DNA of 64,000 bases, from assembly GCA_016794925.1 (NCBI GenBank), contig JAEUIW010000001.1:248001-312000 (forward strand), in the 5' to 3' direction. Under the pieces are notes generated by a model that was not told the DNA's origin, did no database searches, and worked only from the letters and a program-made list of their open reading frames with translations. Below, piece by piece: positions 1-64,000 of this stretch; position 1 is the stretch's first letter; every line of letters begins with the position of its first letter. Made by a program: the position numbers and the translations under genes. The DNA is from Phycisphaerae bacterium. GTDB lineage: Bacteria > Planctomycetota > Phycisphaerae > Phycisphaerales > UBA1924.

Positions 1-2
1 GC

Positions 3-3000
3 GCCCTCGCCGCCGACGGTTCAGTGACAAACGTACTGATCGAATACGCGTCGGGCGCAACAAACGGTAACGGAGATCCTCGCGTGCGCCGCGTCGCCGT
101 CAATCCGGATCCGGGCTTTGTTGCGCGATCGATCGCGGCTCAGCGGCGAGCGGATCCGATTGCGGTCCCGGTGATTTCGGATCCCCCGGGGCCCGTGGAC
201 ACCGAGACGATCAGCCCGCTCTTCGCCCAGCTCGCGTACACGCAGTCCGCGCTCGACAGCGGTCTGATCGAAGCGCTGCTCCGGCAGCACGTGGTGGAAA
301 CGTCCGCCGATCCCGCGGCCGCTGCGGCGTCGCCCGCGATGGCCAGTCTTTCGTCGCTCCTCGGATCGCACGTCAATCAGACCTCCGGCATTGGGCGAGC
401 GACCGCGGATTTCCGCGGCGGCCTGCTCTCCGGTCACCCCGCGCTGGCGCCCGGGCAGAGCCTGGCTGGCGGCACGTTCCTCTATCTTGCTACCGAAGAC
501 CTGACCAGTCCGACGTTCGTGGTGCCGATGATCGAACGGAACCTCGCGGGCGACCGACGGTCCATCTCGCCCCTGCTTTCCGTGAACGACGATATTGATT
601 TCAGCGGGATCGCATTCCGACCCGGTACCGCCGGCGCGGAGTTGCTCCGACTCGACTCGGCGGCATCCGCATCGAGCATTCGGAGTCGCGGCACGGGCGT
701 TCCCGGCTCTCCGTTCGTGCAACTGGATTCGTATTCGCAAGGCGGGCTGCGCGGGCTTGGCACGCTCGGCTCGCGTGCGTTCACGCAGGCCGGCGGCGCA
801 GGCGCCTTTGGGCTGTCCGAGTTGCTCGTGCAGCCCGGTGTCGTGACACCCCGGATCAGTCTCACCGGTCAATTCCGTTCGGCGGCTTCGGGGCTGGCCG
901 GTGCCAATGAGCGTGGGACGTTGTTCACGCTCGGCGGCGTGGGAACGCACCTGACCACGCTGTTCGATCGATTCCTGCTTGAGGTGGACCCCCGCAACAA
1001 CTCGATCGTGCGGGTGATCCCATTCTCCATCGACTCCGGCACGTTGATCCAGCCCGGCGGCTTCCCGGTTGCCGATCTCACGGAAGCGAGTGGCCTGGCG
1101 TTCGTCGACGGACGCCTCGTTGTCGGCGCGGTCAGCCCGGACAACGTGCGCGCTGCGTTCATCACGTTCGACCCCGATGCCGCGCCGGGCACGCGGATGC
1201 TCCGGATCGACGGCGCACCTGCCGGGCTGCGTCTTTCGGATTTTGCGGGCGAGACCAACGCGGCACCCCCCGCCTCAGCGGCGCTCGACAACCCTCCGGG
1301 CCAGATCGACACAACGACCATCGATCCTCTGTTTGCCCTGTTGGGCTACTCACCGCAAGCGGCCCAAACCACGTTTCTCAACGACCTGGTGCGGGCGCAC
1401 CTCGTGGTGACGTCGCGGGACCCCGCGCTGTGCGCCGTGAGCTCCAGCCTTTCGCAAGTACCGCCGCTGTTGCTCACGCACGCATCTCAGGTCGGGGGTG
1501 TCGGACGCACGATTGGCGACTTCCGCGGCTCCCTTCTCGAAGGCCATCCGTGCCTTGCGCCCGGGCAGCAGGGGCAGTTGGCCGCGTACTTCATCCTCGC
1601 GCCGGCATTTGGGAACAGCTCCGACGCCGTTCCCACCGTGTTGCGCGCGTACTCCGGGCAGGGCGCGTTCGAAGCGCGGGGCACGTTCCTCTCGCCGAAT
1701 CTCTTGGGCGCCGGCTCCGAGCCGAAGCAGTACACGGACGCCGCACTGTTCTTCAATCCGCAATCCAGCCGACGTGAGCTGCTCGCGCTGACCGTTCTGA
1801 TCTCCGGTGGGAGCCGAATCTACCCGCTCGGGCTCGACTCGCCGGGGCAGGGTTTCGGATCGCCGATCAATTTCGGACCGACGAGCGGCCTGACATCCAT
1901 CGGTTCGCTGGGAACGAGGGTCTACGTCAATGGTCTCGCGGGCGGGTTGGGGGATGCACTCTCCGAGTCGTTCCTTGGGATTTCCGAGGCCGACCTGACC
2001 GTCGGCAAGGTCCGGCCAAGGGTCTCTCTCGGTGCCAGCGCCCAATTCACCAGCGCCCTTTCCGGTTGGAACGAGCGCGGCACGCTCGTGCTTCCAATCA
2101 GCCCGCGTCTCAACGGCGGGACACTTGACTTGGACGGGGCGATCGTCGAGATCGACCCGAGGAACCGTCTGATCGTCTCAGCCCAGAGCGGCCTCTTCGC
2201 CGATTTCGCCACCGGCGCCAACACCGTCTTCGTTCCTCCCTCGTACCGGTTTGATTCCATCAACGACGTGACCGGCATCGTGCCGCTTGCTGATGGCCGA
2301 CTCGTGTTCACCGCAACGACCCATCCGGCCGGGGGAGGTGACGGGGAGGAGGCGTTCGTACGCTTCACTTTCAACCCCAATGTCGCGAGCGGTCTCTCGA
2401 AGTTTGAGCGGGTCGAAGTGATCTCCGATCCGGCATTGATCGTCAGCGACATCGCGGGCGAATCGCTCGCGACGCCGCCGCAGCCCGTCGCGCTCGCGCC
2501 GCCCGCCACGCCAAGCGAGACGTTCGTGAACTTCGGTCAGGGCAAGGTCCGCGACCCCGCGTTCCTCTCCGACAGCGCCTATCTCGACAGTGCCCGGGTT
2601 CGGTCCGTGGTAACGGATCTCATTGTCACGCAGGTGCTTCAGCACGCGGACGATCTGTCGGCCTGCTTCGCCAGCGGCGAGCTGGCGACGATCCCCGGGT
2701 ACGTCGCTTCGCATCCGCTCCAGCAAGGCGGGGTTGGCCAGGCGACGGGGGACTTCTACCGCCGGCTCCCGTCGCGGCATCCGTGCCGGCCCAACCTCAG
2801 CGCCGCCGATTTTGTCACCATCGACGGGGTCTCGACGCCCAGCCTTGCGTTCGTCGACAGCTCGTACGCCGTGACGCTCGGACCGGCGGTTACGGGCCTG
2901 AACCCCAGCCTCATCGACGATCACGCGCTGATCTCGGATCCCGCCGGCGATGCGCTCACGATGTTGACGGTCGAGAATCAGTCGGACGGTTCCGGAGGCG

Positions 3001-3956
3001 CCTTCGCCACGATCAAGCAGGCGGACCTGCTCGCCTCTCCGAGCCCGAACTTTGCAACCGTGGCGTTCATCCAAGTCCCCGGCAACGGCGGTCGCGGGAT
3101 CTACGGCCTCGCCACGATTGGGAATCAGGTGTTTGGCGCGACCGACGTGGACTTCCAGAATCTGTATTCGGAAATCAACCGCGTCGACATCGCCTCAGGG
3201 GGCACGCTCACGCCCGTGGTCGGGCTCCCGATGCGGCTCGATGCAGGGTTGATCGGTTCGAACGAACGCGGCACGCTCTTCGCCGTCGGGGTGGCCTCGA
3301 ATTCTGCGGAGGGTGCTCCGCAGACGAACCTCCTCAGCAACGCGGTGCTCATTGAAATTGATCCGCGAAACAACCTCCTGATCAACGGTCGTTCCGCCGC
3401 GCAGTCGGAACTGGCCGCGACCGTGGACACCGACAATCCCTCGCAGATCAGCACGGGCCTGCTCGGCCAGATCTCCGCCGTTGGATACGTGCGCGGCAAC
3501 GTGGTGCTGTCGGGCGAGCCGGGGGGTGGAACCCCCGTGCTCGTGGAAGTCTCGATGGAAGCCACGGGTAATCCGGGTGATCCAAAGGTGGTTTCGATCT
3601 ATTCCAGCTCGGGCGTGAACCAACGCGGCGGGGCCTCCGAGCGCCCCATCAGGCCGCTCGCGCCGATCAGCATCCCCAATCCGCCGGGGACGATCGACAC
3701 CCGGGGGCTGAACGCCACGTTTGCGCAGATGGCGTACACCCAGCGAGCCTTTGATTCGGGCGTGCCCACCCAACTCATCCGTTCAGCGATCATCACCGCC
3801 GCGCGCGATCCGGTCGGTTGTTCCCAAAGCAGCGAGCTCTTTGGAGTTCTTCCAGCCAACGTGCAGACGCACATCAACAAGGTCGCCGGGGTTGGTCGGG
3901 CAGTCAGTGATTTTCGACAGTCGATCCCCCCCGGGCACCCCTGCCAACCGAACTGA
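3..3956 (+). CDS. Very large secreted-type protein built of alternating repeats (5' end outside window)
   Basis: The reading frame is open from the first complete codon, so the gene starts upstream of the window; the GTG at 24 is only the first in-frame start-like codon. The visible 1,310 residues hold four copies of a roughly 90-residue, probably helical module (about residues 55-145, 425-515, 832-920 and 1219-1310). Each contains a pattern like GVGRxxxDFR and most end in GHPC. Between them lie stretches of about 280-310 residues that look beta-rich and repeat the motifs NERGTL and EIDPRNN, as in beta-propeller-like extracellular proteins. The protein ends on the fourth helical module. No catalytic motif is recognised. 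I infer an exported or surface protein from composition and repeat style; the signal peptide would lie upstream. A function cannot be named. Confidence 0.8.
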   Translation, partial: ALAADGSVTNVLIEYASGATNGNGDPRVRRVAVNPDPGFVARSIAAQRRADPIAVPVISDPPGPVDTETISPLFAQLAYTQSALDSGLIEALLRQHVVETSADPAAAAASPAMASLSSLLGSHVNQTSGIGRATADFRGGLLSGHPALAPGQSLAGGTFLYLATEDLTSPTFVVPMIERNLAGDRRSISPLLSVNDDIDFSGIAFRPGTAGAELLRLDSAASASSIRSRGTGVPGSPFVQLDSYSQGGLRGLGTLGSRAFTQAGGAGAFGLSELLVQPGVVTPRISLTGQFRSAASGLAGANERGTLFTLGGVGTHLTTLFDRFLLEVDPRNNSIVRVIPFSIDSGTLIQPGGFPVADLTEASGLAFVDGRLVVGAVSPDNVRAAFITFDPDAAPGTRMLRIDGAPAGLRLSDFAGETNAAPPASAALDNPPGQIDTTTIDPLFALLGYSPQAAQTTFLNDLVRAHLVVTSRDPALCAVSSSLSQVPPLLLTHASQVGGVGRTIGDFRGSLLEGHPCLAPGQQGQLAAYFILAPAFGNSSDAVPTVLRAYSGQGAFEARGTFLSPNLLGAGSEPKQYTDAALFFNPQSSRRELLALTVLISGGSRIYPLGLDSPGQGFGSPINFGPTSGLTSIGSLGTRVYVNGLAGGLGDALSESFLGISEADLTVGKVRPRVSLGASAQFTSALSGWNERGTLVLPISPRLNGGTLDLDGAIVEIDPRNRLIVSAQSGLFADFATGANTVFVPPSYRFDSINDVTGIVPLADGRLVFTATTHPAGGGDGEEAFVRFTFNPNVASGLSKFERVEVISDPALIVSDIAGESLATPPQPVALAPPATPSETFVNFGQGKVRDPAFLSDSAYLDSARVRSVVTDLIVTQVLQHADDLSACFASGELATIPGYVASHPLQQGGVGQATGDFYRRLPSRHPCRPNLSAADFVTIDGVSTPSLAFVDSSYAVTLGPAVTGLNPSLIDDHALISDPAGDALTMLTVENQSDGSGGAFATIKQADLLASPSPNFATVAFIQVPGNGGRGIYGLATIGNQVFGATDVDFQNLYSEINRVDIASGGTLTPVVGLPMRLDAGLIGSNERGTLFAVGVASNSAEGAPQTNLLSNAVLIEIDPRNNLLINGRSAAQSELAATVDTDNPSQISTGLLGQISAVGYVRGNVVLSGEPGGGTPVLVEVSMEATGNPGDPKVVSIYSSSGVNQRGGASERPIRPLAPISIPNPPGTIDTRGLNATFAQMAYTQRAFDSGVPTQLIRSAIITAARDPVGCSQSSELFGVLPANVQTHINKVAGVGRAVSDFRQSIPPGHPCQPN

Positions 3957-4099
3957 CCCGACCCGGGGTGCACGAATCGAGCCGCGGATCCGGGTGATCC
4001 ACCATCAACTGTTCCGGTGGCGTACGTGATCGGGTCCTCTCCTTCTCTTGGCCCGTCTTCGGGCTTGCAACCCCTGCCTCAGGTGGGTAGGCTGCGAGC

Positions 4100-5068
4100 A
4101 TGATGTCAACCGCCACAGCCCGCGGGCCGAGCGAAATCGTACTTCCTGAAGTGAAGATGAACATCCACCTTCCGACCAAGCCGGTGCCGGCGGTGGTCGT
4201 TCGCAACGAACTTTGCACCTTCAAGAAGGCGGCGGGATTCGTGCGTCACGTGGAGATTGACATCGGCGGAACCCAGATGATCGGCGAGTGCCGCCCCGGG
4301 CAGGCCCTGGGTGTCATTCCCGAAGGGACCGACAAGAACGGCAAACCACACAAGGTTCGCCTGTACTCAATTTCCTCCCCCACGCGTGGCGAGGACGGCA
4401 AGGGCAAGGTCATCGCCGTGACCGTGAAACGCACCATCGACGAGCACTGGGAGAACAACAAGCTGTTTCTGGGCGTCGCCTCGAACTACCTGTGCGATCG
4501 TCAGCCCGGCGACCGGATCATGGTCTCCGGCCCGAACGGCAAGCGGTTCCTGCTCCCCAAAGATCACACCGGCTACGACTACATGTTCTTCGCCACCGGC
4601 ACCGGAATTGCGCCGTTCCGCGGCATGCTCATCGATCTGCTCGAATCCCGGAGCCAGAGCAAGATCGTCCTGGTCATGGGAGCGCCCTACACCACCGACC
4701 TGCTCTACCACGACTACTTCCTGCGCATGGCGGGCGAGAACAAGAATTTCACCTACATCACCGCGATCTCGCGCGAGAAGCAGAACGACGGCCACGATCG
4801 ACTCTACGTGCAGGATCGAGTCCGCACCGAGCGAGATCGGTTGCTCCCGATTTTGGCCGGGCCCAGGACGCTCATCTACATCTGCGGCCTGGCGGGGATG
4901 GAGCTCGGGATCTTCCAGGAACTCGCGCTCAATCTGAATGGCGAAGCACTTGAGCAGTACTTGGAGTGCGACCGGGAAGCACTGTCCGACATCCGGCGCT
5001 GGAACAGGCAGATGATCCACAAGCAGGTGCGTCCCACGCGTCGGATTCTCATGGAGGTGTACGCGTAG
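4100..5068 (+). CDS. Plant/cyanobacterial-type ferredoxin-NADP(+) reductase
   Basis: A 322-residue flavoprotein that would exchange electrons between ferredoxin and NADP(H) in the cytoplasm. It shows the FAD-binding RLYSISS motif (residues 88-94), the GVASNYLCD segment (125-133) that matches the plant-type GVCSNFLC block, the NADP-binding GTGTGIAPFRGM (167-176 region) and YICGLAGME (260-268). The C-terminal tyrosine typical of plant-type enzymes, which stacks on the flavin, is present as Y321 but is followed by one extra Ala. A ferredoxin gene lies 187 bp downstream on the same strand and is the obvious partner. ATG at 4100 and 4103 are alternative starts; no good Shine-Dalgarno is visible for either. 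Confidence 0.92.
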   Translation: MMSTATARGPSEIVLPEVKMNIHLPTKPVPAVVVRNELCTFKKAAGFVRHVEIDIGGTQMIGECRPGQALGVIPEGTDKNGKPHKVRLYSISSPTRGEDGKGKVIAVTVKRTIDEHWENNKLFLGVASNYLCDRQPGDRIMVSGPNGKRFLLPKDHTGYDYMFFATGTGIAPFRGMLIDLLESRSQSKIVLVMGAPYTTDLLYHDYFLRMAGENKNFTYITAISREKQNDGHDRLYVQDRVRTERDRLLPILAGPRTLIYICGLAGMELGIFQELALNLNGEALEQYLECDREALSDIRRWNRQMIHKQVRPTRRILMEVYA

Positions 5069-5255
5069 GGGGCGGCGCCGGGGGTGCCGGGCCCCGCGGC
5101 ATCCGATCGCGAGCGCCCGCGAGAGCCACCCGCTCGATACGGAGGCTCCGGCACGCGGAGTCGCCCGCGAGAGCATCGGGGCCGGAATTGGGATGGCCGG
5201 GAGTCGCCCCGGGGTTCTCTGAGGGTCCGAACGAGTTCAAGGGAGTCCGACGAAC

Positions 5256-5519
5256 ATGGCACACGTCATCACCAGCCCGTGCATCGGGACCAAGAACACG
5301 CAGTGCATCACCGTCTGTCCGGTTGACGCGATTCACCCTCGGAGGGACGAGCCGGATTTTGAGACCGCTTCCCAGTTGTACATCAACCCTGAGACGTGTA
5401 TCGATTGCGGACTCTGCGTCCACGAGTGCCCCGTCCGTGCCATCTTCCCGATGAACGACGTTCCCGCCGATCAGCACCAGTTCGTGCAGATCAATGCGGA
5501 TTACTACAAGGGTAAGTAG
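5256..5519 (+). CDS. 7Fe-type ferredoxin ([3Fe-4S]/[4Fe-4S])
   Basis: An 87-residue soluble electron carrier. Cysteines lie at 9, 17 and 21 (Cx7Cx3CP) and at 48, 51, 54 and 58 (CxxCxxCxxxCP). The absence of a Cys near position 12 in the first set is the pattern of ferredoxins carrying one [3Fe-4S] and one [4Fe-4S] cluster, as in FdxA-like proteins. A GGGAG Shine-Dalgarno sits just upstream of the ATG. It follows the plant-type ferredoxin-NADP reductase gene on the same strand and probably exchanges electrons with it. That pairing is inferred from position, since plant-type reductases classically use [2Fe-2S] ferredoxin or flavodoxin. Confidence 0.93.
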   Translation: MAHVITSPCIGTKNTQCITVCPVDAIHPRRDEPDFETASQLYINPETCIDCGLCVHECPVRAIFPMNDVPADQHQFVQINADYYKGK

Positions 5520-5592
5520 CGATCTCTTGCTTTCGCATGGCGTACGCGTGCCGCGCCCGCGCGGAGAGTGAGACGCGTCAGTCTCGAACGGG

Positions 5593-8535
5593 TCAGAATC
5601 CCCCGAACGGGGAGCGCGGCAGCTTCACGTACGGCATCCGCACCGGCTCGGGCCGCGTCGGCAGTTCCAGTTCGTCCGACCTTCGGACCGACGCGAGTTG
5701 CTGGAAGCCCTCGGCGCCCGCCAGCGCGACGAAATCATCCTGATCGACACCGTCGCCGGAAACACCGATCGCTCCCACGAGCACGCCGTTCTCGTAGAGC
5801 GGCACCGCGCCGGGGAAGATCTGCAGCCCGTTAGCCAATCCCAGCGACGCGGCCGCGACCCCGCCCCCGCCGATCATGTCTCCATCGAACATCCGCAGGG
5901 CCTGCCCCTCGTCGCCGACGGCCGCGAACGTGCTTAGGAATGAGACGAGATTCGTGACCAGCAGCTCCGTCTGAAGACCGTTCGAGAACACGCTGAACCC
6001 GCTCGCGGTTGCCGGGCCGAACGGCCCCGGGAGCGAGTTGCGGATGCCATCGGGCAGCGTCGGTCGCGAGAGGAACCCGATCGCACGTTCGGACAGCGCC
6101 ACCGAACCGTCCAGTTTCACCCCCAGCACACGCGCGGCATCCACCCGGAACGCGAACGCTCCCGACTCCGCGGCGGCGAGCAAGGCGCCCGCGTCCCCGC
6201 GGCTGAGCAGCGCTGCGCTCCGCGCCTTCTGCACCGATACGTCCAGCCCGAACACCGGCGCGTCGTCCGAACGCAGCACGCCGAGCAAGCTCCCCTTGGC
6301 GTCGACGACCGAGACGGTGACGCGCGACACCCGTGGGCGATCGTTCCGGATCGCCGCGCGGAGCCGCTGATTGAGCGCCTGCGCCCGCTCCAGAATGCCC
6401 GACACCTCGCCCTCCGAGAGACTCTCGCCCCCCTCTGCCGCCCCCGCACGAGTGGAGAGCGACCCGTCCGAGTTCACGAACTGCGCCAGCGTGTTCCCAA
6501 CCACGCGCCCCACCGAGACCGAACGGAACATGCTCGCCGGTGCGCTGATCGGTTCCACGAACGTGCGCACCAGTCCGGCGGACTGCAGGTCGGCCAACGT
6601 CGGAAGCGGCAGGAGATCACCCGGCGGCGGGGGTTCGGAATTCGCATAGTCCAGCCGGACGCCCCCGACCAAGATGTTGTCCGCGCGAATCTCGCGGGGA
6701 GGCTCGAACCCCGCCTGGGCGGCGAGCGCGATCAGTTCCTCCGCCGTCGGATCTCCGCCGACCCCGGTCCGATCGATGCCGTAGACCCCGTCCAGCTCGA
6801 CCCCGATTCCTCCCACGGCCCGACCATCGAGGTAGAGCGGCACGCCGCCCGGATCAGCCGACAGGCCCAGCGGAAGGCGATTCACGTCGCTGGTGGGCAG
6901 CTGGCTGAATTGCACCCCAAAGAGAGGCCCGGAGGACTGATTGTCCACGCCCACCGGGAAATTGGGTTGGATGATGAAGCCGGCCGTGCGGGTGGTGAAC
7001 GCGTTGCCACTGGTGGAAAGAAACGCGGCGGTACCGGCCTTGCTTGTCGCCGTGAGCGAGGAGGGCACGGTGACCCCCTCGAGCCCGCTCGTCCCGCCGC
7101 CCGAGATCCGTGCGGTTCCGGGATCAGCGGTCAGCGCGGGATCGGTCATCCGCACGGCGCCCAGGATGGTCCCCTCCCGATCCACGACCGACAGCGTCGC
7201 GTTCACGCCCAGCGATCGCGCGCGGGAGATCGCCCGATCGAGCACCAGCCGCACGTCATCGGCGCGCAGACCGCCGCCCGGAGCGCCCGGTGCGGATTCG
7301 AGAAGTTTGGTCGCCCGAGCGAAGGGCACTCGTTCCAGTAGGGTGTTGCTCGCGTCCGCGCGCAGCCGATCGATCGATTTGATCGTCTTCGCCGCGACCA
7401 GTTGCAGCCGCTTGGCCGCGGCTTCCCCCGCTGTTGACGCCGCGCCGGCAAGATTGAATGCGCCGATGTCGCCATCGACGCGGGCCCGCAGATCGTCGAC
7501 ATCAGCGGCCTCAACACCCCCGAAATCGCCGGCGATGCTGGCTTCCACGTTCCGAATCGTCCCGCCCGACCCGTCTTCTCGCGTGACGCGGATCAGTCCC
7601 ACTCGACCACCCACCTGCAGCGCGCCGTCGAGCAGGCTACCGGCAATCACCTGGATCGACTCCACCGCCCCGCCCACGCCCGCGACGAACCGCTTGACGT
7701 CCCCCCGCGAGGAGAGCGAGTCGAACGAGCCGTCCACGTTCAGCCGCAGGCCGGAAGCGCCGCCGTCGAATCGGAGCAGGCCCAGTTTCCCGGCCGAGAG
7801 CGTCAATGCCGCCACGGAAGATCCGAACACCACCGAGGTGATCACGCTTCGCGCCGCGATTTCTGATTCCTTTGACGGCCCCGTCACGCGCAGGCTGCCG
7901 AACGAACCAGCGGCGAGCAGCGACCGTTCCAATCGCCCTGGCGCGGTCAACGAGCCGAGTGCCCCAAGAACGCCAATCTGAAGACCGCTCACATCCCCCT
8001 TCAGGTCCAGCGTGCCCAGGTCCCCCCCCCCGAACAGGCCGACCCGGTTCCGTTCGTCGGAACGGATCGTTGAAATCGTTACCGCTGGACCCGCTCCTTT
8101 GAACGCCGCGACTGCCAAGTCGGCGCCGTTCTCGAATCGACCGATCGTTCCCTTCTCCAGCGATGCGAGCAGGATTCCGGGTCCGTCAACCGAGACCGCA
8201 TCCATCCGGAGTCCCCCCAATTCGCCGCCGGTGACGAACGCGACTCGAGTTGACCGACTCAGGGCGGGGCGAACCGCCAAGCTGCTCGACCCATCTGTTC
8301 CCGTCAGGTCGATCTGGTGAATGTCGCTCCCCGTGGTCCCGCCACGTCGAAGGGTAACCCGACCGGTTCCGGGCCCCTCCAGCTCAACTACCACCGGCGT
8401 TCCCTCGGAGTCTTGAAATCGGAACGGACGGGCTTGGTCGAACGAGATCCCATCGAGCAGAACCCGAGGTTCGAGCGCGAGGATCGTGGCCGACGATTCG
8501 TCATGGCGCGAAAGGCCCGGGCGAGATGGGTGCAT
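5593..8535 (-). CDS. LEPR-motif secreted protein with two GlcG/HbpS-like domains
   Basis: About 980 residues. The N-terminus carries LEPRVLLDG (about residues 21-29), a motif known from the N-termini of many large planctomycete proteins and thought to be linked to export or surface placement. Residues about 50-420 are low-complexity, beta-rich and Gly/Ser/Asp-rich. Two separated regions then resemble the GlcG/HbpS (DUF336, PF03928) fold: about 420-630 and 705-950. Each has an SVVDxxGxxLGxxR strand and a GxxPLYxxGxxVGxIGV segment. Family members bind haem or small ligands, but no haem ligand can be assigned here. ATG at 8535 with GGAG six bases upstream is preferred over a TTG at 8580. It is divergent from the cytochrome-conduit genes. 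Confidence 0.75.
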   Translation of the reverse strand: MHPSRPGLSRHDESSATILALEPRVLLDGISFDQARPFRFQDSEGTPVVVELEGPGTGRVTLRRGGTTGSDIHQIDLTGTDGSSSLAVRPALSRSTRVAFVTGGELGGLRMDAVSVDGPGILLASLEKGTIGRFENGADLAVAAFKGAGPAVTISTIRSDERNRVGLFGGGDLGTLDLKGDVSGLQIGVLGALGSLTAPGRLERSLLAAGSFGSLRVTGPSKESEIAARSVITSVVFGSSVAALTLSAGKLGLLRFDGGASGLRLNVDGSFDSLSSRGDVKRFVAGVGGAVESIQVIAGSLLDGALQVGGRVGLIRVTREDGSGGTIRNVEASIAGDFGGVEAADVDDLRARVDGDIGAFNLAGAASTAGEAAAKRLQLVAAKTIKSIDRLRADASNTLLERVPFARATKLLESAPGAPGGGLRADDVRLVLDRAISRARSLGVNATLSVVDREGTILGAVRMTDPALTADPGTARISGGGTSGLEGVTVPSSLTATSKAGTAAFLSTSGNAFTTRTAGFIIQPNFPVGVDNQSSGPLFGVQFSQLPTSDVNRLPLGLSADPGGVPLYLDGRAVGGIGVELDGVYGIDRTGVGGDPTAEELIALAAQAGFEPPREIRADNILVGGVRLDYANSEPPPPGDLLPLPTLADLQSAGLVRTFVEPISAPASMFRSVSVGRVVGNTLAQFVNSDGSLSTRAGAAEGGESLSEGEVSGILERAQALNQRLRAAIRNDRPRVSRVTVSVVDAKGSLLGVLRSDDAPVFGLDVSVQKARSAALLSRGDAGALLAAAESGAFAFRVDAARVLGVKLDGSVALSERAIGFLSRPTLPDGIRNSLPGPFGPATASGFSVFSNGLQTELLVTNLVSFLSTFAAVGDEGQALRMFDGDMIGGGGVAAASLGLANGLQIFPGAVPLYENGVLVGAIGVSGDGVDQDDFVALAGAEGFQQLASVRRSDELELPTRPEPVRMPYVKLPRSPFGGF

Positions 8536-8859
8536 GTGTGGCTCCGGACGCGGGAAACTCGGATCGGTGCCGCCGCGCAACCAGACTGGTCCGCGTGTGA
8601 ACTGCCGTGAAAGGCCTTACTCGTTCAGGAGAGTCCCGGCCGATGTATGGTCGTGCATATCGGCGCCGCTGTCCAGCGGGATTTCAAGCACGCCCCGGCG
8701 GGACAAGCCGTTCCAGGGTATTTCGAACGATTCCAACACTCACGAAACGGGAACACAGGCACGATGCCCTTGCCGGAGTTGACAGACCGGCCCGTTTCGG
8801 GTTACCTGTGCGAACGTGTGACTTTTGCAAACCGCTCGAATTCGGATCGTGCGCCGCGC
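8536..8859. other. Divergent intergenic region before the cytochrome conduit
   Basis: This 324-bp stretch separates the leftward LEPR-motif gene from the rightward barrel-cytochrome pair and should hold promoters for both. A perfect TTGACA is at 8779-8784, but the hexamer 17 bases downstream (TTACCT, 8802-8807) is a poor -10, so a sigma-70 promoter is only a possibility. The barrel-protein frame is also open leftwards to 8647. I regard that part as non-coding because a signal-peptide-like start occurs at 8860. No operator or riboswitch fold was recognised. Confidence 0.4.
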
Positions 8860-10797
8860 ATGAGAGTTCTCGGCGTCGCGGCACGCCTATTCCTTTCTGG
8901 TGGGTCACTCGCAAGCTGGTCGCAACTGGCTTCCGGCGTGCTGTTCTCAACAGCTGAGCCACCCGCTTTAGCGGAACCGAATCAGTCCGAACCGGACTCC
9001 ACAGCCGGGCTCGATAGGGCGAACAAGCCCGTCGGGACGAGCACCACGCTCGCTGCGCCACCCGACGAAAGCGAACGGCGTGTGAGGCTCCGCGTCCGGC
9101 CTTCGGATGCCAAGGCGCCCGGCGGCCCCACGGACACGCTCGGGTTTGCCGGGGACTCTCCGCTAGCACTTCCCCGCCAACTGGTCTTCCGCGACACCCT
9201 GGCGGTCCCGGACCGATGGCGTATCGGCTGGCCCGCTTGGGACCGGTACGGTCGCCAGGCCCCGTGCGATCCCGTCGTGATGAACAACTCGGGCGGGGAT
9301 TCTCCGTACACCCTCGGCTCCCCGTGGAATCCGTACGACCGGAACGTTCTCAAGGGCGACTATCCGGTCATTGGCGAGGATGTTTTTGTGAACCTCTCGG
9401 CCACCAGCGACACCCTGGTCGCCTATCGCAAGTCCCCCGTGCCGCAGGGCGTCTCCACGCGCGATCCCGGTGATTTTTCCTTCTTCGGAGACGGTCGCCA
9501 GTTGCTAGTCAACCAGAGTGTGTTTCTCGGCATCGATCTTTTTCAGGGTTACACGGCGTACCGGCCCGTCGATTGGTTGATCCGCGTCGTCCCGGCGTTC
9601 AATCTCAACTACGCACGGCTGCGCGAGCACAACGCCATCAACGCGGATGTACGCAAGGGAGACGAACGCACCGACGAGTTCGCGACCCTGCAGGAGGTGT
9701 TCGGTGAATTGCACCTCGGCGACACGAGCCCGGAGTTCGACATCGCGGCGGTCCGCGTCGGACGCCAGCTCTTCGTCTCGGATTTTCGTGGGTTCATCTA
9801 CAACGACGTGTCGGACGGCGCGCGGATCTTCGGCAACCTCGCCAGCAACCGCGTGCAGTATTCGCTCGCCCTTTTCAATCAGGTTGAGAAGGACACCAAT
9901 TCCGGCCTCAACGAGTTCAACTGGCGCGACCAGCAGGTGCTCATCGCCAATGCGTATGTCCAGGATCTGTTCTGGATGGGCCACACGACCCAACTCTCGT
10001 TCCACTGGAACCACGATCAGTCGGATTCGCGTTACAACAAGAACGGTGTGCTCGTCCGCCCGCCCCTGGCGGGCTCGGTGAGCCTTCAGGACATCGATGC
10101 GTATTACCTCGGCTGGGCCGGAGACGGCCACATCGGCCGGGTGAACGTCGATCACGCGCTCTACCACGTCTTCGGCACGGACGGGCACAACCCCATCGCC
10201 GGCCGCGACGTCGGCATCTCCGCGTTTCTCGGCGCCGTCGAGCTCTCGTACGACATCGACTGGCTGCGGCCCAAGGTCTCCTTCCTCTACGCCTCGGGTG
10301 ACGGTCGCGGTGGTGACGGCAAGGGGCGCGGATTCGACGGCATCCTCGACAACCCGTCCTTCGCCGGTGGACCGTCCAGTTTCTACAACGGCGGGATCGG
10401 GCTCATGGGCGTCAATCTCACCAACCCCGGGTCGTTCTTCAACACGCTCAATTCCTCCAAGGGCGAGGGGCAGGCCAACTTCGTGAACCCCGGGACCGTG
10501 CTCTTCAACGCGGGGCTCGACACGGAGCTGACTCCCAAGCTCCGGGCCTCGATCAACTACAATTACCTGCTCTTCGCCGACACCGGTTCACTGGAGTATT
10601 TCCTCAATCAGAGCGGCATCAGCGACGAGATCGGCAGCGAACTGAATTTCACCGCACAGTGGCGGCCCTTCCTGAACAACAACATCATCGTCACCGGCGG
10701 AGCTTCCGTCTTCTTCCCCGGCAAGGGCTTCCGTCGCGTGTACGACAGCAACGACACGCTGTACCAGTTCTTCTCCGGCGTCACGCTGACCTATTAG
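8860..10797 (+). CDS. Outer-membrane beta-barrel protein, partner of the multihaem cytochrome
   Basis: About 645 residues from the ATG at 8860, which gives a signal-peptide-like N-terminus (RVLGVAARLFLSGG... with a small-residue cleavage area near residue 30). An upstream in-frame ATG at 8647 would bury this signal. After an Asp/Pro-rich linker, the C-terminal 400 residues alternate hydrophobic and polar residues in many short strands separated by Gly/Asn/Asp turns. The chain ends in VTLTY, with the aromatic last residue typical of barrels inserted by the BAM machinery. The next gene, 22 bp downstream, encodes a ten-haem lipoprotein, so I infer a porin sheath or partner for transmembrane electron transfer. 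Family membership (MtrB/PioB or another porin family) cannot be settled by eye. Confidence 0.75.
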   Translation: MRVLGVAARLFLSGGSLASWSQLASGVLFSTAEPPALAEPNQSEPDSTAGLDRANKPVGTSTTLAAPPDESERRVRLRVRPSDAKAPGGPTDTLGFAGDSPLALPRQLVFRDTLAVPDRWRIGWPAWDRYGRQAPCDPVVMNNSGGDSPYTLGSPWNPYDRNVLKGDYPVIGEDVFVNLSATSDTLVAYRKSPVPQGVSTRDPGDFSFFGDGRQLLVNQSVFLGIDLFQGYTAYRPVDWLIRVVPAFNLNYARLREHNAINADVRKGDERTDEFATLQEVFGELHLGDTSPEFDIAAVRVGRQLFVSDFRGFIYNDVSDGARIFGNLASNRVQYSLALFNQVEKDTNSGLNEFNWRDQQVLIANAYVQDLFWMGHTTQLSFHWNHDQSDSRYNKNGVLVRPPLAGSVSLQDIDAYYLGWAGDGHIGRVNVDHALYHVFGTDGHNPIAGRDVGISAFLGAVELSYDIDWLRPKVSFLYASGDGRGGDGKGRGFDGILDNPSFAGGPSSFYNGGIGLMGVNLTNPGSFFNTLNSSKGEGQANFVNPGTVLFNAGLDTELTPKLRASINYNYLLFADTGSLEYFLNQSGISDEIGSELNFTAQWRPFLNNNIIVTGGASVFFPGKGFRRVYDSNDTLYQFFSGVTLTY

Positions 10798-10819
10798 CCG
10801 ACCGGACGGAGTCCCCGCA

Positions 10820-13800
10820 ATGCCGATCGCCGCTCGCAGCCGGCTCCTCATCACCGTACTCGCCGCCGCGTCGCTCGCCGCCGCGTGGTCCTGCGAGCAC
10901 GAGCACTACTGGCGCGGCGGCCGTCCGCGGGCGGTCGCCAACAACTCCGTCCCCGAACCACCCGCCGATCCCCTCACCTCCAGTCATGAACTCTCCGCCA
11001 AGCTCGCCTCGATGGCCCCGCCGGCCCCCGCTCCGGGGGAACAGACCATCGAGCAATCCCTGGCCCGCAGCGCCGGGTGTATGTCGTGCCACGGCAAGAC
11101 GGATGACCCCGACATGCACGGCGGTTCCGACGTTGCCGTCGGGTGCATCGACTGCCACGGCGGCAACGGCGCGGTGCGGTCGCCACGGGGCGAGCCGGGC
11201 CGCCCCGGCAGACCCGGCACACCCATCGAGGACGCGGCCTATCTGGCGGCGATGCGCGCCGCGCACGTGCTCCCGCTCAATCCGGTCGCGTGGTACGGGC
11301 GGGGCGTGCAGCTCATCGACGGCCGCTCATTCGGCGAACACGTCGAGGCCGACCCCGAGCGGCTGCACGGCTCGCGGAACCCGGAGATCACCTACGCCCT
11401 GCTCAACCAGGAGTCGCCCGAGTTTGTGCGGTTCATCAACCCCGGCGACCTGCGCATCGCCGATCTCGCCTGCGGATCGTGCCACATGGAGGAGGTTGTC
11501 AAGGTCCGCTCGTCGATGATGACGCACGGTGCGCAGCTGTGGGGGGCTGCGCTCTACAACAACGGTTCCTATCCAAGCAAGACCCCGCGGTTCGGCGAGT
11601 CATACGACCTTCTGGGCGGGCCCCAGCGCCTGCAGGGAGTGACCGAGAAATTCGACGAGAAATCGCTCGAGTACAGCGTCCGCAACCCGACCGACGCCGA
11701 AATCGCCAAGGAAGGCGTCCTCCCCTTCCTCGATCCGCTCCCGGTTTGGAACATCACCCAGCCGGGCAATATTCTCCGCGTCTTTGAGCGCGGCCAGCGC
11801 TCGCCTCTGCCCGGCGGCAACGCCTTCAACGAGATCGCCAACCCCAACCCCGGCGTTGAGCCCGGCAAGCCCGACAAGAACCTCTCCGTTCGGGGGCTGG
11901 GCACGGGCCTGCGCGTCGACCCCGTTTTCATCGGGCTCCAGAAAACGCGTCTTCTCGACCCGATCTTGTCGTTCCTTGGCACCAACGACCATCCCGGCGA
12001 TTTTCGTTCCTCCGGCTGCACCGCCTGTCACGTCGTCTACGCCAACGACCGTGACCCCGCGCACTCCGGCGCCGCGTACGCCAAGTACGGCAATCTCGGC
12101 CGCTCGATCTCGGACGATCCCACGCTGCCCAGGGACGAGCCCGGTCACCCGCTGCGTCACGTCATGACCTCCGGGATCCCCAATTCCAACTGCATCGTCT
12201 GCCACATCCACCCTGGCACCTTGTACGCGAACACCTACCTCGGGTACATGTGGTGGGACAACGAGTCCGATGCCGAGTTCTTCTTCCCCGACCGATCCCA
12301 CCGCCCCACGGCCGATCAGGAGTGGCGGAGTCAGCGTCACAACCCCGAGGCTTCCTCGATGAAGGGCCTCTGGGGGAATCTCTATCCCGATGCCGTCTCG
12401 CACGCGGGCGAAGTCTCCGGGCCGGACTTCCTGGAGCGCTCGGGCGCGCCCCGCACCGGAAGGCCCGCCGCCGATCCCGCCGCCGCGATCAACGACAGGG
12501 CGCGCCACAATCAGTTCTCCGACTTTCACGGGCACGGCTGGATCTTCCGTGCGGTATTCAAGAAGGACCGTGCCGGCAACCTCCTGACGGGGGACGGGTC
12601 CCGGATCGACCCCGACGACCCTTCCAAGTTCGACAAGGCCGTCCATCTCAAGGACATCCACCTCGAGCGCGGCATGCACTGCGTGGACTGCCATTTCAAG
12701 CAGGACGTCCACGGCACCGGGAAGCTCTACGGGGAGGCGCGCAACGCCATCGAGATCACCTGCACCGATTGCCACGGCACCTACACCGCGTACGCCACGC
12801 TCAAGACCAGCGGGCCCGCGGCGCAGGGGGGCGGCCGTGACCTCGGAAAGGACACGGTCGGTGCCGGCGAGAACGTGAAGAAGCGCTTCGCGTGGAAGGA
12901 CACCGAGTCCGGCCGCGTGCTCGTCCAACGCTCCGCCCTCGATCCCGAAGTCGAGTGGGCGGTCGTTCAGACGCTCGACACGATCAACCCGGATTCGGGC
13001 TGGGCCCGGGCGCATCCCGACTCCGCCCGGCAGTCGCGCTACGCCAAGACGGTGCGTCGATCCCGCACCGCCTCCGGCGGGCTGGCGTGGGGAGACCTCC
13101 CCGCCGGACCCGCGGCCGCGGCCGACCTCGCGCACGCCGAATCCGACATGCAGTGCTACACCTGCCACACTTCGTGGATGACCTCGTGCTTCGGCTGCCA
13201 TCTGCCCATGAAGGCCAACCAGCGCACGCCCATGCTCCACAACGAGAGCGTGTACACCCGCAACTACACGCAGTACAACTACCAGGTGCTCCGCGACGAC
13301 GTGTACATGCTCGGGCGCGACTCGACCGTCAAGGGTGCCAAGATCGTTCCCGTTCGCTCCTCTTCCGCCGTTCTCGTGTCCAGCCAGAACGCCGCCCGCG
13401 AGTGGATCTACCACCAGCAGCAGACCGTTTCGGCGGAAGGCTACTCCGGCCAGACCTTCAACCCGCATTTCCCGCACGCCGTGAGCGGACCCGGCACCAC
13501 CAAGAACTGCACCGATTGTCACCTCTCACCCGCGAACGACAACAACGCCTGGATGGCGCAGCTCCTGCTCCAGGGCACCAACTTCGTCAATTTCTTCGGC
13601 CGGTACGCCTACGTCGCCGAGGGCGCCGCGGGCCTCGAGGCCGTCGCCGTCACCGAGCACGACGAGCCCCAGGCCGTGTACGGCTCGCGTCTCCACGAGC
13701 TGGCCTACCCCGATGAAGCCGCGCGTTTCGTCGCTTCCGGACGACGCCTCGAGGAAGCCCACCACCACGACGCCGGCGCCTTCTTCGAGGGCAACGAGAT

Positions 13801-15073
13801 CCTCGACCTCCAGCTCCGGGGCGAGTACCTCTACGCGGCCCGCGGCAAAGGGGGGTTTCACATCTACGACGTCGCCAACATCGATAACAAGGGCTACTCC
13901 GAGCGCATCGTCTCATCCCCCGTCTCACCGCTCGGACAGAACCTCGGCTTCGACACGTCGTACGCGGTCGCCGTCGCCAGCCCCTCGACTCTGGCCGTTG
14001 ATCCGGCGCGCACGCGTCTGAGCACCGACCCCTCCAAGCCCCGCGCCATCATGCTCGACCCTCCCCAGCCCTGGCACGCGAACCAGGAGCAGGCGATCCA
14101 CCCGTTGTACGCCTATCTGTACATCGCCGATCGCGACGAGGGCCTCATCCTTACGTTCGTCGCCACCCTCCTCGACGGCGATCCCACCAACAACTTCCTG
14201 GAGCGTGCCGTGCTCGCCGACGGCTCGACCGCCTTCAACCCCAAGGGCCTGCTCGCCGGCATGTCCCATCTCGCGCTCGCCGGTCATCACCTCTACGCCA
14301 CCAGCGCCTCCGGCCTGACCGTCATCGATATCGACACACCCACCGATCCCAAGGTCGTCGCCCACATCGGCACCGACTTCTTCTCCAGCCCTCGCGCCGT
14401 CGCGATCCAGTTCCGCTACGCGTTCGTCACCGACGCCGAGGGCCTCAAGGTGCTCGACGTCACCAACCCCGCGGCGCCCAGGCCGCTCCCCGACGCCACG
14501 CTCCGCATCCCCGACGCCGGTCGCGTCTACGTCGCCCGCACCTACGCCTTCGTCGCGGCGGGCCCGAGCGGCCTTGTGATCTGCGACGCCACCAATCCCG
14601 AGAAGCCCGCCATCCTCCGCGCCCTGGGCAAGGAGGTCGGGCTGACCGATTGTCGCGACGTCAAGGTCGGCATGACCAACGCTTCGCTATACGCGTACGT
14701 CGCCGACGGCGACGCCGGCCTCAAGGTGCTGCAGCTCATGGGGCCCGATTCCACTCCGCAGTTCCGGGGCTTCGCGCCCCCCCTCCAGCCGCGCCTCATC
14801 GCCTCGTACCGGACGCACGGCCCGGCGCTCGCCATCTCCAAGGCCCTCGACCGAGATCGCGCCGTAGACGAATCCGGGCACCAGATCGCCGTCTTCGGAC
14901 GTCTCGGCGCCCGTCCCCTCAATCTCGCCGAGCAGCAGCGGCTCTACCTCCGCAACGGCGTGCCCTGGACCGCGCCCGACACCCCCAACCCCGCCGACGC
15001 CTCGCCCTTCACCTTCAAGGTCGCGGAACCCAAGAAGGAAGAGGGCGGCCGACGCCGAGGCCGGGGCGACTGA
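10820..15073 (+). CDS. Decahaem c-type cytochrome lipoprotein with C-terminal LVIVD beta-propeller
   Basis: 1,417 residues. A short signal ends in a lipobox-like AAAWSC with Cys25, so it is probably lipid-anchored. Ten CxxCH haem c motifs are visible, with first cysteines at about 87, 109, 218, 400, 458, 621, 648, 779, 790 and 897. No CxxCH occurs after residue 901. From about 925 to 1390 there are repeats of the type YxYVADGDAGLKVLxL and GLxVxDxxxPxxP, matching LVIVD-repeat propellers. Distal His and Met/His side chains for bis-His ligation are plentiful. The barrel-protein gene lies 22 bp upstream, indicating co-transcription. I infer a cell-surface or periplasm-facing electron-transfer protein; the electron donor and acceptor are unknown. 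Haem assembly genes are not in the window. Confidence 0.9.
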   Translation: MPIAARSRLLITVLAAASLAAAWSCEHEHYWRGGRPRAVANNSVPEPPADPLTSSHELSAKLASMAPPAPAPGEQTIEQSLARSAGCMSCHGKTDDPDMHGGSDVAVGCIDCHGGNGAVRSPRGEPGRPGRPGTPIEDAAYLAAMRAAHVLPLNPVAWYGRGVQLIDGRSFGEHVEADPERLHGSRNPEITYALLNQESPEFVRFINPGDLRIADLACGSCHMEEVVKVRSSMMTHGAQLWGAALYNNGSYPSKTPRFGESYDLLGGPQRLQGVTEKFDEKSLEYSVRNPTDAEIAKEGVLPFLDPLPVWNITQPGNILRVFERGQRSPLPGGNAFNEIANPNPGVEPGKPDKNLSVRGLGTGLRVDPVFIGLQKTRLLDPILSFLGTNDHPGDFRSSGCTACHVVYANDRDPAHSGAAYAKYGNLGRSISDDPTLPRDEPGHPLRHVMTSGIPNSNCIVCHIHPGTLYANTYLGYMWWDNESDAEFFFPDRSHRPTADQEWRSQRHNPEASSMKGLWGNLYPDAVSHAGEVSGPDFLERSGAPRTGRPAADPAAAINDRARHNQFSDFHGHGWIFRAVFKKDRAGNLLTGDGSRIDPDDPSKFDKAVHLKDIHLERGMHCVDCHFKQDVHGTGKLYGEARNAIEITCTDCHGTYTAYATLKTSGPAAQGGGRDLGKDTVGAGENVKKRFAWKDTESGRVLVQRSALDPEVEWAVVQTLDTINPDSGWARAHPDSARQSRYAKTVRRSRTASGGLAWGDLPAGPAAAADLAHAESDMQCYTCHTSWMTSCFGCHLPMKANQRTPMLHNESVYTRNYTQYNYQVLRDDVYMLGRDSTVKGAKIVPVRSSSAVLVSSQNAAREWIYHQQQTVSAEGYSGQTFNPHFPHAVSGPGTTKNCTDCHLSPANDNNAWMAQLLLQGTNFVNFFGRYAYVAEGAAGLEAVAVTEHDEPQAVYGSRLHELAYPDEAARFVASGRRLEEAHHHDAGAFFEGNEILDLQLRGEYLYAARGKGGFHIYDVANIDNKGYSERIVSSPVSPLGQNLGFDTSYAVAVASPSTLAVDPARTRLSTDPSKPRAIMLDPPQPWHANQEQAIHPLYAYLYIADRDEGLILTFVATLLDGDPTNNFLERAVLADGSTAFNPKGLLAGMSHLALAGHHLYATSASGLTVIDIDTPTDPKVVAHIGTDFFSSPRAVAIQFRYAFVTDAEGLKVLDVTNPAAPRPLPDATLRIPDAGRVYVARTYAFVAAGPSGLVICDATNPEKPAILRALGKEVGLTDCRDVKVGMTNASLYAYVADGDAGLKVLQLMGPDSTPQFRGFAPPLQPRLIASYRTHGPALAISKALDRDRAVDESGHQIAVFGRLGARPLNLAEQQRLYLRNGVPWTAPDTPNPADASPFTFKVAEPKKEEGGRRRGRGD

Positions 15074-15109
15074 GTTCGAATCCCACGCCCCGACCGCTAC
15101 GCTACGCCC

Positions 15110-16300
15110 ATGACCCAACCGGTCTCCCGCGCCCTGGCCCCGTTCGGCACCACCATTTTCACGATCATGTCCCGCCGCGCCCAGGAGCGCGGCGCGATCA
15201 ATCTCTCCCAGGGCTTCCCCGACTTTGAAGGCCCCGAATTCGTCAAGGACGCCGCCCGCGAAGCCATCCGCGGGCAGCACAACCAATACGCGCCGATGCC
15301 GGGTGTGCCCGCGCTCCGCGCCGCCATCGCCGATCGCTTCTCGCGCTCGTCCGGTCTCCCTTGCGATCCCGACACGGATGTCACCGTCACCGCCGGCTGC
15401 ACCGAGGCCATCGCCGCGTCCGTGCTCGGCCTGCTGAACCCGGGCGATGAAATCGTTCTCTTCGAACCCTTCTACGACTCATATCGCGCCTGCGTCGCGA
15501 TGGCCGGCGCCGCGCCGCGCGTCGTTTCCCTTGTGCCCTCGGGCGGCTCCCCCCGCGCCTTTGCCTTCGATCCGGCGGAGCTCCACGCCGCGATCACCCC
15601 CCGCACCCGCGCCCTGCTCCTGAACACGCCGCACAATCCCACCGGCAAGGTGTTCGCCCGCGCCGAACTCGAGCGCATCGCGGACTGCTGCCTCAGGCAC
15701 GATCTCGTCGCCATCACCGACGAGGTGTACGAACGCCTCACCTTCGATCCCGCCCTGCCCCACCTGCACCTCGCCGCGCTCCCCGGCATGGCCGATCGCA
15801 CCATCACCCTCTCGTCGATCGGCAAGACCTTCTCGCTCACCGGCTGGAAGATCGGCTGGGCCGTCGCGCCCCCTCGCCTCACCGCCGCCGTTCGCGCCGC
15901 CCACCAGTTCCTCACCTTCGCCGTCGCGACCCCGCTCCAGCACGCCGCGGCCGAGGCCCTCCGCCGCGAGCAGGAGTACGTGCCGATGCTCCTGGCGGAC
16001 TACCGAGCCCGTCTCGGCGAACTCGCCCCCGCCCTCACCAGCGTGGGCTTCCGCGTGATCCCACCCGCCGGGACCTACTTTCTCATGGCGGATCATTCCG
16101 CGTTCGGCTTCGAGGACGACCTCGCGTTCTGCAATCACCTGATCGATGAGGTCGGCGTCGCGGCGATCCCTCCCAGCGTGTTCTATCAGCGACCCGAACT
16201 CGGCCGTTCCCTCGTCCGGTTCGCCTTCTGCAAGAAACCGGAGACCATCCGGACCGGCATCGAGCGGCTCCGGCGCCTCTCGGCCGCGCCGCGCGGGTGA
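15110..16300 (+). CDS. Class I/II PLP aminotransferase (methionine/kynurenine aminotransferase-like)
   Basis: 396 residues of fold-type I aminotransferase. NLSQGFPDF (about 31-39) and NQYAPMPG (58-65) are hallmarks of the YbdL/kynurenine aminotransferase branch. NTPHNPTGK (172-180) and the PLP lysine K239 in SSIGKTFSLTGWKIGW are clear, and the C-terminal RFAFCKK holds the carboxylate-binding arginine. Likely substrates are methionine, glutamine or aromatic amino acids with 2-oxo acids; the exact one cannot be read from sequence. Its stop overlaps the GTG start of the glycerate kinase gene, so the two are translationally coupled. It lies 36 bp after the cytochrome gene with no visible terminator between. 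Confidence 0.9.
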   Translation: MTQPVSRALAPFGTTIFTIMSRRAQERGAINLSQGFPDFEGPEFVKDAAREAIRGQHNQYAPMPGVPALRAAIADRFSRSSGLPCDPDTDVTVTAGCTEAIAASVLGLLNPGDEIVLFEPFYDSYRACVAMAGAAPRVVSLVPSGGSPRAFAFDPAELHAAITPRTRALLLNTPHNPTGKVFARAELERIADCCLRHDLVAITDEVYERLTFDPALPHLHLAALPGMADRTITLSSIGKTFSLTGWKIGWAVAPPRLTAAVRAAHQFLTFAVATPLQHAAAEALRREQEYVPMLLADYRARLGELAPALTSVGFRVIPPAGTYFLMADHSAFGFEDDLAFCNHLIDEVGVAAIPPSVFYQRPELGRSLVRFAFCKKPETIRTGIERLRRLSAAPRG

Positions 16301-17622
16301 CCGTCATGCCCGGATCTCCTCGGTTCGATGCGCACCACGATCACCTCACCACCATCCGCGGGGCCCTTCTATGCGCGGCCGATCCGGCTCCCGCGCTCCG
16401 CGCGGCGACGCCGGACTCAATTCTCCTCGGCCGCACGCTCGTGCTCGCGGTAGGGAAGGCTTCGCTCGCGATGGCCCGCGCCGTCGCTTCGTCCGTTCCC
16501 ACCGGCTCCGTTCGAGGCCTGATCCTCGCCCCGGAGTCGATTCTCCCCGACGTGCCCCCGCTCCCCTCGTTCTCGACGTTCCCAGTCGATCACCCGCTGC
16601 CAACGACCAGGAACGTCGCCGCGACCGCCGCCGCCGAGCGCGAGATCGACGGCATGCGGCCGGGGGACCGCCTGCTCGTGCTCCTCTCCGGCGGGGCTTC
16701 GGCGCATCTTTGCGCGCCATGCGCTCCCCTCACTGTTGAGCACCTCGCGGCCCTCACGCGCGACCTGCTTCTTGCCGGTGCGCCGATCGGGGAGCTGAAC
16801 AGCATCCGACGCAACCTCGAACGATTCAAGGGTGGGGGGCTCGCCCAGTTCGCCGAGTCGCGCGGCGTGTCGGTCCGTTCCCTGATCCTCTCCGACGTCA
16901 TCGGGGATCCGCTCCAAGACATTGCCTCCGGGCCGACCACGTCCAATCCCACCTCCCCCGCGGAGGCGCTCGCGATCCTCGAAGGCCGCTCGCTGACCAC
17001 CCGGCATCGGGCCGTTTCGGAGTTCCTTCGCGACCGAGCCCGTTCGCCCTGGTCCCCGCGCCCGGTTCACGCCCGAAACACCATCATCGCTTCAAACGAC
17101 GACGCCGTCGAGGCAGCCGCGCGGGCCGCGATCGAGATCGGATTCAGCACCGTGATCGTCCGCCGTCGCGTGATCGGCCCGGCGGCGGACGCCGGACGTT
17201 CGCTCGCCTCTGAAGCCGCCGCGCTCCGGGCCAGCGGGGTCGCTTCCTTCGCAATCATCGCCGGAGGTGAGACCACCGTGTCAATCGCACCAACCGCCGG
17301 GAGCCACCCCCCTCCGCCCGGTGGACGGAATCAGGAGCTCGCGCTCGCCGCCGCGATCGCCCTGGCGGGAACGCCACGGGTCGCCCTCGTTTCGCTCGCC
17401 ACCGACGGCGTGGACGGTCTCGCTCCCGCGCCGCCCGTCGCGGGTGCGATCGTCACCGGCCAAACGGTGTCGCGCGCGCGGGCTCTGCAATCGGACCCGT
17501 TCCGCGCGCTCGCGGACCACGAGTCGTATCGGTTCTTCCATACGCTCGGAGACCACGTGACGACCGGCCCCACGGGCACGAACGTGTGCGACGTGCAGAT
17601 CCTGCTCGCCTACCCGCCCTGA
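16297..17622 (+). CDS. Glycerate 2-kinase (GckA/MOFRL type)
   Basis: 441 residues. It would phosphorylate D-glycerate to 2-phosphoglycerate using ATP. The N-terminal GckA domain shows AVGKASLAMA (about 51-60), LLSGGASAHL and NSIRRNLERFKGGGLA (about 168-183). The C-terminal MOFRL domain shows GGRNQELALAAA and ATDGVDGLAPAPP. The GTG start overlaps the preceding stop (GTGA); an ATG three codons later is an alternative. Coupling to an aminotransferase fits a serine/hydroxypyruvate-to-glycerate route, but no hydroxypyruvate reductase is adjacent, so that pathway is inference. Confidence 0.92.
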   Translation: MTVMPGSPRFDAHHDHLTTIRGALLCAADPAPALRAATPDSILLGRTLVLAVGKASLAMARAVASSVPTGSVRGLILAPESILPDVPPLPSFSTFPVDHPLPTTRNVAATAAAEREIDGMRPGDRLLVLLSGGASAHLCAPCAPLTVEHLAALTRDLLLAGAPIGELNSIRRNLERFKGGGLAQFAESRGVSVRSLILSDVIGDPLQDIASGPTTSNPTSPAEALAILEGRSLTTRHRAVSEFLRDRARSPWSPRPVHARNTIIASNDDAVEAAARAAIEIGFSTVIVRRRVIGPAADAGRSLASEAAALRASGVASFAIIAGGETTVSIAPTAGSHPPPPGGRNQELALAAAIALAGTPRVALVSLATDGVDGLAPAPPVAGAIVTGQTVSRARALQSDPFRALADHESYRFFHTLGDHVTTGPTGTNVCDVQILLAYPP

Positions 17623-17634
17623 CCCCTCGCACGC

Positions 17635-18339
17635 TCAGTTGCGTCGTTCCGTGGCCCTGAAGATGTAGTAGGCGAGGGTCAGCACGGCCGTCAGGGTGGC
17701 CGCGACATACGTCCACGCCGCGGCGCGAAGAACATTCCGCACCACCGGCGCCTCGTCCTGGGCCACGATGCTCCCTCCCAGCAGCAACCGCTTTGCCCGC
17801 GCCGAGGCGTCGAATTCCACGGGCAGATTGATCAGTTGGAACACCACGACCGTCGAGAACAGCCCGATCCCCACCCACACCAGGCCCGCCAGGTTCAGCA
17901 CGAACCCCGCCATCAGGATCAGGATCGAGAGATTCGAACCGACGCTCGCGAGCGGCACGATCCCGTTTCGGATCACCAGCGGCGCGTACCCCTCCTTGTC
18001 CTGGATCGCGTGCCCCGCCTCGTGCGCCGCGATGCCCATCGAGGCCAGCGAATGCCCGTGGTACACGTCGGGGCTCAGTCGCAGCACCTTGGCCCTCGAG
18101 TCGTAGTGGTCCGACAGCATCCCGTCCACCATCTCCACGCGTACGCCCTTGATCCCCGCGGATTCCAGGATCATGTGCGCGGTCTCCGCGCCGCTGAATC
18201 CCGATCGGCAGGGCACCTCCAGCGCCGCGTGGTACGCGGACTTCACCCGCCACTGAGCCCACAGCGCCAGCAGCATCGCCGGCCCCACGAAAAGGAAGTA
18301 CAGCGGGTCCCACATCAGCATCGCCAGTGTCATTGTCAT
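17635..18339 (-). CDS. YugP-type membrane zinc metallopeptidase
   Basis: About 234 residues from the ATG at 18339, chosen because GGGGAGGA lies just upstream; longer starts up to 18369 lack this. The N-terminus is a membrane helix, the middle has the zinc-binding HEAGH motif preceded by SMGIAA, and two to three further hydrophobic helices follow (ASVGSNLSILILMAGFVLNL, then GIGLFSTVVVFQLINL and AATLTAVLTLAYYIF). The NLPVEFDASARAKRLL block is characteristic of the Zn_peptidase_2 (PF04298) family. It probably cleaves membrane-associated substrates, none identified. It lies 41 bp downstream of the DnaJ-like gene on the same strand, which suggests a shared protein-quality role. Confidence 0.88.
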   Translation of the reverse strand: MTMTLAMLMWDPLYFLFVGPAMLLALWAQWRVKSAYHAALEVPCRSGFSGAETAHMILESAGIKGVRVEMVDGMLSDHYDSRAKVLRLSPDVYHGHSLASMGIAAHEAGHAIQDKEGYAPLVIRNGIVPLASVGSNLSILILMAGFVLNLAGLVWVGIGLFSTVVVFQLINLPVEFDASARAKRLLLGGSIVAQDEAPVVRNVLRAAAWTYVAATLTAVLTLAYYIFRATERRN

Positions 18340-18380
18340 GCGTCCTCCCCGAACAATGCGAACCGCCAACGGTACGGCTG

Positions 18381-19331
18381 TCAGACGGCCTGGTTCGCGC
18401 GTTTCAGCTTGGCCATCGCTTCATACAGCGCACGTTCCTCGGCGCTCAGTTCCTTCGAAATCACGATCCGCAATTCCACAATCAGGTCCCCGAATCCACC
18501 CGAACGAGTGGGCAGCCCCTTCGATTTCAGCCGCAGCCGCTGGCCGCTGTTGCTCCCGGCCGGGATGTTCAGCGTGGCGCTCCCTTCCAGCAACGGGATC
18601 TCCCGCTTGGTCCCCAACGCGGCCTCCCAAGGCTCAAGATCAAGCGTCGCGACCACGTCCCCGGGCGCGTCAGGATCAAAACGGAATCGCGAGCTCGATT
18701 CCAGTCGGATGGTCAGCAGCAGGTCGCCCGCCGCCGCGCCCCCGTGTCCCCGATCGCCCTGACCCGCGAGCCGGATCGTCGCGCCGTGCACGGTACGGGG
18801 CGGGATCGTCACCGTGTACGACTTGTCGCCGGCGGAGTCCTGTTCACTTCGCAATGAGAACGATCGACGCGTTCCCGCGTACGCCTCCTCTACTGAGAGC
18901 ACCAGTTCGGCCTGATGGGTGCGTCCCCGCCGCGGCCCCCCGCTGCGCGGCATGCCTGAAAACCCGGCGCCAAACGGAGATGCACCTCCGAATATCGACT
19001 CAAAGAAATCAGAGAAGTCGCCCGCATCGCCGGCCGCGAATGGCGCGCCGCTTGTCTGCCCGGCACGCGCGCGCGACGCGCGCCCAAAGGGCACCTCCTG
19101 GCCCGCTTTCCAGTTGCTCCCGAGCTCGTCATACCGCTTGCGTTTCTCAGGGTCCCGCAGGACCTCGTACGCCTCGGTGATTTCCTTGAATCGAGCGTCC
19201 GCCCCCGCCTCCTTGCTCACATCAGGGTGGAACTTCCGCGCCAACGTTCGGTAGGCGCGCTGAATCTCTTCTTGTGACGCGCTGCGCGCCAATCCCAGCG
19301 TCTGGTAGTAGTCGTGGTATTTCACACCCAT
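18381..19331 (-). CDS. DnaJ/CbpA-like co-chaperone without zinc fingers
   Basis: About 316 residues from ATG 19331 (MGVKYHDYY); the longer start at 19352 adds seven weak residues. The J domain has the HPD tripeptide in RKFHPDVSKE and would stimulate a DnaK ATPase. A Gly/Phe-rich linker with GDFSDFFESIFGG follows. Two C-terminal substrate-binding domains (ELVLSVEEAYAGT and IPAGSNSGQRLRLKSKGLP) complete a type II (CbpA/DnaJB) layout, and no CxxCxGxG zinc-binding repeats are present. It is divergent from the hsp20 gene across about 280 bp, which should hold heat-inducible promoters. I saw no clear CIRCE element. Confidence 0.92.
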   Translation of the reverse strand: MGVKYHDYYQTLGLARSASQEEIQRAYRTLARKFHPDVSKEAGADARFKEITEAYEVLRDPEKRKRYDELGSNWKAGQEVPFGRASRARAGQTSGAPFAAGDAGDFSDFFESIFGGASPFGAGFSGMPRSGGPRRGRTHQAELVLSVEEAYAGTRRSFSLRSEQDSAGDKSYTVTIPPRTVHGATIRLAGQGDRGHGGAAAGDLLLTIRLESSSRFRFDPDAPGDVVATLDLEPWEAALGTKREIPLLEGSATLNIPAGSNSGQRLRLKSKGLPTRSGGFGDLIVELRIVISKELSAEERALYEAMAKLKRANQAV

Positions 19332-19612
19332 GGCACGGCCCCCACTGGTCACGGAAGACTACACACCCCGTGCCATCACCGGCCTGCCCCGCCGCGGAGC
19401 GGGACTTCGCGGGGGTGCCACCGGTGAAGGGCGGCAGCCTTCGACTGCCGATTTGGCGTGCCCGAACCGCGATGGCGGCCTGGTAACCGGGGCGGACGTT
19501 CCGCTCCAGCCTGGCACGCCGATTGATCCATGTCGTAACGAACGTGGAGGCGGCTCAATCCGACAGGCCCGGCCACAAGCCGGGACCGCGGCACACACGA
19601 AGGGAGTTACAC

Positions 19613-20047
19613 ATGAACGGTTGCTGCACGACTGAGAACGGCTGGAAAATGGTCCCCCTGGGCATGAACGTGGACCGGCTCTTCCGGCAGGCGCTCGGCG
19701 AGCCGGGTGTCTCGTATCGGGCTTACCCGCCCATCGACGTCTCCGAATCGGACGCCGGCTACCGCATCGAGGCGGATCTTCCCGGCTTTGCCCTCGCGGA
19801 TGTGGATGTCTCGGTCCACGGCGCAGAGGTCACGATCGCCGGCAAGCGGGCGTCCCACGAAATCGAGGGGGCCGCGACCCTGCGCCGCGAACGCCCTGAG
19901 GGTGAGTTCTCCCGCACGCTCCGGTTCACCAAGGAAATCGATCCCGCGGGCGTGACGGCGAAGCTCGACGCGGGCGTCCTTGTGGTGGAGCTTCCCAAGG
20001 CCGCCGCGGCCCGGCCCCGCAAGGTGGTGGTCGCCGCCGCGGGCTGA
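19613..20047 (+). CDS. Hsp20/alpha-crystallin small heat-shock protein
   Basis: 144 residues from the ATG at 19613, which is preceded by GAAGGGAG; an upstream in-frame start at 19523 has no ribosome site. The alpha-crystallin domain covers about 40-135: ADLPGFALADVDVSV, then the ERPEGEFSRTLRFTKEID strand and AKLDAGVLVVELPK near the end, which is the conserved GVLxxxxPK signature. It holds unfolded proteins for refolding by DnaK/DnaJ systems. Its location between a DnaJ-like gene and a DegP gene forms a protein-quality cluster. The N-terminus begins MNGCC, an unusual twin cysteine. Confidence 0.93.
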   Translation: MNGCCTTENGWKMVPLGMNVDRLFRQALGEPGVSYRAYPPIDVSESDAGYRIEADLPGFALADVDVSVHGAEVTIAGKRASHEIEGAATLRRERPEGEFSRTLRFTKEIDPAGVTAKLDAGVLVVELPKAAAARPRKVVVAAAG

Positions 20048-20272
20048 ACCGACGGGTGGCGACACGGTGCCGGAATGGGATACAGGTCGTAAGGACGGCG
20101 TGGTCGGGCGCAGGCACCCCCGGCCCCGCCGTCTTCTTTTTGCCCGGCGCGCGGCCGAACTCCACGGCCGTGCCGGGACGTACCGTCTCGGTCCGATGGA
20201 TGCCGCCCGGGCCCGTGTGCCCGAGCCGGCGGCCCCGGGCGAATGAAACGATCCGTCATCAAGGAGTTCGAG

Positions 20273-21787
20273 ATGCGCGTGGGAAGAATCGTGTCGGCAT
20301 CGGCTCTGGGTGTGATCGCGGGCGTGGTGCACGCGGCGTCGGCCTCGGCGCTCATGACGCCGGCCCCTCCGCAGGCGCCCGTCTCGGTGGACCTCTCCAC
20401 GGCGATTCAGAAGGTCGCGAAGGACGTGGGCCCCGCCGTTGTCAAGATCGACGTGCGCAAGGTCGTGGGGGGTGGCAACCGAGACCGTTGGAACCGCAAC
20501 AACCAGGACCGGAATCAGAGCCAGCGCCGACAGCCCGCCGATCCCAACGAGGATTTCATGCGCCGGTTCTTCGGCGACGACATGATGCCCTTCTCGTTCG
20601 GGTCACCCTCGCGGCCGCGCGAGGTCGAGGGCCTGGGCTCGGGCGTGATCATCGCCCCGGACGGCTTCGTGCTCACCAGCAACCACGTTGTCAGCGATGC
20701 GGTTGACATCGAGGTCACGCTCTCCGACGGCCGCACGCTCAAGGCCCACGCCATCGGCGGCGACTCCGCGACCGACATCGCCGTCATCAAGGTCGATGCC
20801 AGCGAGACGCTCCCGACCGCGAAACTCGGAGACTCCGACGCCATCAACGTCGGCGAGTGGGTCGTGGCCATCGGCACGCCGTTCGGATTCGGGCAGACCG
20901 TGACCACGGGCATCGTCAGCGCCAAGGGCCGCTCGCGCGTGGGAGTCGCCGAGCTCGAGGACTTCATCCAGACCGATGCGCCCATCAACCCCGGCAACAG
21001 CGGGGGGCCGCTCCTGAACGTTCGCGGCGAGGTGATCGGAATCAACGCCGCCATCACCACCCGCTCCGGCGGTAACCTCGGCATCGCCTTCGCCGTGCCC
21101 TCCAAGATGGCCCAGGCCGTGATGGACTCGATCATTTCCAAGGGCAAGTTCGAGCGTGGCTACCTCGGCGTGACGCCGCAGGACCTGACCGAGGAGCTCG
21201 CCCGCGAATTCGGGTACGCGGGCAGCGCGGGAGCGCTGGTCGCCGGCGTCGAGTCGGGCAGCCCGGCCGACAAGGCCGGGCTCAGGCAGGGCGACATCGT
21301 CACCGAGATCGAGGGCCGGCCCGTCCCCAACGCCAACAGCTTCCGGGCCCAGATCGGCCTTACCTCCCCGGGTCGCGACGTGGCCATGACGGTCATGCGT
21401 GAGGGCAAGCCGGTCCGCGTCGCGGCCCAGGTCGCCGCGCGGCCCGATGCCGAGATCACCGACGCGGGCGCCGCCGCGAACGGCTCCACCACCGTCGCGC
21501 CCGCGGCGCGGCTGGGCATCACCGTGCAGACCGTCACGCCCGACATCGCACGCGACCTCGGGGACGAGCAGGCGAAGGGAGTGGTGGTGACCGAGGTGGA
21601 GCGCGGCAGCGTCTCCCAGATGGCCGGCATCCGCCCGGGCACCGTCGTCACGCACGTCGGGACCAAGTCCGTCTCGACCGCCCGCGAGTTCATGGACGCC
21701 GTGGCCGCCGCGGACCTGAAACGCGGCGTGCGCCTCACCGTCCGCAACCGCGGCGTGCCCCAGATCCTGATGCTCAGCGTGCGGTGA
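20273..21787 (+). CDS. DegP/HtrA family periplasmic serine protease
   Basis: 504 residues from ATG 20273, chosen because AAGGAG lies six bases upstream; ATG 20243 would add ten residues. A signal peptide occupies about the first 27 residues (SALGVIAGVVHAASASA). The trypsin-like domain has His138 (TSNHVV), Asp168 (TDIAVIKV) and Ser243 (NPGNSGGPLL). Two PDZ domains follow: about 285-375 and 405-500. An Arg/Asn/Gln-rich loop at about 65-90 lengthens the LA-loop region. It degrades or refolds damaged envelope proteins. It follows hsp20 by 225 bp and probably responds to envelope or heat stress. Confidence 0.95.
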   Translation: MRVGRIVSASALGVIAGVVHAASASALMTPAPPQAPVSVDLSTAIQKVAKDVGPAVVKIDVRKVVGGGNRDRWNRNNQDRNQSQRRQPADPNEDFMRRFFGDDMMPFSFGSPSRPREVEGLGSGVIIAPDGFVLTSNHVVSDAVDIEVTLSDGRTLKAHAIGGDSATDIAVIKVDASETLPTAKLGDSDAINVGEWVVAIGTPFGFGQTVTTGIVSAKGRSRVGVAELEDFIQTDAPINPGNSGGPLLNVRGEVIGINAAITTRSGGNLGIAFAVPSKMAQAVMDSIISKGKFERGYLGVTPQDLTEELAREFGYAGSAGALVAGVESGSPADKAGLRQGDIVTEIEGRPVPNANSFRAQIGLTSPGRDVAMTVMREGKPVRVAAQVAARPDAEITDAGAAANGSTTVAPAARLGITVQTVTPDIARDLGDEQAKGVVVTEVERGSVSQMAGIRPGTVVTHVGTKSVSTAREFMDAVAAADLKRGVRLTVRNRGVPQILMLSVR

Positions 21788-21840
21788 AGTGAGAGTTGGC
21801 TTCGCGTGAGCCTGACGCTATGCCAGCCTGAAGATAAGCC

Positions 21841-22695
21841 ATGGAAAACGAGGTTTCATCCTTCGATCTGCCCGCGTGTTTTCTGGATCAGAACGTCCTG
21901 CGCCCGGGCATGGTGTTGCTCATGCTGAGCAACAGCGACAAGAAAATCAGCGAGATTATCGCGTCACATCAGTACCGGAAGCGCATCCCTGCCAGCCGCG
22001 TGTCACACGCGGGGATGTTCGTGGAGCGTGAGCAAGGAAACCTATGGACGCTGTTCGAAGCAGATGACTCAGGTGCCGGTTCGGAGGCTCCTCCAACGTA
22101 CTTTGGTGACGGTCTCTTGCTGGGCCGGTCCTGGGTCGTGCTGCCGGATGCAAAGTCAGCGTATCTGTTCGCACATCCAGAATTGGCAGCTCGGATTGCG
22201 GCCCATGGACCGGAGTCCGTTGCGAGCAAATTGAGCGATCTGACCGGTGATTTTTTTGAGGTGTATTCGAATTACGAGCGACTGGCCGAGACAACGGGCT
22301 GGCTCTCTCCGGTTGCGCGGATGCTGCTCGCTCGACTTCAACGCCATCGGAATCAAATCGAAGGAGCTGCCGCGCCGCGTGCCAATGAGGGAGTCTTCTG
22401 CTCCGAAGCCGTCGTGGCGATCCTGCAGGCGATGGGGTGCGAGGCATTCGATCCACCCCGTTTTGCGTGCACCGTTGGGCCCGGGGACCTGGCGGACAGC
22501 CTGCTCGAACCGGTGCCCGAAGGGGTTCTATTCGCCACGCCGCGGAGCATGGGCATGTTGCTGCACGAATGGCGGGAGTGCATCGAGCTGCGTTCGCTTT
22601 CTCGGCGGTCAAGTGTCCAACCAATCGCTCTGATGCGCCTCTTGAATCGACGGCTGCAGGAACTGTGGCCCCAAATAGAATCTACTACCTCATGA
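21841..22695 (+). CDS. YiiX-like permuted papain-fold (NlpC/P60 superfamily) protein
   Basis: 284 residues, no signal peptide. RPGMVLLMLSNSDKKIS (21-37) followed by SRVSHAGMFV (52-61) and GVFCSEAVVAILQAMG (184-199) is the order seen in circularly permuted NlpC/P60 proteins of the YiiX/YaeF group. The likely catalytic residues are His56, Glu73 (LFEA) and Cys187. Related proteins act on peptide, amide or thioester bonds in lipids or cell-wall material; the substrate here is unknown. Base composition is lower in G+C than in the flanking degP and fab genes and codon use looks different, suggesting transfer. It stands alone, 53 bp after degP. Confidence 0.6.
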   Translation: MENEVSSFDLPACFLDQNVLRPGMVLLMLSNSDKKISEIIASHQYRKRIPASRVSHAGMFVEREQGNLWTLFEADDSGAGSEAPPTYFGDGLLLGRSWVVLPDAKSAYLFAHPELAARIAAHGPESVASKLSDLTGDFFEVYSNYERLAETTGWLSPVARMLLARLQRHRNQIEGAAAPRANEGVFCSEAVVAILQAMGCEAFDPPRFACTVGPGDLADSLLEPVPEGVLFATPRSMGMLLHEWRECIELRSLSRRSSVQPIALMRLLNRRLQELWPQIESTTS

Positions 22696-23241
22696 TTCTG
22701 TCAGGTGGAGGCGCAGAACGATTTCGCAGCAACGTGTGAGCCAAGCCATAGGGCCCTCGACGCGATGCGTGCGAAGTTGCATTTTCCGTTCTTCTTGCTC
22801 CCTGTCGGGGTCGCTCGTGGCAGACGTCGTGAGTTGCGGACGGTTGTAGGGCTGGTGCGACCGATTGGTACTCACCCGGCAGCCGGTACTCTGCTACCGA
22901 CGGACCAACGCACTGAACACGGCGTACGTCCGCCGTCAGACTCGCCAGGTGTGTCGCGCTGAGCCCTCGCGGAATCATGCTCAGGTACGTCGCCGAACAC
23001 AAGTTCCGGGAGTTGATCCACCGACACCCGCATATTACCGGCTCAAAGAAGTACGGCGACCACGATCGCTCGCGGAAGTCGGAAGGGGTGCTCAGGCTCG
23101 TGAACTCATGCAGTTGTGGGGCAAGCTCAAGACCGAACAGCGGTCGAAGCTGCTGGCCCTGCTCCGTGCCGCGACGACTGGCGGAACAACTGCCACAAAA
23201 ACTGCCACAAAGTCGGATTCGGCCACTGAGGACACTCGGAG
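22696..23241 (+). other. Low-GC islet without intact gene; possible integrase debris
   Basis: No intact gene is supported in this 546-bp stretch. One forward frame (about 23080-23230) encodes ARELMQLWGKLKTEQ followed by RSKLLALLRA and a Thr/Ala/Lys-rich tail, a style seen at the C-termini of some planctomycete tyrosine recombinases. No catalytic R-H-R-Y signature can be found upstream, so at most a decayed 3' end remains. It points at the 3' end of the tRNA-Lys gene, which is the usual attB side. Confidence 0.3.
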
Positions 23242-23274
23242 CAAAAATGAAAAGAGCCCGCGAAACACGGGCTC
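23242..23274 (-). terminator. Rho-independent terminator of tRNA-Lys
   Basis: Reading leftward from the tRNA 3' end there is a perfect 7-bp stem (GAGCCCG/CGGGCTC, 23254-23260 with 23268-23274) with a 7-base loop, followed by TTTTCATTTTT. This is a standard intrinsic terminator just ten bases after the tRNA. Confidence 0.8.
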
Positions 23275-23283
23275 AAATCAAAG

Positions 23284-23356
<73 letters not shown>

Positions 23357-23468
23357 GACCGAAAGACCGAAACCCACCAACCCCGGCGGAGCATCGCGAT
23401 CCGATCCGGCTCCGCCGCGGCTGGACTGGAAGTGTAACCGCCGCGCGGCCCGGGTCCAGAATTCTCCT

Positions 23469-23509
23469 CCCCACGACCCCACGACCCCACGACCCCACGA
23501 CCCCACGAC
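23469..23509. repeat. Octanucleotide tandem repeat CCCCACGA x5
   Basis: About five perfect direct copies of CCCCACGA lie directly against the left edge of the long heptamer array. The two repeat types share the CCCC core but differ in period (8 versus 7), which suggests independent slippage expansions from a C-rich seed. Confidence 0.85.
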
Positions 23510-23510
23510 C

Positions 23511-23720
23511 CTATTGCCCATTCCCCATTCCCCAATTCCCCATTCCCCATTGCCCATTGCCCATTCCCCATTGCCCATTCCCCATTGCCCATTGCCCATT
23601 GCCCATTGCCCATTGCCCATTCCCCATTGCCCATTGCCCATTGCCCATTCCCCATTCCCCATTGCCCATTCCCCATTCCCCATTCCCCATTCCCCATTCC
23701 CCATTCCCCATTCCCCATTC
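23511..23720. repeat. Heptanucleotide tandem array, CCCATTC/CCCATTG type (about 30 units)
   Basis: About 210 bp of uninterrupted 7-base units in which one position alternates between C and G (CCCCATT and GCCCATT), with a single extra A near 23534. All reading frames over it are repetitive artefacts (for example MGNGEW on the minus strand). The G-rich strand consists of GGGNAAT units and could form G-quadruplexes. It lies upstream of both tRNA-Lys (leftward) and rpmF (rightward). A second array of the same family is at about 32311-32497. Heptanucleotide short tandemly repeated repetitive sequences are known from filamentous cyanobacteria; their function is unsettled. Confidence 0.95.
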
Positions 23721-23836
23721 TGCTCAGTCCCGTACCGGTTCCGCGCTCCCGACTCCGATTGACCCGATCCTCCATCTCGGCCTACTCTACAGGCTCGTTT
23801 GGTAGGGGATCGTTGGGAACCTGAGGGAATCCGAAG

Positions 23837-24037
23837 ATGAATCCTGTACAACGGCAAAGCTACGGGCGGACGCGTCGTCGTCGTTCGCACCATGCGCTCG
23901 AGGGCGCGCTCCCGACGGTCTGCCCCGTCAGCGGAAACCCCAAGATGCACCACCGCGCGTGCAAGGAGTCCGGGTACGTCCGGCCCGGCCTGCGCATCAG
24001 CGTTCCGAAGCTGGGGATCGGGATCAACAAGGACTGA
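23837..24037 (+). CDS. rpmF: 50S ribosomal protein bL32
   Basis: 66 residues. RTRRRRSHHAL (11-21) and CPVSGNPKMHHRAC (29-42) match the L32 core. The zinc-ribbon form has two CxxC pairs; here only Cys29 and Cys42 remain, so zinc binding is probably lost or partial. The C-terminal tail VPKLGIGINKD is longer than in common L32. Start ATG 23837 follows GGAATCCGAAG. The stop is three bases before plsX, reproducing the widespread rpmF-plsX arrangement that ties ribosome synthesis to lipid synthesis. Confidence 0.88.
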   Translation: MNPVQRQSYGRTRRRRSHHALEGALPTVCPVSGNPKMHHRACKESGYVRPGLRISVPKLGIGINKD

Positions 24038-24040
24038 TCG

Positions 24041-25093
24041 ATGCGGATGGCCGTGGACGTGATGGGCGGCGACCACGCCCCCGACGCGATCCTCAAGGGA
24101 TGTCTCGCCGCGCTCGAACTGATGGAGCCGACCGACGAGTTGGTGTTGGTCGGTCCGCGCGCCGAGATCGGCGACGCCCTGAGCGAGCGCCGCGTCCGCG
24201 ATCCCCGGGTCACCATCGAGCACGCCTCCGAAGTCATCGGCATGGACGAGAGCCCGGTGGACTCCGTCAAGGCCAAGCGCGACTCGTCCATCGTGCGCAT
24301 GGCCCTGCTGGGCTCGAGGAAGGCCGAGCGCCGCTGCGACTTCGTCCTCAGCGCCGGCAACACCGGCGCCTGCGTCTCCGCGGCCACCATGCACATGCGC
24401 CGCCTGCCCGGCGTCCACCGCCCCGGCATCGCGGTCGCGTTTCCGAATCTCCACGGCGGGCCCGTCATCCTCTGCGACGCCGGCGCCAACCCGGAGCCGC
24501 GCCCCTCGCACCTCTGGCAGTACGGCCTGATGGCCGAGACCTACGCCCGCCAGGCGCTGGGCATCGCCCGCCCCCGCGTCGCCATGATGAACATCGGCGC
24601 CGAGGAAGCCAAGGGCACCGACCTCATCCGCGGCGCCAGCGAGCTGCTCCGCGCCACCCCCGACCTCAACTACGTCGGCTTCATCGAGGGGCGTGATTTC
24701 TTCGAGGGCGCCACCGACGTGGTCGTCACCGACGGGTTCGTCGGCAACACCATGCTGAAGATGGCCGAGGGCCTCTCGCGCAGCCTCGTCCGCGCCCTCA
24801 CCCAGGAGATCATCTCCGCCGACCCCGCCCTCGCCGTCGCCCTCGAGCCCGTCTTCAAGTCCTTCTACGCCAAGAACGACTACCACGAGTACGGAGGCGC
24901 GCCCCTGCTGGGCGTCAACGGCGTGTGCATGATCGCGCACGGCTCCAGCGAGGCCCGCACCATCCGCAACGCCATCCGCAACAGCATGGCCTACGTCAAG
25001 CACGGCGTCAACGACGCCATCGTCTCACGCCTCGCCGCGCTGGAGCGGGCCATGGCCCCGCTGCTCCACAAGCACGAGGCCCCGGCCGCCTGA
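24041..25093 (+). CDS. plsX: Phosphate acyltransferase PlsX
   Basis: 350 residues, usual length. It converts acyl-ACP and phosphate to acyl-phosphate for phospholipid synthesis at the inner membrane. Recognised blocks are MAVDVMGGDHAPDAILKG at the N-terminus, SAGNTGACVSAA (about 105-116), GRDFFEGATDVVVTDGFVGN (about 218-237) and APLLGVNG near residue 287. ATG 24041 is preceded by AAGGA; ATG 24047 is an alternative. It sits three bases after rpmF and 39 bp before fabH, in one operon. Confidence 0.97.
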   Translation: MRMAVDVMGGDHAPDAILKGCLAALELMEPTDELVLVGPRAEIGDALSERRVRDPRVTIEHASEVIGMDESPVDSVKAKRDSSIVRMALLGSRKAERRCDFVLSAGNTGACVSAATMHMRRLPGVHRPGIAVAFPNLHGGPVILCDAGANPEPRPSHLWQYGLMAETYARQALGIARPRVAMMNIGAEEAKGTDLIRGASELLRATPDLNYVGFIEGRDFFEGATDVVVTDGFVGNTMLKMAEGLSRSLVRALTQEIISADPALAVALEPVFKSFYAKNDYHEYGGAPLLGVNGVCMIAHGSSEARTIRNAIRNSMAYVKHGVNDAIVSRLAALERAMAPLLHKHEAPAA

Positions 25094-25132
25094 ACCGACC
25101 GGCCGCGCCGCCGACCCGCGAGTGTCCGAACC

Positions 25133-26170
25133 ATGACCACCGACCGAACCACGGCGACCGTCCTGCCACCCGCCCTGCCCCGGGTCGGCGTGAGGATCGC
25201 CGGCGTCGGGTCCGCCCTCCCCTCCAGGGTCATCACCAACCAGCTCCTCTCCACCATCGTCGAGACCAGCGATGACTGGATCGTGCAGCGCACCGGCATC
25301 AGCGAGCGCCGCATGATCGATCACTCCAAGGGGGAGTCGAACTTCAGCCTGTCCCGCGACGCCATGCGCCGCGCCCTCGACCACGCCGCCATGCGTGCCG
25401 ACGAGCTCGACCTGCTCATCGTCGGCACCATCTCCGGAGAGATGCGCTGCCCGTCCAACGCCTGCCGCGTCGCGGCCGCGCTCGGCGCCGGCGAGTGCCC
25501 CGCCTTCGACCTCGGCGCCGCCTGCTGCGGCTTCACCTACTCCCTCAACCTCGCCCACGACCTCATCAAGGTCGGCACCCACCGCGCCATCGGCATCGTC
25601 GGCGTCGACACCATCAGCTCCACCATGGACTACACCAACCGCGCCGTCTGCATCCTCTTCGGGGACGCGGCCGGCGCGGCGGTCCTCCGCGCCACCGACG
25701 ACACCTCCAAGGGCATCCTCGCTCAGGTCAACCGCGCCGACGGTTCCGCCTGGCACAACCTCTACTGGCCCATGTCGGAGGCCGACTTCCCGCCCAACGC
25801 CGACCGCGCCACCGCCCGCGCCGGCTGCCTCCAGATGAACGGACGCGAGATCTACAAGTTCGCCGTCAAGACGTTCGGCGACGTGATCGACGAGACCCTC
25901 ACCCGGGCCGGCGTCCCCGTCGCCGACGTCGACATGTTCGTCTGCCACCAGAGCAACGCCCGCATCATCGAGTCCGCGCGCGAACGATTCGGCATCCCCG
26001 AGCACAAGGTCTACGTCAACATCGACCGCGTCGGCAACACCTCCGCCGGCAGCGTTCCCCTCTGCCTCGATGAGCTCGTCCGCGCCGGGCGCGTGCGCGA
26101 GGGCCAGATCGTCATGTTCGTCGCCTTCGGCGCGGGCCTCACCTGGGCCACCAGCCTCTGGCGCATGTGA
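25133..26170 (+). CDS. fabH: 3-oxoacyl-ACP synthase III (FabH)
   Basis: 345 residues. It starts fatty-acid chains by condensing an acyl-CoA with malonyl-ACP. The catalytic triad is visible: Cys131 in GAACCGFTYSL (Cys132 replaces the usual Ala), His in CHQSNARI and Asn in GNTSAGSVP. TSDDWIVQRTGI is the N-terminal signature of the family. About 20 extra N-terminal residues precede the first strand. Its place between plsX and fabD is the classic one. Confidence 0.97.
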   Translation: MTTDRTTATVLPPALPRVGVRIAGVGSALPSRVITNQLLSTIVETSDDWIVQRTGISERRMIDHSKGESNFSLSRDAMRRALDHAAMRADELDLLIVGTISGEMRCPSNACRVAAALGAGECPAFDLGAACCGFTYSLNLAHDLIKVGTHRAIGIVGVDTISSTMDYTNRAVCILFGDAAGAAVLRATDDTSKGILAQVNRADGSAWHNLYWPMSEADFPPNADRATARAGCLQMNGREIYKFAVKTFGDVIDETLTRAGVPVADVDMFVCHQSNARIIESARERFGIPEHKVYVNIDRVGNTSAGSVPLCLDELVRAGRVREGQIVMFVAFGAGLTWATSLWRM

Positions 26171-26265
26171 CCGCGGACGCCCGCCCCGGCGGCACGCATC
26201 CGCGGGGCGGCTGAGACGGCTCCCAGGGCGGAGTAGGGCGCTCGTGCGCGGCGTACCATTCGCCG

Positions 26266-27207
26266 ATGACCGCCGCGATCGTTACCTTGTGTCCGGGCCA
26301 GGGCGCGCAGACGGTGGGCATGGCGCGCCGCTGGTGCGAATCCGCGCCCGAAGCCCGGGCCGTCTTCGATGCCGCCGATCGCCTCCTGGGTGAGCGGCTC
26401 GGCGCCCGCCTCTCCACGCTGTGCTGGGACGGTCCCGCCGAACGTCTCAACCAGACCGATGTCGGCCAGCCCGCGCTCTATGTCGCGGGCGTCGCTTCCT
26501 GGCGGGCCTGGCTCGCCTCCCGCGGTCTGGCGCCCAACGACCAGCCCCTCGCCGCCGCCGCCGGGCTCAGCCTCGGCGAGTACACCGCCCTCCACCTCGC
26601 CGGCGCGTTCGAGTTCGAGGCCGGCCTGGAGCTCGTCACGCTCCGCGGCCGCGCCATGCAGGACGCCGCCACCGCCGTCCACAGCGGCATGGTGGCGCTC
26701 ATCGGCGCCGACGAGCCCAAGGCCCGCGAGGTCTGCGAGGAGGCCCGCGGCGCCGACGTGCTCGTGTGCGCTAATTTCAACGCCCCCGGGCAGATCGTCC
26801 TCAGCGGCTCCAGCGCCGCGTGCGCGCGCGCCCTCGCCGTGGCCCAGGCCAGGGGGCTCCGCGCCACCCCCCTCGCCGTCGCCGGCGCGTTCCATTCTCC
26901 CATCATGCGCCCCGCCGCCGACGCGCTCGCCGCCGCGCTGGAGCGCACGGAGGTCCGCGCCCCCTCGACCGCGGTCCTTTCGAACGTGACCGGCACGCCC
27001 CACGATGGGCGGGACGCCGCGTCCATCCGTCGCCTGCTCGTCGAGCAGCTCACGAGCGCCGTGCGCTGGGCCGAGTGCGGCGCCTGGTTGGCGGCCAATC
27101 ACCCCGCCGCTCCCTGGCACGAGGTCGCCCCCGGACGCACCCTCGCCGGCCTGATGCGGCGCATCGACAAGAACATCAAAGTGGAGAGCCATGATGAACC
27201 CGCGTGA
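26266..27207 (+). CDS. fabD: Malonyl-CoA:ACP transacylase (FabD)
   Basis: 313 residues. It loads malonyl groups on acyl carrier protein. GQGAQ (11-15), the nucleophile Ser102 in GLSLGEYTAL, and His210 in AGAFHSP are all in place; the Gln-Arg region is RGRAMQDAA. The 3' end overlaps the next gene (a lipoprotein) by 17 bp, implying coupled translation. A 95-bp gap separates it from fabH. Confidence 0.96.
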   Translation: MTAAIVTLCPGQGAQTVGMARRWCESAPEARAVFDAADRLLGERLGARLSTLCWDGPAERLNQTDVGQPALYVAGVASWRAWLASRGLAPNDQPLAAAAGLSLGEYTALHLAGAFEFEAGLELVTLRGRAMQDAATAVHSGMVALIGADEPKAREVCEEARGADVLVCANFNAPGQIVLSGSSAACARALAVAQARGLRATPLAVAGAFHSPIMRPAADALAAALERTEVRAPSTAVLSNVTGTPHDGRDAASIRRLLVEQLTSAVRWAECGAWLAANHPAAPWHEVAPGRTLAGLMRRIDKNIKVESHDEPA

Positions 27208-27943
27208 GCTCGGAAAACGGATCCTCCCGCTGGCCCTCGCCCTTGCCCTGTCGGCCTGCGACAAGAAACCGCCCACGCCACCCAAGCCTCCGGCCCCGCC
27301 CCCCGCCCCTCCCAAGGTCGAGGAGCCCCCTCCCGTCGCCGTCGATGCGCTCGCCCAGGAGCTCAAGGCCGATGCGCGCGTGCAGTTCCCCGCCGAACGC
27401 GCCCCCGGCGACGAGGGCCTCGCGCGTGCCGTCATCCAGCTCGCCGATTCCATCGCCCGCGGCGACTCCGCCCGCCTCCGCGCCATGCTCGACCGCCCCG
27501 CCCAGGCCATCCTCGACCAGATCACTGCCGGCGACGACTGGCGCCGCGCAACCATGCCCATCGAGGTCGTCCGCGTCGTCCGCGTCCAGCCCATGGGTGA
27601 CTCCGGCGCCATGGTGGCGCTCGCCGTTCAGGACCCCGCCGGCGCCTACGTCATGGGCTGGGCCGCCCGCCCCACCGGATCGAGCTGGATCTTCGGCTCC
27701 ATGCCCACCACCTCGGCCATGCTCCGCCGTGCCGCCGACTTCGACAAGGAGGACCTCGGCGCCGACATGAAGGCCTCCATGAGCGACGACGTGATCGAGG
27801 CCGCCAAAAAGGCCGCCAAGGACGCCGGCATCGATCCCAAGGTCGTCGAGCAGGCCATCAAGAAGGGCGACGACGGCACCATCCGCAAGAACACGCCCGG
27901 CGGGCCCATCAACATCCCCACCAAGTCGCCCGGCGGCGGCTGA
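27191..27943 (+). CDS. Proline-rich lipoprotein of unknown function, embedded in the fab operon
   Basis: 250 residues. A lipoprotein signal (LALALALSAC, Cys about 23) is followed by a KPP/PAP-rich linker to about residue 55. A compact alpha/beta region (about 60-185) resembles an NTF2-like or immunity-type small domain in length only. A charged Lys/Asp-rich helix and a Gly/Pro tail end the protein. No known family was recognised. The ATG is inside the fabD 3' end and fabG follows by 63 bp, so it is expressed with fatty-acid genes. Its role there is not evident. Confidence 0.8.
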   Translation: MMNPRELGKRILPLALALALSACDKKPPTPPKPPAPPPAPPKVEEPPPVAVDALAQELKADARVQFPAERAPGDEGLARAVIQLADSIARGDSARLRAMLDRPAQAILDQITAGDDWRRATMPIEVVRVVRVQPMGDSGAMVALAVQDPAGAYVMGWAARPTGSSWIFGSMPTTSAMLRRAADFDKEDLGADMKASMSDDVIEAAKKAAKDAGIDPKVVEQAIKKGDDGTIRKNTPGGPINIPTKSPGGG

Positions 27944-28006
27944 GCTCCGCCCGCTCGCACGCGACCCGTCCCCCGTCCCCACGCCCCCGGCGCCCGGAGG
28001 ATCCCC

Positions 28007-28798
28007 TTGTCCAGCACGCCCACAACCGAACCCGTCACCCCCGCCGTCACGCGCGTCGCCCTCGTCACCGGCGCCAGCCGCGGCATCGGTCGCGCCGTCG
28101 CGCTCCGCCTGGCCCGCGAGGGCCGGCACGTCGTGCTCGTGAGCCGTTCCGAGGGCCCGCTCAACGACCTCAAGCATCAGATCGAGCAGGCCGGTGGGGG
28201 CAGGGGCGTGGGGGGCAAGGCCTCCGTCCGTGCCGTGGACGTCGCCGACGGCGCCGCGCTCGCCGCCGTGGTCGAGTCCGTCGCCGAGGAGTTCGGCCGC
28301 CTCGACATCCTCGTCAACAACGCCGGCATCACCAAGGACGGCCTCGTGCTCCGCATGACCGACGAGGACTGGGACGTGGTCCTCCGCACCAACCTCACCA
28401 GCGTCTTCGTCGCCACCCGCGCCGCCGCCCGCGCCATGATGAAGAACCGCTTCGGACGCATCGTCAACATCGGTTCCACCAGCGGCGTCGTCGGCAACGC
28501 CGGACAGGCCAACTACGCCGCCGCCAAGGCCGGCCTCATCGGCTTCAGCAAGACCATCGCCCGCGAACTCGGCGGCAAGGGCGTCACCTGCAACGTCATC
28601 GCCCCAGGCTTTATCGACACCGACATGACCGCGAGTCTCCCCCAGCCCGTCAAGGACGGCATCCTCGCGATGATGGCCGTCAAACGCCTCGGCGTCGCCG
28701 ACGACATCGCCGCCGCCGTTGCCTATGTCTCCAGCGACGAGGCCGGCTACCTCACCGGGCAGACCATCTGCGTCGACGGCGGCCTGACCATGTCCTGA
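28007..28798 (+). CDS. fabG: 3-oxoacyl-ACP reductase (FabG)
   Basis: 263 residues of short-chain dehydrogenase, reducing 3-oxoacyl-ACP with NADPH. TGASRGIG (21-28) binds the cofactor, NNAG (104-107) is structural, and Ser157, Tyr170 and Lys174 form the catalytic group. The C-terminal YLTGQTICVDGG is diagnostic of the FabG branch. The start is a TTG at 28007, supported by GGAGG six bases upstream; there is no ATG or GTG in a better place. An acpP gene, often next, is absent. Confidence 0.96.
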   Translation: MSSTPTTEPVTPAVTRVALVTGASRGIGRAVALRLAREGRHVVLVSRSEGPLNDLKHQIEQAGGGRGVGGKASVRAVDVADGAALAAVVESVAEEFGRLDILVNNAGITKDGLVLRMTDEDWDVVLRTNLTSVFVATRAAARAMMKNRFGRIVNIGSTSGVVGNAGQANYAAAKAGLIGFSKTIARELGGKGVTCNVIAPGFIDTDMTASLPQPVKDGILAMMAVKRLGVADDIAAAVAYVSSDEAGYLTGQTICVDGGLTMS

Positions 28799-28835
28799 CC
28801 GGCCCCGCGCCCCGCCCCCGTCCCTACCGTCACCC

Positions 28836-29879
28836 ATGCACCGCTCCCGTTCCCGTCTTACCCTCGCCGCGGCATTCGTCGCGCTCGCCGTCTCGGCCGC
28901 GCCCGGCTGGGACGCCCACGGCCACCGTCTCATCACGCTCCTCGCCCTCGACGGGCTCTCCGGCTCCATGCCGGCATGGCTCCGCGACGACGCCAGCCGC
29001 GCCCGTGTGGCCTACCAGTCCACCGAGCCCGATCACTGGCGCGGCCCCCGCGACCCCATGCTCGATCACGAGAATTCCCCGGACCACTACATCGACATCG
29101 AGAAGCTCGATCAATTCGGCCTCACCTTCGATTCGCTTCCTCGCTTCCGATACGAGTATCTCCGCGCCATGGCCGTCGCCAAGCACGTCCACCCCGAGGG
29201 CGTCGAGGAATACGACGAGCGCAAGGATCCCGAGCGCTCCAAGGAGTGGCCCGGTTACCTGCCCTACTCCATCGCCGAGCACTACGCCAAGCTCCGCGCG
29301 TCCTTCTACACCCTCCGCATCCTCGAACGCCTGAACGACCCCGCCCGCGCCGACCAGGTCGCCCAGGCCCGCGCCAACGTCGAGTACCACATGGGCATCC
29401 TCAGCCACTTTGTCGGCGACGCCGCCCAGCCGCTCCACACCACCCGCCACCATCACGGCTGGGTCGGGCCCAACCCCGCCGGCTACACCACCGAGCGCTC
29501 CGTTCACGCCTACATCGACGGCAAGGTGCTCGAACTGCACAACCTCACCTACGACGCCCTCAAGGCCGATCCCCGCGCCCCGGGCACGGACCGCGCCGTC
29601 GCCGCCGCCGACCCCTGGGACGACTGCCGCGCCCACATCCGCCGCTCCTTCGACAAGGTCGAGCCCCTCTACGCCCTCGAAAAAGACGGCGGTCTCCGCG
29701 AGCTCCGCGGCAAGGAGTTCATCACCGAACGCCTCACCGACGCCTCCGCCATGCTCGCCGCGCTCTACCGCGCCGCGTGGGAATCCAGCGCCCCCACCGA
29801 CGACGACGTCAAGAATTTTCTCCGCTTCGATGGCTTCAGGCCGGCCCCCGCGGCCAACGCGCCGCCACCGACCCCATGA
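28836..29879 (+). CDS. Secreted S1/P1-type zinc nuclease family protein
   Basis: 347 residues with a signal peptide to about residue 24. The mature N-terminus would be Trp25 in WDAHGHR, matching S1/P1 enzymes in which the N-terminal Trp and the His five residues later bind zinc. Further ligands are suggested by DHYIDIE, HMGILSHFVGDAAQPLH and the following THHH-like cluster (TTRHHHGW). These enzymes cleave single-stranded nucleic acids or, in the wider superfamily, phospholipids. Secretion and zinc binding are well supported; the exact substrate is inference. The stop overlaps the next ATG (ATGA). Confidence 0.88.
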   Translation: MHRSRSRLTLAAAFVALAVSAAPGWDAHGHRLITLLALDGLSGSMPAWLRDDASRARVAYQSTEPDHWRGPRDPMLDHENSPDHYIDIEKLDQFGLTFDSLPRFRYEYLRAMAVAKHVHPEGVEEYDERKDPERSKEWPGYLPYSIAEHYAKLRASFYTLRILERLNDPARADQVAQARANVEYHMGILSHFVGDAAQPLHTTRHHHGWVGPNPAGYTTERSVHAYIDGKVLELHNLTYDALKADPRAPGTDRAVAAADPWDDCRAHIRRSFDKVEPLYALEKDGGLRELRGKEFITERLTDASAMLAALYRAAWESSAPTDDDVKNFLRFDGFRPAPAANAPPPTP

Positions 29880-30511
29880 AGCGCGCCACCGCGAAACGCC
29901 CGCGCGCCGAATCAGGCTCCGCGCCCACGATCCGCTTCACCGCGACGCTCTTCAGGCCCGCCCCGCCCGCCCCGCCCACGACCCCGCGCACCACCAAGCA
30001 CGCCGCGGCGGGTCCGGGGTGGACTTTCCTGATCCTGCCCCGGCGGGCGAGCGCCTGCCTCCCCTCGCGCGGCATGGTGTCCGTCGAAGGCACCCTCAAC
30101 GGCGCGCCTTTCCGGGCCACGCTCGAGCCCGACGGCAAGGGCGGCCACTGGCTCAAGGTGGACCGCAAGCTGCGCGCCGCGGCGGGGCCCGTCGTCAAGG
30201 CCGGCGACGTCGTTGCGCTGGAAATCGTCCCGCTCGGCCCCGACCAGGAGCCCGAGCCCGCCGTCCCCGCCGACCTGCGCAAGGCGCTCGCGGCCGCGCC
30301 GGGAACGGTGCGCGCGGCGTGGTCCGACATCACACCCGTCGCGCGCCGGGATTTCATTCACTGGATCACCTCCCCCAAGCGGCCCGAGACGCGCGTCAGG
30401 CGGATCGCGACCGCCTGCGACATGCTCGCCAAGGGCAAGCGCCGCCCGTGCTGCTTCGATCGGTCCGGGATGTACGCCGGCAGTCTCTCGTGCCCCGTCC
30501 CGTTCACCTGA
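29876..30511 (+). CDS. DUF1905/YdeI-domain protein
   Basis: 211 residues starting at the ATG that overlaps the nuclease stop. The N-terminal half (about 18-115) has the DUF1905 pattern: FTATLFR, a LP strand, GTLNGAPFRATLEPDGKGGH and LRAAAGPVVKAGD. The C-terminal half (about 125-205) is the YdeI/OmpD-associated helical domain with RRDFIHWITSPKRPETR and CDMLAKGKRRPCCFDRSGMY. YdeI has been linked to peptide resistance in enterics, but no function is assigned to this two-domain form. It is probably cytoplasmic. Confidence 0.88.
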   Translation: MKRATAKRPRAESGSAPTIRFTATLFRPAPPAPPTTPRTTKHAAAGPGWTFLILPRRASACLPSRGMVSVEGTLNGAPFRATLEPDGKGGHWLKVDRKLRAAAGPVVKAGDVVALEIVPLGPDQEPEPAVPADLRKALAAAPGTVRAAWSDITPVARRDFIHWITSPKRPETRVRRIATACDMLAKGKRRPCCFDRSGMYAGSLSCPVPFT

Positions 30512-30617
30512 CCCCCGCGCCCCTTCGACCATGACCGCCCCGTGCCGCGGAGTGCCGAGGAAGACCCCACTCCCCCCATCACGCGCAGGCCGCTCGCGCG
30601 TCCACATGCGTTTCGGC

Positions 30618-30663
30618 GGGGGGGGTGGGGGTGGGGGTGGGGGTGGGGGGGGGGGGGGGGGGG
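30618..30663. repeat. G-rich tract ending in a 19-base G homopolymer
   Basis: Runs of five to seven G are separated by single T, then 19 consecutive G (30645-30663). The tract lies between an in-frame ATG at 30606 and the ATG at 30717 of the acetyltransferase gene. Such a run is highly slippage-prone, could form a G-quadruplex, and is also a place where sequencing errors collect. Confidence 0.9.
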
Positions 30664-30716
30664 CCACGCCGTTGCCGTGGTGCGTCATCGCCGCGCCCCG
30701 GCCACTACCATCTCCG

Positions 30717-31217
30717 ATGCCCCGTCGCGAGGAACCCGACATCCGCCTCCGCCCCGTCGAGCCCCGCGATCTTCCCGCGCTCTTCGAGATCCAGACCGAT
30801 CCGGAATCCAACGCCATGGCCGGGACCAAGCCCCGCACGCGCGAGGTGTTCCTCGCCGCGTGGGAACGCAACCTCGCCGACCCGGGCGTCAACGCGCGCG
30901 TGATCGAGATCGACGCTCCCCGCGCCGAGGGTCAACCCGAAATCGTCGGCACCATCGCCCGTTTTCAGGCCGACGGGCACGACTGCGTCGGCTACTGGAT
31001 CGCGCGCCCGCACTGGGGCAAGCGCATCGCCTCGCGTGCGCTCCCGCTGTTCCTCGCCCAGGAACCGCGCCGCCCCCTGCGCGCCACCATCGCCCGCGCC
31101 AACGCACCCTCGCGGCATATCCTCGAAAAATCCGGCTTCCGCTGCCTGGGCTTCCGCATGGGTGAGGAGACCGACCGTTTCCTTCCCCTCGAGATCGCGG
31201 ACTTTGTGCTGGACTGA
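30717..31217 (+). CDS. GNAT acetyltransferase, RimJ/RimL type
   Basis: 166 residues from ATG 30717. DIRLRPVEPRDLPALFEIQ is the usual N-terminal beta1-alpha1 segment. GYWIARPHWGKRIASRAL covers the acetyl-CoA-binding loop region, and NAPSRHILEKSGFRCLGF is the C-terminal signature of N-acetyltransferases acting on protein N-termini or small molecules. The same frame is open upstream through the G tract to ATG 30606, which would add a polyglycine leader; I treat the shorter start as real. The substrate is unknown. Confidence 0.85.
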   Translation: MPRREEPDIRLRPVEPRDLPALFEIQTDPESNAMAGTKPRTREVFLAAWERNLADPGVNARVIEIDAPRAEGQPEIVGTIARFQADGHDCVGYWIARPHWGKRIASRALPLFLAQEPRRPLRATIARANAPSRHILEKSGFRCLGFRMGEETDRFLPLEIADFVLD

Positions 31218-31304
31218 CCCGGCGATTGGACCGGGTGCCTCGCCACGGACGCCGCCGGTCACCCTCGCGCAACGCCGGGAAAACGCACCCGCACCCGGAA
31301 CCCC

Positions 31305-31874
31305 TCACCGCTTCGCCGCCCCTCGCGCCTGCTTCTTCGCGGCTGCCCTCTTTGTGGCCTTCTTCGCCGTCTTCTTCGCTCTCCCCTCCACCTTCAACTT
31401 CTTCCCATCCGGCCCGCGCCCCGTGCTCGCCAAGATTCTGACGTAGTTCTCGACATACGCCTTGGCGGGCGTCCGCCGCACCGCCTCGCCGATCACGTCC
31501 AGCGCGGCATCCTCCAGCCGCTTGAACCGGATGCAGCACCCGCCCATGTCCAGCCTCTTGCCCGTCTTGGCCCACGCCTTCTGGAACCACGCCCGCTCCG
31601 TCATGTCGCTGTACACGCTCATCAGGTACACCGTCATGGCGTTTTTCTGGCTCGCCAGCGAGCACATGATCAGCGGCTTCTTGGGATCGCAGTGGTACCC
31701 CAGCGGCCACACCCGGTGCGGCACGGCGTAGCCGATCATCCCGTAGAGCATGCACTCCTCGTAATCCTTGTCCAGGTTCTTGAGGATCACGTTTCGCACC
31801 GCCTCGATCCCCGCGCGCCGGTCCTCCGGCAGCGAGGCGAGGTAGTCCTTCACGGTGGTGGCGCTGCTCTTCAT
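31305..31874 (-). CDS. DUF1801-domain protein with Lys/Ala-rich tail
   Basis: 189 residues. VKDYLASLPEDRRAGIEAVR at the N-terminus, the YGMIGYAVP block and GGCCIRF fit the DUF1801 (YdhG-like) fold. The last 35 residues are almost entirely Lys, Ala and Arg (KKTAKKATKRAAAKK), a histone-H1-like tail often seen on nucleic-acid-associated bacterial proteins. The function of the family is unknown; the tail suggests DNA or RNA contact, which is inference. It faces the rightward GNAT gene and is divergent from the second repeat array. Confidence 0.85.
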   Translation of the reverse strand: MKSSATTVKDYLASLPEDRRAGIEAVRNVILKNLDKDYEECMLYGMIGYAVPHRVWPLGYHCDPKKPLIMCSLASQKNAMTVYLMSVYSDMTERAWFQKAWAKTGKRLDMGGCCIRFKRLEDAALDVIGEAVRRTPAKAYVENYVRILASTGRGPDGKKLKVEGRAKKTAKKATKRAAAKKQARGAAKR

Positions 31875-32270
31875 GGGGGGCGAGTGTACCGCAACAACAG
31901 ATCGCTCACGTCATCGAGAGGCTCGGACGGGAATGGTCTGCCGGTGCGGGAAGGGGTTTCGCAACGCTTCCACCCTTTTCCGCACCCATCCCGGCGTAGG
32001 ACAAGAACAACGCGCATCGCGGCCTCGCCCCAGCGTGCCGCTCTTCGCCCCAACGGGGCGCCGGGCACCTCGCCACGGGTGCAGCGCCGCCCGCGTCTGC
32101 GCGGGCGCCGCGCAACCCGTGGACACCAACCGAATTCAACACACCCGCCCCGGCAGGGGCGGAGGAGTTCCTCATCCACGCGGCGGTGCCCAGCCGCGTC
32201 AGCACGAACGCATCCGTGCGTCGCTCCCGAACCTCTCGAACAACCCGCCGCAGCGCGGACAACCGAATAC

Positions 32271-32497
32271 CCCACCCCCCACCCCCCACCCCCCACCCCC
32301 ATCACCCACCCCCCATCTCCCATTGCCCATTCCCCACTCCCCATTGCCCACTCCCCATTGCCCACTCCCCATTCCCCATTCCCCATTGCCCACTCCCCAT
32401 TCCCCATTCCCCATTCCCCATTCCCCATTGCCCATTCCCCATTCCCCATTGCCCATTCCCCATTCCCCATTGCCCATTCCCCATTGCCCATTCCCCT
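32271..32497. repeat. Second heptanucleotide array with ACCCCCC leader
   Basis: A short run of ACCCCCC heptamers (about 32271-32310) passes into about 26 units of CCCCATT, GCCCATT and CCCCACT (to about 32497), in the same strand orientation as the array at 23511-23720. The units are slightly more degenerate here, mostly T to C changes giving CCCCACT. As at the first site, a simpler C-rich repeat sits on the left edge. Confidence 0.93.
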
Positions 32498-32565
32498 CTT
32501 CCCACCCCCAATCCACAGCGCAACCTCCTGCCACCACACGATTTACGATAATCTCAAGAATACCC

Positions 32566-32594
32566 TTGCATACGCCAAACAATTACTGTACAAT
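32566..32594 (+). promoter_or_regulatory. Predicted sigma-70-type promoter
   Basis: TTGCAT at 32566-32571 and TACAAT at 32589-32594 are separated by exactly 17 bases in an AT-rich island unique in the neighbourhood. It would drive the reading frame starting at 32745, leaving a leader of about 140 bases. This is a pattern match only. Confidence 0.55.
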
Positions 32595-32744
32595 ATCCGT
32601 ATAAACACGCAGCGGTCGAATCATCACCAGAAGTGACTCTCCGCGGCCGGCTCAGCACGCAACCCGCATCCGCGGCACACACCAGGGGAAAACCAGCGGA
32701 ATCCACGCCACGCAACCAATTCTGACACGAGGGGGGGTGGGGTC

Positions 32745-33200
32745 ATGTTCAACGCGTTCGCGCCCGCGCCGGATCAATCCGAGCTCGTCATCGCCGACCT
32801 GAGCAATCCCGACATCACGCTCCGCGACGTCGCCGAGAACCACGGCACCTCCGTCGCGGCACTCACCCTCTGGATGACCCGCCCCGACATCCGCCGCCAG
32901 CTCGACGCCATCGAGTCCGCCATCCTCCGCCGCACCCGCCAGGTCGCGGCGGGCTTCCTCCCCTCCGTCGTCCGCACCATCGTCATCAGCCTCGACAACC
33001 ACATCGACGAGGAAACCCACGTCCCCGTCCGCGCCAACTCCCCCCGCGAGCACGAGCAACGCCGCCGCGCCCGCGAGACCGTCCGCCGCGCCGGATGCCT
33101 CCTCCTCCGCCTCGCACGCGTCACACCCATCCCGCCACCGCCCGCGGCGAACCCGCACTCCGAGGACGGCCGAACGGCACACCCGAGCGGGAGAATCAGC
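32745..33200 (+). CDS. Putative HTH-containing protein; frame has no stop of its own (end approximate)
   Basis: ATG 32745 follows a G-rich ribosome-site-like stretch (GAGGGGGGG) and lies 150 bp after a good promoter. Residues about 20-45 (ITLRDVAENHGTSVAALTLW) look like a helix-turn-helix, and residues 50-130 are Arg-rich helices. Credible coding sequence ends near residue 130-150. The frame stays open, without a stop, through about 700 bp of poor-looking sequence into the S41 peptidase gene at 33903. The original stop was probably lost by deletion or fusion. The family is not recognised; a small DNA-binding protein is the best guess. Confidence 0.5.
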
Positions 33201-33902
33201 GAAGCCGGGTGCGAACGGGCCGAACAGAATCGGATTCCCATCGGGATCCCGGAGCCACAGCCTCCCGGGCCCCAACGCGGATTCGTCGGCGGAGCATGTC
33301 AGAGCATGCCACCGGCATGCGCGCATCCGCCGGACCTCGTGCCCGATCCCGAAGCCGGCCAAGGTGCGGAGTCTCCAATCCCGGCCGGAGTTCAACCTCA
33401 GGCGGGTCATCTCGATCGTTCCTTGGAAGGGCCCGATGTTGCTGGGCTCGTTCGGGATAATCACCCTGCACTTCGCCGAGTCGCCGCGGATCCTCCGGCC
33501 GCCCGGCTTCTCGCGGAACGGGCGGGACGCGCCGGTGACCGCGGCGGCCGGACGGACCGGGAATTCCAAGTTCCCACGGGCGTCTGTGCCCGGGCGCGGC
33601 AGTCGGAGCCTGCCACCGGGCGACCACGAACGAGCCCGGGCGATCGCACGCGAACGGGACGATTCCCCGAGCGTGCGGGCGACATCGGCCCCGGCGCCCG
33701 GCGTTGCGCCGCGTGCCCCCGACGCCGATTCCGTACCGCTATGCTGCGCTCGGGCCGCGACGTGAGCCCGATCCATGCGTGCCGCGGCCCGCCCATCGCG
33801 AGCCGCGCCCGACGGGGGATTCATGGCGCACGCCCGGGCCCGCGAGCGTGGTCGCCCATGCGTGGCCGAAACGAGCCCGCCCGATATCCGACAGACCCAC
33901 CA
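33201..33902. other. Apparent non-coding or decayed sequence between HTH frame and S41 gene
   Basis: The forward frame is open but translates to Arg/Pro/Ala-rich sequence without family character. On the minus strand near 33205-33280 the peptide LWLRDPDGNPILFGPF appears, which is the typical C-terminal strand of glyoxalase/VOC-fold proteins. The rest of a VOC domain cannot be followed in any minus frame, so this may be a decayed gene fragment. Confidence 0.3.
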
Positions 33903-35231
33903 ATGAGCACGCCCAACTCGCGTACATCCCGGCTCGCGCTGGCGATTTCCAGCCTCGTGGCGTTGGGCCCGGCCGTCGGCTGCGGAGTGTTGCAGCCCGT
34001 GGACGACCACGTCACCCGGACGGACGCGGCGCCGGACGCGCGAACCGCCGATCGCAGGGCCGATATCGAGGCCCTCCACGACGGGCTCATCGAGCGGCAC
34101 GCCGACCCGTTCGTGCGCATCAGCCGCGCGGAGTTTCAGGCCCTGGCGGACGCGCTCCGGGCTGAAGCCGAGACCATCGACGACCTGAAAATGCTGCTCG
34201 GCCTGCGCCGCCTCGCGGCGAGCATCGGGGACGGTCACACCCAGGTCGTGCTCGAGACCGGGAAGCCCCCGTGCGAGACCCGCATCCCGGTCCAGTTCGT
34301 CGCGCTCGCCGACGGCGTGTTCATCACCGCGGCGCCCAACGCGTTCGCCGATGCCCTCGGCGCTCGGGTGGTCGGGGTGGGGTCGATGACGATGGCGGAG
34401 GCATCGGAGCGCATCCGCGCTATCGCCGCCAGCGAGACCGAGACCGCCGCGCGCGACACCACGGCGCGGTTCCTCAAGTACGATCAGGTCCTGTACGGCG
34501 CGGGGATCATCCCGGCCGTCGGGGCCGTCACGCTGAGGGTGGAAGGCGGCCCCGACGCCGCCGACCCCCGGCCCCGGGAGATCACGATCGAGTCCGTGGG
34601 GCCGAGCGTCGGAGTGCCCGGCAAGTTCGCGCCCGACCCGGCGCGGATCACCCTGCCGCTCGGCCGCCAGTCCAGGCCCGAGTGGTGCTGGCACCAGACG
34701 CTCCCCGAGGACGCGATCCTGTATTGCCGGTACGACCGTTGCGCCGACGCCCCCGGCAAGACCGTGGCCGCATGGTCCGAGGAGGTCTCCCGCGAGCTCG
34801 CGTCCACCGGCGTCCGCAAGGTGGCCGTCGATCTGCGCCACAACGCCGGCGGCAACTCCGGCCTCCTCCACCCGCTGATCGCGGCCCTGCGCGGCTGGGT
34901 CGAGGCCGCTCCGACGTCCCGCAGGGTGTACGCGCTGATCGGCCCCGCGACGTTCTCGTCCGGCATCACCAACGCGCTGGACCTCCAGCGGTTCGCCGAC
35001 GCCGTCCTGGTCGGCGAGACGCCCGGCCAGCCGATCGGGTCGTTCGGAGAGGTGCGCTCGTTCACGCTCCCGCGCTCCGGACTCACGGTGATGTACGGCT
35101 CCGTCGTCCGCGATGACCCGCGGAACCCGATCCCGATCCGGCCCGCGATCGTCGCGGAAATGCGCGCCGCGGATTACTTCGCCGGACGCGACCCGGTGAT
35201 GGAGGCCGTTCGCACGGACGCCCGCCCGTGA
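33903..35231 (+). CDS. S41-family (tail-specific type) serine peptidase, lipoprotein
   Basis: 442 residues from ATG 33903. The signal ends in a lipobox (GPAVGC, Cys about 25). Residues 45-110 form a helical N-terminal region and DGHTQVVLETG precedes a PDZ-like middle part. The peptidase core shows VAVDLRHNAGGNSG (about 300-313) and GPATFSSGITNALDLQ, whose Ser in FSSG is the likely nucleophile of the S41 group, then GETPGQPIGSFGE. The lysine of the dyad cannot be placed with certainty. It probably acts on peptides in the periplasm. The same frame extends upstream without a stop; a lipoprotein signal marks the true start. Confidence 0.82.
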   Translation: MSTPNSRTSRLALAISSLVALGPAVGCGVLQPVDDHVTRTDAAPDARTADRRADIEALHDGLIERHADPFVRISRAEFQALADALRAEAETIDDLKMLLGLRRLAASIGDGHTQVVLETGKPPCETRIPVQFVALADGVFITAAPNAFADALGARVVGVGSMTMAEASERIRAIAASETETAARDTTARFLKYDQVLYGAGIIPAVGAVTLRVEGGPDAADPRPREITIESVGPSVGVPGKFAPDPARITLPLGRQSRPEWCWHQTLPEDAILYCRYDRCADAPGKTVAAWSEEVSRELASTGVRKVAVDLRHNAGGNSGLLHPLIAALRGWVEAAPTSRRVYALIGPATFSSGITNALDLQRFADAVLVGETPGQPIGSFGEVRSFTLPRSGLTVMYGSVVRDDPRNPIPIRPAIVAEMRAADYFAGRDPVMEAVRTDARP

Positions 35232-35437
35232 CCCCGCCGCGCCGGGCGGCGCGCGCGGGTGCGCCCCCGCGATGACACGCGATTTCGAGCTCGTGTATCA
35301 TGCGCCCACGCCCCTGATTCGCGCACCGCGAGTCGCCGGCGACCGGGGGAGATCAGGGCGACGCCGGCTCGAGGGCCCCGCGCCGGTCCGCGGCGGCGCG
35401 GACGTGCATCCGCCGGGTCTCCGCACAAGGGGTCCGT

Positions 35438-36442
35438 GTGATGACGGGAACACCCGATCTTTCCAGCGGCCTGTCGAGCGTGACCAACGTGCTCGGGGCC
35501 AGCCCCCCGGTGCTGTTCTTCTTCCTCGGGATGTTCGCGACCCTCGCCCGCAGCACCCTCGCCATCCCCAAGGCGGTCACCAAGCTCCTCTCGCTCTATC
35601 TGCTCTGGTCGATCGGGTTCCAGGGCGGCGTGAAGCTCGTGCACGGCGGGCTCGGTTCCGACGCCCTGGCCGCGCTCGGGATCGCGGTCGCGCTCGCGTG
35701 CCTCACGCCCGTCGCGGTGTTCTTCCTGCTGCGCCGGTGGATCGCCGCGCCCGACGCGGCCGCGGTCGCCGCGAGCTACGGCTCCATCTCCGCGGTCACC
35801 TTCGTCACCGCGTGCACGGTCCTCACGACCCAGGGCATCGCGTACGGGGGCCACATGGTCGCCTGCATGGCGCTGATGGAGAGCCCCGCGATCGTGATCG
35901 CGGTGCTGCTGCTGAACTCGTGCGCGCGCGACGAGCGGGTGGGCCGAACCGCGTGGGGCAAGCTGCTCCACGAGGCCCTGCTCAACGGCCCGGTCCTGCT
36001 GCTCCTGGGCTCGATGGTCATCGGGATGGTGACGGGCGAGCGGGGGTACCAGGCGTTCAAGCCGCTCTGCACGGACCTGTTCAGCGGCGTGCTGGTGTTC
36101 TTCCTGCTGGACCTCGGCCTGCTGGCGGCCCGCCGACTGGGTGACCTCCGACGGGCCGGGGCGAGGCTGATCGCGTTCGGGCTCGTGGCCCCGCCGATCG
36201 GGGCCGCGGTGGCGCTCGTCGCGGCATGGGCCGCGGGGCTGCGCGTCGGCGACGGGGTGCTGCTCATGGTGCTCGCGGGGTCGGCGAGCTACATCGCCGT
36301 TCCCGCCGCGGTTCGGCTCGTGATACCCCGGGCGAACCCGGGCATCTTCATCCCGCTGGCGCTGGCGGTGACGTTCCCCTTCAACATCGGGGTCGGGATC
36401 CCGCTGTACCTGTTCGCGGCGGCCCGCACGCTCCAGCCTTGA
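35438..36442 (+). CDS. SbtA-family (DUF897) sodium-dependent bicarbonate transporter-like protein
   Basis: About 334 residues with roughly ten hydrophobic helices. The two-fold repeat of the family is visible in FFFLGMFATLARSTLAIP and GLRVGDGVLLMVLAGSASYIAVPAAVR. TDLFSGVLVFFLLDLGLLAARR is the strongest SbtA signature. Cyanobacterial SbtA imports HCO3- with Na+; in a heterotroph it could serve carboxylation reactions, or the substrate may differ. No SbtB (PII-like) partner gene is adjacent. GTG 35438 and ATG 35441 are both possible behind AAGGGG. Confidence 0.88.
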   Translation: MMTGTPDLSSGLSSVTNVLGASPPVLFFFLGMFATLARSTLAIPKAVTKLLSLYLLWSIGFQGGVKLVHGGLGSDALAALGIAVALACLTPVAVFFLLRRWIAAPDAAAVAASYGSISAVTFVTACTVLTTQGIAYGGHMVACMALMESPAIVIAVLLLNSCARDERVGRTAWGKLLHEALLNGPVLLLLGSMVIGMVTGERGYQAFKPLCTDLFSGVLVFFLLDLGLLAARRLGDLRRAGARLIAFGLVAPPIGAAVALVAAWAAGLRVGDGVLLMVLAGSASYIAVPAAVRLVIPRANPGIFIPLALAVTFPFNIGVGIPLYLFAAARTLQP

Positions 36443-36495
36443 CCCGGCCGGGGCCCGCCGCGCCCGGCGCCCCGCGTGTCCTCCGTCGGGCGCGA

Positions 36496-38244
36496 TCACG
36501 TGCCGGGCACGTAGTGCAGGGGCGCATCGGTGCCCAGCGGCAGCCCGGAGGCGTACCACGCCAGCAGGAAGCCCGTCCAGACCAGGCCGAAGACCAGGGA
36601 GTAGGGGAGCATGAGCGAGATCAGGCTGCCCAGGCCGGCGCCCGGCTTGTACTTCTGCAGCGCCACCAGGATGATGAGCAAATAGCTGTTCAGGGGCGTG
36701 ATGATGTTCACGACGCTGTCGCCGATGCGGTACGCCGCCGTGGTGAGTTCCGGGCTCATGCCCACCATCATGAACATGGGGATGAAGATCGGGGCCAGCA
36801 CGCCGAACTTGCTGAGCATGCCGCTCATGGCGAAGTCGCCGAGCACGACCAGCAGCACGAAGAGCAGGATGAGCAGCGGCACGGGAAGGTCGGCCCGCAC
36901 CAGGAGCGACCCTCCGGCGTAGGCGAGCATGCGGTCGAGGCCCGTGTACTGGAAGTAGTTGACGAACTGCCCCATGAAGAAAGCGATGGCCAGCACGGGC
37001 ACGATGGTGCGGATGCCGTGGTAGATCGCCTCGATGAAATCTGCCTGCCTGCGGAGCACGCCGGTGACCAGTCCGAAGGCCATGCCCGGGAGCAGGAAGG
37101 TCAGGAAGATCATCGGCACGATGACCTGCGACCAGCGTTCGCCGGCGCGTTCGCCCGGGGCCGGAGCGCCACTGGCGAGCGTCGGCTGCCCGGTCCCGTG
37201 GAGCGGGGCGCTCGGGATGAGCATGGCGCAGGCGAAGGCCGCGAGAACGACGGCGGCGACCGCCCCGGCGGCCAGCAGGCCTCGCTTCTCGATCGGCTTG
37301 AGGGCCAGGTCGGCGATGACGGACGTATCGCCGGCGTGCACGGGCGTCTGTCGCTGCAGTCGCGGCTCGACGATCCGGTCGGTCACGAACCACCCGGCCA
37401 GGGTGATGACCAGCGCGCTGACCGACTTGAAGTAGATGTTGTGCGTGGCATCGACGGGGCGGTGCACGGGATCGATGATGTGGGCCGCCTGGGTGGCCAC
37501 GCCCGCGAGGAACCCGTCCGCCGCGGTGGGGAACACGCCGGCGCCGAAGCCGCCCGCGACGCCCGCGAACGCGGCGGCGAGTCCGGCGATGGGCGAGCGT
37601 CCGACGGCGAGATAGAGGGCGGCGGCCAGGGGCGGCAGGATGACGTAACCCGCGTCGGAGGCCACGGAGGCGTTGGCCCCGATGCACACGATCATGGGCG
37701 TGAGGAGGCGGCGCGGCGTCATGAGCGCGAGCCCGCGCATGAGCGCGCTGAAGAGCCCGAATTTCTCGGCCAGTCCGATCCCCAGCATGGACACGAAGAC
37801 GAGTCCCAGCGCGGGGAGGCCGGTGAAGTTGCGCACCATCGAGGCGAGCATCCAGTAGAGCCCGTCGCCGGTGAGCAGGCTGCGGGGCCGCAACTCGACC
37901 GGGGCGCCGTCCGTGTCGGTCTGACCGACGAGGACCACCTCGGGTCTGCCGCGGGCGTCGAGCTTCGGGGTCATCCGGGGGCTTCCCGCGGCATCGAGAA
38001 CGGGCCGGCCCGACGGGTCGAGTTGCGGGGTGAGCGCCACGCGCGGCACGACGGGCTGGACCTTCCAGCCGGCGGCCGAGCCGATCGCCGACAGCGCCAC
38101 CACGAGGGCGGCCAGCAGCGCGAAGAGGAGCGCGGGCTCGGGCAGGGAATTGCCGATGCGCTCGACGCGGTCCAGCATGGTGGCGGCTCGTGGCATGGGG
38201 GCGGCGGGGTTCGGCATGGGCGTCTCGGGGTGGTGCGTGGGCAC
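36496..38244 (-). CDS. AbgT-family transporter
   Basis: 582 residues and about 11-12 membrane helices. MLDRVERIGNSLPEPALLF at the N-terminus, NASVASDAGYVILPPLAAAL, and near the C-terminus SVVNIITPLNSYLLIIL are family signatures. Members export or import p-aminobenzoyl-glutamate or act as drug pumps. An unusual soluble insertion at about residues 65-105 carries a short internal repeat (LDPSGRPVLDAAGSP, then LDARGRPEV), longer than in E. coli AbgT. The GTG at 38244 gives the longest form; in-frame ATGs at residues 10, 17 and 23 are alternatives. Confidence 0.9.
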   Translation of the reverse strand: MPTHHPETPMPNPAAPMPRAATMLDRVERIGNSLPEPALLFALLAALVVALSAIGSAAGWKVQPVVPRVALTPQLDPSGRPVLDAAGSPRMTPKLDARGRPEVVLVGQTDTDGAPVELRPRSLLTGDGLYWMLASMVRNFTGLPALGLVFVSMLGIGLAEKFGLFSALMRGLALMTPRRLLTPMIVCIGANASVASDAGYVILPPLAAALYLAVGRSPIAGLAAAFAGVAGGFGAGVFPTAADGFLAGVATQAAHIIDPVHRPVDATHNIYFKSVSALVITLAGWFVTDRIVEPRLQRQTPVHAGDTSVIADLALKPIEKRGLLAAGAVAAVVLAAFACAMLIPSAPLHGTGQPTLASGAPAPGERAGERWSQVIVPMIFLTFLLPGMAFGLVTGVLRRQADFIEAIYHGIRTIVPVLAIAFFMGQFVNYFQYTGLDRMLAYAGGSLLVRADLPVPLLILLFVLLVVLGDFAMSGMLSKFGVLAPIFIPMFMMVGMSPELTTAAYRIGDSVVNIITPLNSYLLIILVALQKYKPGAGLGSLISLMLPYSLVFGLVWTGFLLAWYASGLPLGTDAPLHYVPGT

Positions 38245-38283
38245 GGGATCGGAGCGGTGGCGCTCGGCGTGCCGCGGCGCCGG

Positions 38284-39138
38284 TCACGCGCCGGCGGAGC
38301 GGGGCGGGGCGGGGTCCGTCGGCGCGTGCGGCCGGCTCGATCGGGAGCTGAGGATCGCGTCGAGTTCCTGCACCAGTTCTCGCAGGCGCTGCTCGCTGGT
38401 GTCGGGGGCGCGGGAGCGGTGGGTTTCGATGTCCTGCACCTTCTGGTAGTTGTTGATGACGGCGCCGACGATCAGGTTGACGAGCAGGAAGGTGGCGACC
38501 ACGATCCAGGAGACCTGGAAGGCGGTGAACGCGGCGAGGGGGTGGCCGGCCTGCGCGAGTTCGTAGCGCATCTGGGTCCAGTCGTCGCCGGTGAGGATGC
38601 GGAAGAGCGTGAAGCACGCCTCGTGGACGCTGGCGAAGTAGGGCCGCATGGGGTGGCCGGGTGCGCCGAAGAGCTTCACGCCGATGACGGCGTAGACGTA
38701 GAAGAGGATCGCGGCGAGGAGCGCCACGTATTTCATGCTGGCGACGGAGCGGAGGAGCACGGTGACGATCAGCCGGAGCTCCGGGATCGCCTTGACGAGC
38801 CGGAGCACGCGGAAGACGCGGAGCACCCGGAGCACGGGCCCGACGCCGTTGGACGCGGGGATGAGCGCCGCGACGACGATCACGAGGTCGAAGATGTTCC
38901 AGCCGTCGCGGAAGAACGCCGGGGTGGAGTCGCGGGCGATGAACCGCAGGGCGATCTCCACGAGGTAGACGCCGACGCAGGCGGTCTCGATCGCCGCGAT
39001 GACGCGGAGCGTCGCCTCGTCGGACAGGTAGGTGCCGATCCCGATGAGGGCCGCGTTCAGGAGGATGACGGCGACGATCACGGCGTTGAAGGCCGCCGAC
39101 TCGACGAGCTCGCGCACGCGCGGGGAGTTCTTTCGCAT
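38284..39138 (-). CDS. One-domain (six-helix) voltage-gated cation channel, BacNav/CaV-like
   Basis: 284 residues. S1-S3 occupy about 15-95. S4 holds positive residues at every third position (R104, R107, R110, R113, K116) as voltage sensors. S5 (about 138-158), a pore loop with FTLFRILTGDDWTQM (176-190) and S6 (about 205-230, ending VNLIVGAVINNY) follow, then a 50-residue charged C-terminal helix that may form a tetramer bundle. In bacterial sodium channels the filter is TLESW; here it is TGDDW, with Asp185 and Asp186, closer to calcium-selective filters. The protein would form a homotetramer in the cytoplasmic membrane. Ion choice is inference. Confidence 0.9.
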   Translation of the reverse strand: MRKNSPRVRELVESAAFNAVIVAVILLNAALIGIGTYLSDEATLRVIAAIETACVGVYLVEIALRFIARDSTPAFFRDGWNIFDLVIVVAALIPASNGVGPVLRVLRVFRVLRLVKAIPELRLIVTVLLRSVASMKYVALLAAILFYVYAVIGVKLFGAPGHPMRPYFASVHEACFTLFRILTGDDWTQMRYELAQAGHPLAAFTAFQVSWIVVATFLLVNLIVGAVINNYQKVQDIETHRSRAPDTSEQRLRELVQELDAILSSRSSRPHAPTDPAPPRSAGA

Positions 39139-39220
39139 GGTGTGCTGCCTTGCTCCTTACGGCCTCGGGGTTCGTGCGTGGATCGCCCGGCGTCGCGACG
39201 GGCCGTCGCCGGCGCGCGGT

Positions 39221-40429
39221 TCAGGCGGCCGGGCGCCCGGGCAGGGGTTGCTCGCCCTGATTCGTCCGTGCGGGGACGGCGACGCTGAGCAGCGTGGCCA
39301 GCGCGAGGGTCCCGACCACGACGATGAGCGACAGCGTGGTGTCGATCTTGATCGGGTCGGCCCGGGTCAAGCCGATCACGTCGAGGTACGGCGGCACGCT
39401 GAGCAGCAGCAGCTTCACGCCGACGAACGCGAGGATCAGGATCAGCGCCGGCTTGAGGAAGCGGAATTTGCTGATCAGGGCCGCGAGGCAGAAGTACAGG
39501 GCGCGGAGCCCGAGGATGGCGAAGATGTTGCTGGTGAACACGATGAACGGGTCCGGGGTGATCGCGAAGATGGCCGGGATCGAGTCCACGGCGAAGACCA
39601 GGTCGGTGATCTCGACCAGGATCAGGGCCAGGAAGAGGGGCGTGATGGCCCACCTGGCGCTGAGCGACCCGGGCGGCGGGGGGTCCATGACGTCCTTGCC
39701 GCGGGCGTCCTTGCGGTACGTGGGCTTGAGCGTGCGCCGGGTGAAGAAGCGCTGGCCGTCGTAGAAGTCGGTCACGCGGAAGAACTTGCGGCACACGCGC
39801 ACCGCCATGTTCTGCGAGACGTCGTCGTTGCCCTTGATGAGCGCCATCTTGAGTGCCGTGAGGATCAGGAACGCTCCGAAGATGATGAGGATCCACTGGT
39901 ACTTCAGGATGAGGCCGGCGCCGAGGAAGATCATCCCGCCGCGGAGCACGAGGGCCCCGATGATGCCCCAGAAGAGGACGCGGTGCTGGTACTTGGCGGG
40001 CACGGCGAAGTAGGAGAAGATGAGTGCGATGACGAAGATGTTGTCCATCGCCAGGGACTTCTCGACGACGTAGCCGACCAGGTATTGCTTGGCGGCTTCG
40101 AGGCCGCGCACCTCGCCGGAGACGATGAGCGGGGCGCCGGACTTGATCGCCTCGATCGCGTTGTACTTGGCCGTTTCCAACCCGAGGCCGAGCCAGTGGC
40201 GCTCGTACGCGAGGTAGACGAACCCGCTGAACGCGAGGCCGCACGCGAGCCAGATGACGGACCAGGTGATCGCCTCTTTCATGGCGACCTCGTGGGCCTC
40301 GCGGTGAAAGACGCCCAGGTCCAGGGCCAGGAACACGACGACGAGGCCGATGAAGGCGAGGTAGACCCAGACGCGCAGGTCGGCGGGGTTTGAGGCCGCG
40401 GCGGAGGCGAGGAGCAGCAGTTGGTTCAT
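39221..40429 (-). CDS. TerC/Alx-family integral membrane protein
   Basis: 402 residues with about eight to nine helices. LDLGVFHREAHEVAMKEA near residue 40, EKSLAMDNIFVIALIFSYF (about 122-140) and ALILVEITDLVFAVDSIPAI (about 243-262) carry the two conserved acidic motifs of the family. TerC/Alx proteins are linked to tellurite resistance and manganese export to exoenzymes or out of the cell. A charged cytoplasmic loop (about 205-235, DPPPPGS) separates the halves. I looked for a yybP-ykoY manganese riboswitch upstream and found none. Confidence 0.93.
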   Translation of the reverse strand: MNQLLLLASAAASNPADLRVWVYLAFIGLVVVFLALDLGVFHREAHEVAMKEAITWSVIWLACGLAFSGFVYLAYERHWLGLGLETAKYNAIEAIKSGAPLIVSGEVRGLEAAKQYLVGYVVEKSLAMDNIFVIALIFSYFAVPAKYQHRVLFWGIIGALVLRGGMIFLGAGLILKYQWILIIFGAFLILTALKMALIKGNDDVSQNMAVRVCRKFFRVTDFYDGQRFFTRRTLKPTYRKDARGKDVMDPPPPGSLSARWAITPLFLALILVEITDLVFAVDSIPAIFAITPDPFIVFTSNIFAILGLRALYFCLAALISKFRFLKPALILILAFVGVKLLLLSVPPYLDVIGLTRADPIKIDTTLSLIVVVGTLALATLLSVAVPARTNQGEQPLPGRPAA

Positions 40430-40764
40430 GGGGCGGTCACATCCAGGGCCCGCGCTGGATGGGCGGGCGCGCGGCGCTGGGCGCGGCAGAATGTTGGTCT
40501 CGCCGGGGGCCCGGGTCGGCGCTGGTGAGCGACCGTGCCCGGAGCCTCAGACGGGCCGGGGCGGAGCGAGAGACGTTCCACCCGTGTTGACGACCCGTCG
40601 CACCCGCATCGGCGGGCGGCTACTCCCCAACAGGAAGCGTGGGCCGATGGTAGCCGGGGCGCGGCGGTTGAGAAGGCGGTGCATTCCGGCCAAGCGTGTC
40701 CGGAGAACACGCGGACGGGGCGGGCGTACTGCGCACGGATCGACTCGTGGAATGGAGGCGAATC
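40430..40764. other. Divergent intergenic region (335 bp)
   Basis: It separates leftward terC from the rightward RaiA/HPF-like gene and presumably holds both promoters. It is GC-rich with several short inverted repeats but I see no convincing -10/-35 pair, riboswitch or small gene. Confidence 0.4.
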
Positions 40765-41082
40765 ATGGAAATCCGGATCCTGGACGGGGCTATCAAAACC
40801 AGCGCGGCGCAGCACGCGTACATCGTGACGCGGGTGACGGGCGCGGCGGGACGTCTGCGAGACGCGCCGTGCACGATCGACGTGCGTCTGACGGACCTGA
40901 ATGGCCCCAAGGGCGGGATCGACAAGCGGTGCGCGATCGTCGTGACCCCGCCGGGGCTGGGCACGCTTCGGGTGGAGGAGCAGGCCGCGGACTATTACTC
41001 GGCGATCGACGCGGCGGCGGCGGCGTTGAAGCAATCGATCGCCCGGCTGCTCGAGCGCACCAAGGCGAACGGGCCGCGTTGA
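40765..41082 (+). CDS. RaiA/HPF-like ribosome-associated factor (S30EA family)
   Basis: 105 residues from ATG 40765, chosen for GGAGG six bases upstream; an in-frame ATG at 40696 lacks a site. MEIRILDGAIKTSAAQHAYI begins the beta-alpha fold; VRLTDLNGPKGGIDKRCAIVV and ADYYSAIDAAAAALKQSI match the core of the short-form family. These proteins bind the 30S subunit in stress or stationary phase and block translation or promote dimers. No long C-terminal domain is present, so it is a short-form factor. Confidence 0.85.
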   Translation: MEIRILDGAIKTSAAQHAYIVTRVTGAAGRLRDAPCTIDVRLTDLNGPKGGIDKRCAIVVTPPGLGTLRVEEQAADYYSAIDAAAAALKQSIARLLERTKANGPR

Positions 41083-41118
41083 TCGTGCGCGAGCCGGGGT
41101 GGGGGATGCGTCCGCGGG

Positions 41119-41622
41119 TCAGTTCTTTTTCGGGCTCGGGACGCGCTGATCGATGAGGATCTGGTGGCCGTCGGGATCGGTGAGCGTGAAGCAGGTCGGG
41201 CCGGTGGCGGACTCGTCGGCGGCGGGGATGGGGGAGTAGGGCGTGATGCCGCGGGACTTGAGGGATTTCTGAAGGTCGCGGACGTCCGTGAAGTCCGGCA
41301 GGGCGGCGTTGTTAGCGTCCCGGCCGGGGTTGAAGGTAAGCGTGTTCCGCTCGAGGATGCCCTGGAAGAGGCCGATCCTGGCATTCTCATTTTGAAGGAC
41401 GACCCAGTTCCTGGACTGGTCACCCGCGACCATCTCGAAGCCGAGCGACTCATAAAAGGCGCGGGACGCGGCGATGTCGCTGACGACCAAGCCGACCGAA
41501 AAGTACCCGAGCCTCATGGCGGGGTCTCCCGGGGTGCGGCGGCGCGCGGAATCCGAGGTCGCGGTGGATGCGCAGCCGCTGATGAGACAGGCGAGCCCGC
41601 ACGCGGTGATCAGTGGTTTCAC
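41119..41622 (-). CDS. VOC (glyoxalase/bleomycin-resistance fold) protein with lipoprotein signal
   Basis: About 167 residues from GTG 41622, which has AGGAG five bases upstream and yields a neat lipoprotein signal (ACGLACLISGC, Cys about 17). After a short linker the VOC module runs from about 38 to 160: FSVGLVVSDIAASRAFYESLGF, then FTLTDPDGHQILIDQ. Proteins with this fold isomerise, dioxygenate or bind small molecules. An internal ATG at 41517 with GGGAG would give a cytoplasmic form without the lipobox, so two start sites compete. Membrane anchoring of a VOC domain is unusual. Confidence 0.82.
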   Translation of the reverse strand: MKPLITACGLACLISGCASTATSDSARRRTPGDPAMRLGYFSVGLVVSDIAASRAFYESLGFEMVAGDQSRNWVVLQNENARIGLFQGILERNTLTFNPGRDANNAALPDFTDVRDLQKSLKSRGITPYSPIPAADESATGPTCFTLTDPDGHQILIDQRVPSPKKN

Positions 41623-41875
41623 GGGGAACTCCTGCACCGAGCGGGCGCTGGTGGGCGGGCCGGACGGGCCATTCGGGACGAGGGCGGATCGGTGTGACGG
41701 TACGCCGTCGCGGGCGCGGGGCAGGGAATCGAACGCGCGGCGGCCTCGGGCCGGCGGTTCTCCCGCACGACGGTGGCGGGGCGAATAGGCTCTGGCGCGG
41801 GATGGCGGGGCTCACGCCGCGGTTCGCTCGCTCTTTCGGGGCGGGCGGGAGCGCGCGGCAGAAGGAAGCGATTGC

Positions 41876-43510
41876 ATGATGCGCGTATCCGCCCGGGTGG
41901 TTGCCTCGGTTCTGCTGACCTCGGCGTGCGGGGCGCAGGTCGAGGTCGCGGGCTCGGGAACGGGCAGGGTCACGTCCCATTCCGAGGGGCTGCACGGCTA
42001 CATCGGCTTCGAGGCGAGCCGCCCTCCGGCCGGATCCGATTACGGCGCGGGCATGGGTTTCTACTCCGCCGTCTGGCCCCTGATCGACCGGCCGATCGCC
42101 GATCTCCAGATCGGCCTGGCCAGCACGTGGATCTTGCCGGACAACTCGGACAACAGGGACCGCCCGCTGGCGCCCGAGGGCACGCTGGCACGCACGTGGC
42201 CGGAGCGCGGCCCCACGTGGGACAGCGTGTTCCAGACGGTCGAGGGCGGGCTTGGGTACTGGGCGGGGAACCACTTCCGTCATGGTCCGCCGAAGTTCAG
42301 CATGAACGCGACGCCGCAGTGCTACGACTACGAGGTCGGCTCGCCGGGCTGGTCGTTTTTTTCCAGCAACGAGGCGCTGCCCGACCATCGGCTGAGCATC
42401 GCCCAGCTCAGCAATCGCCTGCTGATCCCGCCCGATGGGCTGCCGTTCCGGGGGAGCCCCAACGGCGAGTTTCTCGGCTACGCGTGGATGGCGCTGCCGT
42501 TCACCGAGGCGACATCGGATGATCCGCCCACGGGCGAGCAGAGCTGGACGTGCTTTCTGAGCGCGGCCAATTTCAAGGGCCCGATCGCGTACTACATCCC
42601 CGAGACCTGGAGCAAGGTCGGCGCGATCTTCTCCTATCCGTTCCTGCATGGGCGCGGCCTGGATGCGCGCCCGGGCACCATGGGCGGGGGCGCGATGGAG
42701 ATCAACACCGTGCCGCGCCTGGACAGCACCGATGCCCGGGGCGTGCGGTACTCGAAGATCCCGGCGTTGCGTTTCCCGGTCGATGCGCACGGGCGGAGCC
42801 TGCTGGTGCAAGACGTGACGTATTTCTCCAGGGCCGCGGTGTTCGATGCCTTCAGGTCCTGGCGTGACGGGGGCCCGGCGTGCACCGGACGATTCGACGA
42901 GAGGGGTTCCTGGAAGCCCACGCTGCGAGCGGTCCCGACCCGCTACGAACAGGCGGGCAGGGAAATCACGGGCATCGATCAGACCCTGAAGAGCATGACG
43001 TTCGAGGGGAACGTGTGGGGGATCGCGTGGCCCGACGGAGGCCCAAGCCCTCGGGGCACGTTCCCTCAGTACTTCAGGCACGACGGGGAGGTCAATGTGG
43101 CGGTCGCGGCCTCGGATGTGCCCGCCGAGACAAACCTGGCGGCGCGGGAGTTTGGGTTGGCGGGCCCGGGCGCCCCCTACACGTCCCCCGCGGCCGGCGC
43201 ATGGGCGACGCCCGGCCCGAGGTCCGGGCCCTTCACGGTCGGGCTCGCGGACGGATCCGTGGTGGTCTACTCGTGGTACCGTTTCGTCGATCAGCCCTCG
43301 TTCCAGCAATTCAAGTGGAGCGAGGAGAAGCGGGCGAAGCTGCAGGCTCTGGTGGAGAAGATCCACGCATCGTGGCCGATCGATCGCGACTACATGGCTC
43401 CGCCGGGGCGCGGGACGCTGGCGACGCTCGACCCGGCCCTGCTCGTGACGCCGCCGCGCGGGCTGGAGGTCGGGTACGTGCCGATCGTGATCGGTCAATC
43501 ACGGCCCTGA
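41876..43510 (+). CDS. Secreted protein of unknown function
   Basis: 544 residues. A signal peptide is likely (VSARVVASVLLTSACGAQ), possibly with Cys18 as a lipid-anchor site. The rest is rich in Gly, Pro, Trp and aromatic residues with no membrane helix, suggesting a globular extracellular domain of mainly beta structure. SKVGAIFSYPFLHGRG, FSYPFLHGRGLDARPGTMGG and the C-terminal SWYRFVDQPSFQQF followed by a Lys-rich helix are landmarks. I do not recognise a family. It precedes the metalloprotease gene by 172 bp on the same strand. Confidence 0.8.
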   Translation: MMRVSARVVASVLLTSACGAQVEVAGSGTGRVTSHSEGLHGYIGFEASRPPAGSDYGAGMGFYSAVWPLIDRPIADLQIGLASTWILPDNSDNRDRPLAPEGTLARTWPERGPTWDSVFQTVEGGLGYWAGNHFRHGPPKFSMNATPQCYDYEVGSPGWSFFSSNEALPDHRLSIAQLSNRLLIPPDGLPFRGSPNGEFLGYAWMALPFTEATSDDPPTGEQSWTCFLSAANFKGPIAYYIPETWSKVGAIFSYPFLHGRGLDARPGTMGGGAMEINTVPRLDSTDARGVRYSKIPALRFPVDAHGRSLLVQDVTYFSRAAVFDAFRSWRDGGPACTGRFDERGSWKPTLRAVPTRYEQAGREITGIDQTLKSMTFEGNVWGIAWPDGGPSPRGTFPQYFRHDGEVNVAVAASDVPAETNLAAREFGLAGPGAPYTSPAAGAWATPGPRSGPFTVGLADGSVVVYSWYRFVDQPSFQQFKWSEEKRAKLQALVEKIHASWPIDRDYMAPPGRGTLATLDPALLVTPPRGLEVGYVPIVIGQSRP

Positions 43511-43682
43511 GCGTGTGCGAGTAGAATGCGGAACTGGATGGTCCGGTCGGGCCGCGCGAGTCTCGCCGCGCCGAGGCTGCGCGAGAATGAGGAGTTCTCG
43601 TCGTCGGTGCATGGCGTGTGAGAAGTGTGGGTCAGCGGGGCAATTCCAGTTGAACGATCGAAGCCGAACACGGAGGCATGAG

Positions 43683-45053
43683 GTGAACACTCGAAGCGCG
43701 GGAAAGCGTCATGTGCCGGGCGGCGTCATGGCCGGCGCGCTGTGGATTGCGGCAGGGGCGGGCTGGACGAGTCACGTGCCCCCGGCCGCGCCGTCCGATC
43801 CGGTCGCGGCGCCGGACTTCGGGGGCGCGATCTGCGGCGAGAAGATGTCAACCCGGGCCGGTCGGGTGCCGCTCCTGACAATCCTGTGGGATCCGCACCG
43901 GCCGGAGCATCCCGCACCTCCCGCCGCCGAGTTGGACGAGAAGCTGTACGGGTCGGGGCCGTCCGTGGCGTCGTGGCTGTCGGAGAATTCGGGCGGCCGG
44001 TTCACGATTGAGCGAGCGATGCCCCTGGCGTGGCGCGACGCGGACTTCAAAGAGGATCGGTACTGGGGGGCGGATCCGGGGGACACCGACGGGAACGGGT
44101 TCGTGACCGGGCATGTCGAGAAGTGGGCCGAGGCCGTGCGCAAGGCCGACGAGAATCTCGACTTCGCCGCGTTCGATACGGACCATGACGGCACGCTGCA
44201 ACCAACGGAACTCGCCGTGCTGGTCATCATCCCGCAGATGGGGACATTCGGAACGATGCGGCAGCCGGCGGGCCGGGAGGTGCCGGCGTGGGAACCGCTC
44301 ACCGTGGACGGGGTCGTCATCCCGTACGTGACGGAGGCGTATGTCGGTTCGCCGGTCAACCTCGGGGTGCTGTGCCACGAGCTCGCGCACCTGATGCTGG
44401 GCGCGCCGGACATGTACTTCTCCTCGGCGTGGACGTACGCGCCCGGCGATCTGTCGATCATGGACCGCTCGTACACGACCACCCATCTTGACCCGTACGA
44501 GAAGCTCAAGCTGGGCTGGCTCACGACCACCGTCGTCGGCGGTCCGGGTGAGTTCGACCTCAGGGATGTGGAGCGCCACAACGAGGCGCTGGTGCTGTAC
44601 GACCGGGCCCGCGGCCCCGGGGAGTATTTCATCGTCGAGAACCGGCTGCGCGGCACGTCGTTCGACGCGGGCGCCGGCGCCGCGGGACCGGGGCTCGCGG
44701 CCGACGGCGTGGCGATCTGGCACGTCGTGGAGGACCCGGCCATCTACGGCGCGTTGACGGTCCCGGGCGTCGATCCGGGTGATTGGGGTCGCAGGGCCGT
44801 GCGGCTCCTCCGCGCCAACGGGGGCAACCAGTGGGACGACGCGGGGGCCGTCTGGAACACGCCCGGCGTGGTGCGCGTCGGCGGTTCGGCGAGTCTTCCC
44901 TGGATCGACGGCACGCCGTCGGTGTTCGGGATCGAGTTGTTGAGCGGCGCCGGGGAGACCGTGCGAATCCGGGTGTCGGTGCGGACCGACGTGGCCCCAG
45001 CATCTCAGAAGCAAGGTGCGTCCTCGACCTCGCTTCCGTCGAATACTCCCTGA
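43683..45053 (+). CDS. M6-like secreted zinc metalloprotease
   Basis: About 456 residues from GTG 43683, selected because GGAGG is six bases upstream and a signal sequence follows (GVMAGALWIAAGAGW). WLSENSGGRF and RVPLLTILWDP are typical of the immune-inhibitor-A/M6 group. Zinc ligands lie in HELAHLMLGAPDMY (His about 232 and 236, Glu 233). One residue more than the standard HExxHxxGxPD separates the second His and the Gly. An EF-hand-like DTDHDGTLQPTEL is at about 165-177. The last 15 residues (after VSVRTD) look like read-through into foreign sequence close to an IS remnant. Confidence 0.8.
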   Translation: MNTRSAGKRHVPGGVMAGALWIAAGAGWTSHVPPAAPSDPVAAPDFGGAICGEKMSTRAGRVPLLTILWDPHRPEHPAPPAAELDEKLYGSGPSVASWLSENSGGRFTIERAMPLAWRDADFKEDRYWGADPGDTDGNGFVTGHVEKWAEAVRKADENLDFAAFDTDHDGTLQPTELAVLVIIPQMGTFGTMRQPAGREVPAWEPLTVDGVVIPYVTEAYVGSPVNLGVLCHELAHLMLGAPDMYFSSAWTYAPGDLSIMDRSYTTTHLDPYEKLKLGWLTTTVVGGPGEFDLRDVERHNEALVLYDRARGPGEYFIVENRLRGTSFDAGAGAAGPGLAADGVAIWHVVEDPAIYGALTVPGVDPGDWGRRAVRLLRANGGNQWDDAGAVWNTPGVVRVGGSASLPWIDGTPSVFGIELLSGAGETVRIRVSVRTDVAPASQKQGASSTSLPSNTP

Positions 45054-45128
45054 TCGTCCGGTTCGCGAGCGCGGCGGTACGCCGCGTGCGCGCAGGCCGT
45101 TCCCGGCTGCTCGACGCCGCGTCGGCCG

Positions 45129-45467
45129 ATGGGCGCGTGTCGTGCGCGGACCGTGACGATCTCGGGGGGGGCGCGGCCCGGAGTTCGCGCCGAGGGGGCT
45201 GGATGCGTGGGCCTCTCGCACGAGTTGACACGGCACTTCGGCCGACCGGGCAAGCCGACGGACCATGCCGTGATCGAGTCGTTCAACACTCGTGCCGGGG
45301 CCGAGCGCCGGAACGCGTACGGGCTCGAAACGCCGGGGGAGGCCCGCGAACCGATCAACGCTCGGCGGATGGATTACAATGCGCATCGACCCCATCGCGC
45401 GTATGGCAATTTTGGCCCCCGGGGGATCGCTTTCGCCAGCCGGCTCGCCAGGGCGGTTGAGGCGAAG
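45129..45467 (+). pseudogene. IS3-family orfB (transposase) remnant, frameshifted
   Basis: Forward sequence encodes pieces of a DDE transposase C-terminal half. GPEFAPRGLDAWA (from about 45175) corresponds to the DNGPEF motif with the second catalytic Asp lost, then a frame change. GRPGKPTDHAVIESFN (about 45240-45290) carries the catalytic Glu region, and RRMDYNAHRPHRAYGNFGP ends the typical domain. At least one frameshift, probably at a GGGGGGG run near 45166, and no 5' half are present, so it is inactive. No terminal inverted repeats were recognised. It separates the metalloprotease and the DUF6265 gene. Confidence 0.75.
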
Positions 45468-45527
45468 CAACCCACCTTGCGGTTGGCACCGCTTCGGGAA
45501 TTCGCGCACTCAATCGGAGATTCTCCA

Positions 45528-46460
45528 ATGCTGTCGCGGACTTGGCCGGCCATCGCGGCCGCACTTCTCGCAACCCTCGGCGTGTCCCTGACGGCGCTGG
45601 CATCGAGCGTTCCCCGGACGCAGCCCGACGGGTTGGGCGACCTGGACGGCGAGTGGATCTTCGTCGAGGACCGCACGGAGGGTCGCGGCCTCGAGCAGTT
45701 GGGGCCTCCCATGGCATCGAGGTTCTCGATGCGCGTCGAAGACGGCGCGGTCGTCCTGAACGGCCACGGCTCGGGGCACAAGGACGTGCGCATCGCGCTC
45801 GACGGCTCGAAGACGGAGGTCACCGAACCCAAGACCATCTCTCGGTACCGCGGCTCGTGGAAGGACGGCACGTTCGAGTACGAGGTCGCGTTCGAGCGTC
45901 CGGCGGGCGCGCCCGAAGGGTCGATCCGGATGATCCGGAGGAGCTTCCGCGTTACGGCCGACGGGTTGCTCGTGCGGGTTGCGGTCGAGCCGTCCTCGGG
46001 GCCGGAAGCGGTCGGGGTCTACCGCCACGCGGAGGACATCGCGATGCCCGCGCCGGCCAAGGCCACGATCGGCGACCTGGCGTGGCTGGCGCACGCGTGG
46101 GTGGGGAGGAGGAGCTCGGGGTCGTCGATCGAGGAGCGCTGGAGCCCGCCGCTGGGCGGCGCGATGCTCGCCGTGTCGCGCACGATCAACACGAGCGGCA
46201 AGATGGTCGCGTTCGAGTACCTACGCATCGTCGAGCGTGACGACGGGCTGGTCTACATCGCGCAGCCCGGCGGCGCACAGCCGACCGAGTTCGTGCTCAC
46301 CGAGACGGGCGCAACGCGGGCGGTTTTCGAGAATCCCCGCCACGACTACCCGAAGCGCATTGTGTACGAACTCTCGGCCGAGGGTGGCCTGATCGCCACG
46401 ATCGGCCAAACCAGGGGCGGCACCCCCCGGCGGTTTGAGTTCACGCGCGAGGGCGACTGA
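45528..46460 (+). CDS. Secreted protein with C-terminal DUF6265-like domain
   Basis: 310 residues from ATG 45528 with a signal peptide to about residue 25 (AAALLATLGVSLTALAS). Residues about 35-165 look like a lipocalin-type beta-barrel (GDLDGEWIFVEDRTEG onward). Residues about 180-305 match DUF6265: DLAWLAHAWVG, EERWSPPLGGAMLAVSR, GLVYIAQPGGAQPTEF and FENPRHDYPKRIVYE. The function of the domain is unknown. The frame is open upstream into the IS3 remnant, but a signal peptide fixes the start. Confidence 0.85.
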   Translation: MLSRTWPAIAAALLATLGVSLTALASSVPRTQPDGLGDLDGEWIFVEDRTEGRGLEQLGPPMASRFSMRVEDGAVVLNGHGSGHKDVRIALDGSKTEVTEPKTISRYRGSWKDGTFEYEVAFERPAGAPEGSIRMIRRSFRVTADGLLVRVAVEPSSGPEAVGVYRHAEDIAMPAPAKATIGDLAWLAHAWVGRRSSGSSIEERWSPPLGGAMLAVSRTINTSGKMVAFEYLRIVERDDGLVYIAQPGGAQPTEFVLTETGATRAVFENPRHDYPKRIVYELSAEGGLIATIGQTRGGTPRRFEFTREGD

Positions 46461-46506
46461 GGGCGCCCGGCTTCCACGCCCCGTCCCGGCGGTCGTCGGG
46501 GATGAT

Positions 46507-46528
46507 GTCGCGCGTCGGAACGCGCGAC
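46507..46528. repeat. Perfect inverted repeat after the DUF6265 gene
   Basis: GTCGCGCGT and ACGCGCGAC form a 9-bp stem around CGGA, 47 bases after the stop. It could act as a transcription end or a protein-binding palindrome. No T-run follows, so it is not a standard intrinsic terminator. Confidence 0.45.
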
Positions 46529-46653
46529 GCGGAGCGCGTGACAGGATGTGAACTCCCGCGGCCGCGATTCAGCAACGGATTGCATTGTGGAGCGTGCGGT
46601 GCTTCGAAAACGAGCGATCGCTTGAACCGGTTCTCGAGTCTGGCTGACGCATG

Positions 46654-46686
46654 CAACAAACCCGCTCGATGCGCACATCGAGCGGG
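46654..46686 (-). terminator. Rho-independent terminator of tRNA-Pro
   Basis: Reading leftward, CCCGCTCGATG and CATCGAGCGGG (46661-46686) pair over 11 bp with a 4-base loop and are followed by TTTGTTGC. It lies 18 bases after the tRNA 3' end. Confidence 0.8.
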
Positions 46687-46704
46687 TCTTGATTGTCCTG
46701 AAAG

Positions 46705-46778
46705 TCAGGGTGAGAGGATTCGAACCTCCGGCCTTCTGGACCCAAACCAGACGCTCTACCAAGCTGAGCTACACCCTG
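46705..46778 (-). tRNA. tRNA-Pro(TGG)
   Basis: 74 nt on the minus strand with acceptor stem CAGGGTG/CACCCTG (C1-G72 as in bacterial tRNA-Pro), D stem GCTC/GAGC, anticodon stem TCTGG/CCAGA around TTTGGGT giving anticodon TGG, T arm GGAGG-TTCGAAT-CCTCT, and discriminator A. CCA is not encoded. It decodes CCA and, by wobble, other Pro codons. Confidence 0.96.
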
Positions 46779-46814
46779 GGTGCGGGGAACCATGGGGGTT
46801 CCCGGCGAGCGATT

Positions 46815-47831
46815 CTACACCTCGACGCGGCGTGTCCATGTTCCTGAGGCGGCCGCGGCCTGGGCCCGCCAGCCGGCCCACACGATCAGCGCCCGCTGCA
46901 GGGCCACGAAGGTCAGGAGCAGGACGCCGGTGGCGATGCTCGTCCATGCCGCGCTGAGCGTGCCCTCGAAGTCGATGAGCATGCGGATGGCGCCCAAGAT
47001 GAGCACGCCGATGAGCGTGCCGAGCACAGAGCCCACGCCGCCCGAGAGGAGCGTGCCGCCGACCACGACCGAGGCGATCACCGCGAGCTCCAGGCCCGCG
47101 CCGGCGGCGGGGTTGCCGGACCGGGTGTCGAACATGAGGACGATCCCCGCGAGGGTCGAGCATGCGCCCGCCAGCGCGTAGACGCGCACCTTTGTGAAAC
47201 CGATGGGCACGCCCATCATGCGGGCGGATCGCTCGTGCCCGCCCAGGGCGTACACGCCGCGGCCGAAGCGGGTCCGGGCCGCCAGGGCCCAGCCGGCGAG
47301 CAGGACGGCGAGCATCAGCGTGGAGCGTGGCGGCGCCTCGAACCCGCCCGGGAGGCGCAGCACCCCGTCACGGGCCAGCGCGGCAAGGAACGGGTGCGAC
47401 ACACCGACGCTCTGGTCGCGGACCAGGAACGCCGCGGCGCGCAGGCCGAACATCCCCGCGAGCGTGACCATGAACGGGGGCAGGTCGAAGGCGACGATCA
47501 GGCCTCCCATCGCCGCGCCGAGCGTCGTGCCGATGAGCAGGCACACGCCCGCCGCCGCGAGCGGGTGCCAGCCCGCGGCGATAAGGTGGGCCGCGAGAAC
47601 GGCCGTGAACGCCACCAGCGATCCGACGGAGAGGTCGATTCCGCCGGAGAGGATCACGAACGTCGCGCCGACGGCGGCGATGGTGACGAACGCGTAGTCC
47701 GCGGGCAGGTTCGAGAGGTTCGCGGGCGTGAGAAAGTGATCGAAGCGCAGCGCGCCGATGGCCAGCAGCAGGAGCAGGATGACGCCCGCCGCGAGCGGCG
47801 GGAGCCGGTGCTGGGAGGAGAGGACGTTCAC
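46815..47831 (-). CDS. yjfF: Sugar ABC transporter permease, YjfF-like
   Basis: 338 residues and eight to ten membrane helices of the BPD_transp_2 fold. GATFVILSGGIDLSVGSLVAF (about 54-74) and the coupling region ALGGHERSARMMGVPI are the ribose/galactofuranose permease signatures; GLELAVIASVVVGGTLLSGG lies near 260. The GTG start at 47831 overlaps the ytfT stop (GTGA), so the two permeases are translationally coupled and likely form a heterodimer. It is the last gene of the importer operon, ending 37 bp before tRNA-Pro. Confidence 0.9.
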   Translation of the reverse strand: MNVLSSQHRLPPLAAGVILLLLLAIGALRFDHFLTPANLSNLPADYAFVTIAAVGATFVILSGGIDLSVGSLVAFTAVLAAHLIAAGWHPLAAAGVCLLIGTTLGAAMGGLIVAFDLPPFMVTLAGMFGLRAAAFLVRDQSVGVSHPFLAALARDGVLRLPGGFEAPPRSTLMLAVLLAGWALAARTRFGRGVYALGGHERSARMMGVPIGFTKVRVYALAGACSTLAGIVLMFDTRSGNPAAGAGLELAVIASVVVGGTLLSGGVGSVLGTLIGVLILGAIRMLIDFEGTLSAAWTSIATGVLLLTFVALQRALIVWAGWRAQAAAASGTWTRRVEV

Positions 47832-48886
47832 GCGGTCCCCCTGGGGCGGCCGGCAAGGCGGCGGGCGAGGGCGCGCGCGCGGGGCGCGCCCGCCGCGCAG
47901 ATCGTCAGGATGAGCAACGCCTGCGGGAGCGGGGCAACGTCCGAGCGGATGTCGCGGGCGTACATGGTGGTGGTCAGGCCCTGCATGAGCATCCCGCCGA
48001 CGAAGGCGCCGGCAAGACTGAAGCGTCCGCCCAGGAGGGAGGTCCCGCCGACCACGACCGCGAAGATCGCGGCGAGTTCGGCGTTGCGGCCGGTGTTGAA
48101 CGGATCCGCGGCCTTGATGCCGGCGCCGGCGATCAGCCCGGCGAGGCCGGCGCAGGCCGCGCACCAGACGTAGCAGCCCACCACCAGCGGTCCCGCGCGC
48201 ACGCCCGAGAGCCGCGCCGCCTCGGGGTTGGATCCCACGGATTCGATGAGCAGCCCGAGCGGAGCGCGGCGGGTGGCGAGGCACGTGAGGACGAGCAGCG
48301 CCGCGCCGAGCAGGAAGGGCATCGGCATCGGCAGCCAGCCCGGGCGACCCTGGTCGAGATACTCGAGGAGGGGATCGTGGAAAGTCAGGATCTGCCCGCC
48401 GGTGAGCATCTGGGCCAGGCCGCGACCGGCGACCATCAGCACCAGCGTGGCGACGAACGGTTGCAGGCGGAGCGTGACGACGAGGACGCCGTTCCAGAGC
48501 CCGCACGCGCCGGCGACGGCGAGCGCCCCCGCCAGGGCGGGAACGCCCGGCGTGCCGGCGATGCTGAGCCGCGCGGCGGCGGCGGCGGCGATGGCCATGA
48601 CGGCCCCGACGGAGAGGTCCACGCCGCGCGTGGCGATGACGGGGGCCATGCCGAGGGCGAGGATGGCGATGGCGCCGCCGTAATGCAGGATGTCGATGAG
48701 CGCGCCGGCGGGGGCGCCGTCGACGACGGCGACGTGGAGGAAGGCGCCGGGTCCGAGGAGCCCCGGCCCGCTCGGGGCGAGCGTATCGGAGAGCGCGTTG
48801 AAGACGATGAGCGTGAGGATGCCCAGGGCGGGCCAGACGGGCGCCGGCAGCGGGCGGGGGCGGGGCGAGGGATCGCGGCTGGTCAC
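47828..48886 (-). CDS. ytfT: Sugar ABC transporter permease, YtfT-like
   Basis: 352 residues from the GTG at 48886, which overlaps the ytfR stop. Helices include GAIAILALGMAPVIATRGVDLSVG (about 77-100), the ESVGSNPEAARLSGVRA coupling loop, and AELAAIFAVVVGGTSLLGGR (about 262-281). It matches the inner-membrane half of the galactofuranose-type importers. Longer frames upstream overlap ytfR and look spurious. Confidence 0.9.
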   Translation of the reverse strand: MTSRDPSPRPRPLPAPVWPALGILTLIVFNALSDTLAPSGPGLLGPGAFLHVAVVDGAPAGALIDILHYGGAIAILALGMAPVIATRGVDLSVGAVMAIAAAAAARLSIAGTPGVPALAGALAVAGACGLWNGVLVVTLRLQPFVATLVLMVAGRGLAQMLTGGQILTFHDPLLEYLDQGRPGWLPMPMPFLLGAALLVLTCLATRRAPLGLLIESVGSNPEAARLSGVRAGPLVVGCYVWCAACAGLAGLIAGAGIKAADPFNTGRNAELAAIFAVVVGGTSLLGGRFSLAGAFVGGMLMQGLTTTMYARDIRSDVAPLPQALLILTICAAGAPRARALARRLAGRPRGTA

Positions 48887-50487
48887 GGGCGTGCTCCCGC
48901 GGCGGGGGGCGAGTCTCCGGCGATCATCGCGAGCAGGGCCGATTCGGTGCACGCCGTTCCCGTACATTCGCCGACGCGGGCGCGGTCGCGCAGCACCAGT
49001 GCGCGGGTGCAGAGGCGGGCGATCTCGTCGAGCTCGGAGGACACGAGCACGACCGCGAGGCCGCGGTCGCGCAGGGACGCGATGAGCGATTCGATCTCGG
49101 CGCGGGCTCCGACGTCGATGCCCCGGGTCGGCTCATCGAGGATGAGCACCGTGGGTTGGAGGGCGAGCCAGCGTGCGAGCAGGACTTTCTGCTGGTTCCC
49201 TCCCGAGAGCGAGCCGACGGGGGTCTCGGCGTCGGGGGTGCGGATGCGGAGCGAATCGATGTAGTGCCGGACCAGCCTGTCCCGCTCACGAGGCCGGAGC
49301 GGCCGAGTCAGCCCGCGCCGGGCGTGGAGGGCGAGCAGGATGTTGTCGCGCACGGACAGGTCGAGCATGAGCCCCTGGGCGCGCCGGTCCTCGGGCGTCA
49401 TGGCCATGCCGGCCTCGATCGCGGCGGGAACGGAGCCCGGCGCGACCGGACGCCCGTGGGTGAAGACCCGGCCGGTGTCGGGACGATCGGCGCCGAAGAG
49501 GAGTCGGACCAGTTCCGACCGGCCCGAGCCGAGCAGACCGGCGATCCCGAGCGATTCTCCGCGGCGGAGCGAGAAGTCCGTGGGGCGGACGGCGCGTCGG
49601 CGCCCGAGTGCGCGGACCTCGAGCGCGGGCGGGGCGGATGTCGAATCGGGTCGGGGCGCGGTCGGGGCGGGCGGGGCCGCCGCGGGACTGGCGGGCTGGG
49701 CGTGGCCGGTCATGGCCTGGATCAGGGCGAGGCGGGGGAGGTCGGGGGTGAGCCATGTGCCGACGTGGGCGCCGTTGCGGAGCACGGTGATGCGGTCGGC
49801 GATCTCGTACGCCTGGGCGAGCGCGTGCGTGACCATGAGCACGGCCACGCCCTCCCGCCGGAGCCGGCGGAGCAAGTGGAACAGGCCGTCCGTCTCGCGG
49901 GGCGAGAGGGCGGAGGTGGGCTCGTCGAGGATGAGGATTCGGGCGCGGATGTCCAGCGCGCGGGCGATGGCGACGAGCTGGCGGACGGCGATGGGGAGCT
50001 GCGCCAGCCCGATGGCGGGGTCGAGGTCGAGGCCGACGCGGGCCAGCGCGGCGCGGGCGCGGAGGCGGGACGCGCGCGCGCGGATCCAGCCGGCGCGGGT
50101 CGGTTCCCGCCCGAGGATCAGGTTGTCCGCGACGCTCATGGTCGGGATGAGGTCGATTTCCTGGAAGACGGTGCTGATGCCGGCGTGCTCGGCGTCCGCG
50201 AGTCCGTGGAGCGTCACGGCGCGACCGCCGACGCGCACCCGACCGTGGTCCGGCCGCAGCAGGCCGCTGAGCACCTTGATGAGCGTGCTCTTGCCGGCGC
50301 CGTTCTCGCCCATCAGGGCGTGGATCTCGCCGGGGAGAAGTTCGAGGCCGGCGCGATCGAGGGCGCGCACGCCCGGGAACGCGACCTCCAGGCCGTCAGC
50401 GGTCAGCGCGGGCGCGGCGGGCAAGCGGTCCGTCGGCGGCGTCGGCGGTGTTTGCGGGTTCGCGGCGTCCCGGAGTGGGGAGGGCAC
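48883..50487 (-). CDS. ytfR: Sugar ABC transporter ATPase with two ABC domains, YtfR-like
   Basis: 534 residues from a GTG at 50487. The first ABC domain has Walker A GENGAGKST (60-68), a degenerate signature (LPIAVRQLVAIARAL), and Walker B ILILDEPTSALSP. The second has the degenerate GLLGSGRSE P-loop normal for the C-terminal half of sugar ATPases, LSGGNQQKVLLARWLA and VLILDEPTRGIDVGA. It energises uptake through YtfT/YjfF. The N-terminal 25 residues are Pro/Ala-rich and may not all be translated. Confidence 0.95.
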   Translation of the reverse strand: MPSPLRDAANPQTPPTPPTDRLPAAPALTADGLEVAFPGVRALDRAGLELLPGEIHALMGENGAGKSTLIKVLSGLLRPDHGRVRVGGRAVTLHGLADAEHAGISTVFQEIDLIPTMSVADNLILGREPTRAGWIRARASRLRARAALARVGLDLDPAIGLAQLPIAVRQLVAIARALDIRARILILDEPTSALSPRETDGLFHLLRRLRREGVAVLMVTHALAQAYEIADRITVLRNGAHVGTWLTPDLPRLALIQAMTGHAQPASPAAAPPAPTAPRPDSTSAPPALEVRALGRRRAVRPTDFSLRRGESLGIAGLLGSGRSELVRLLFGADRPDTGRVFTHGRPVAPGSVPAAIEAGMAMTPEDRRAQGLMLDLSVRDNILLALHARRGLTRPLRPRERDRLVRHYIDSLRIRTPDAETPVGSLSGGNQQKVLLARWLALQPTVLILDEPTRGIDVGARAEIESLIASLRDRGLAVVLVSSELDEIARLCTRALVLRDRARVGECTGTACTESALLAMIAGDSPPAAGARP

Positions 50488-50500
50488 GGTGCGGCCCGGC

Positions 50501-51514
50501 TCAGTACCGGCGGGCCTTGACGACCTCCGCGGTCACGCGGCTCTGGTCGTACACGCCCTCCTCGGTCTGGATGTGCTTGGGGACCTTCTCGCCGCGTTTG
50601 ACGCGTTCGATGGTGTCGAAGAGCTGCGGCCCGAGGAGTGGATTGCACTCGACGGAGCAATTGAGCGTGCCGTCGAGCATGGCCTGGAAGGCGTCGCGTA
50701 CGCCGTCGATCGAGACGATGAGGATGTCGCGTCCGGGCCGGCGTCCGGCGGACTCGATGGCCTGGATCGCGCCGAGGGCCATGTCGTCGTTGTGGGCGTA
50801 GAGCGCGGTGAGCTTCGGCCCTTCGGGTGAGCGGAGGAAGGCCTCGCAGACTTCCTTGCCCTTGGCGCGTTCGAAGTTGCCGGACTGACTCTTGATGATG
50901 CTCATGCCGGGGTGCTTGGCGATTTCGGCCTCGAAGCCCTTTTTGCGATCGATGGCGGGCGCCGAGCCCGGCGTGCCTTGCAGCTCCGCGATGACGGCGT
51001 TGCCGGAGGTCGCCTTGGCGAGCCATTCCGCGGCGCGGCGGCCCTCCTCGACGAAATCAGAGCCGATGAACGTGGTGTAGAGGTCGGGGTTGTCGACCTT
51101 GACGAGGCGGTCGGTCAGGATGACGGGGATGCCGGCCTTGTGAGCTTCTTCGAGCACGGCCTGCCAGCCGTCTTCGGTCTTGGGGGCGAACGCGATGGCA
51201 TCGACCCTCTGCTGGATGAAGGAGCGGATCGCGCGGACCTGATTCTCCTGGTCGCCCTGGGCGTCGGAGAACTTGAGATCGACGCCGCGCCGGGCCGCTT
51301 CGTCCTTGATGGAGGCGGTGTTGGCGGAGCGCCAGGCGGACTCGGCGCCGATCTGGCTGAAGCCGACGACGAGCTTGGCCGCGGACGGCGCCGGGGTCGG
51401 CTTCACCGGGGAGCCCGCGGTGGGGGCGGGAGTTGAGCTTGGCGCGGCGGGGCGCTCGCACGACGCGAGTCCGAGCAACGTGGCGGCGAGCAGGTACCCG
51501 ATGACGCGTCTCAT
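50501..51514 (-). CDS. ytfQ: Sugar-binding lipoprotein of the ABC importer, YtfQ-like
   Basis: 337 residues from ATG 51514, with GAGGAG upstream. The lipobox LGLASC gives Cys about 19, then a Pro/Thr/Ala linker to about residue 45. The type I periplasmic-binding fold follows: KLVVGFSQIGAESAWRSANT, GVDLKFSDAQGDQENQVRAI, VDAIAFAPKTEDGW and ALYAHNDDMALGAIQAIESAG. Similarity of FSQIGAESAWR and DAQ to YtfQ suggests a furanose sugar such as galactofuranose or arabinofuranose. It is first in the operon, as is usual, and divergent from the isomerase gene. Confidence 0.93.
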   Translation of the reverse strand: MRRVIGYLLAATLLGLASCERPAAPSSTPAPTAGSPVKPTPAPSAAKLVVGFSQIGAESAWRSANTASIKDEAARRGVDLKFSDAQGDQENQVRAIRSFIQQRVDAIAFAPKTEDGWQAVLEEAHKAGIPVILTDRLVKVDNPDLYTTFIGSDFVEEGRRAAEWLAKATSGNAVIAELQGTPGSAPAIDRKKGFEAEIAKHPGMSIIKSQSGNFERAKGKEVCEAFLRSPEGPKLTALYAHNDDMALGAIQAIESAGRRPGRDILIVSIDGVRDAFQAMLDGTLNCSVECNPLLGPQLFDTIERVKRGEKVPKHIQTEEGVYDQSRVTAEVVKARRY

Positions 51515-51665
51515 GGTTCGCGCTCCTCGCCCGGAACGTGGGAGCGGACGCTCCGGTGTGCGGGCCGAGGCACAATGTACCATCCGGACGCGTCGGTGTG
51601 CGGCGCGCCGGAGCGGCGGCGTCATTGAACCGGTGATCGATATCGGGGCTTTTCTGGAGGAACCC

Positions 51666-53180
51666 ATGCGGAAGGCGACGAGCGTGAAGGTCGGATTCCT
51701 GCCGAGCAACCGGGGGTTCTTTTCGAAGGAGCTGGCGGCGTCGATGCGGGACCAGACGATCGCGGTGATGCGGGGGCTGGGGATCGAGGTGGTGGTTCCT
51801 GACGCGACGCAGACCAAGGTCGGGTGTGTGGAGACCAGGCAGGAGGCGGAGCTGGCCGCGGAGATGTTCCGGCGCGAGGGGGTGCATGGCATCCTCGTGG
51901 GTGCGGTGAATTTCGGTGAGGAGCAGGGTGTGGCGTGGTGCGTGAAGAAAGCGGCGCTGAACGTGCCGATCATGATCTACGGGTGCCAGGAGGAAGAGCG
52001 TCTGACGATGGCGACGAAGCGCCGGGACGCGTTCTGCGGGCTGCTCTCGATCGGCGAGGTGCTGCGGCAGATCGGCGCGCCGTACACCGCCGCGCAACGG
52101 CCGATCTGCTACCCGAGCGATCCGAGCTTCGCGGCGGACCTGGACTGGTTCGTGCGGATCTGCCGGGTGGTGCATGGCCTCCGCCATGCGCGGTACGGGC
52201 AGATCGGGGCGCGACCGGACGCGTTCTGGACGTGCCGCTACAACGAGAAGCAGCTGCAGTTGATGGGGCCGACGGTGGTGACGCTGGATCTGTCGGAGGT
52301 GTTCGGGGGCGCGAACAGGATCCCGGACGACGACCCGGACCTGGCGAAGGTGGAGGCGAGCATCCGGGGGTACGCGGACACATCTCGGATCAGGCAGATG
52401 TCGGTGACGCGGTCGGCGAAGCTGGAGCTGTTCCTTCGGCGGTGGGGGCGTGAACACGCCATCGACGCGTTCGCGATCCAGTGCTGGACGAGCATCCAGG
52501 CGAACTACGGGGTGTGCTCGTGCACGACGATGAGCCGGTTCGGGGACGAGGGGGTGCCCAGCGCGTGCGAGGCGGACATCATGGGCACGCTGTCGATGCA
52601 CGCGTGCCTGCTGGCGAGCGATTCGCCGGCGGGGCTGGCCGACTGGAACAACCTGCACAACGACGACGACGAGCTCGTGAACGTGTGGCACTGCGGGGTC
52701 TTCCCCGCCGCGTTCGCGAAGACGCCGGTGCGGATCGGGGTGCAGGAGATCATCGCGAGCAGCGGGGCTGCGAAGTACGAGGATTCGGAGGGGACGATCG
52801 AGTTCACGGCCAGACCGAACCCGGTGACGCTGTGCCGCGTGACGCAGGACCCGACGGGCGCGATGCGGGCGGTGGTGGCGGAGGGCCGCATCGAGGACAA
52901 CCCGGCGGTGACGTTCGGGTGTTACGGCTGGTGCCGTGTCCCGGGCCTGCAGCGCCTGTACCGCGACGTGCTGCTGAGGCATTTCCCGCATCACGTGGCG
53001 ATCACGCAGGGGCATGTGGGGAACGTGCTGTGGGAGGCGTTGGGGAATTACTTCGGGATCGGCGTGCACCACGCGACGCAAGAGACGCCGGGTCTGTTCA
53101 CGCCGCGGCTGCCGTTCGCGGGCGTGCGCGCGGTGACGGACGCGCCGATCGCTCCGACGCTCTCGCTGGGGGCGTCGTGA
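51666..53180 (+). CDS. L-fucose/L-arabinose isomerase-family protein
   Basis: 504 residues from ATG 51666, set by GGAGG a few bases upstream. KVGFLPSNRGFFSKELA (about 7-23) starts the N-terminal Rossmann-like domain. EVVVPDATQTKVGCVETRQEAE fits the next strand-helix. AIQCWTSIQANYGVCSCTTMSRF (about 262-284) and SACEADIMGTLSMHA are the active-site region, where Glu and Asp would bind Mn2+. The CHQ-less C-terminal domain contains HVAITQGHVGNVL. The family interconverts aldoses and ketoses. Which sugar is used is not readable, but the divergent sugar importer is a strong hint of shared use. Confidence 0.82.
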   Translation: MRKATSVKVGFLPSNRGFFSKELAASMRDQTIAVMRGLGIEVVVPDATQTKVGCVETRQEAELAAEMFRREGVHGILVGAVNFGEEQGVAWCVKKAALNVPIMIYGCQEEERLTMATKRRDAFCGLLSIGEVLRQIGAPYTAAQRPICYPSDPSFAADLDWFVRICRVVHGLRHARYGQIGARPDAFWTCRYNEKQLQLMGPTVVTLDLSEVFGGANRIPDDDPDLAKVEASIRGYADTSRIRQMSVTRSAKLELFLRRWGREHAIDAFAIQCWTSIQANYGVCSCTTMSRFGDEGVPSACEADIMGTLSMHACLLASDSPAGLADWNNLHNDDDELVNVWHCGVFPAAFAKTPVRIGVQEIIASSGAAKYEDSEGTIEFTARPNPVTLCRVTQDPTGAMRAVVAEGRIEDNPAVTFGCYGWCRVPGLQRLYRDVLLRHFPHHVAITQGHVGNVLWEALGNYFGIGVHHATQETPGLFTPRLPFAGVRAVTDAPIAPTLSLGAS

Positions 53181-53860
53181 GCGGGCCGGTCGCGGCGGGG
53201 GGCGCGCCGCGGGGCGTGATCTTCGACATGGACGGGGTGATGGTGTTGACGGAGGACGCGCACTGGCGGGCATGGCGTGCGGCCGGGGAATCGCGCGGGG
53301 TGGCGATCGCGCACGAGGTGTTCCTGTCCTGCTTCGGGCGCGTCAACGCGGACTGCGTCCGCGTGATGTTCGGCGCCGGTGTCTCATCGGTCGAGGCCGA
53401 GCGGATCGCGGAGGAGAAGGAGCGGGCGTTCCGGGACCTCGTTCGGGCGGACGTGCCGCTGGCGCCGGGGCTGCGGGAGTTGCTGGCGGAATTGCGTGGG
53501 GCGGGGGTGCGGATGGCGGTCGGGTCCTCGGCGCCGCGCGCGAACGTGGACCTGATTCTGGACGCGGGAGGGCTGCGGGCGTTCTTCCGGGCGGCGGTGG
53601 ACGGCTCGCAGGTGAAGCGGGGCAAGCCCGCGCCGGACGTGTTCCTGCTGGCCGCGGAGCGGTTGGAGGTGCCCGCCGGATCGTGCGTGGTGGTGGAAGA
53701 CGCGCCGGCGGGGATCGAGGCGGCGGCGGCGGCCGGGATGAGGCCGATCGGTATCACGACGACGCATCGGGCGGAGCAGCTGAGGTCGGCGGGCGCTGCG
53801 CACATCGTGGAGCGGTTGCGGGACGTCGCGGAGCTGGTCCTGAGGGGTGAGCCCGGATGA
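53177..53860 (+). CDS. HAD-superfamily sugar phosphatase / beta-phosphoglucomutase-like
   Basis: 227 residues from GTG 53177, which overlaps the isomerase stop (GTGA). The nucleophile and acid are Asp17 and Asp19 in GVIFDMDGVM, Ser is in VGSSAPR, Lys in KRGKPAPDVFL, and the acidic pair in VVVEDAPAGIEAA. The helical cap between motif I and II puts it in subfamily IA with beta-phosphoglucomutases and CbbY-like phosphatases. Coupling to the isomerase suggests it processes the sugar phosphate of the same route; this is inference. Confidence 0.9.
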   Translation: MSGPVAAGGAPRGVIFDMDGVMVLTEDAHWRAWRAAGESRGVAIAHEVFLSCFGRVNADCVRVMFGAGVSSVEAERIAEEKERAFRDLVRADVPLAPGLRELLAELRGAGVRMAVGSSAPRANVDLILDAGGLRAFFRAAVDGSQVKRGKPAPDVFLLAAERLEVPAGSCVVVEDAPAGIEAAAAAGMRPIGITTTHRAEQLRSAGAAHIVERLRDVAELVLRGEPG

Positions 53861-54111
53861 GCGCGGGTGCGCGCGACGAGCGTTCGTTGACGGTGCGTTC
53901 AGGTCACAGCCGCTGCACCGATGCTCCACCACGAACGCACGCCCCATGAACATAGGTTCGCGCGATGCGGGTGTGTTCCCGAATCGTGAAACGGCCGCCG
54001 CGAAGTGGGGCGGCGTGTCGCGGCGGGCCGGGGAAGCCGTTGAAGTAGGATGGACCGGCTCCACGTGACGACGGTGTCGCGTGCAACCCCTTTCCTGTCC
54101 GGGAGCTCACC

Positions 54112-55389
54112 ATGCGGTCATTCGTGCCGGCGGCGGTTTGGGTGCTTTTGTGCGCCACGGCGTCGTTGGCGCAACAGGCGCCGGGATTTGAGGCTCTTGG
54201 TTCGCTGGGGGGCGGCTCCACGGTGGCGTCCAGCGTCCAGGGGATTTCGCGCGACGGGAGGGTGATCGTGGGGAGCGCACTCAACACGGCGCAGGGTCGA
54301 TACGAGCCGGTGCGCTGGACCGCGGGGGCCGGGTTCGCGTCGCTGGGTTTTCTGACCGGGCACGCCTCGGGGACGGCGTACGACGTGAACGAGGACGGAT
54401 CGGTGATCGTCGGCTCGTTGACGCGGACGACGGGCGGATACACAGCGTTCCGGTGGACGGCATCGGACGGGCTCAAGGCGCTCACGGGGCTGCCGTCCAA
54501 CGTCACGGGGTCGATCCCGTACGCGGTGAACCGTGACGGCACGGTGCTCGCGGGGGTCGCCTACGGCACGCTGAGCACATCCCAGGGCACGCGATCGGCG
54601 AGCCAGGTGTTCCTCTGGACCGCCGCGCAGGGCATGGTGGTGCTCGGGGAGCTGCCCAACGCGTGCGCGGGGGAGACGGACCGCAGCTATGGCATGGACC
54701 TGAGCGATGACGGATCGGTGCTGGTGGGGTATTCGCGGTCGGGGACGTGCCGGCTGGAGGCCTTCCGGTGGACGCTGGCCGGGGGATTCACGACGCTGGG
54801 CGGGTTGGGCGGGCCGAGCATGAACAGCGCCGCGGAGGGCATCAGCGGGGACGGATCGGTGGTGGTGGGATGGGGTGTGACAACGGGGGGGAGCCGGGCG
54901 TCGCGGTGGGTGGACGGTCAAATCCAGGACCTCGGGGCGCTGCCCAATCCGACCGGCCGGGCGAGCGCCGCGACGGCGTGCAACGCGGACGGGCGCGTGG
55001 TGGTGGGCACGAGCCGCGTGGGCGCGGCGAACACCGGGTTCGCGTGGTATCACCGGTACGGCATGTATGACCTTCAGGCGCGGCTGACCGCCTTGGGGGT
55101 TCACGCGGTCGCGGGTTGGGCGCTGACCAACATCACGGGCGTGAGCGGGGACGGGTCGGTGATCGTGGGGTGGGGCCGGGATCCGCAGGGGCGTTCGTCG
55201 GGATTCCGGATCACGCTGCCGGCGTGTCCCAACGACGCGAACTACGACGGATCGCTGGACGACACGGATTATTTCGAATTTCTGAACGCGTTTTTCGCGA
55301 ACGACCCGGCGGCGGACATCAACCACGACAACGTGGTGGACGGGGCGGATTTCGAGGACTTCGTCGCGGGATTCGTCGCGGGGTGCTGA
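54112..55389 (+). CDS. Secreted HAF-repeat protein with dockerin-like Asp-rich C-terminus
   Basis: 425 residues. A signal peptide ends near residue 20 (LLCATASLAQ). Six or seven HAF-type repeats follow (for example GISRDGRVIVGS, then RWTAGAGFASLG), each 45-55 residues, likely a beta-propeller. The last 55 residues hold two Asp-rich loops (NYDGSLDDTDYFEF and NHDNVVDGADFEDF), as in dockerin-type calcium sites, a common ending of secreted proteins in Phycisphaerae. GGGAGC before the ATG serves as ribosome site. No enzymatic function is expected; a surface or matrix role is inferred. Confidence 0.9.
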   Translation: MRSFVPAAVWVLLCATASLAQQAPGFEALGSLGGGSTVASSVQGISRDGRVIVGSALNTAQGRYEPVRWTAGAGFASLGFLTGHASGTAYDVNEDGSVIVGSLTRTTGGYTAFRWTASDGLKALTGLPSNVTGSIPYAVNRDGTVLAGVAYGTLSTSQGTRSASQVFLWTAAQGMVVLGELPNACAGETDRSYGMDLSDDGSVLVGYSRSGTCRLEAFRWTLAGGFTTLGGLGGPSMNSAAEGISGDGSVVVGWGVTTGGSRASRWVDGQIQDLGALPNPTGRASAATACNADGRVVVGTSRVGAANTGFAWYHRYGMYDLQARLTALGVHAVAGWALTNITGVSGDGSVIVGWGRDPQGRSSGFRITLPACPNDANYDGSLDDTDYFEFLNAFFANDPAADINHDNVVDGADFEDFVAGFVAGC

Positions 55390-55496
55390 GCGGGGGGCGG
55401 GGAGGCGTCCGGGCGTGGAGGGGGCGGATACGCTCTGGGCCCGCGGCGGCGCGAGGGAGAGGGTTCCGGACGCCGCGCGGAACGAGGGCACGGGAC

Positions 55497-57137
55497 ATGC
55501 CGACCGACACGACACGCGTGGTTCTTCCCGCGGATAGCAATCAAGCGCTGGGGCTGGGGCAATTCGCGATCGGGTTCATGAACGGCGACCGGGGGGAGCG
55601 GGGCGAGCCTGACCGTGCGGTGCTGGAGCGCACGGAGATGTTCCATACCGACGCGGTGCTGTGCGGGGCGTCGGCGTTGGCGCTGGGGACCAACGCGCCG
55701 ACGATCCTGCGGCGGGAGGCGCTGTCCTACCCGGCGCCGGCCGCGGGGACGGGGAGTCTGGCGGGCGTGATGGGCACGTCGAGCCACCCGGCGCGGCGCG
55801 GGGGCGCGACGGTGTTCGGCTCGGACCGCCTGGTGGCGGTGGAGAAGGCGATCGCCGCGAATGTCGCGGCGGTGCGGGAGTGGGACAGCAACGGGACGAA
55901 CTTCGGGTACAGCGTGGAACGCCCGGAGCACCGGGCGGGCGAGTTCGGGCACAACGACTACTACTCCGTCGCGGCGGCGGCGGCGCAGATGATGGGGCGC
56001 GACGGGTCGTACGCGTTGAGGGGGATGGTGCTGCTGGACGAGGTCCGGGGGCGGCTGGCCGAGGTGTACAGCCTCAAGACCTACAAGATCGATCACGTGT
56101 TGCACGGCGCGGTGGCTTCGGCGGCGGTGTTCGGCGCGATGATGGGGGCGACGGCGGAGCAGATCGAGAGCGCGATCGGGCTGGTGGTGGCGCACCACGT
56201 GCCGTTCCGGGCGATCCGGCACGGGCACCAGCTGTCGGACTCGAAGGGGGCGAGCGCCGCGATCAGCACGGAGGCGGCGGTGCTCGGGGTGAAGCGTTCG
56301 ATGGCGGGTTTCGTGGGGCCGAGGGACATCTTCCGAAACCCGGAGGCCGTTTTCTGCCTGATGAAGGCGTACGCGGGCGAGCGCGTCGGGAAGGGGCGAT
56401 CGCCGTTCGATCTGGTCCTGAGCCGCGCCGGCGGGGATTTCACCGTGATGGGGATGCACTTCAAGCTGGGGCTGTACGAGCACCAGAGCGCGGGTGCGCT
56501 GCAGGGGCTGATCGACCTGCTGAACGAGCATCCGGAGCTTCTGGACGACCGGTCGGGGAGCTGCATCGCGAAGATGGTGGTGCGGGCGTACGAGCCGGCC
56601 TTCCACATCATCGGGGATCCGGCGAAGCGGGACCCGCACACGCGGCAGAGCGCGGATCACTCGATGCTGTACCTCGTGTGCACGATGCTCCGCAAGGCGC
56701 TGGAGCTGCACGCCGCCCGGGGGGGCGCGCGGAGGCCGTTCGACTGGACCGACCTGATGCTGATGCCGCACGACTTCGACCGGGGCGCGATCCACAACGA
56801 GCTCACGCGGTCGCTGATGGCGAAGATGACGTTCCAGTGGGGTGGGAAGGACTACGACGCCAAGTACCCGGACGGGATCCCGACTTCGATCGTCATCACG
56901 GACGAACGCGGCGCGGCGTTCGATTCGGGGCTTGTGATGTACCCGGCGGGGCACGCGCGGAACACGAACGCCGACCTCGGCCGGATCCTCCGGCACAAGT
57001 GGGAGTCGCTTGGGCGGCTGGCGAGCGACGATCACAAGGGGCTCGTGCGGCGGCTGGGGGGCGTGGCGTCGAAGAACGCGGATGCGCTGGCTTCGCTGTA
57101 CGCATTCGACATCAAGGACCGCGGGCGGTTCGAGTGA
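55497..57137 (+). CDS. MmgE/PrpD-family protein (2-methylcitrate dehydratase-like)
   Basis: 546 residues from ATG 55497. DAVLCGASALALGTNAP and VFGSDRLVAVEKAIAANVAAVREWDSNG give the helical domain of the family. SLKTYKIDHVLHGAVAS and HHVPFRAIRHGHQLSDSKGAS (about 230-252) hold the conserved active-site His/Lys/Asp. QSADHSMLYLVCTMLRKAL (about 381-400) is also characteristic. It is longer than typical PrpD (about 480). The family dehydrates 2-methylcitrate or decarboxylates cis-aconitate-like substrates. An aconitase gene lies 1.4 kb away, but no prpC is present, so the substrate is open. Confidence 0.88.
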   Translation: MPTDTTRVVLPADSNQALGLGQFAIGFMNGDRGERGEPDRAVLERTEMFHTDAVLCGASALALGTNAPTILRREALSYPAPAAGTGSLAGVMGTSSHPARRGGATVFGSDRLVAVEKAIAANVAAVREWDSNGTNFGYSVERPEHRAGEFGHNDYYSVAAAAAQMMGRDGSYALRGMVLLDEVRGRLAEVYSLKTYKIDHVLHGAVASAAVFGAMMGATAEQIESAIGLVVAHHVPFRAIRHGHQLSDSKGASAAISTEAAVLGVKRSMAGFVGPRDIFRNPEAVFCLMKAYAGERVGKGRSPFDLVLSRAGGDFTVMGMHFKLGLYEHQSAGALQGLIDLLNEHPELLDDRSGSCIAKMVVRAYEPAFHIIGDPAKRDPHTRQSADHSMLYLVCTMLRKALELHAARGGARRPFDWTDLMLMPHDFDRGAIHNELTRSLMAKMTFQWGGKDYDAKYPDGIPTSIVITDERGAAFDSGLVMYPAGHARNTNADLGRILRHKWESLGRLASDDHKGLVRRLGGVASKNADALASLYAFDIKDRGRFE

Positions 57138-57239
57138 GCCGTTTCACTCGGTGCGGACCGAGGCGCCGACCCGCGACCGTGAAACGGCCGGCGCGGCGTT
57201 CCGAACGAAGCGTCCGTGAGGACCACGCTACCCTACGGC

Positions 57240-57902
57240 ATGATCTCAGTCGTGTGCGACCGCTGCGAGAAGCCGTTCGAAGTTGAGGACTCCAAGGCCG
57301 GGACGAAGGTGCCGTGCCCCGCGTGCGGCGACGTCAACGTCGTTCGGCCGTCGGCGGGTGTGGATATTCGTGCCGCGGACAAGCCGCTGAGCGATCACGC
57401 CGCGAAGATGGGTTTGCCGCCGGCGTTCGGCCCGGAGGTCTCGATCATGACGGTGCGGGCGGCGATGTTCCGGGCGCACCCGCTGCGGTTCCTGGTGCTG
57501 GTCGCGTTCGTGCTCGGGGGCGGCGCGGGGGTGTTCCTGCTTCCGGGGATCGGATCGTCGGGAACGGTGCTGGCGTTCGCCGCGGGCGCGCTGTGCGTGC
57601 TGGGCCTGGGGTGGCTCGGCTACTGGCGGGTGGAGACGCTGGGGGCGGGCCTTGAGATCACGACCAAGCGATCGGTGGCGACGCGGGGCCTGCTGAGCCG
57701 GATGTCGACGGAGGTGATGCACGAGGACATCCGGAATCTCCAGATCTCGCAGAGCCTGCTCAACCGCATCATGCAGGTCGGGACGCTCGCGATCTCGAGC
57801 AGCGCCCAGAACGAGATGGAGATTGTGGCGCGCGACATCCCCGGTCCCTACAACGTCCGACGCGTGATCGACGCCTATCGCTCCAGCGAGAAGGGCGAGT
57901 GA
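57240..57902 (+). CDS. Membrane protein with N-terminal zinc ribbon and bacterial PH (bPH2) domain
   Basis: About 220 residues from ATG 57240. CDRC and CPAC (about 6-9 and 26-29) form a zinc ribbon. A linker leads to two adjacent membrane helices (about 78-135, with FLVLVAFVLGGGAGVFLLPG). The C-terminal 85 residues match the DUF304/YdbS-type PH fold: LEITTKRSVATRGLLSRMSTEV and HEDIRNLQISQSLLNRIMQVGTL, ending with the Gly/Pro/Tyr/Val strand. Such proteins sit in the cytoplasmic membrane; roles are mostly unknown. The GTG at 57216 is an alternative start. Confidence 0.83.
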   Translation: MISVVCDRCEKPFEVEDSKAGTKVPCPACGDVNVVRPSAGVDIRAADKPLSDHAAKMGLPPAFGPEVSIMTVRAAMFRAHPLRFLVLVAFVLGGGAGVFLLPGIGSSGTVLAFAAGALCVLGLGWLGYWRVETLGAGLEITTKRSVATRGLLSRMSTEVMHEDIRNLQISQSLLNRIMQVGTLAISSSAQNEMEIVARDIPGPYNVRRVIDAYRSSEKGE

Positions 57903-57952
57903 AGGGACGGTCGGGCGCGGGTCCCGGCGATGTTCGGCTGTGCCGGGCGTGT

Positions 57953-58575
57953 TCAGGGGGTCGGGATGCGTACCCAATCCCCGCCCGCGAATCCGGCGAC
58001 GGCACCCTTGGGACCGGCCTTGGTTCCCCAGATCGAAGCGGGCAGTGAAGCGAGGATCTCCCGCATCAGCAGGGACGTGTACGCGAGGGGCAGCAGGTAC
58101 ACGACGAGGCTCTCGCGCGCCGCGGCACGCTCGTTGTAGCCGCCCGCGAAGCCGATCAACGTTCTGGCGGCGTCGAGCGCGCGCAGCCGGTAGGCGACGG
58201 GCGTGTCCGGGTAGGGTCCGGACCGGAGTGGTTCGTGCGTCCAGGCCAGCTCCTCGTCCTTGGCGTCGAACGCCGGGCAGCCGCACCATTCGAGATCAGC
58301 GGGGTTGAGCTCGATTTCGGGCACCGAAAACCAGAGCCCACGCAAATCGGGTGGAGGCGTCCGGCGGCGGAGCTCATCGGTGAACCACGCGGCGCTGGGC
58401 GCGAGGTCCGGGCTCCAATCGACTCGCTGCAGCCGGCGCCATGACCCTCCCGGCTTGCCGTCCGCCCAGGCGAGGAATCGACGCATGCCTTCGGCGCACC
58501 CCGTCTTGCCCGAGAGCAGACGGTTGATGAGATTGAATCCCGCGTCGCGGGCGCGATCCAACTTGGCTTCGTTGT

Positions 58576-58579
<4 letters not shown>
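57953..58579 (-). CDS. Hypothetical protein, coupled to aconitase
   Basis: 208 residues, no signal or transmembrane helix and no recognised family. Residues 1-60 are helical, [28 protein letters not shown] (about 79-106) is a distinctive middle block, and hydrophobic segments are seen at about 160-185. The GTG start overlaps the acnA stop (GTGA at 58576-58579), so it is translated with aconitase. Composition is close to the GC-rich background, unlike acnA itself. Confidence 0.75.
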
Positions 58580-61377
<2,798 letters not shown>

Positions 61378-61518
61378 GACGGGCTCCTGGGGGTGGGAAG
61401 GCACGCAACCGTACCCCACGATCGGCATGAAGTGAATCGATGAATATTTGGAGACCAATCAATTCTGATGATAACGTGCGCCGCCGCAACTGAGTTCGAA
61501 CGACGGTGTGCGAACCGA

Positions 61519-62460
61519 TCAGCCCGGGCGAACCGCCCCGCCCCGTGCGAGGAGCCTGCGTTCAAACTCGGCCGCGGCGGCGCTGGGGAGGCGGTTCCGA
61601 CGCCGCACGATCGCCATCTGACGGGTCAGCGGGGCGTCGCGGCAACGCAGGCCCGCACCGGCCGAGAGCGCGAAGCGGCTGACGAAGCCGACCCCGATGC
61701 CCGCCGCCACCATCGACTTGATGGACTCGATCGAACGCAGCTCCATGATCACGTTGAGCGCGACGCCCGCCGCCGCAGCGGCCCGGTCGATCATCCCGCG
61801 GACAGCGGTGCCCGCCTCGAACGCGACCAGGCTCGCGCCATCGATCTCCTTCCATCGGAAACCGCCTCCATTTGACCCGGGGGGCGTCGGGGCTTGCGGG
61901 TCCGCGGCGCCCGCGCCACGGCGCGACCGCGTGTGGCCGGGCGGAACGATCAGACGGAGTTCGTCGGTGACCAGCGGCACGCGTAGCAGCTCGTCGGCGT
62001 TGGGGAGTGTGATCGGCAGGGTGACGATTCCCAGGTCCAGTTCTCCGCTGAGCACCGCGGCGGCCACGGTGCTGGACCCCGCCTCGCGGATGTAGAACCG
62101 GAGCCCGGGGTGTCGCCGGCGAACCTCGGAGACGACGCGCGGCAGCAGATAGGTCGTGGCCGTCGCGCCGCCGCCGATCCGGATCGAGCCCTCATCGAGA
62201 CCCGCCAGGCGCCGCACCGCGGCCGCGCCGGCCTCCGCCGCGCGCAGGGCGTCCTCGGCGTGCGTCAGGAAAACCCGGCCGGCCTCGGTCAGCGTGACGC
62301 CGCGGCTGGAGCGGTCCAGCAGGGGAGAGCCGACTTCGGATTCGAGCTTCTTCACCATCGCCGAGAGGGCCGGTTGCGTCACCCCGAGCGTGCGCGCGGC
62401 CCGGGTGAGGTGCCGCGTTCGCGCGATCTCCCGGAAGTACCGAAGCGTGGTCAGCTCCAT
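61519..62460 (-). CDS. LysR-family transcriptional regulator
   Basis: 313 residues from ATG 62460. The winged HTH is at 1-60 (MELTTLRYFREIARTRHLT, then GVTQPALSAMVKKLE). The effector-binding domain (about 88-300) includes DLGIVTLPITLPNADELLRVP and IESIKSMVAAGIGVGFVS. A Gly/Pro-rich loop at about 190-205 is longer than usual. It is divergent from the ABC ATPase across 55 bp and precedes acnA on the same strand by about 140 bp. Autoregulation plus control of the divergent gene or acnA is plausible, not shown. Confidence 0.93.
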   Translation of the reverse strand: MELTTLRYFREIARTRHLTRAARTLGVTQPALSAMVKKLESEVGSPLLDRSSRGVTLTEAGRVFLTHAEDALRAAEAGAAAVRRLAGLDEGSIRIGGGATATTYLLPRVVSEVRRRHPGLRFYIREAGSSTVAAAVLSGELDLGIVTLPITLPNADELLRVPLVTDELRLIVPPGHTRSRRGAGAADPQAPTPPGSNGGGFRWKEIDGASLVAFEAGTAVRGMIDRAAAAAGVALNVIMELRSIESIKSMVAAGIGVGFVSRFALSAGAGLRCRDAPLTRQMAIVRRRNRLPSAAAAEFERRLLARGGAVRPG

Positions 62461-62515
62461 CGGGGCAGCATACGGCGCCCGTCGGCGTTGGCGCGCGGGC
62501 CGTACGCTCCGGTCG

Positions 62516-63325
62516 ATGCTGGAGTGCCGGGAACTGACCTTCGCGTACGAGGAGGGGACACGGGTCCTGCGGGGGTTGTCCGCGCGGTTCCCCCCCGGCG
62601 CCGTGACGGCCGTGATCGGCCCCAACGGCGCGGGGAAGTCCACGCTCCTGCGGCTGCTGCTGGGGGTGCGTTCGCCGCAGGGTGGCGAGGCGCTGCTGCA
62701 CGGCACGCGAACGGATCGGATCGCGGCGGGGCGGAGGGCGACGCAGATCGCCTACCTCTCGCAGCGTCCCACCCTCGCCGAGGACCTGTCCGTGCGCGGG
62801 GTGATCCGGTTGGGGCGGTTCGCGCGCCCGCATGAAACGGGGCTGGTCGGCCGGGTGCTGCACGAGTGTGGACTGGTCGCGCTGGCCGATCGGCCGTACG
62901 CGTCTCTCTCGGCCGGGCAGCAGCAGCGCGTATCGCTGGCGCGCGCGCTGGCCCAGCTTCAGGGGCCGGACATCGCTCCCGAGACCCAGTGCCTGCTGGC
63001 GGACGAGCCCTGCGCCGCGATGGACCCCGCGGCCGTGCTGGAGACGGTCGCGCAATTCCGTGCCCAGGCGCGCACGGGCCGGGCGGTCGTGCTGGTGCTT
63101 CACGATCTTTCCATCGCCGCCCGAGTGGCCGACCGGGCGCTCGTGCTCGACGCACGGGGCGAGGCCGTGATCGAATCGAGTGTGGAGGACGCGCTGGCGC
63201 CCGGTCCGCTGCGGCGGGCGTTCGGGGTGCCATTCCGCATCCTTCGTGACGCGAGGGGGGGCGAGACGGCCCTGACCGCGGTCCTGCCGGTCGAACGCAT
63301 CGGCCCGCGCGAGTCCGGTGCGTAG
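62516..63325 (+). CDS. Orphan ABC transporter ATPase, FecE/HmuV-like
   Basis: 269 residues from ATG 62516. Walker A GPNGAGKST (about 35-43), Q-loop YLSQRP, signature LSAGQQQRVSLARAL and Walker B CLLADEPCAAMDP, followed by HD in VLHDLSIAARVAD. The closest-looking group is the iron-siderophore/haem/cobalamin importer ATPases. No permease or binding protein is adjacent. The frame is open upstream to 62156, antisense to the LysR gene, which I reject as coding. The 55-bp intergenic gap to LysR must hold both promoters. Confidence 0.92.
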   Translation: MLECRELTFAYEEGTRVLRGLSARFPPGAVTAVIGPNGAGKSTLLRLLLGVRSPQGGEALLHGTRTDRIAAGRRATQIAYLSQRPTLAEDLSVRGVIRLGRFARPHETGLVGRVLHECGLVALADRPYASLSAGQQQRVSLARALAQLQGPDIAPETQCLLADEPCAAMDPAAVLETVAQFRAQARTGRAVVLVLHDLSIAARVADRALVLDARGEAVIESSVEDALAPGPLRRAFGVPFRILRDARGGETALTAVLPVERIGPRESGA

Positions 63326-63336
63326 AATCCGCTGTT

Positions 63337-64000
63337 GTGCTGAACAACATACCCGTTCATCTCATCATCTTCGTGATCGTTCTGGCATTCTCGGGCCTGA
63401 ACTGGCTGTACCGTCAGCTCCAGCTGAAGGCCGAGCAGAACCGGCGCGAGCTCGAGGCGGCGCGACGAAGTGAGGCGCTGCTTCGAACCGGTCGCGAGGA
63501 TGAGCCGAGCGCCGGGCCCGCGCGCTCCGAAAGCCCGGTGGCGTCGGCTTCGCTGCCGGCACCCGGTGATGAGATCCAACGGAGACTGCGCGAGATCGCC
63601 GAGCGGCGGCGGGCGCAGCTGGAAGAACTCCGGCGCCGATCGGCCTCCGCGGCGAGCGCCGCGGGCGGATCGGGCAGCGGAGGAGCCGCATCTGGTGGAG
63701 GAAGCGGGGGGGGTGCCGCGGGGGCCGGGTCGCCTGTTGCTGCGCAACGGATGGGTCCCGCCCCAACGGCCAGCCGGGGTCCGTTTCAACGCAGCTCGAG
63801 TCCGAGGCCGAAGCAATCGGCGCCGCGTCCATCCGCGGTTGAGTCGCGTGCCCGTCCCAAGCCCAAGCCCCGTCCGGCCGCGGTCCGTCCACCCGCCGTT
63901 CCGGAATCCGACGGCACGACGACGCATCGCCTGGTTCGAGATTCCGAGGCCCCGGTGCCGTTGCCGGCCGCGGACATGGAGCAGCCGACGCATCCGATCC
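63337..64000 (+). CDS. Membrane-anchored low-complexity protein (3' end outside window)
   Basis: The frame opens with GTG 63337 and is uninterrupted to the window edge. One N-terminal membrane helix (HLIIFVIVLAFSGLNWLY, about 8-25) is followed by a charged coiled-coil-like stretch (about 28-48 and 85-110, RRLREIAERRRAQLEELRRR) and then long Ser/Gly/Ala- and Pro/Arg-rich low-complexity sequence. No domain is recognised; a single-pass inner-membrane protein with a disordered cytoplasmic part is the simplest reading. Start 11 bases after the ABC ATPase stop. Confidence 0.65.
   Translation, partial: MLNNIPVHLIIFVIVLAFSGLNWLYRQLQLKAEQNRRELEAARRSEALLRTGREDEPSAGPARSESPVASASLPAPGDEIQRRLREIAERRRAQLEELRRRSASAASAAGGSGSGGAASGGGSGGGAAGAGSPVAAQRMGPAPTASRGPFQRSSSPRPKQSAPRPSAVESRARPKPKPRPAAVRPPAVPESDGTTTHRLVRDSEAPVPLPAADMEQPTHPI

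Follow-up and report, generated by a model that had tools for sequence, protein, structure and literature searches.

Barrel and cytochrome genes at the locus

The window (the whole stretch of 64,000 nucleotides of Phycisphaerae DNA analysed here) contains a gene for a predicted outer-membrane β-barrel protein, followed after a gap of 22 bp (positions 10798–10819) by a gene for a c-type cytochrome with ten CxxCH motifs (Table 1). Both ORFs and their features are real, and are as the preliminary description had given them. The sequence GGACGGAG in the gap is a possible ribosome site. The barrel frame is open upstream of position 8860, up to an ATG at 8647, and its product ends in FFSGVTLTY.

Table 1. 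Positions of the genes and features in the window
Feature	Position	Strand	Basis
PetH/BoxA-like ferredoxin–NADP reductase (FNR), 305 aa	4151..5068	+	NCBIfam, relative
Two-cluster [4Fe-4S] ferredoxin, 87 aa	5256..5519	+	Relatives' ferredoxins
HbpS-like (haem-binding/degrading family) protein, divergent gene	5593..8580	-	Pfam PF03928; exact start uncertain
Predicted outer-membrane β-barrel protein, 645 aa	8860..10797	+	18-strand AF2 model, AlgE/OprD-type matches, phylum profile matches
Conserved pre-barrel stretch of the barrel protein (PDRWRIGW...NPYDRNVLKGDYPI...SDT)	9208..9414	+	Alignment, 45 sequences
Decahaem c-type cytochrome with C-terminal LVIVD repeats, 1417 aa	10820..15073	+	Ten CxxCH, Pfam LVIVD
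Candidate lipidated Cys, AAWSC (ORF text AAWSCEH)	10892..10894	+	Alignment of eight orthologues
Ten-haem region, residues 87–901	11078..13522	+	CxxCH positions
LVIVD-repeat (propeller-type) domain, about residues 1150–1340	14267..14839	+	Pfam PF08309

The first protein had been described as β-barrel-like, and an AF2 model made from 9 sequences (about 60% identical) does have 18 strands; the absence of a closed barrel, which would have told against the original proposal, is thereby countered at moderate confidence only (pTM 0.54). Its best fold matches are the AlgE/OprD-type 18-strand porins (Foldseek E 2e-14, VIA Z 20–22), with identity of about 10–13%. MtrB is absent among the fold matches listed; we give this absence no weight as evidence. 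A Pfam search of the barrel protein yielded no family at E ≤ 1 and no TonB-type domain; for the Pfam Alginate_exp family the sole relative with a score was that of locus L032 (22.8 bits, cut-off 25.2), with no match in the window barrel. The chain carries no CxxCH, unlike the fused cytochrome-porin Cyc2. In the alignment of 45 barrel sequences, Sphingobium included, residues N162, K165, G166, D167, P169 and F176 are at least 93% conserved. The conserved stretch ahead of the barrel has low confidence in the AF2 model.

In the cytochrome the CxxCH motifs start at residues 87, 109, 218, 400, 458, 621, 648, 779, 790 and 897. All ten are intact in every covering sequence among 36 homologues from two phyla, and 12 further His are conserved in the same alignment. 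Pattern counting gave nine haems at some loci, in disagreement with the alignment; the lower number probably arose from trimming and from the counting itself. The lipobox-like signal noticed earlier holds for close relatives with a complete N-terminus, where the Cys is conserved as ACEHxxxWRGG, and fails for the Sphingobium versions, which lack this Cys. The cytochrome is thus a predicted lipoprotein in Phycisphaerales. The C-terminal LVIVD repeats score 60.5 bits against a PF08309 cut-off of 20.2, and LVIVD-type matches occur also in relatives. A PF08309 search of the organism's own genome gave no match, despite the Pfam match of the protein itself; such a search probably cannot pick up repeats this short. 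A structure model of the cytochrome region (7 sequences) was discarded at pLDDT 31. A sequence search of the PDB with either protein produced no meaningful match.

Conservation of the pair

Among 392 Planctomycetota genomes searched with profiles, strong barrel matches occur in 39 and strong cytochrome matches in 39, and the two sets of genomes are identical. The barrel adjoins the cytochrome, barrel first, in 34 of the 39. Three barrel loci have no cytochrome but keep the HbpS-like gene beside the barrel; the cytochrome gene lies elsewhere in the same genomes. Lack of conservation in relatives, which would have spoken against the original proposal, is therefore excluded. The intact ten motifs in homologues and the exceptionless co-occurrence put the pair beyond chance. 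The barrel and cytochrome trees have 23 of 32 splits in common, which may stem from common descent alone.

Outside Planctomycetota the system is known from plasmids only. A Sphingobium plasmid protein is 44% identical to the cytochrome over 1384 aa. The pair is the outer part of a conserved gene system of scattered planctomycetes and some Sphingobium plasmids. Distant eleven-haem LVIVD proteins from the same family (loci L025–L030) were considered as members of the same system and rejected (26–27% identity, no adjoining barrel).

Flanking genes and the inner module

The pair is not isolated, because it is flanked by genes for FNR, ferredoxin and the HbpS-like protein, and the same genome has an inner-membrane and periplasmic cytochrome module bearing motifs of the PCC3/PCC4 type. 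The FNR scores 208.6 bits with NCBIfam PetH (under the cut-off of 600) and 165.5 with BoxA. In comparison with the contiguous module of L031, identity is 69% for the FNR and 62% for the ferredoxin; the L032 orthologue of the ferredoxin has Pfam Fer4 matches. The HbpS-like protein, probably exported, scores 75.6 bits with PF03928 (cut-off 25). Its gene flanks the barrel at 27 of 39 planctomycete loci, is missing from several complete locus flanks, and precedes the barrel on Sphingobium plasmids (39% identity). A link with two-partner secretion, hinted at by the Sphingobium neighbours, was dropped: the 2154-aa exoprotein of the window genome does not resemble that of Sphingobium in BLAST.

The inner half of the system is encoded at a second locus, on another contig of the window genome, and is contiguous with the pair in L031, L032 and several other loci. 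One product of the module combines cyclic-nucleotide-binding domains with 4Fe-4S clusters, a second is a di-haem-b membrane protein, and there are tetra-, hexa- and c554-like cytochromes besides. A cytochrome c assembly gene is present; no Mtr/Omc-type terminal reductase was identified. Strong matches to the membrane protein occur in 23 of the 39 barrel genomes versus 2 of the 353 others; at the E 1e-50 threshold matches are weak or absent in the remaining 16 barrel genomes. Two WX3HX13H motifs are present in all 13 membrane proteins, with SGxxG at the expected place in nine and TGxxG in the other four. The first cyclic-nucleotide pocket (GE...R..T type) is found in 14 of 14 sequences, and the cluster cysteines are conserved in complete sequences of the same protein. 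A PF13247 Fe-S gene adjoins the membrane-protein gene in L038, L031, L032 and L114 (43.9 bits in L114, above the cut-off; 20.9 in L032, below it). Three NAD(P)H-type entry modules occur among the loci: FNR with ferredoxin, a Pyr_redox flavoprotein fusion and an Nqo3/Fer2-type fusion. The Sphingobium plasmids carry homologues of module proteins together with a cyclase and a phosphodiesterase.

Comparison with known conduits

MtrCAB, MtoAB and PioAB likewise combine an outer-membrane barrel with a decahaem cytochrome. The barrel described here has no MtrB_PioB Pfam match and 18 modelled strands, the haem region has about 82 residues per haem versus about 33 in MtrA (figure quoted in PMC5566968), and the DmsE-family decahaem model scores 15 bits with the cytochrome (cut-off 192). 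The earlier view that the pair does not resemble MtrA/MtrB is thus borne out in sequence, haem spacing and apparent barrel size. The Geobacter Ext/Omb conduits (extABCD, extHIJKL and others) also have a barrel with cytochromes, with 18 membrane strands predicted for ExtB (PMC6148476); there are local ExtM-like haem stretches but no family-level match (ExtM, NCBIfam NF040943, 75.7 bits, cut-off 800). In Verrucomicrobia, also PVC bacteria, porins of at least 20 predicted strands adjoin multihaem cytochromes, the periplasmic ones with eight haems; the likeness is one of description (PMC5615132).

Closest are two groups of porin-cytochrome conduits (PCC). PMC13264449 (2026) describes, in ghost-rock metagenomes, a PCC 'group 1' with a large decahaem gene (4–5 kb) beside a porin of about 20 strands, often with FNR (nearby in 7 of 11), and names Planctomycetota among PCC carriers. 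Here, likewise, a ten-haem gene of 4254 bp is separated by 22 bp from the gene of a barrel modelled with 18 strands. Group 1 is known there by size and count, so the likeness is by description only, and the section on the group says nothing of LVIVD, HbpS, an inner module or a cyclic-nucleotide protein. PCC4 (He et al. 2017, PMC5566968), whose subgroup II includes Planctomycetes, has a porin (known by description only), 4-, 5- and 10-haem cytochromes, a PF13247 Fe-S protein and a membrane protein with two WX3HX13H and SGxxG. The system described here likewise has a porin, decahaem and tetrahaem cytochromes, the Fe-S protein and the motifs, as well as the subgroup II trait of a PF13247 gene beside the membrane-protein gene. 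Its haem complement across module loci (3/4, 4+6 or a fused 10, and 10) differs from that of PCC4, for which HbpS is not mentioned.

The bare pair is therefore not new, since PMC13264449 lists a large decahaem protein beside such a porin, often with FNR. Of the suggestion that this may be a distinct conduit class, the difference from MtrAB stands; novelty of the two features does not, given group 1 and the related PCC4. The full module, the HbpS partner and the nucleotide-binding entry protein appear undescribed so far.

Proposed electron route and alternative readings

We think it fairly probable that electrons are transferred across the whole envelope, with the barrel and the decahaem cytochrome forming the end of the system at the outer membrane. 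In the order that we infer, electrons would start in the cytoplasm with NADPH and pass through FNR and ferredoxin to the cytoplasmic entry protein, which has four [4Fe-4S] clusters besides its two cyclic-nucleotide-binding domains, then to the membrane protein, which is of five-helix type and has two b haems, and through the periplasmic tetra-, hexa- and c554-like cytochromes to the decahaem cytochrome. Two things would anchor this cytochrome to the outer membrane, its lipid and the 18-strand barrel. Since the barrel is probably not wide enough to enclose the cytochrome in the way that MtrB encloses MtrA, docking at a barrel mouth is expected. The LVIVD domain might meet an extracellular partner, the presumed recipient of electrons, and the HbpS-like protein may be an exported haem or redox accessory. 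More tentatively, cAMP (or cGMP) made by the cyclase might bind the twin domains of the entry protein and turn extracellular electron transfer on or off with no transcription involved; we regard this as possible, though not the likelier case.

An 18-strand AlgE/OprD-like barrel could simply be a solute channel. It would then admit or release a small molecule (an oxyanion, an aromatic or a soluble shuttle), for which the decahaem protein would be a periplasmic or membrane-bound reductase, with no electrons crossing the outer membrane. Such an arrangement has been proposed for ExtI, a Geobacter outer-membrane porin linked to selenite and tellurite (PMC5877670). The best structural matches of the barrel are indeed substrate channels, the Sphingobium cytochrome has no lipobox, and the cytochrome is locally similar to ExtM; however, that score is far under its cut-off and confined to haem motifs. 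The predicted lipoprotein nature of the cytochrome in Phycisphaerales also argues against a channel, and a general channel would not need a link as tight as the perfect co-occurrence suggests. We judge the channel reading unlikely, but deserving of serious attention.

The direction of flow in the favoured trans-envelope reading is taken to be outward. Neither Fe(II) nor Mn(II) can reduce NADP directly, so pyridine-nucleotide modules facing the cytoplasm are easier to reconcile with outward flow than with uptake, and Sphingobium is aerobic and heterotrophic. That the decahaem protein instead oxidises a donor outside the cell, be it Fe(II), Mn(II) or another cell, thus seems improbable to us, although the membrane protein bears PCC3/PCC4 motifs and PCC4 was drawn as an oxidation route by He et al. 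2017 (PMC5566968). A system for haem acquisition or haem stress, with the HbpS-like protein and the barrel handling haem and the cytochromes serving as sensors or reductants, would account for the frequent HbpS-like partner and for the three loci where it stays with the barrel. But the barrel has no TonB-type domain in Pfam, several complete flanks are without HbpS, and a chain made up of FNR, cluster proteins and several multihaem proteins is more than haem uptake calls for; we consider it very improbable.

The conserved system, then, probably carries electrons from one side of the cell envelope to the other, and may be under the control of a cyclic nucleotide. If it works in this way, a conduit type distinguished by a barrel fold class and a cytochrome of its own, and by an entry protein that binds a signal, would exist across many planctomycete families, and the same conduit would be carried on conjugative plasmids of aerobic Sphingomonadaceae, which would put a cultured host, such as the laboratory strain Sphingobium herbicidovorans MH with its plasmid pMSHV, at hand for testing it. 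This would add to the organisms able to exchange electrons with other cells or with minerals, and electron export would be under second-messenger control at the protein level.

The barrel–cytochrome pair and its conservation

Two ORFs separated by 22 bp, encoding a candidate outer-membrane β-barrel protein and a ten-CxxCH (decahaem) cytochrome, lie in the window (part of draft genome G000; 344 contigs, 95% complete) at the positions given in the preliminary description. The planctomycete origin given there agrees with the nearest named relatives, which are Phycisphaerales MAGs. A Pfam search of the barrel protein found no family, while the cytochrome has LVIVD repeats (60.5 bits) and short cytochrome c3/c7 matches.

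Genes of the pair and its neighbours in the window
Feature	Position	Strand	Product	Basis
FNR (ferredoxin–NADP reductase)	4151-5068
Ferredoxin	5256-5519
HbpS-like gene	5593-8580	minus
Barrel	8860-10797	+	645 aa	ORF reading
Decahaem cytochrome	10820-15073	+	1417 aa, ten CxxCH	ORF reading

The pair is conserved in relatives. Close cytochrome orthologues (65-68%) occur in four other genomes of the same family, and the barrel gene is directly 5′ of the cytochrome gene in the three whose contigs extend that far. Among 392 Planctomycetota genomes, strong barrel matches and cytochrome matches better than 1e-100 were found in an identical set of 39 (Fisher p about 1e-54, a value in which kinship of the genomes overstates independence). 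The barrel gene directly precedes the cytochrome gene at 32 of 37 tabulated loci and, with loci L074 and L075, at 34 of 39. The order HbpS-like (divergent), barrel, decahaem is present at eight named loci of the genome collection, one contig stopping before HbpS. Loci L090, L096 and L097 carry barrel and HbpS genes, with the cytochrome on another contig; in two of these genomes a distance of about 5 kb separates it from the inner-membrane gene. At L082 (G365:C24) a stop breaks the barrel gene into two ORFs, a decaying or misassembled copy, and the cytochrome is about 7.6 kb away. Trees of the two proteins have 23 of 32 splits in common, which fits long association, and plain vertical descent as well.

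In a tblastn search of plasmids, the barrel was found in 13 Sphingobium and Sphingopyxis plasmids (36-40%). The order on S. herbicidovorans pMSHV, downstream of a CHASE2 adenylate/guanylate cyclase, is c554-like, HbpS-like, barrel, decahaem, CpdA-like phosphodiesterase, 10-haem cytochrome, membrane protein and a flavoprotein-cNMP-Fe-S fusion. The module proteins encoded there have homologues in the window genome; the cytochrome is 44% identical over 1384 aa, and the match is weakest for the membrane protein (E 2e-6).

Partner genes

Loci L031 and L032 carry, in one contiguous run with the pair, genes for FNR, ferredoxin, hexahaem and tetrahaem cytochromes, a membrane protein, a cNMP protein (two cyclic-nucleotide-binding domains and 4[4Fe-4S]) and a c554-like cytochrome. 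Of these partners the window retains only FNR and ferredoxin, beside the HbpS-like gene; the other five lie on a different contig of this genome, C222. Of the 392 genomes, 25 have a strong membrane-protein match, and 23 of these 25 also have the barrel; two WX3HX13H motifs are present in all 13 membrane proteins tested. The nucleotide pocket of the first cNMP domain is kept in 14/14 cNMP proteins, as are the cluster cysteines wherever the sequence is complete. NAD(P)H-type modules accompanying or fused to the cNMP protein differ by lineage; its fusion with Nqo3/2Fe-2S-type domains at L096:15110-17821 (G413) makes a third type of electron-entry module. An enlarged module (L107, G160:C21:34000-53900) has 18-haem and 15-haem ORFs, the latter beginning with an FHA-like stretch, adjoining the cNMP, membrane, barrel and decahaem genes. 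Elsewhere in the window genome, L039 (G000:C311) encodes a molybdopterin oxidoreductase, a four-cluster ferredoxin, an NrfD-type membrane subunit and two four-haem ORFs.

A CHASE2 cyclase, one of three PF00211 genes in the window genome, lies about 12 kb upstream of the barrel, and cyclase genes are about 2 kb (G151) and 10 kb (G319) from the module; in four of the seven genomes checked none is close. Because two of these three cases were already known when the check was made, the proximity is only suggestive, and gating of the module by cAMP is therefore put forward as a hypothesis. An exoprotein-like ORF of 2154 aa without a Pfam match occupies 195-3956 of the window and continues upstream as L034:7493-13957; farther upstream, beyond the window, are a CHASE2 cyclase and an Alginate_exp barrel.

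Cytochrome and barrel

Alignment of 36 cytochrome homologues from two phyla shows every haem motif intact where covered and 12 further histidines conserved at 90% or more, which would be enough to give each of the ten haems a pair of histidine ligands. The wide haem spacing noted earlier is borne out: in the haem region there is one haem to about 82 residues, against one to about 33 in MtrA-type wires (quoted in PMC5566968). The structure model of this region is too poor for use (pLDDT 31). The lipobox cysteine is kept in Phycisphaerales and absent in Sphingobium. Six further loci (L025-L030; G131, G118, G001, G036, G093, G030) encode 11-haem LVIVD cytochromes of about 1100 aa with dockerin-like C-termini; no barrel was found in their neighbourhoods, and they belong to a wider family.

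The barrel-like character of the first protein is supported by an AlphaFold2 model of moderate quality (mean pLDDT 52, pTM 0.54), with 18 strands between residues 168 and 644. Its top Foldseek matches are AlgE (E 2e-14), and realignment gave Z 20-22 to AlgE and OprD-type porins, whose fold it resembles. The pre-barrel stretch NPYDRNVLKGDYPI ranks with the best-conserved parts of the protein. One protein (L111:9393-11855, G471:C13) may be a natural cytochrome–porin fusion distinct from Cyc2: its N-terminus has four CxxCH motifs in a haem domain of the quinohaemoprotein amine dehydrogenase type (Pfam 54.9 bits), and the barrel profile matches a domain fused to it at 132-137 bits.

Relation to known conduits

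The MtrB barrel has 26 strands. By simple geometry the backbone radius is 16-17 Å for 18 strands vs 23-25 Å for 26, and the former would probably be too narrow to enclose a decahaem domain of about 800 residues. A narrow barrel is nevertheless compatible with a conduit: the Geobacter protein ExtB, too, has 18 predicted strands (PMC6148476). The main rival to a conduit, a channel-plus-reductase arrangement, we consider rather unlikely.

The proposal of a distinct conduit class holds in part. PCC4, the porin-cytochrome type defined by He et al. 2017 (PMC5566968), includes Planctomycetes, shares the membrane-protein motifs and has a PF13247 Fe-S protein, but its cytochromes have 4, 5 and 10 haems. 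The ghost-rock paper (PMC13264449, 2026) describes a group in which, as here, a large decahaem cytochrome adjoins a porin (of ~20 strands), often with an FNR. Judged by these descriptions, both probably touch the present module. Text searches of open-licence full texts found no paper in which such conduits are connected with LVIVD, HbpS or cyclic-nucleotide domains, and some parts of the module appear undescribed so far. The multi-gene module is real and conserved and belongs to the porin-cytochrome kind, and passage of electrons across the outer membrane through it is the best explanation, one we hold to be reasonably probable.
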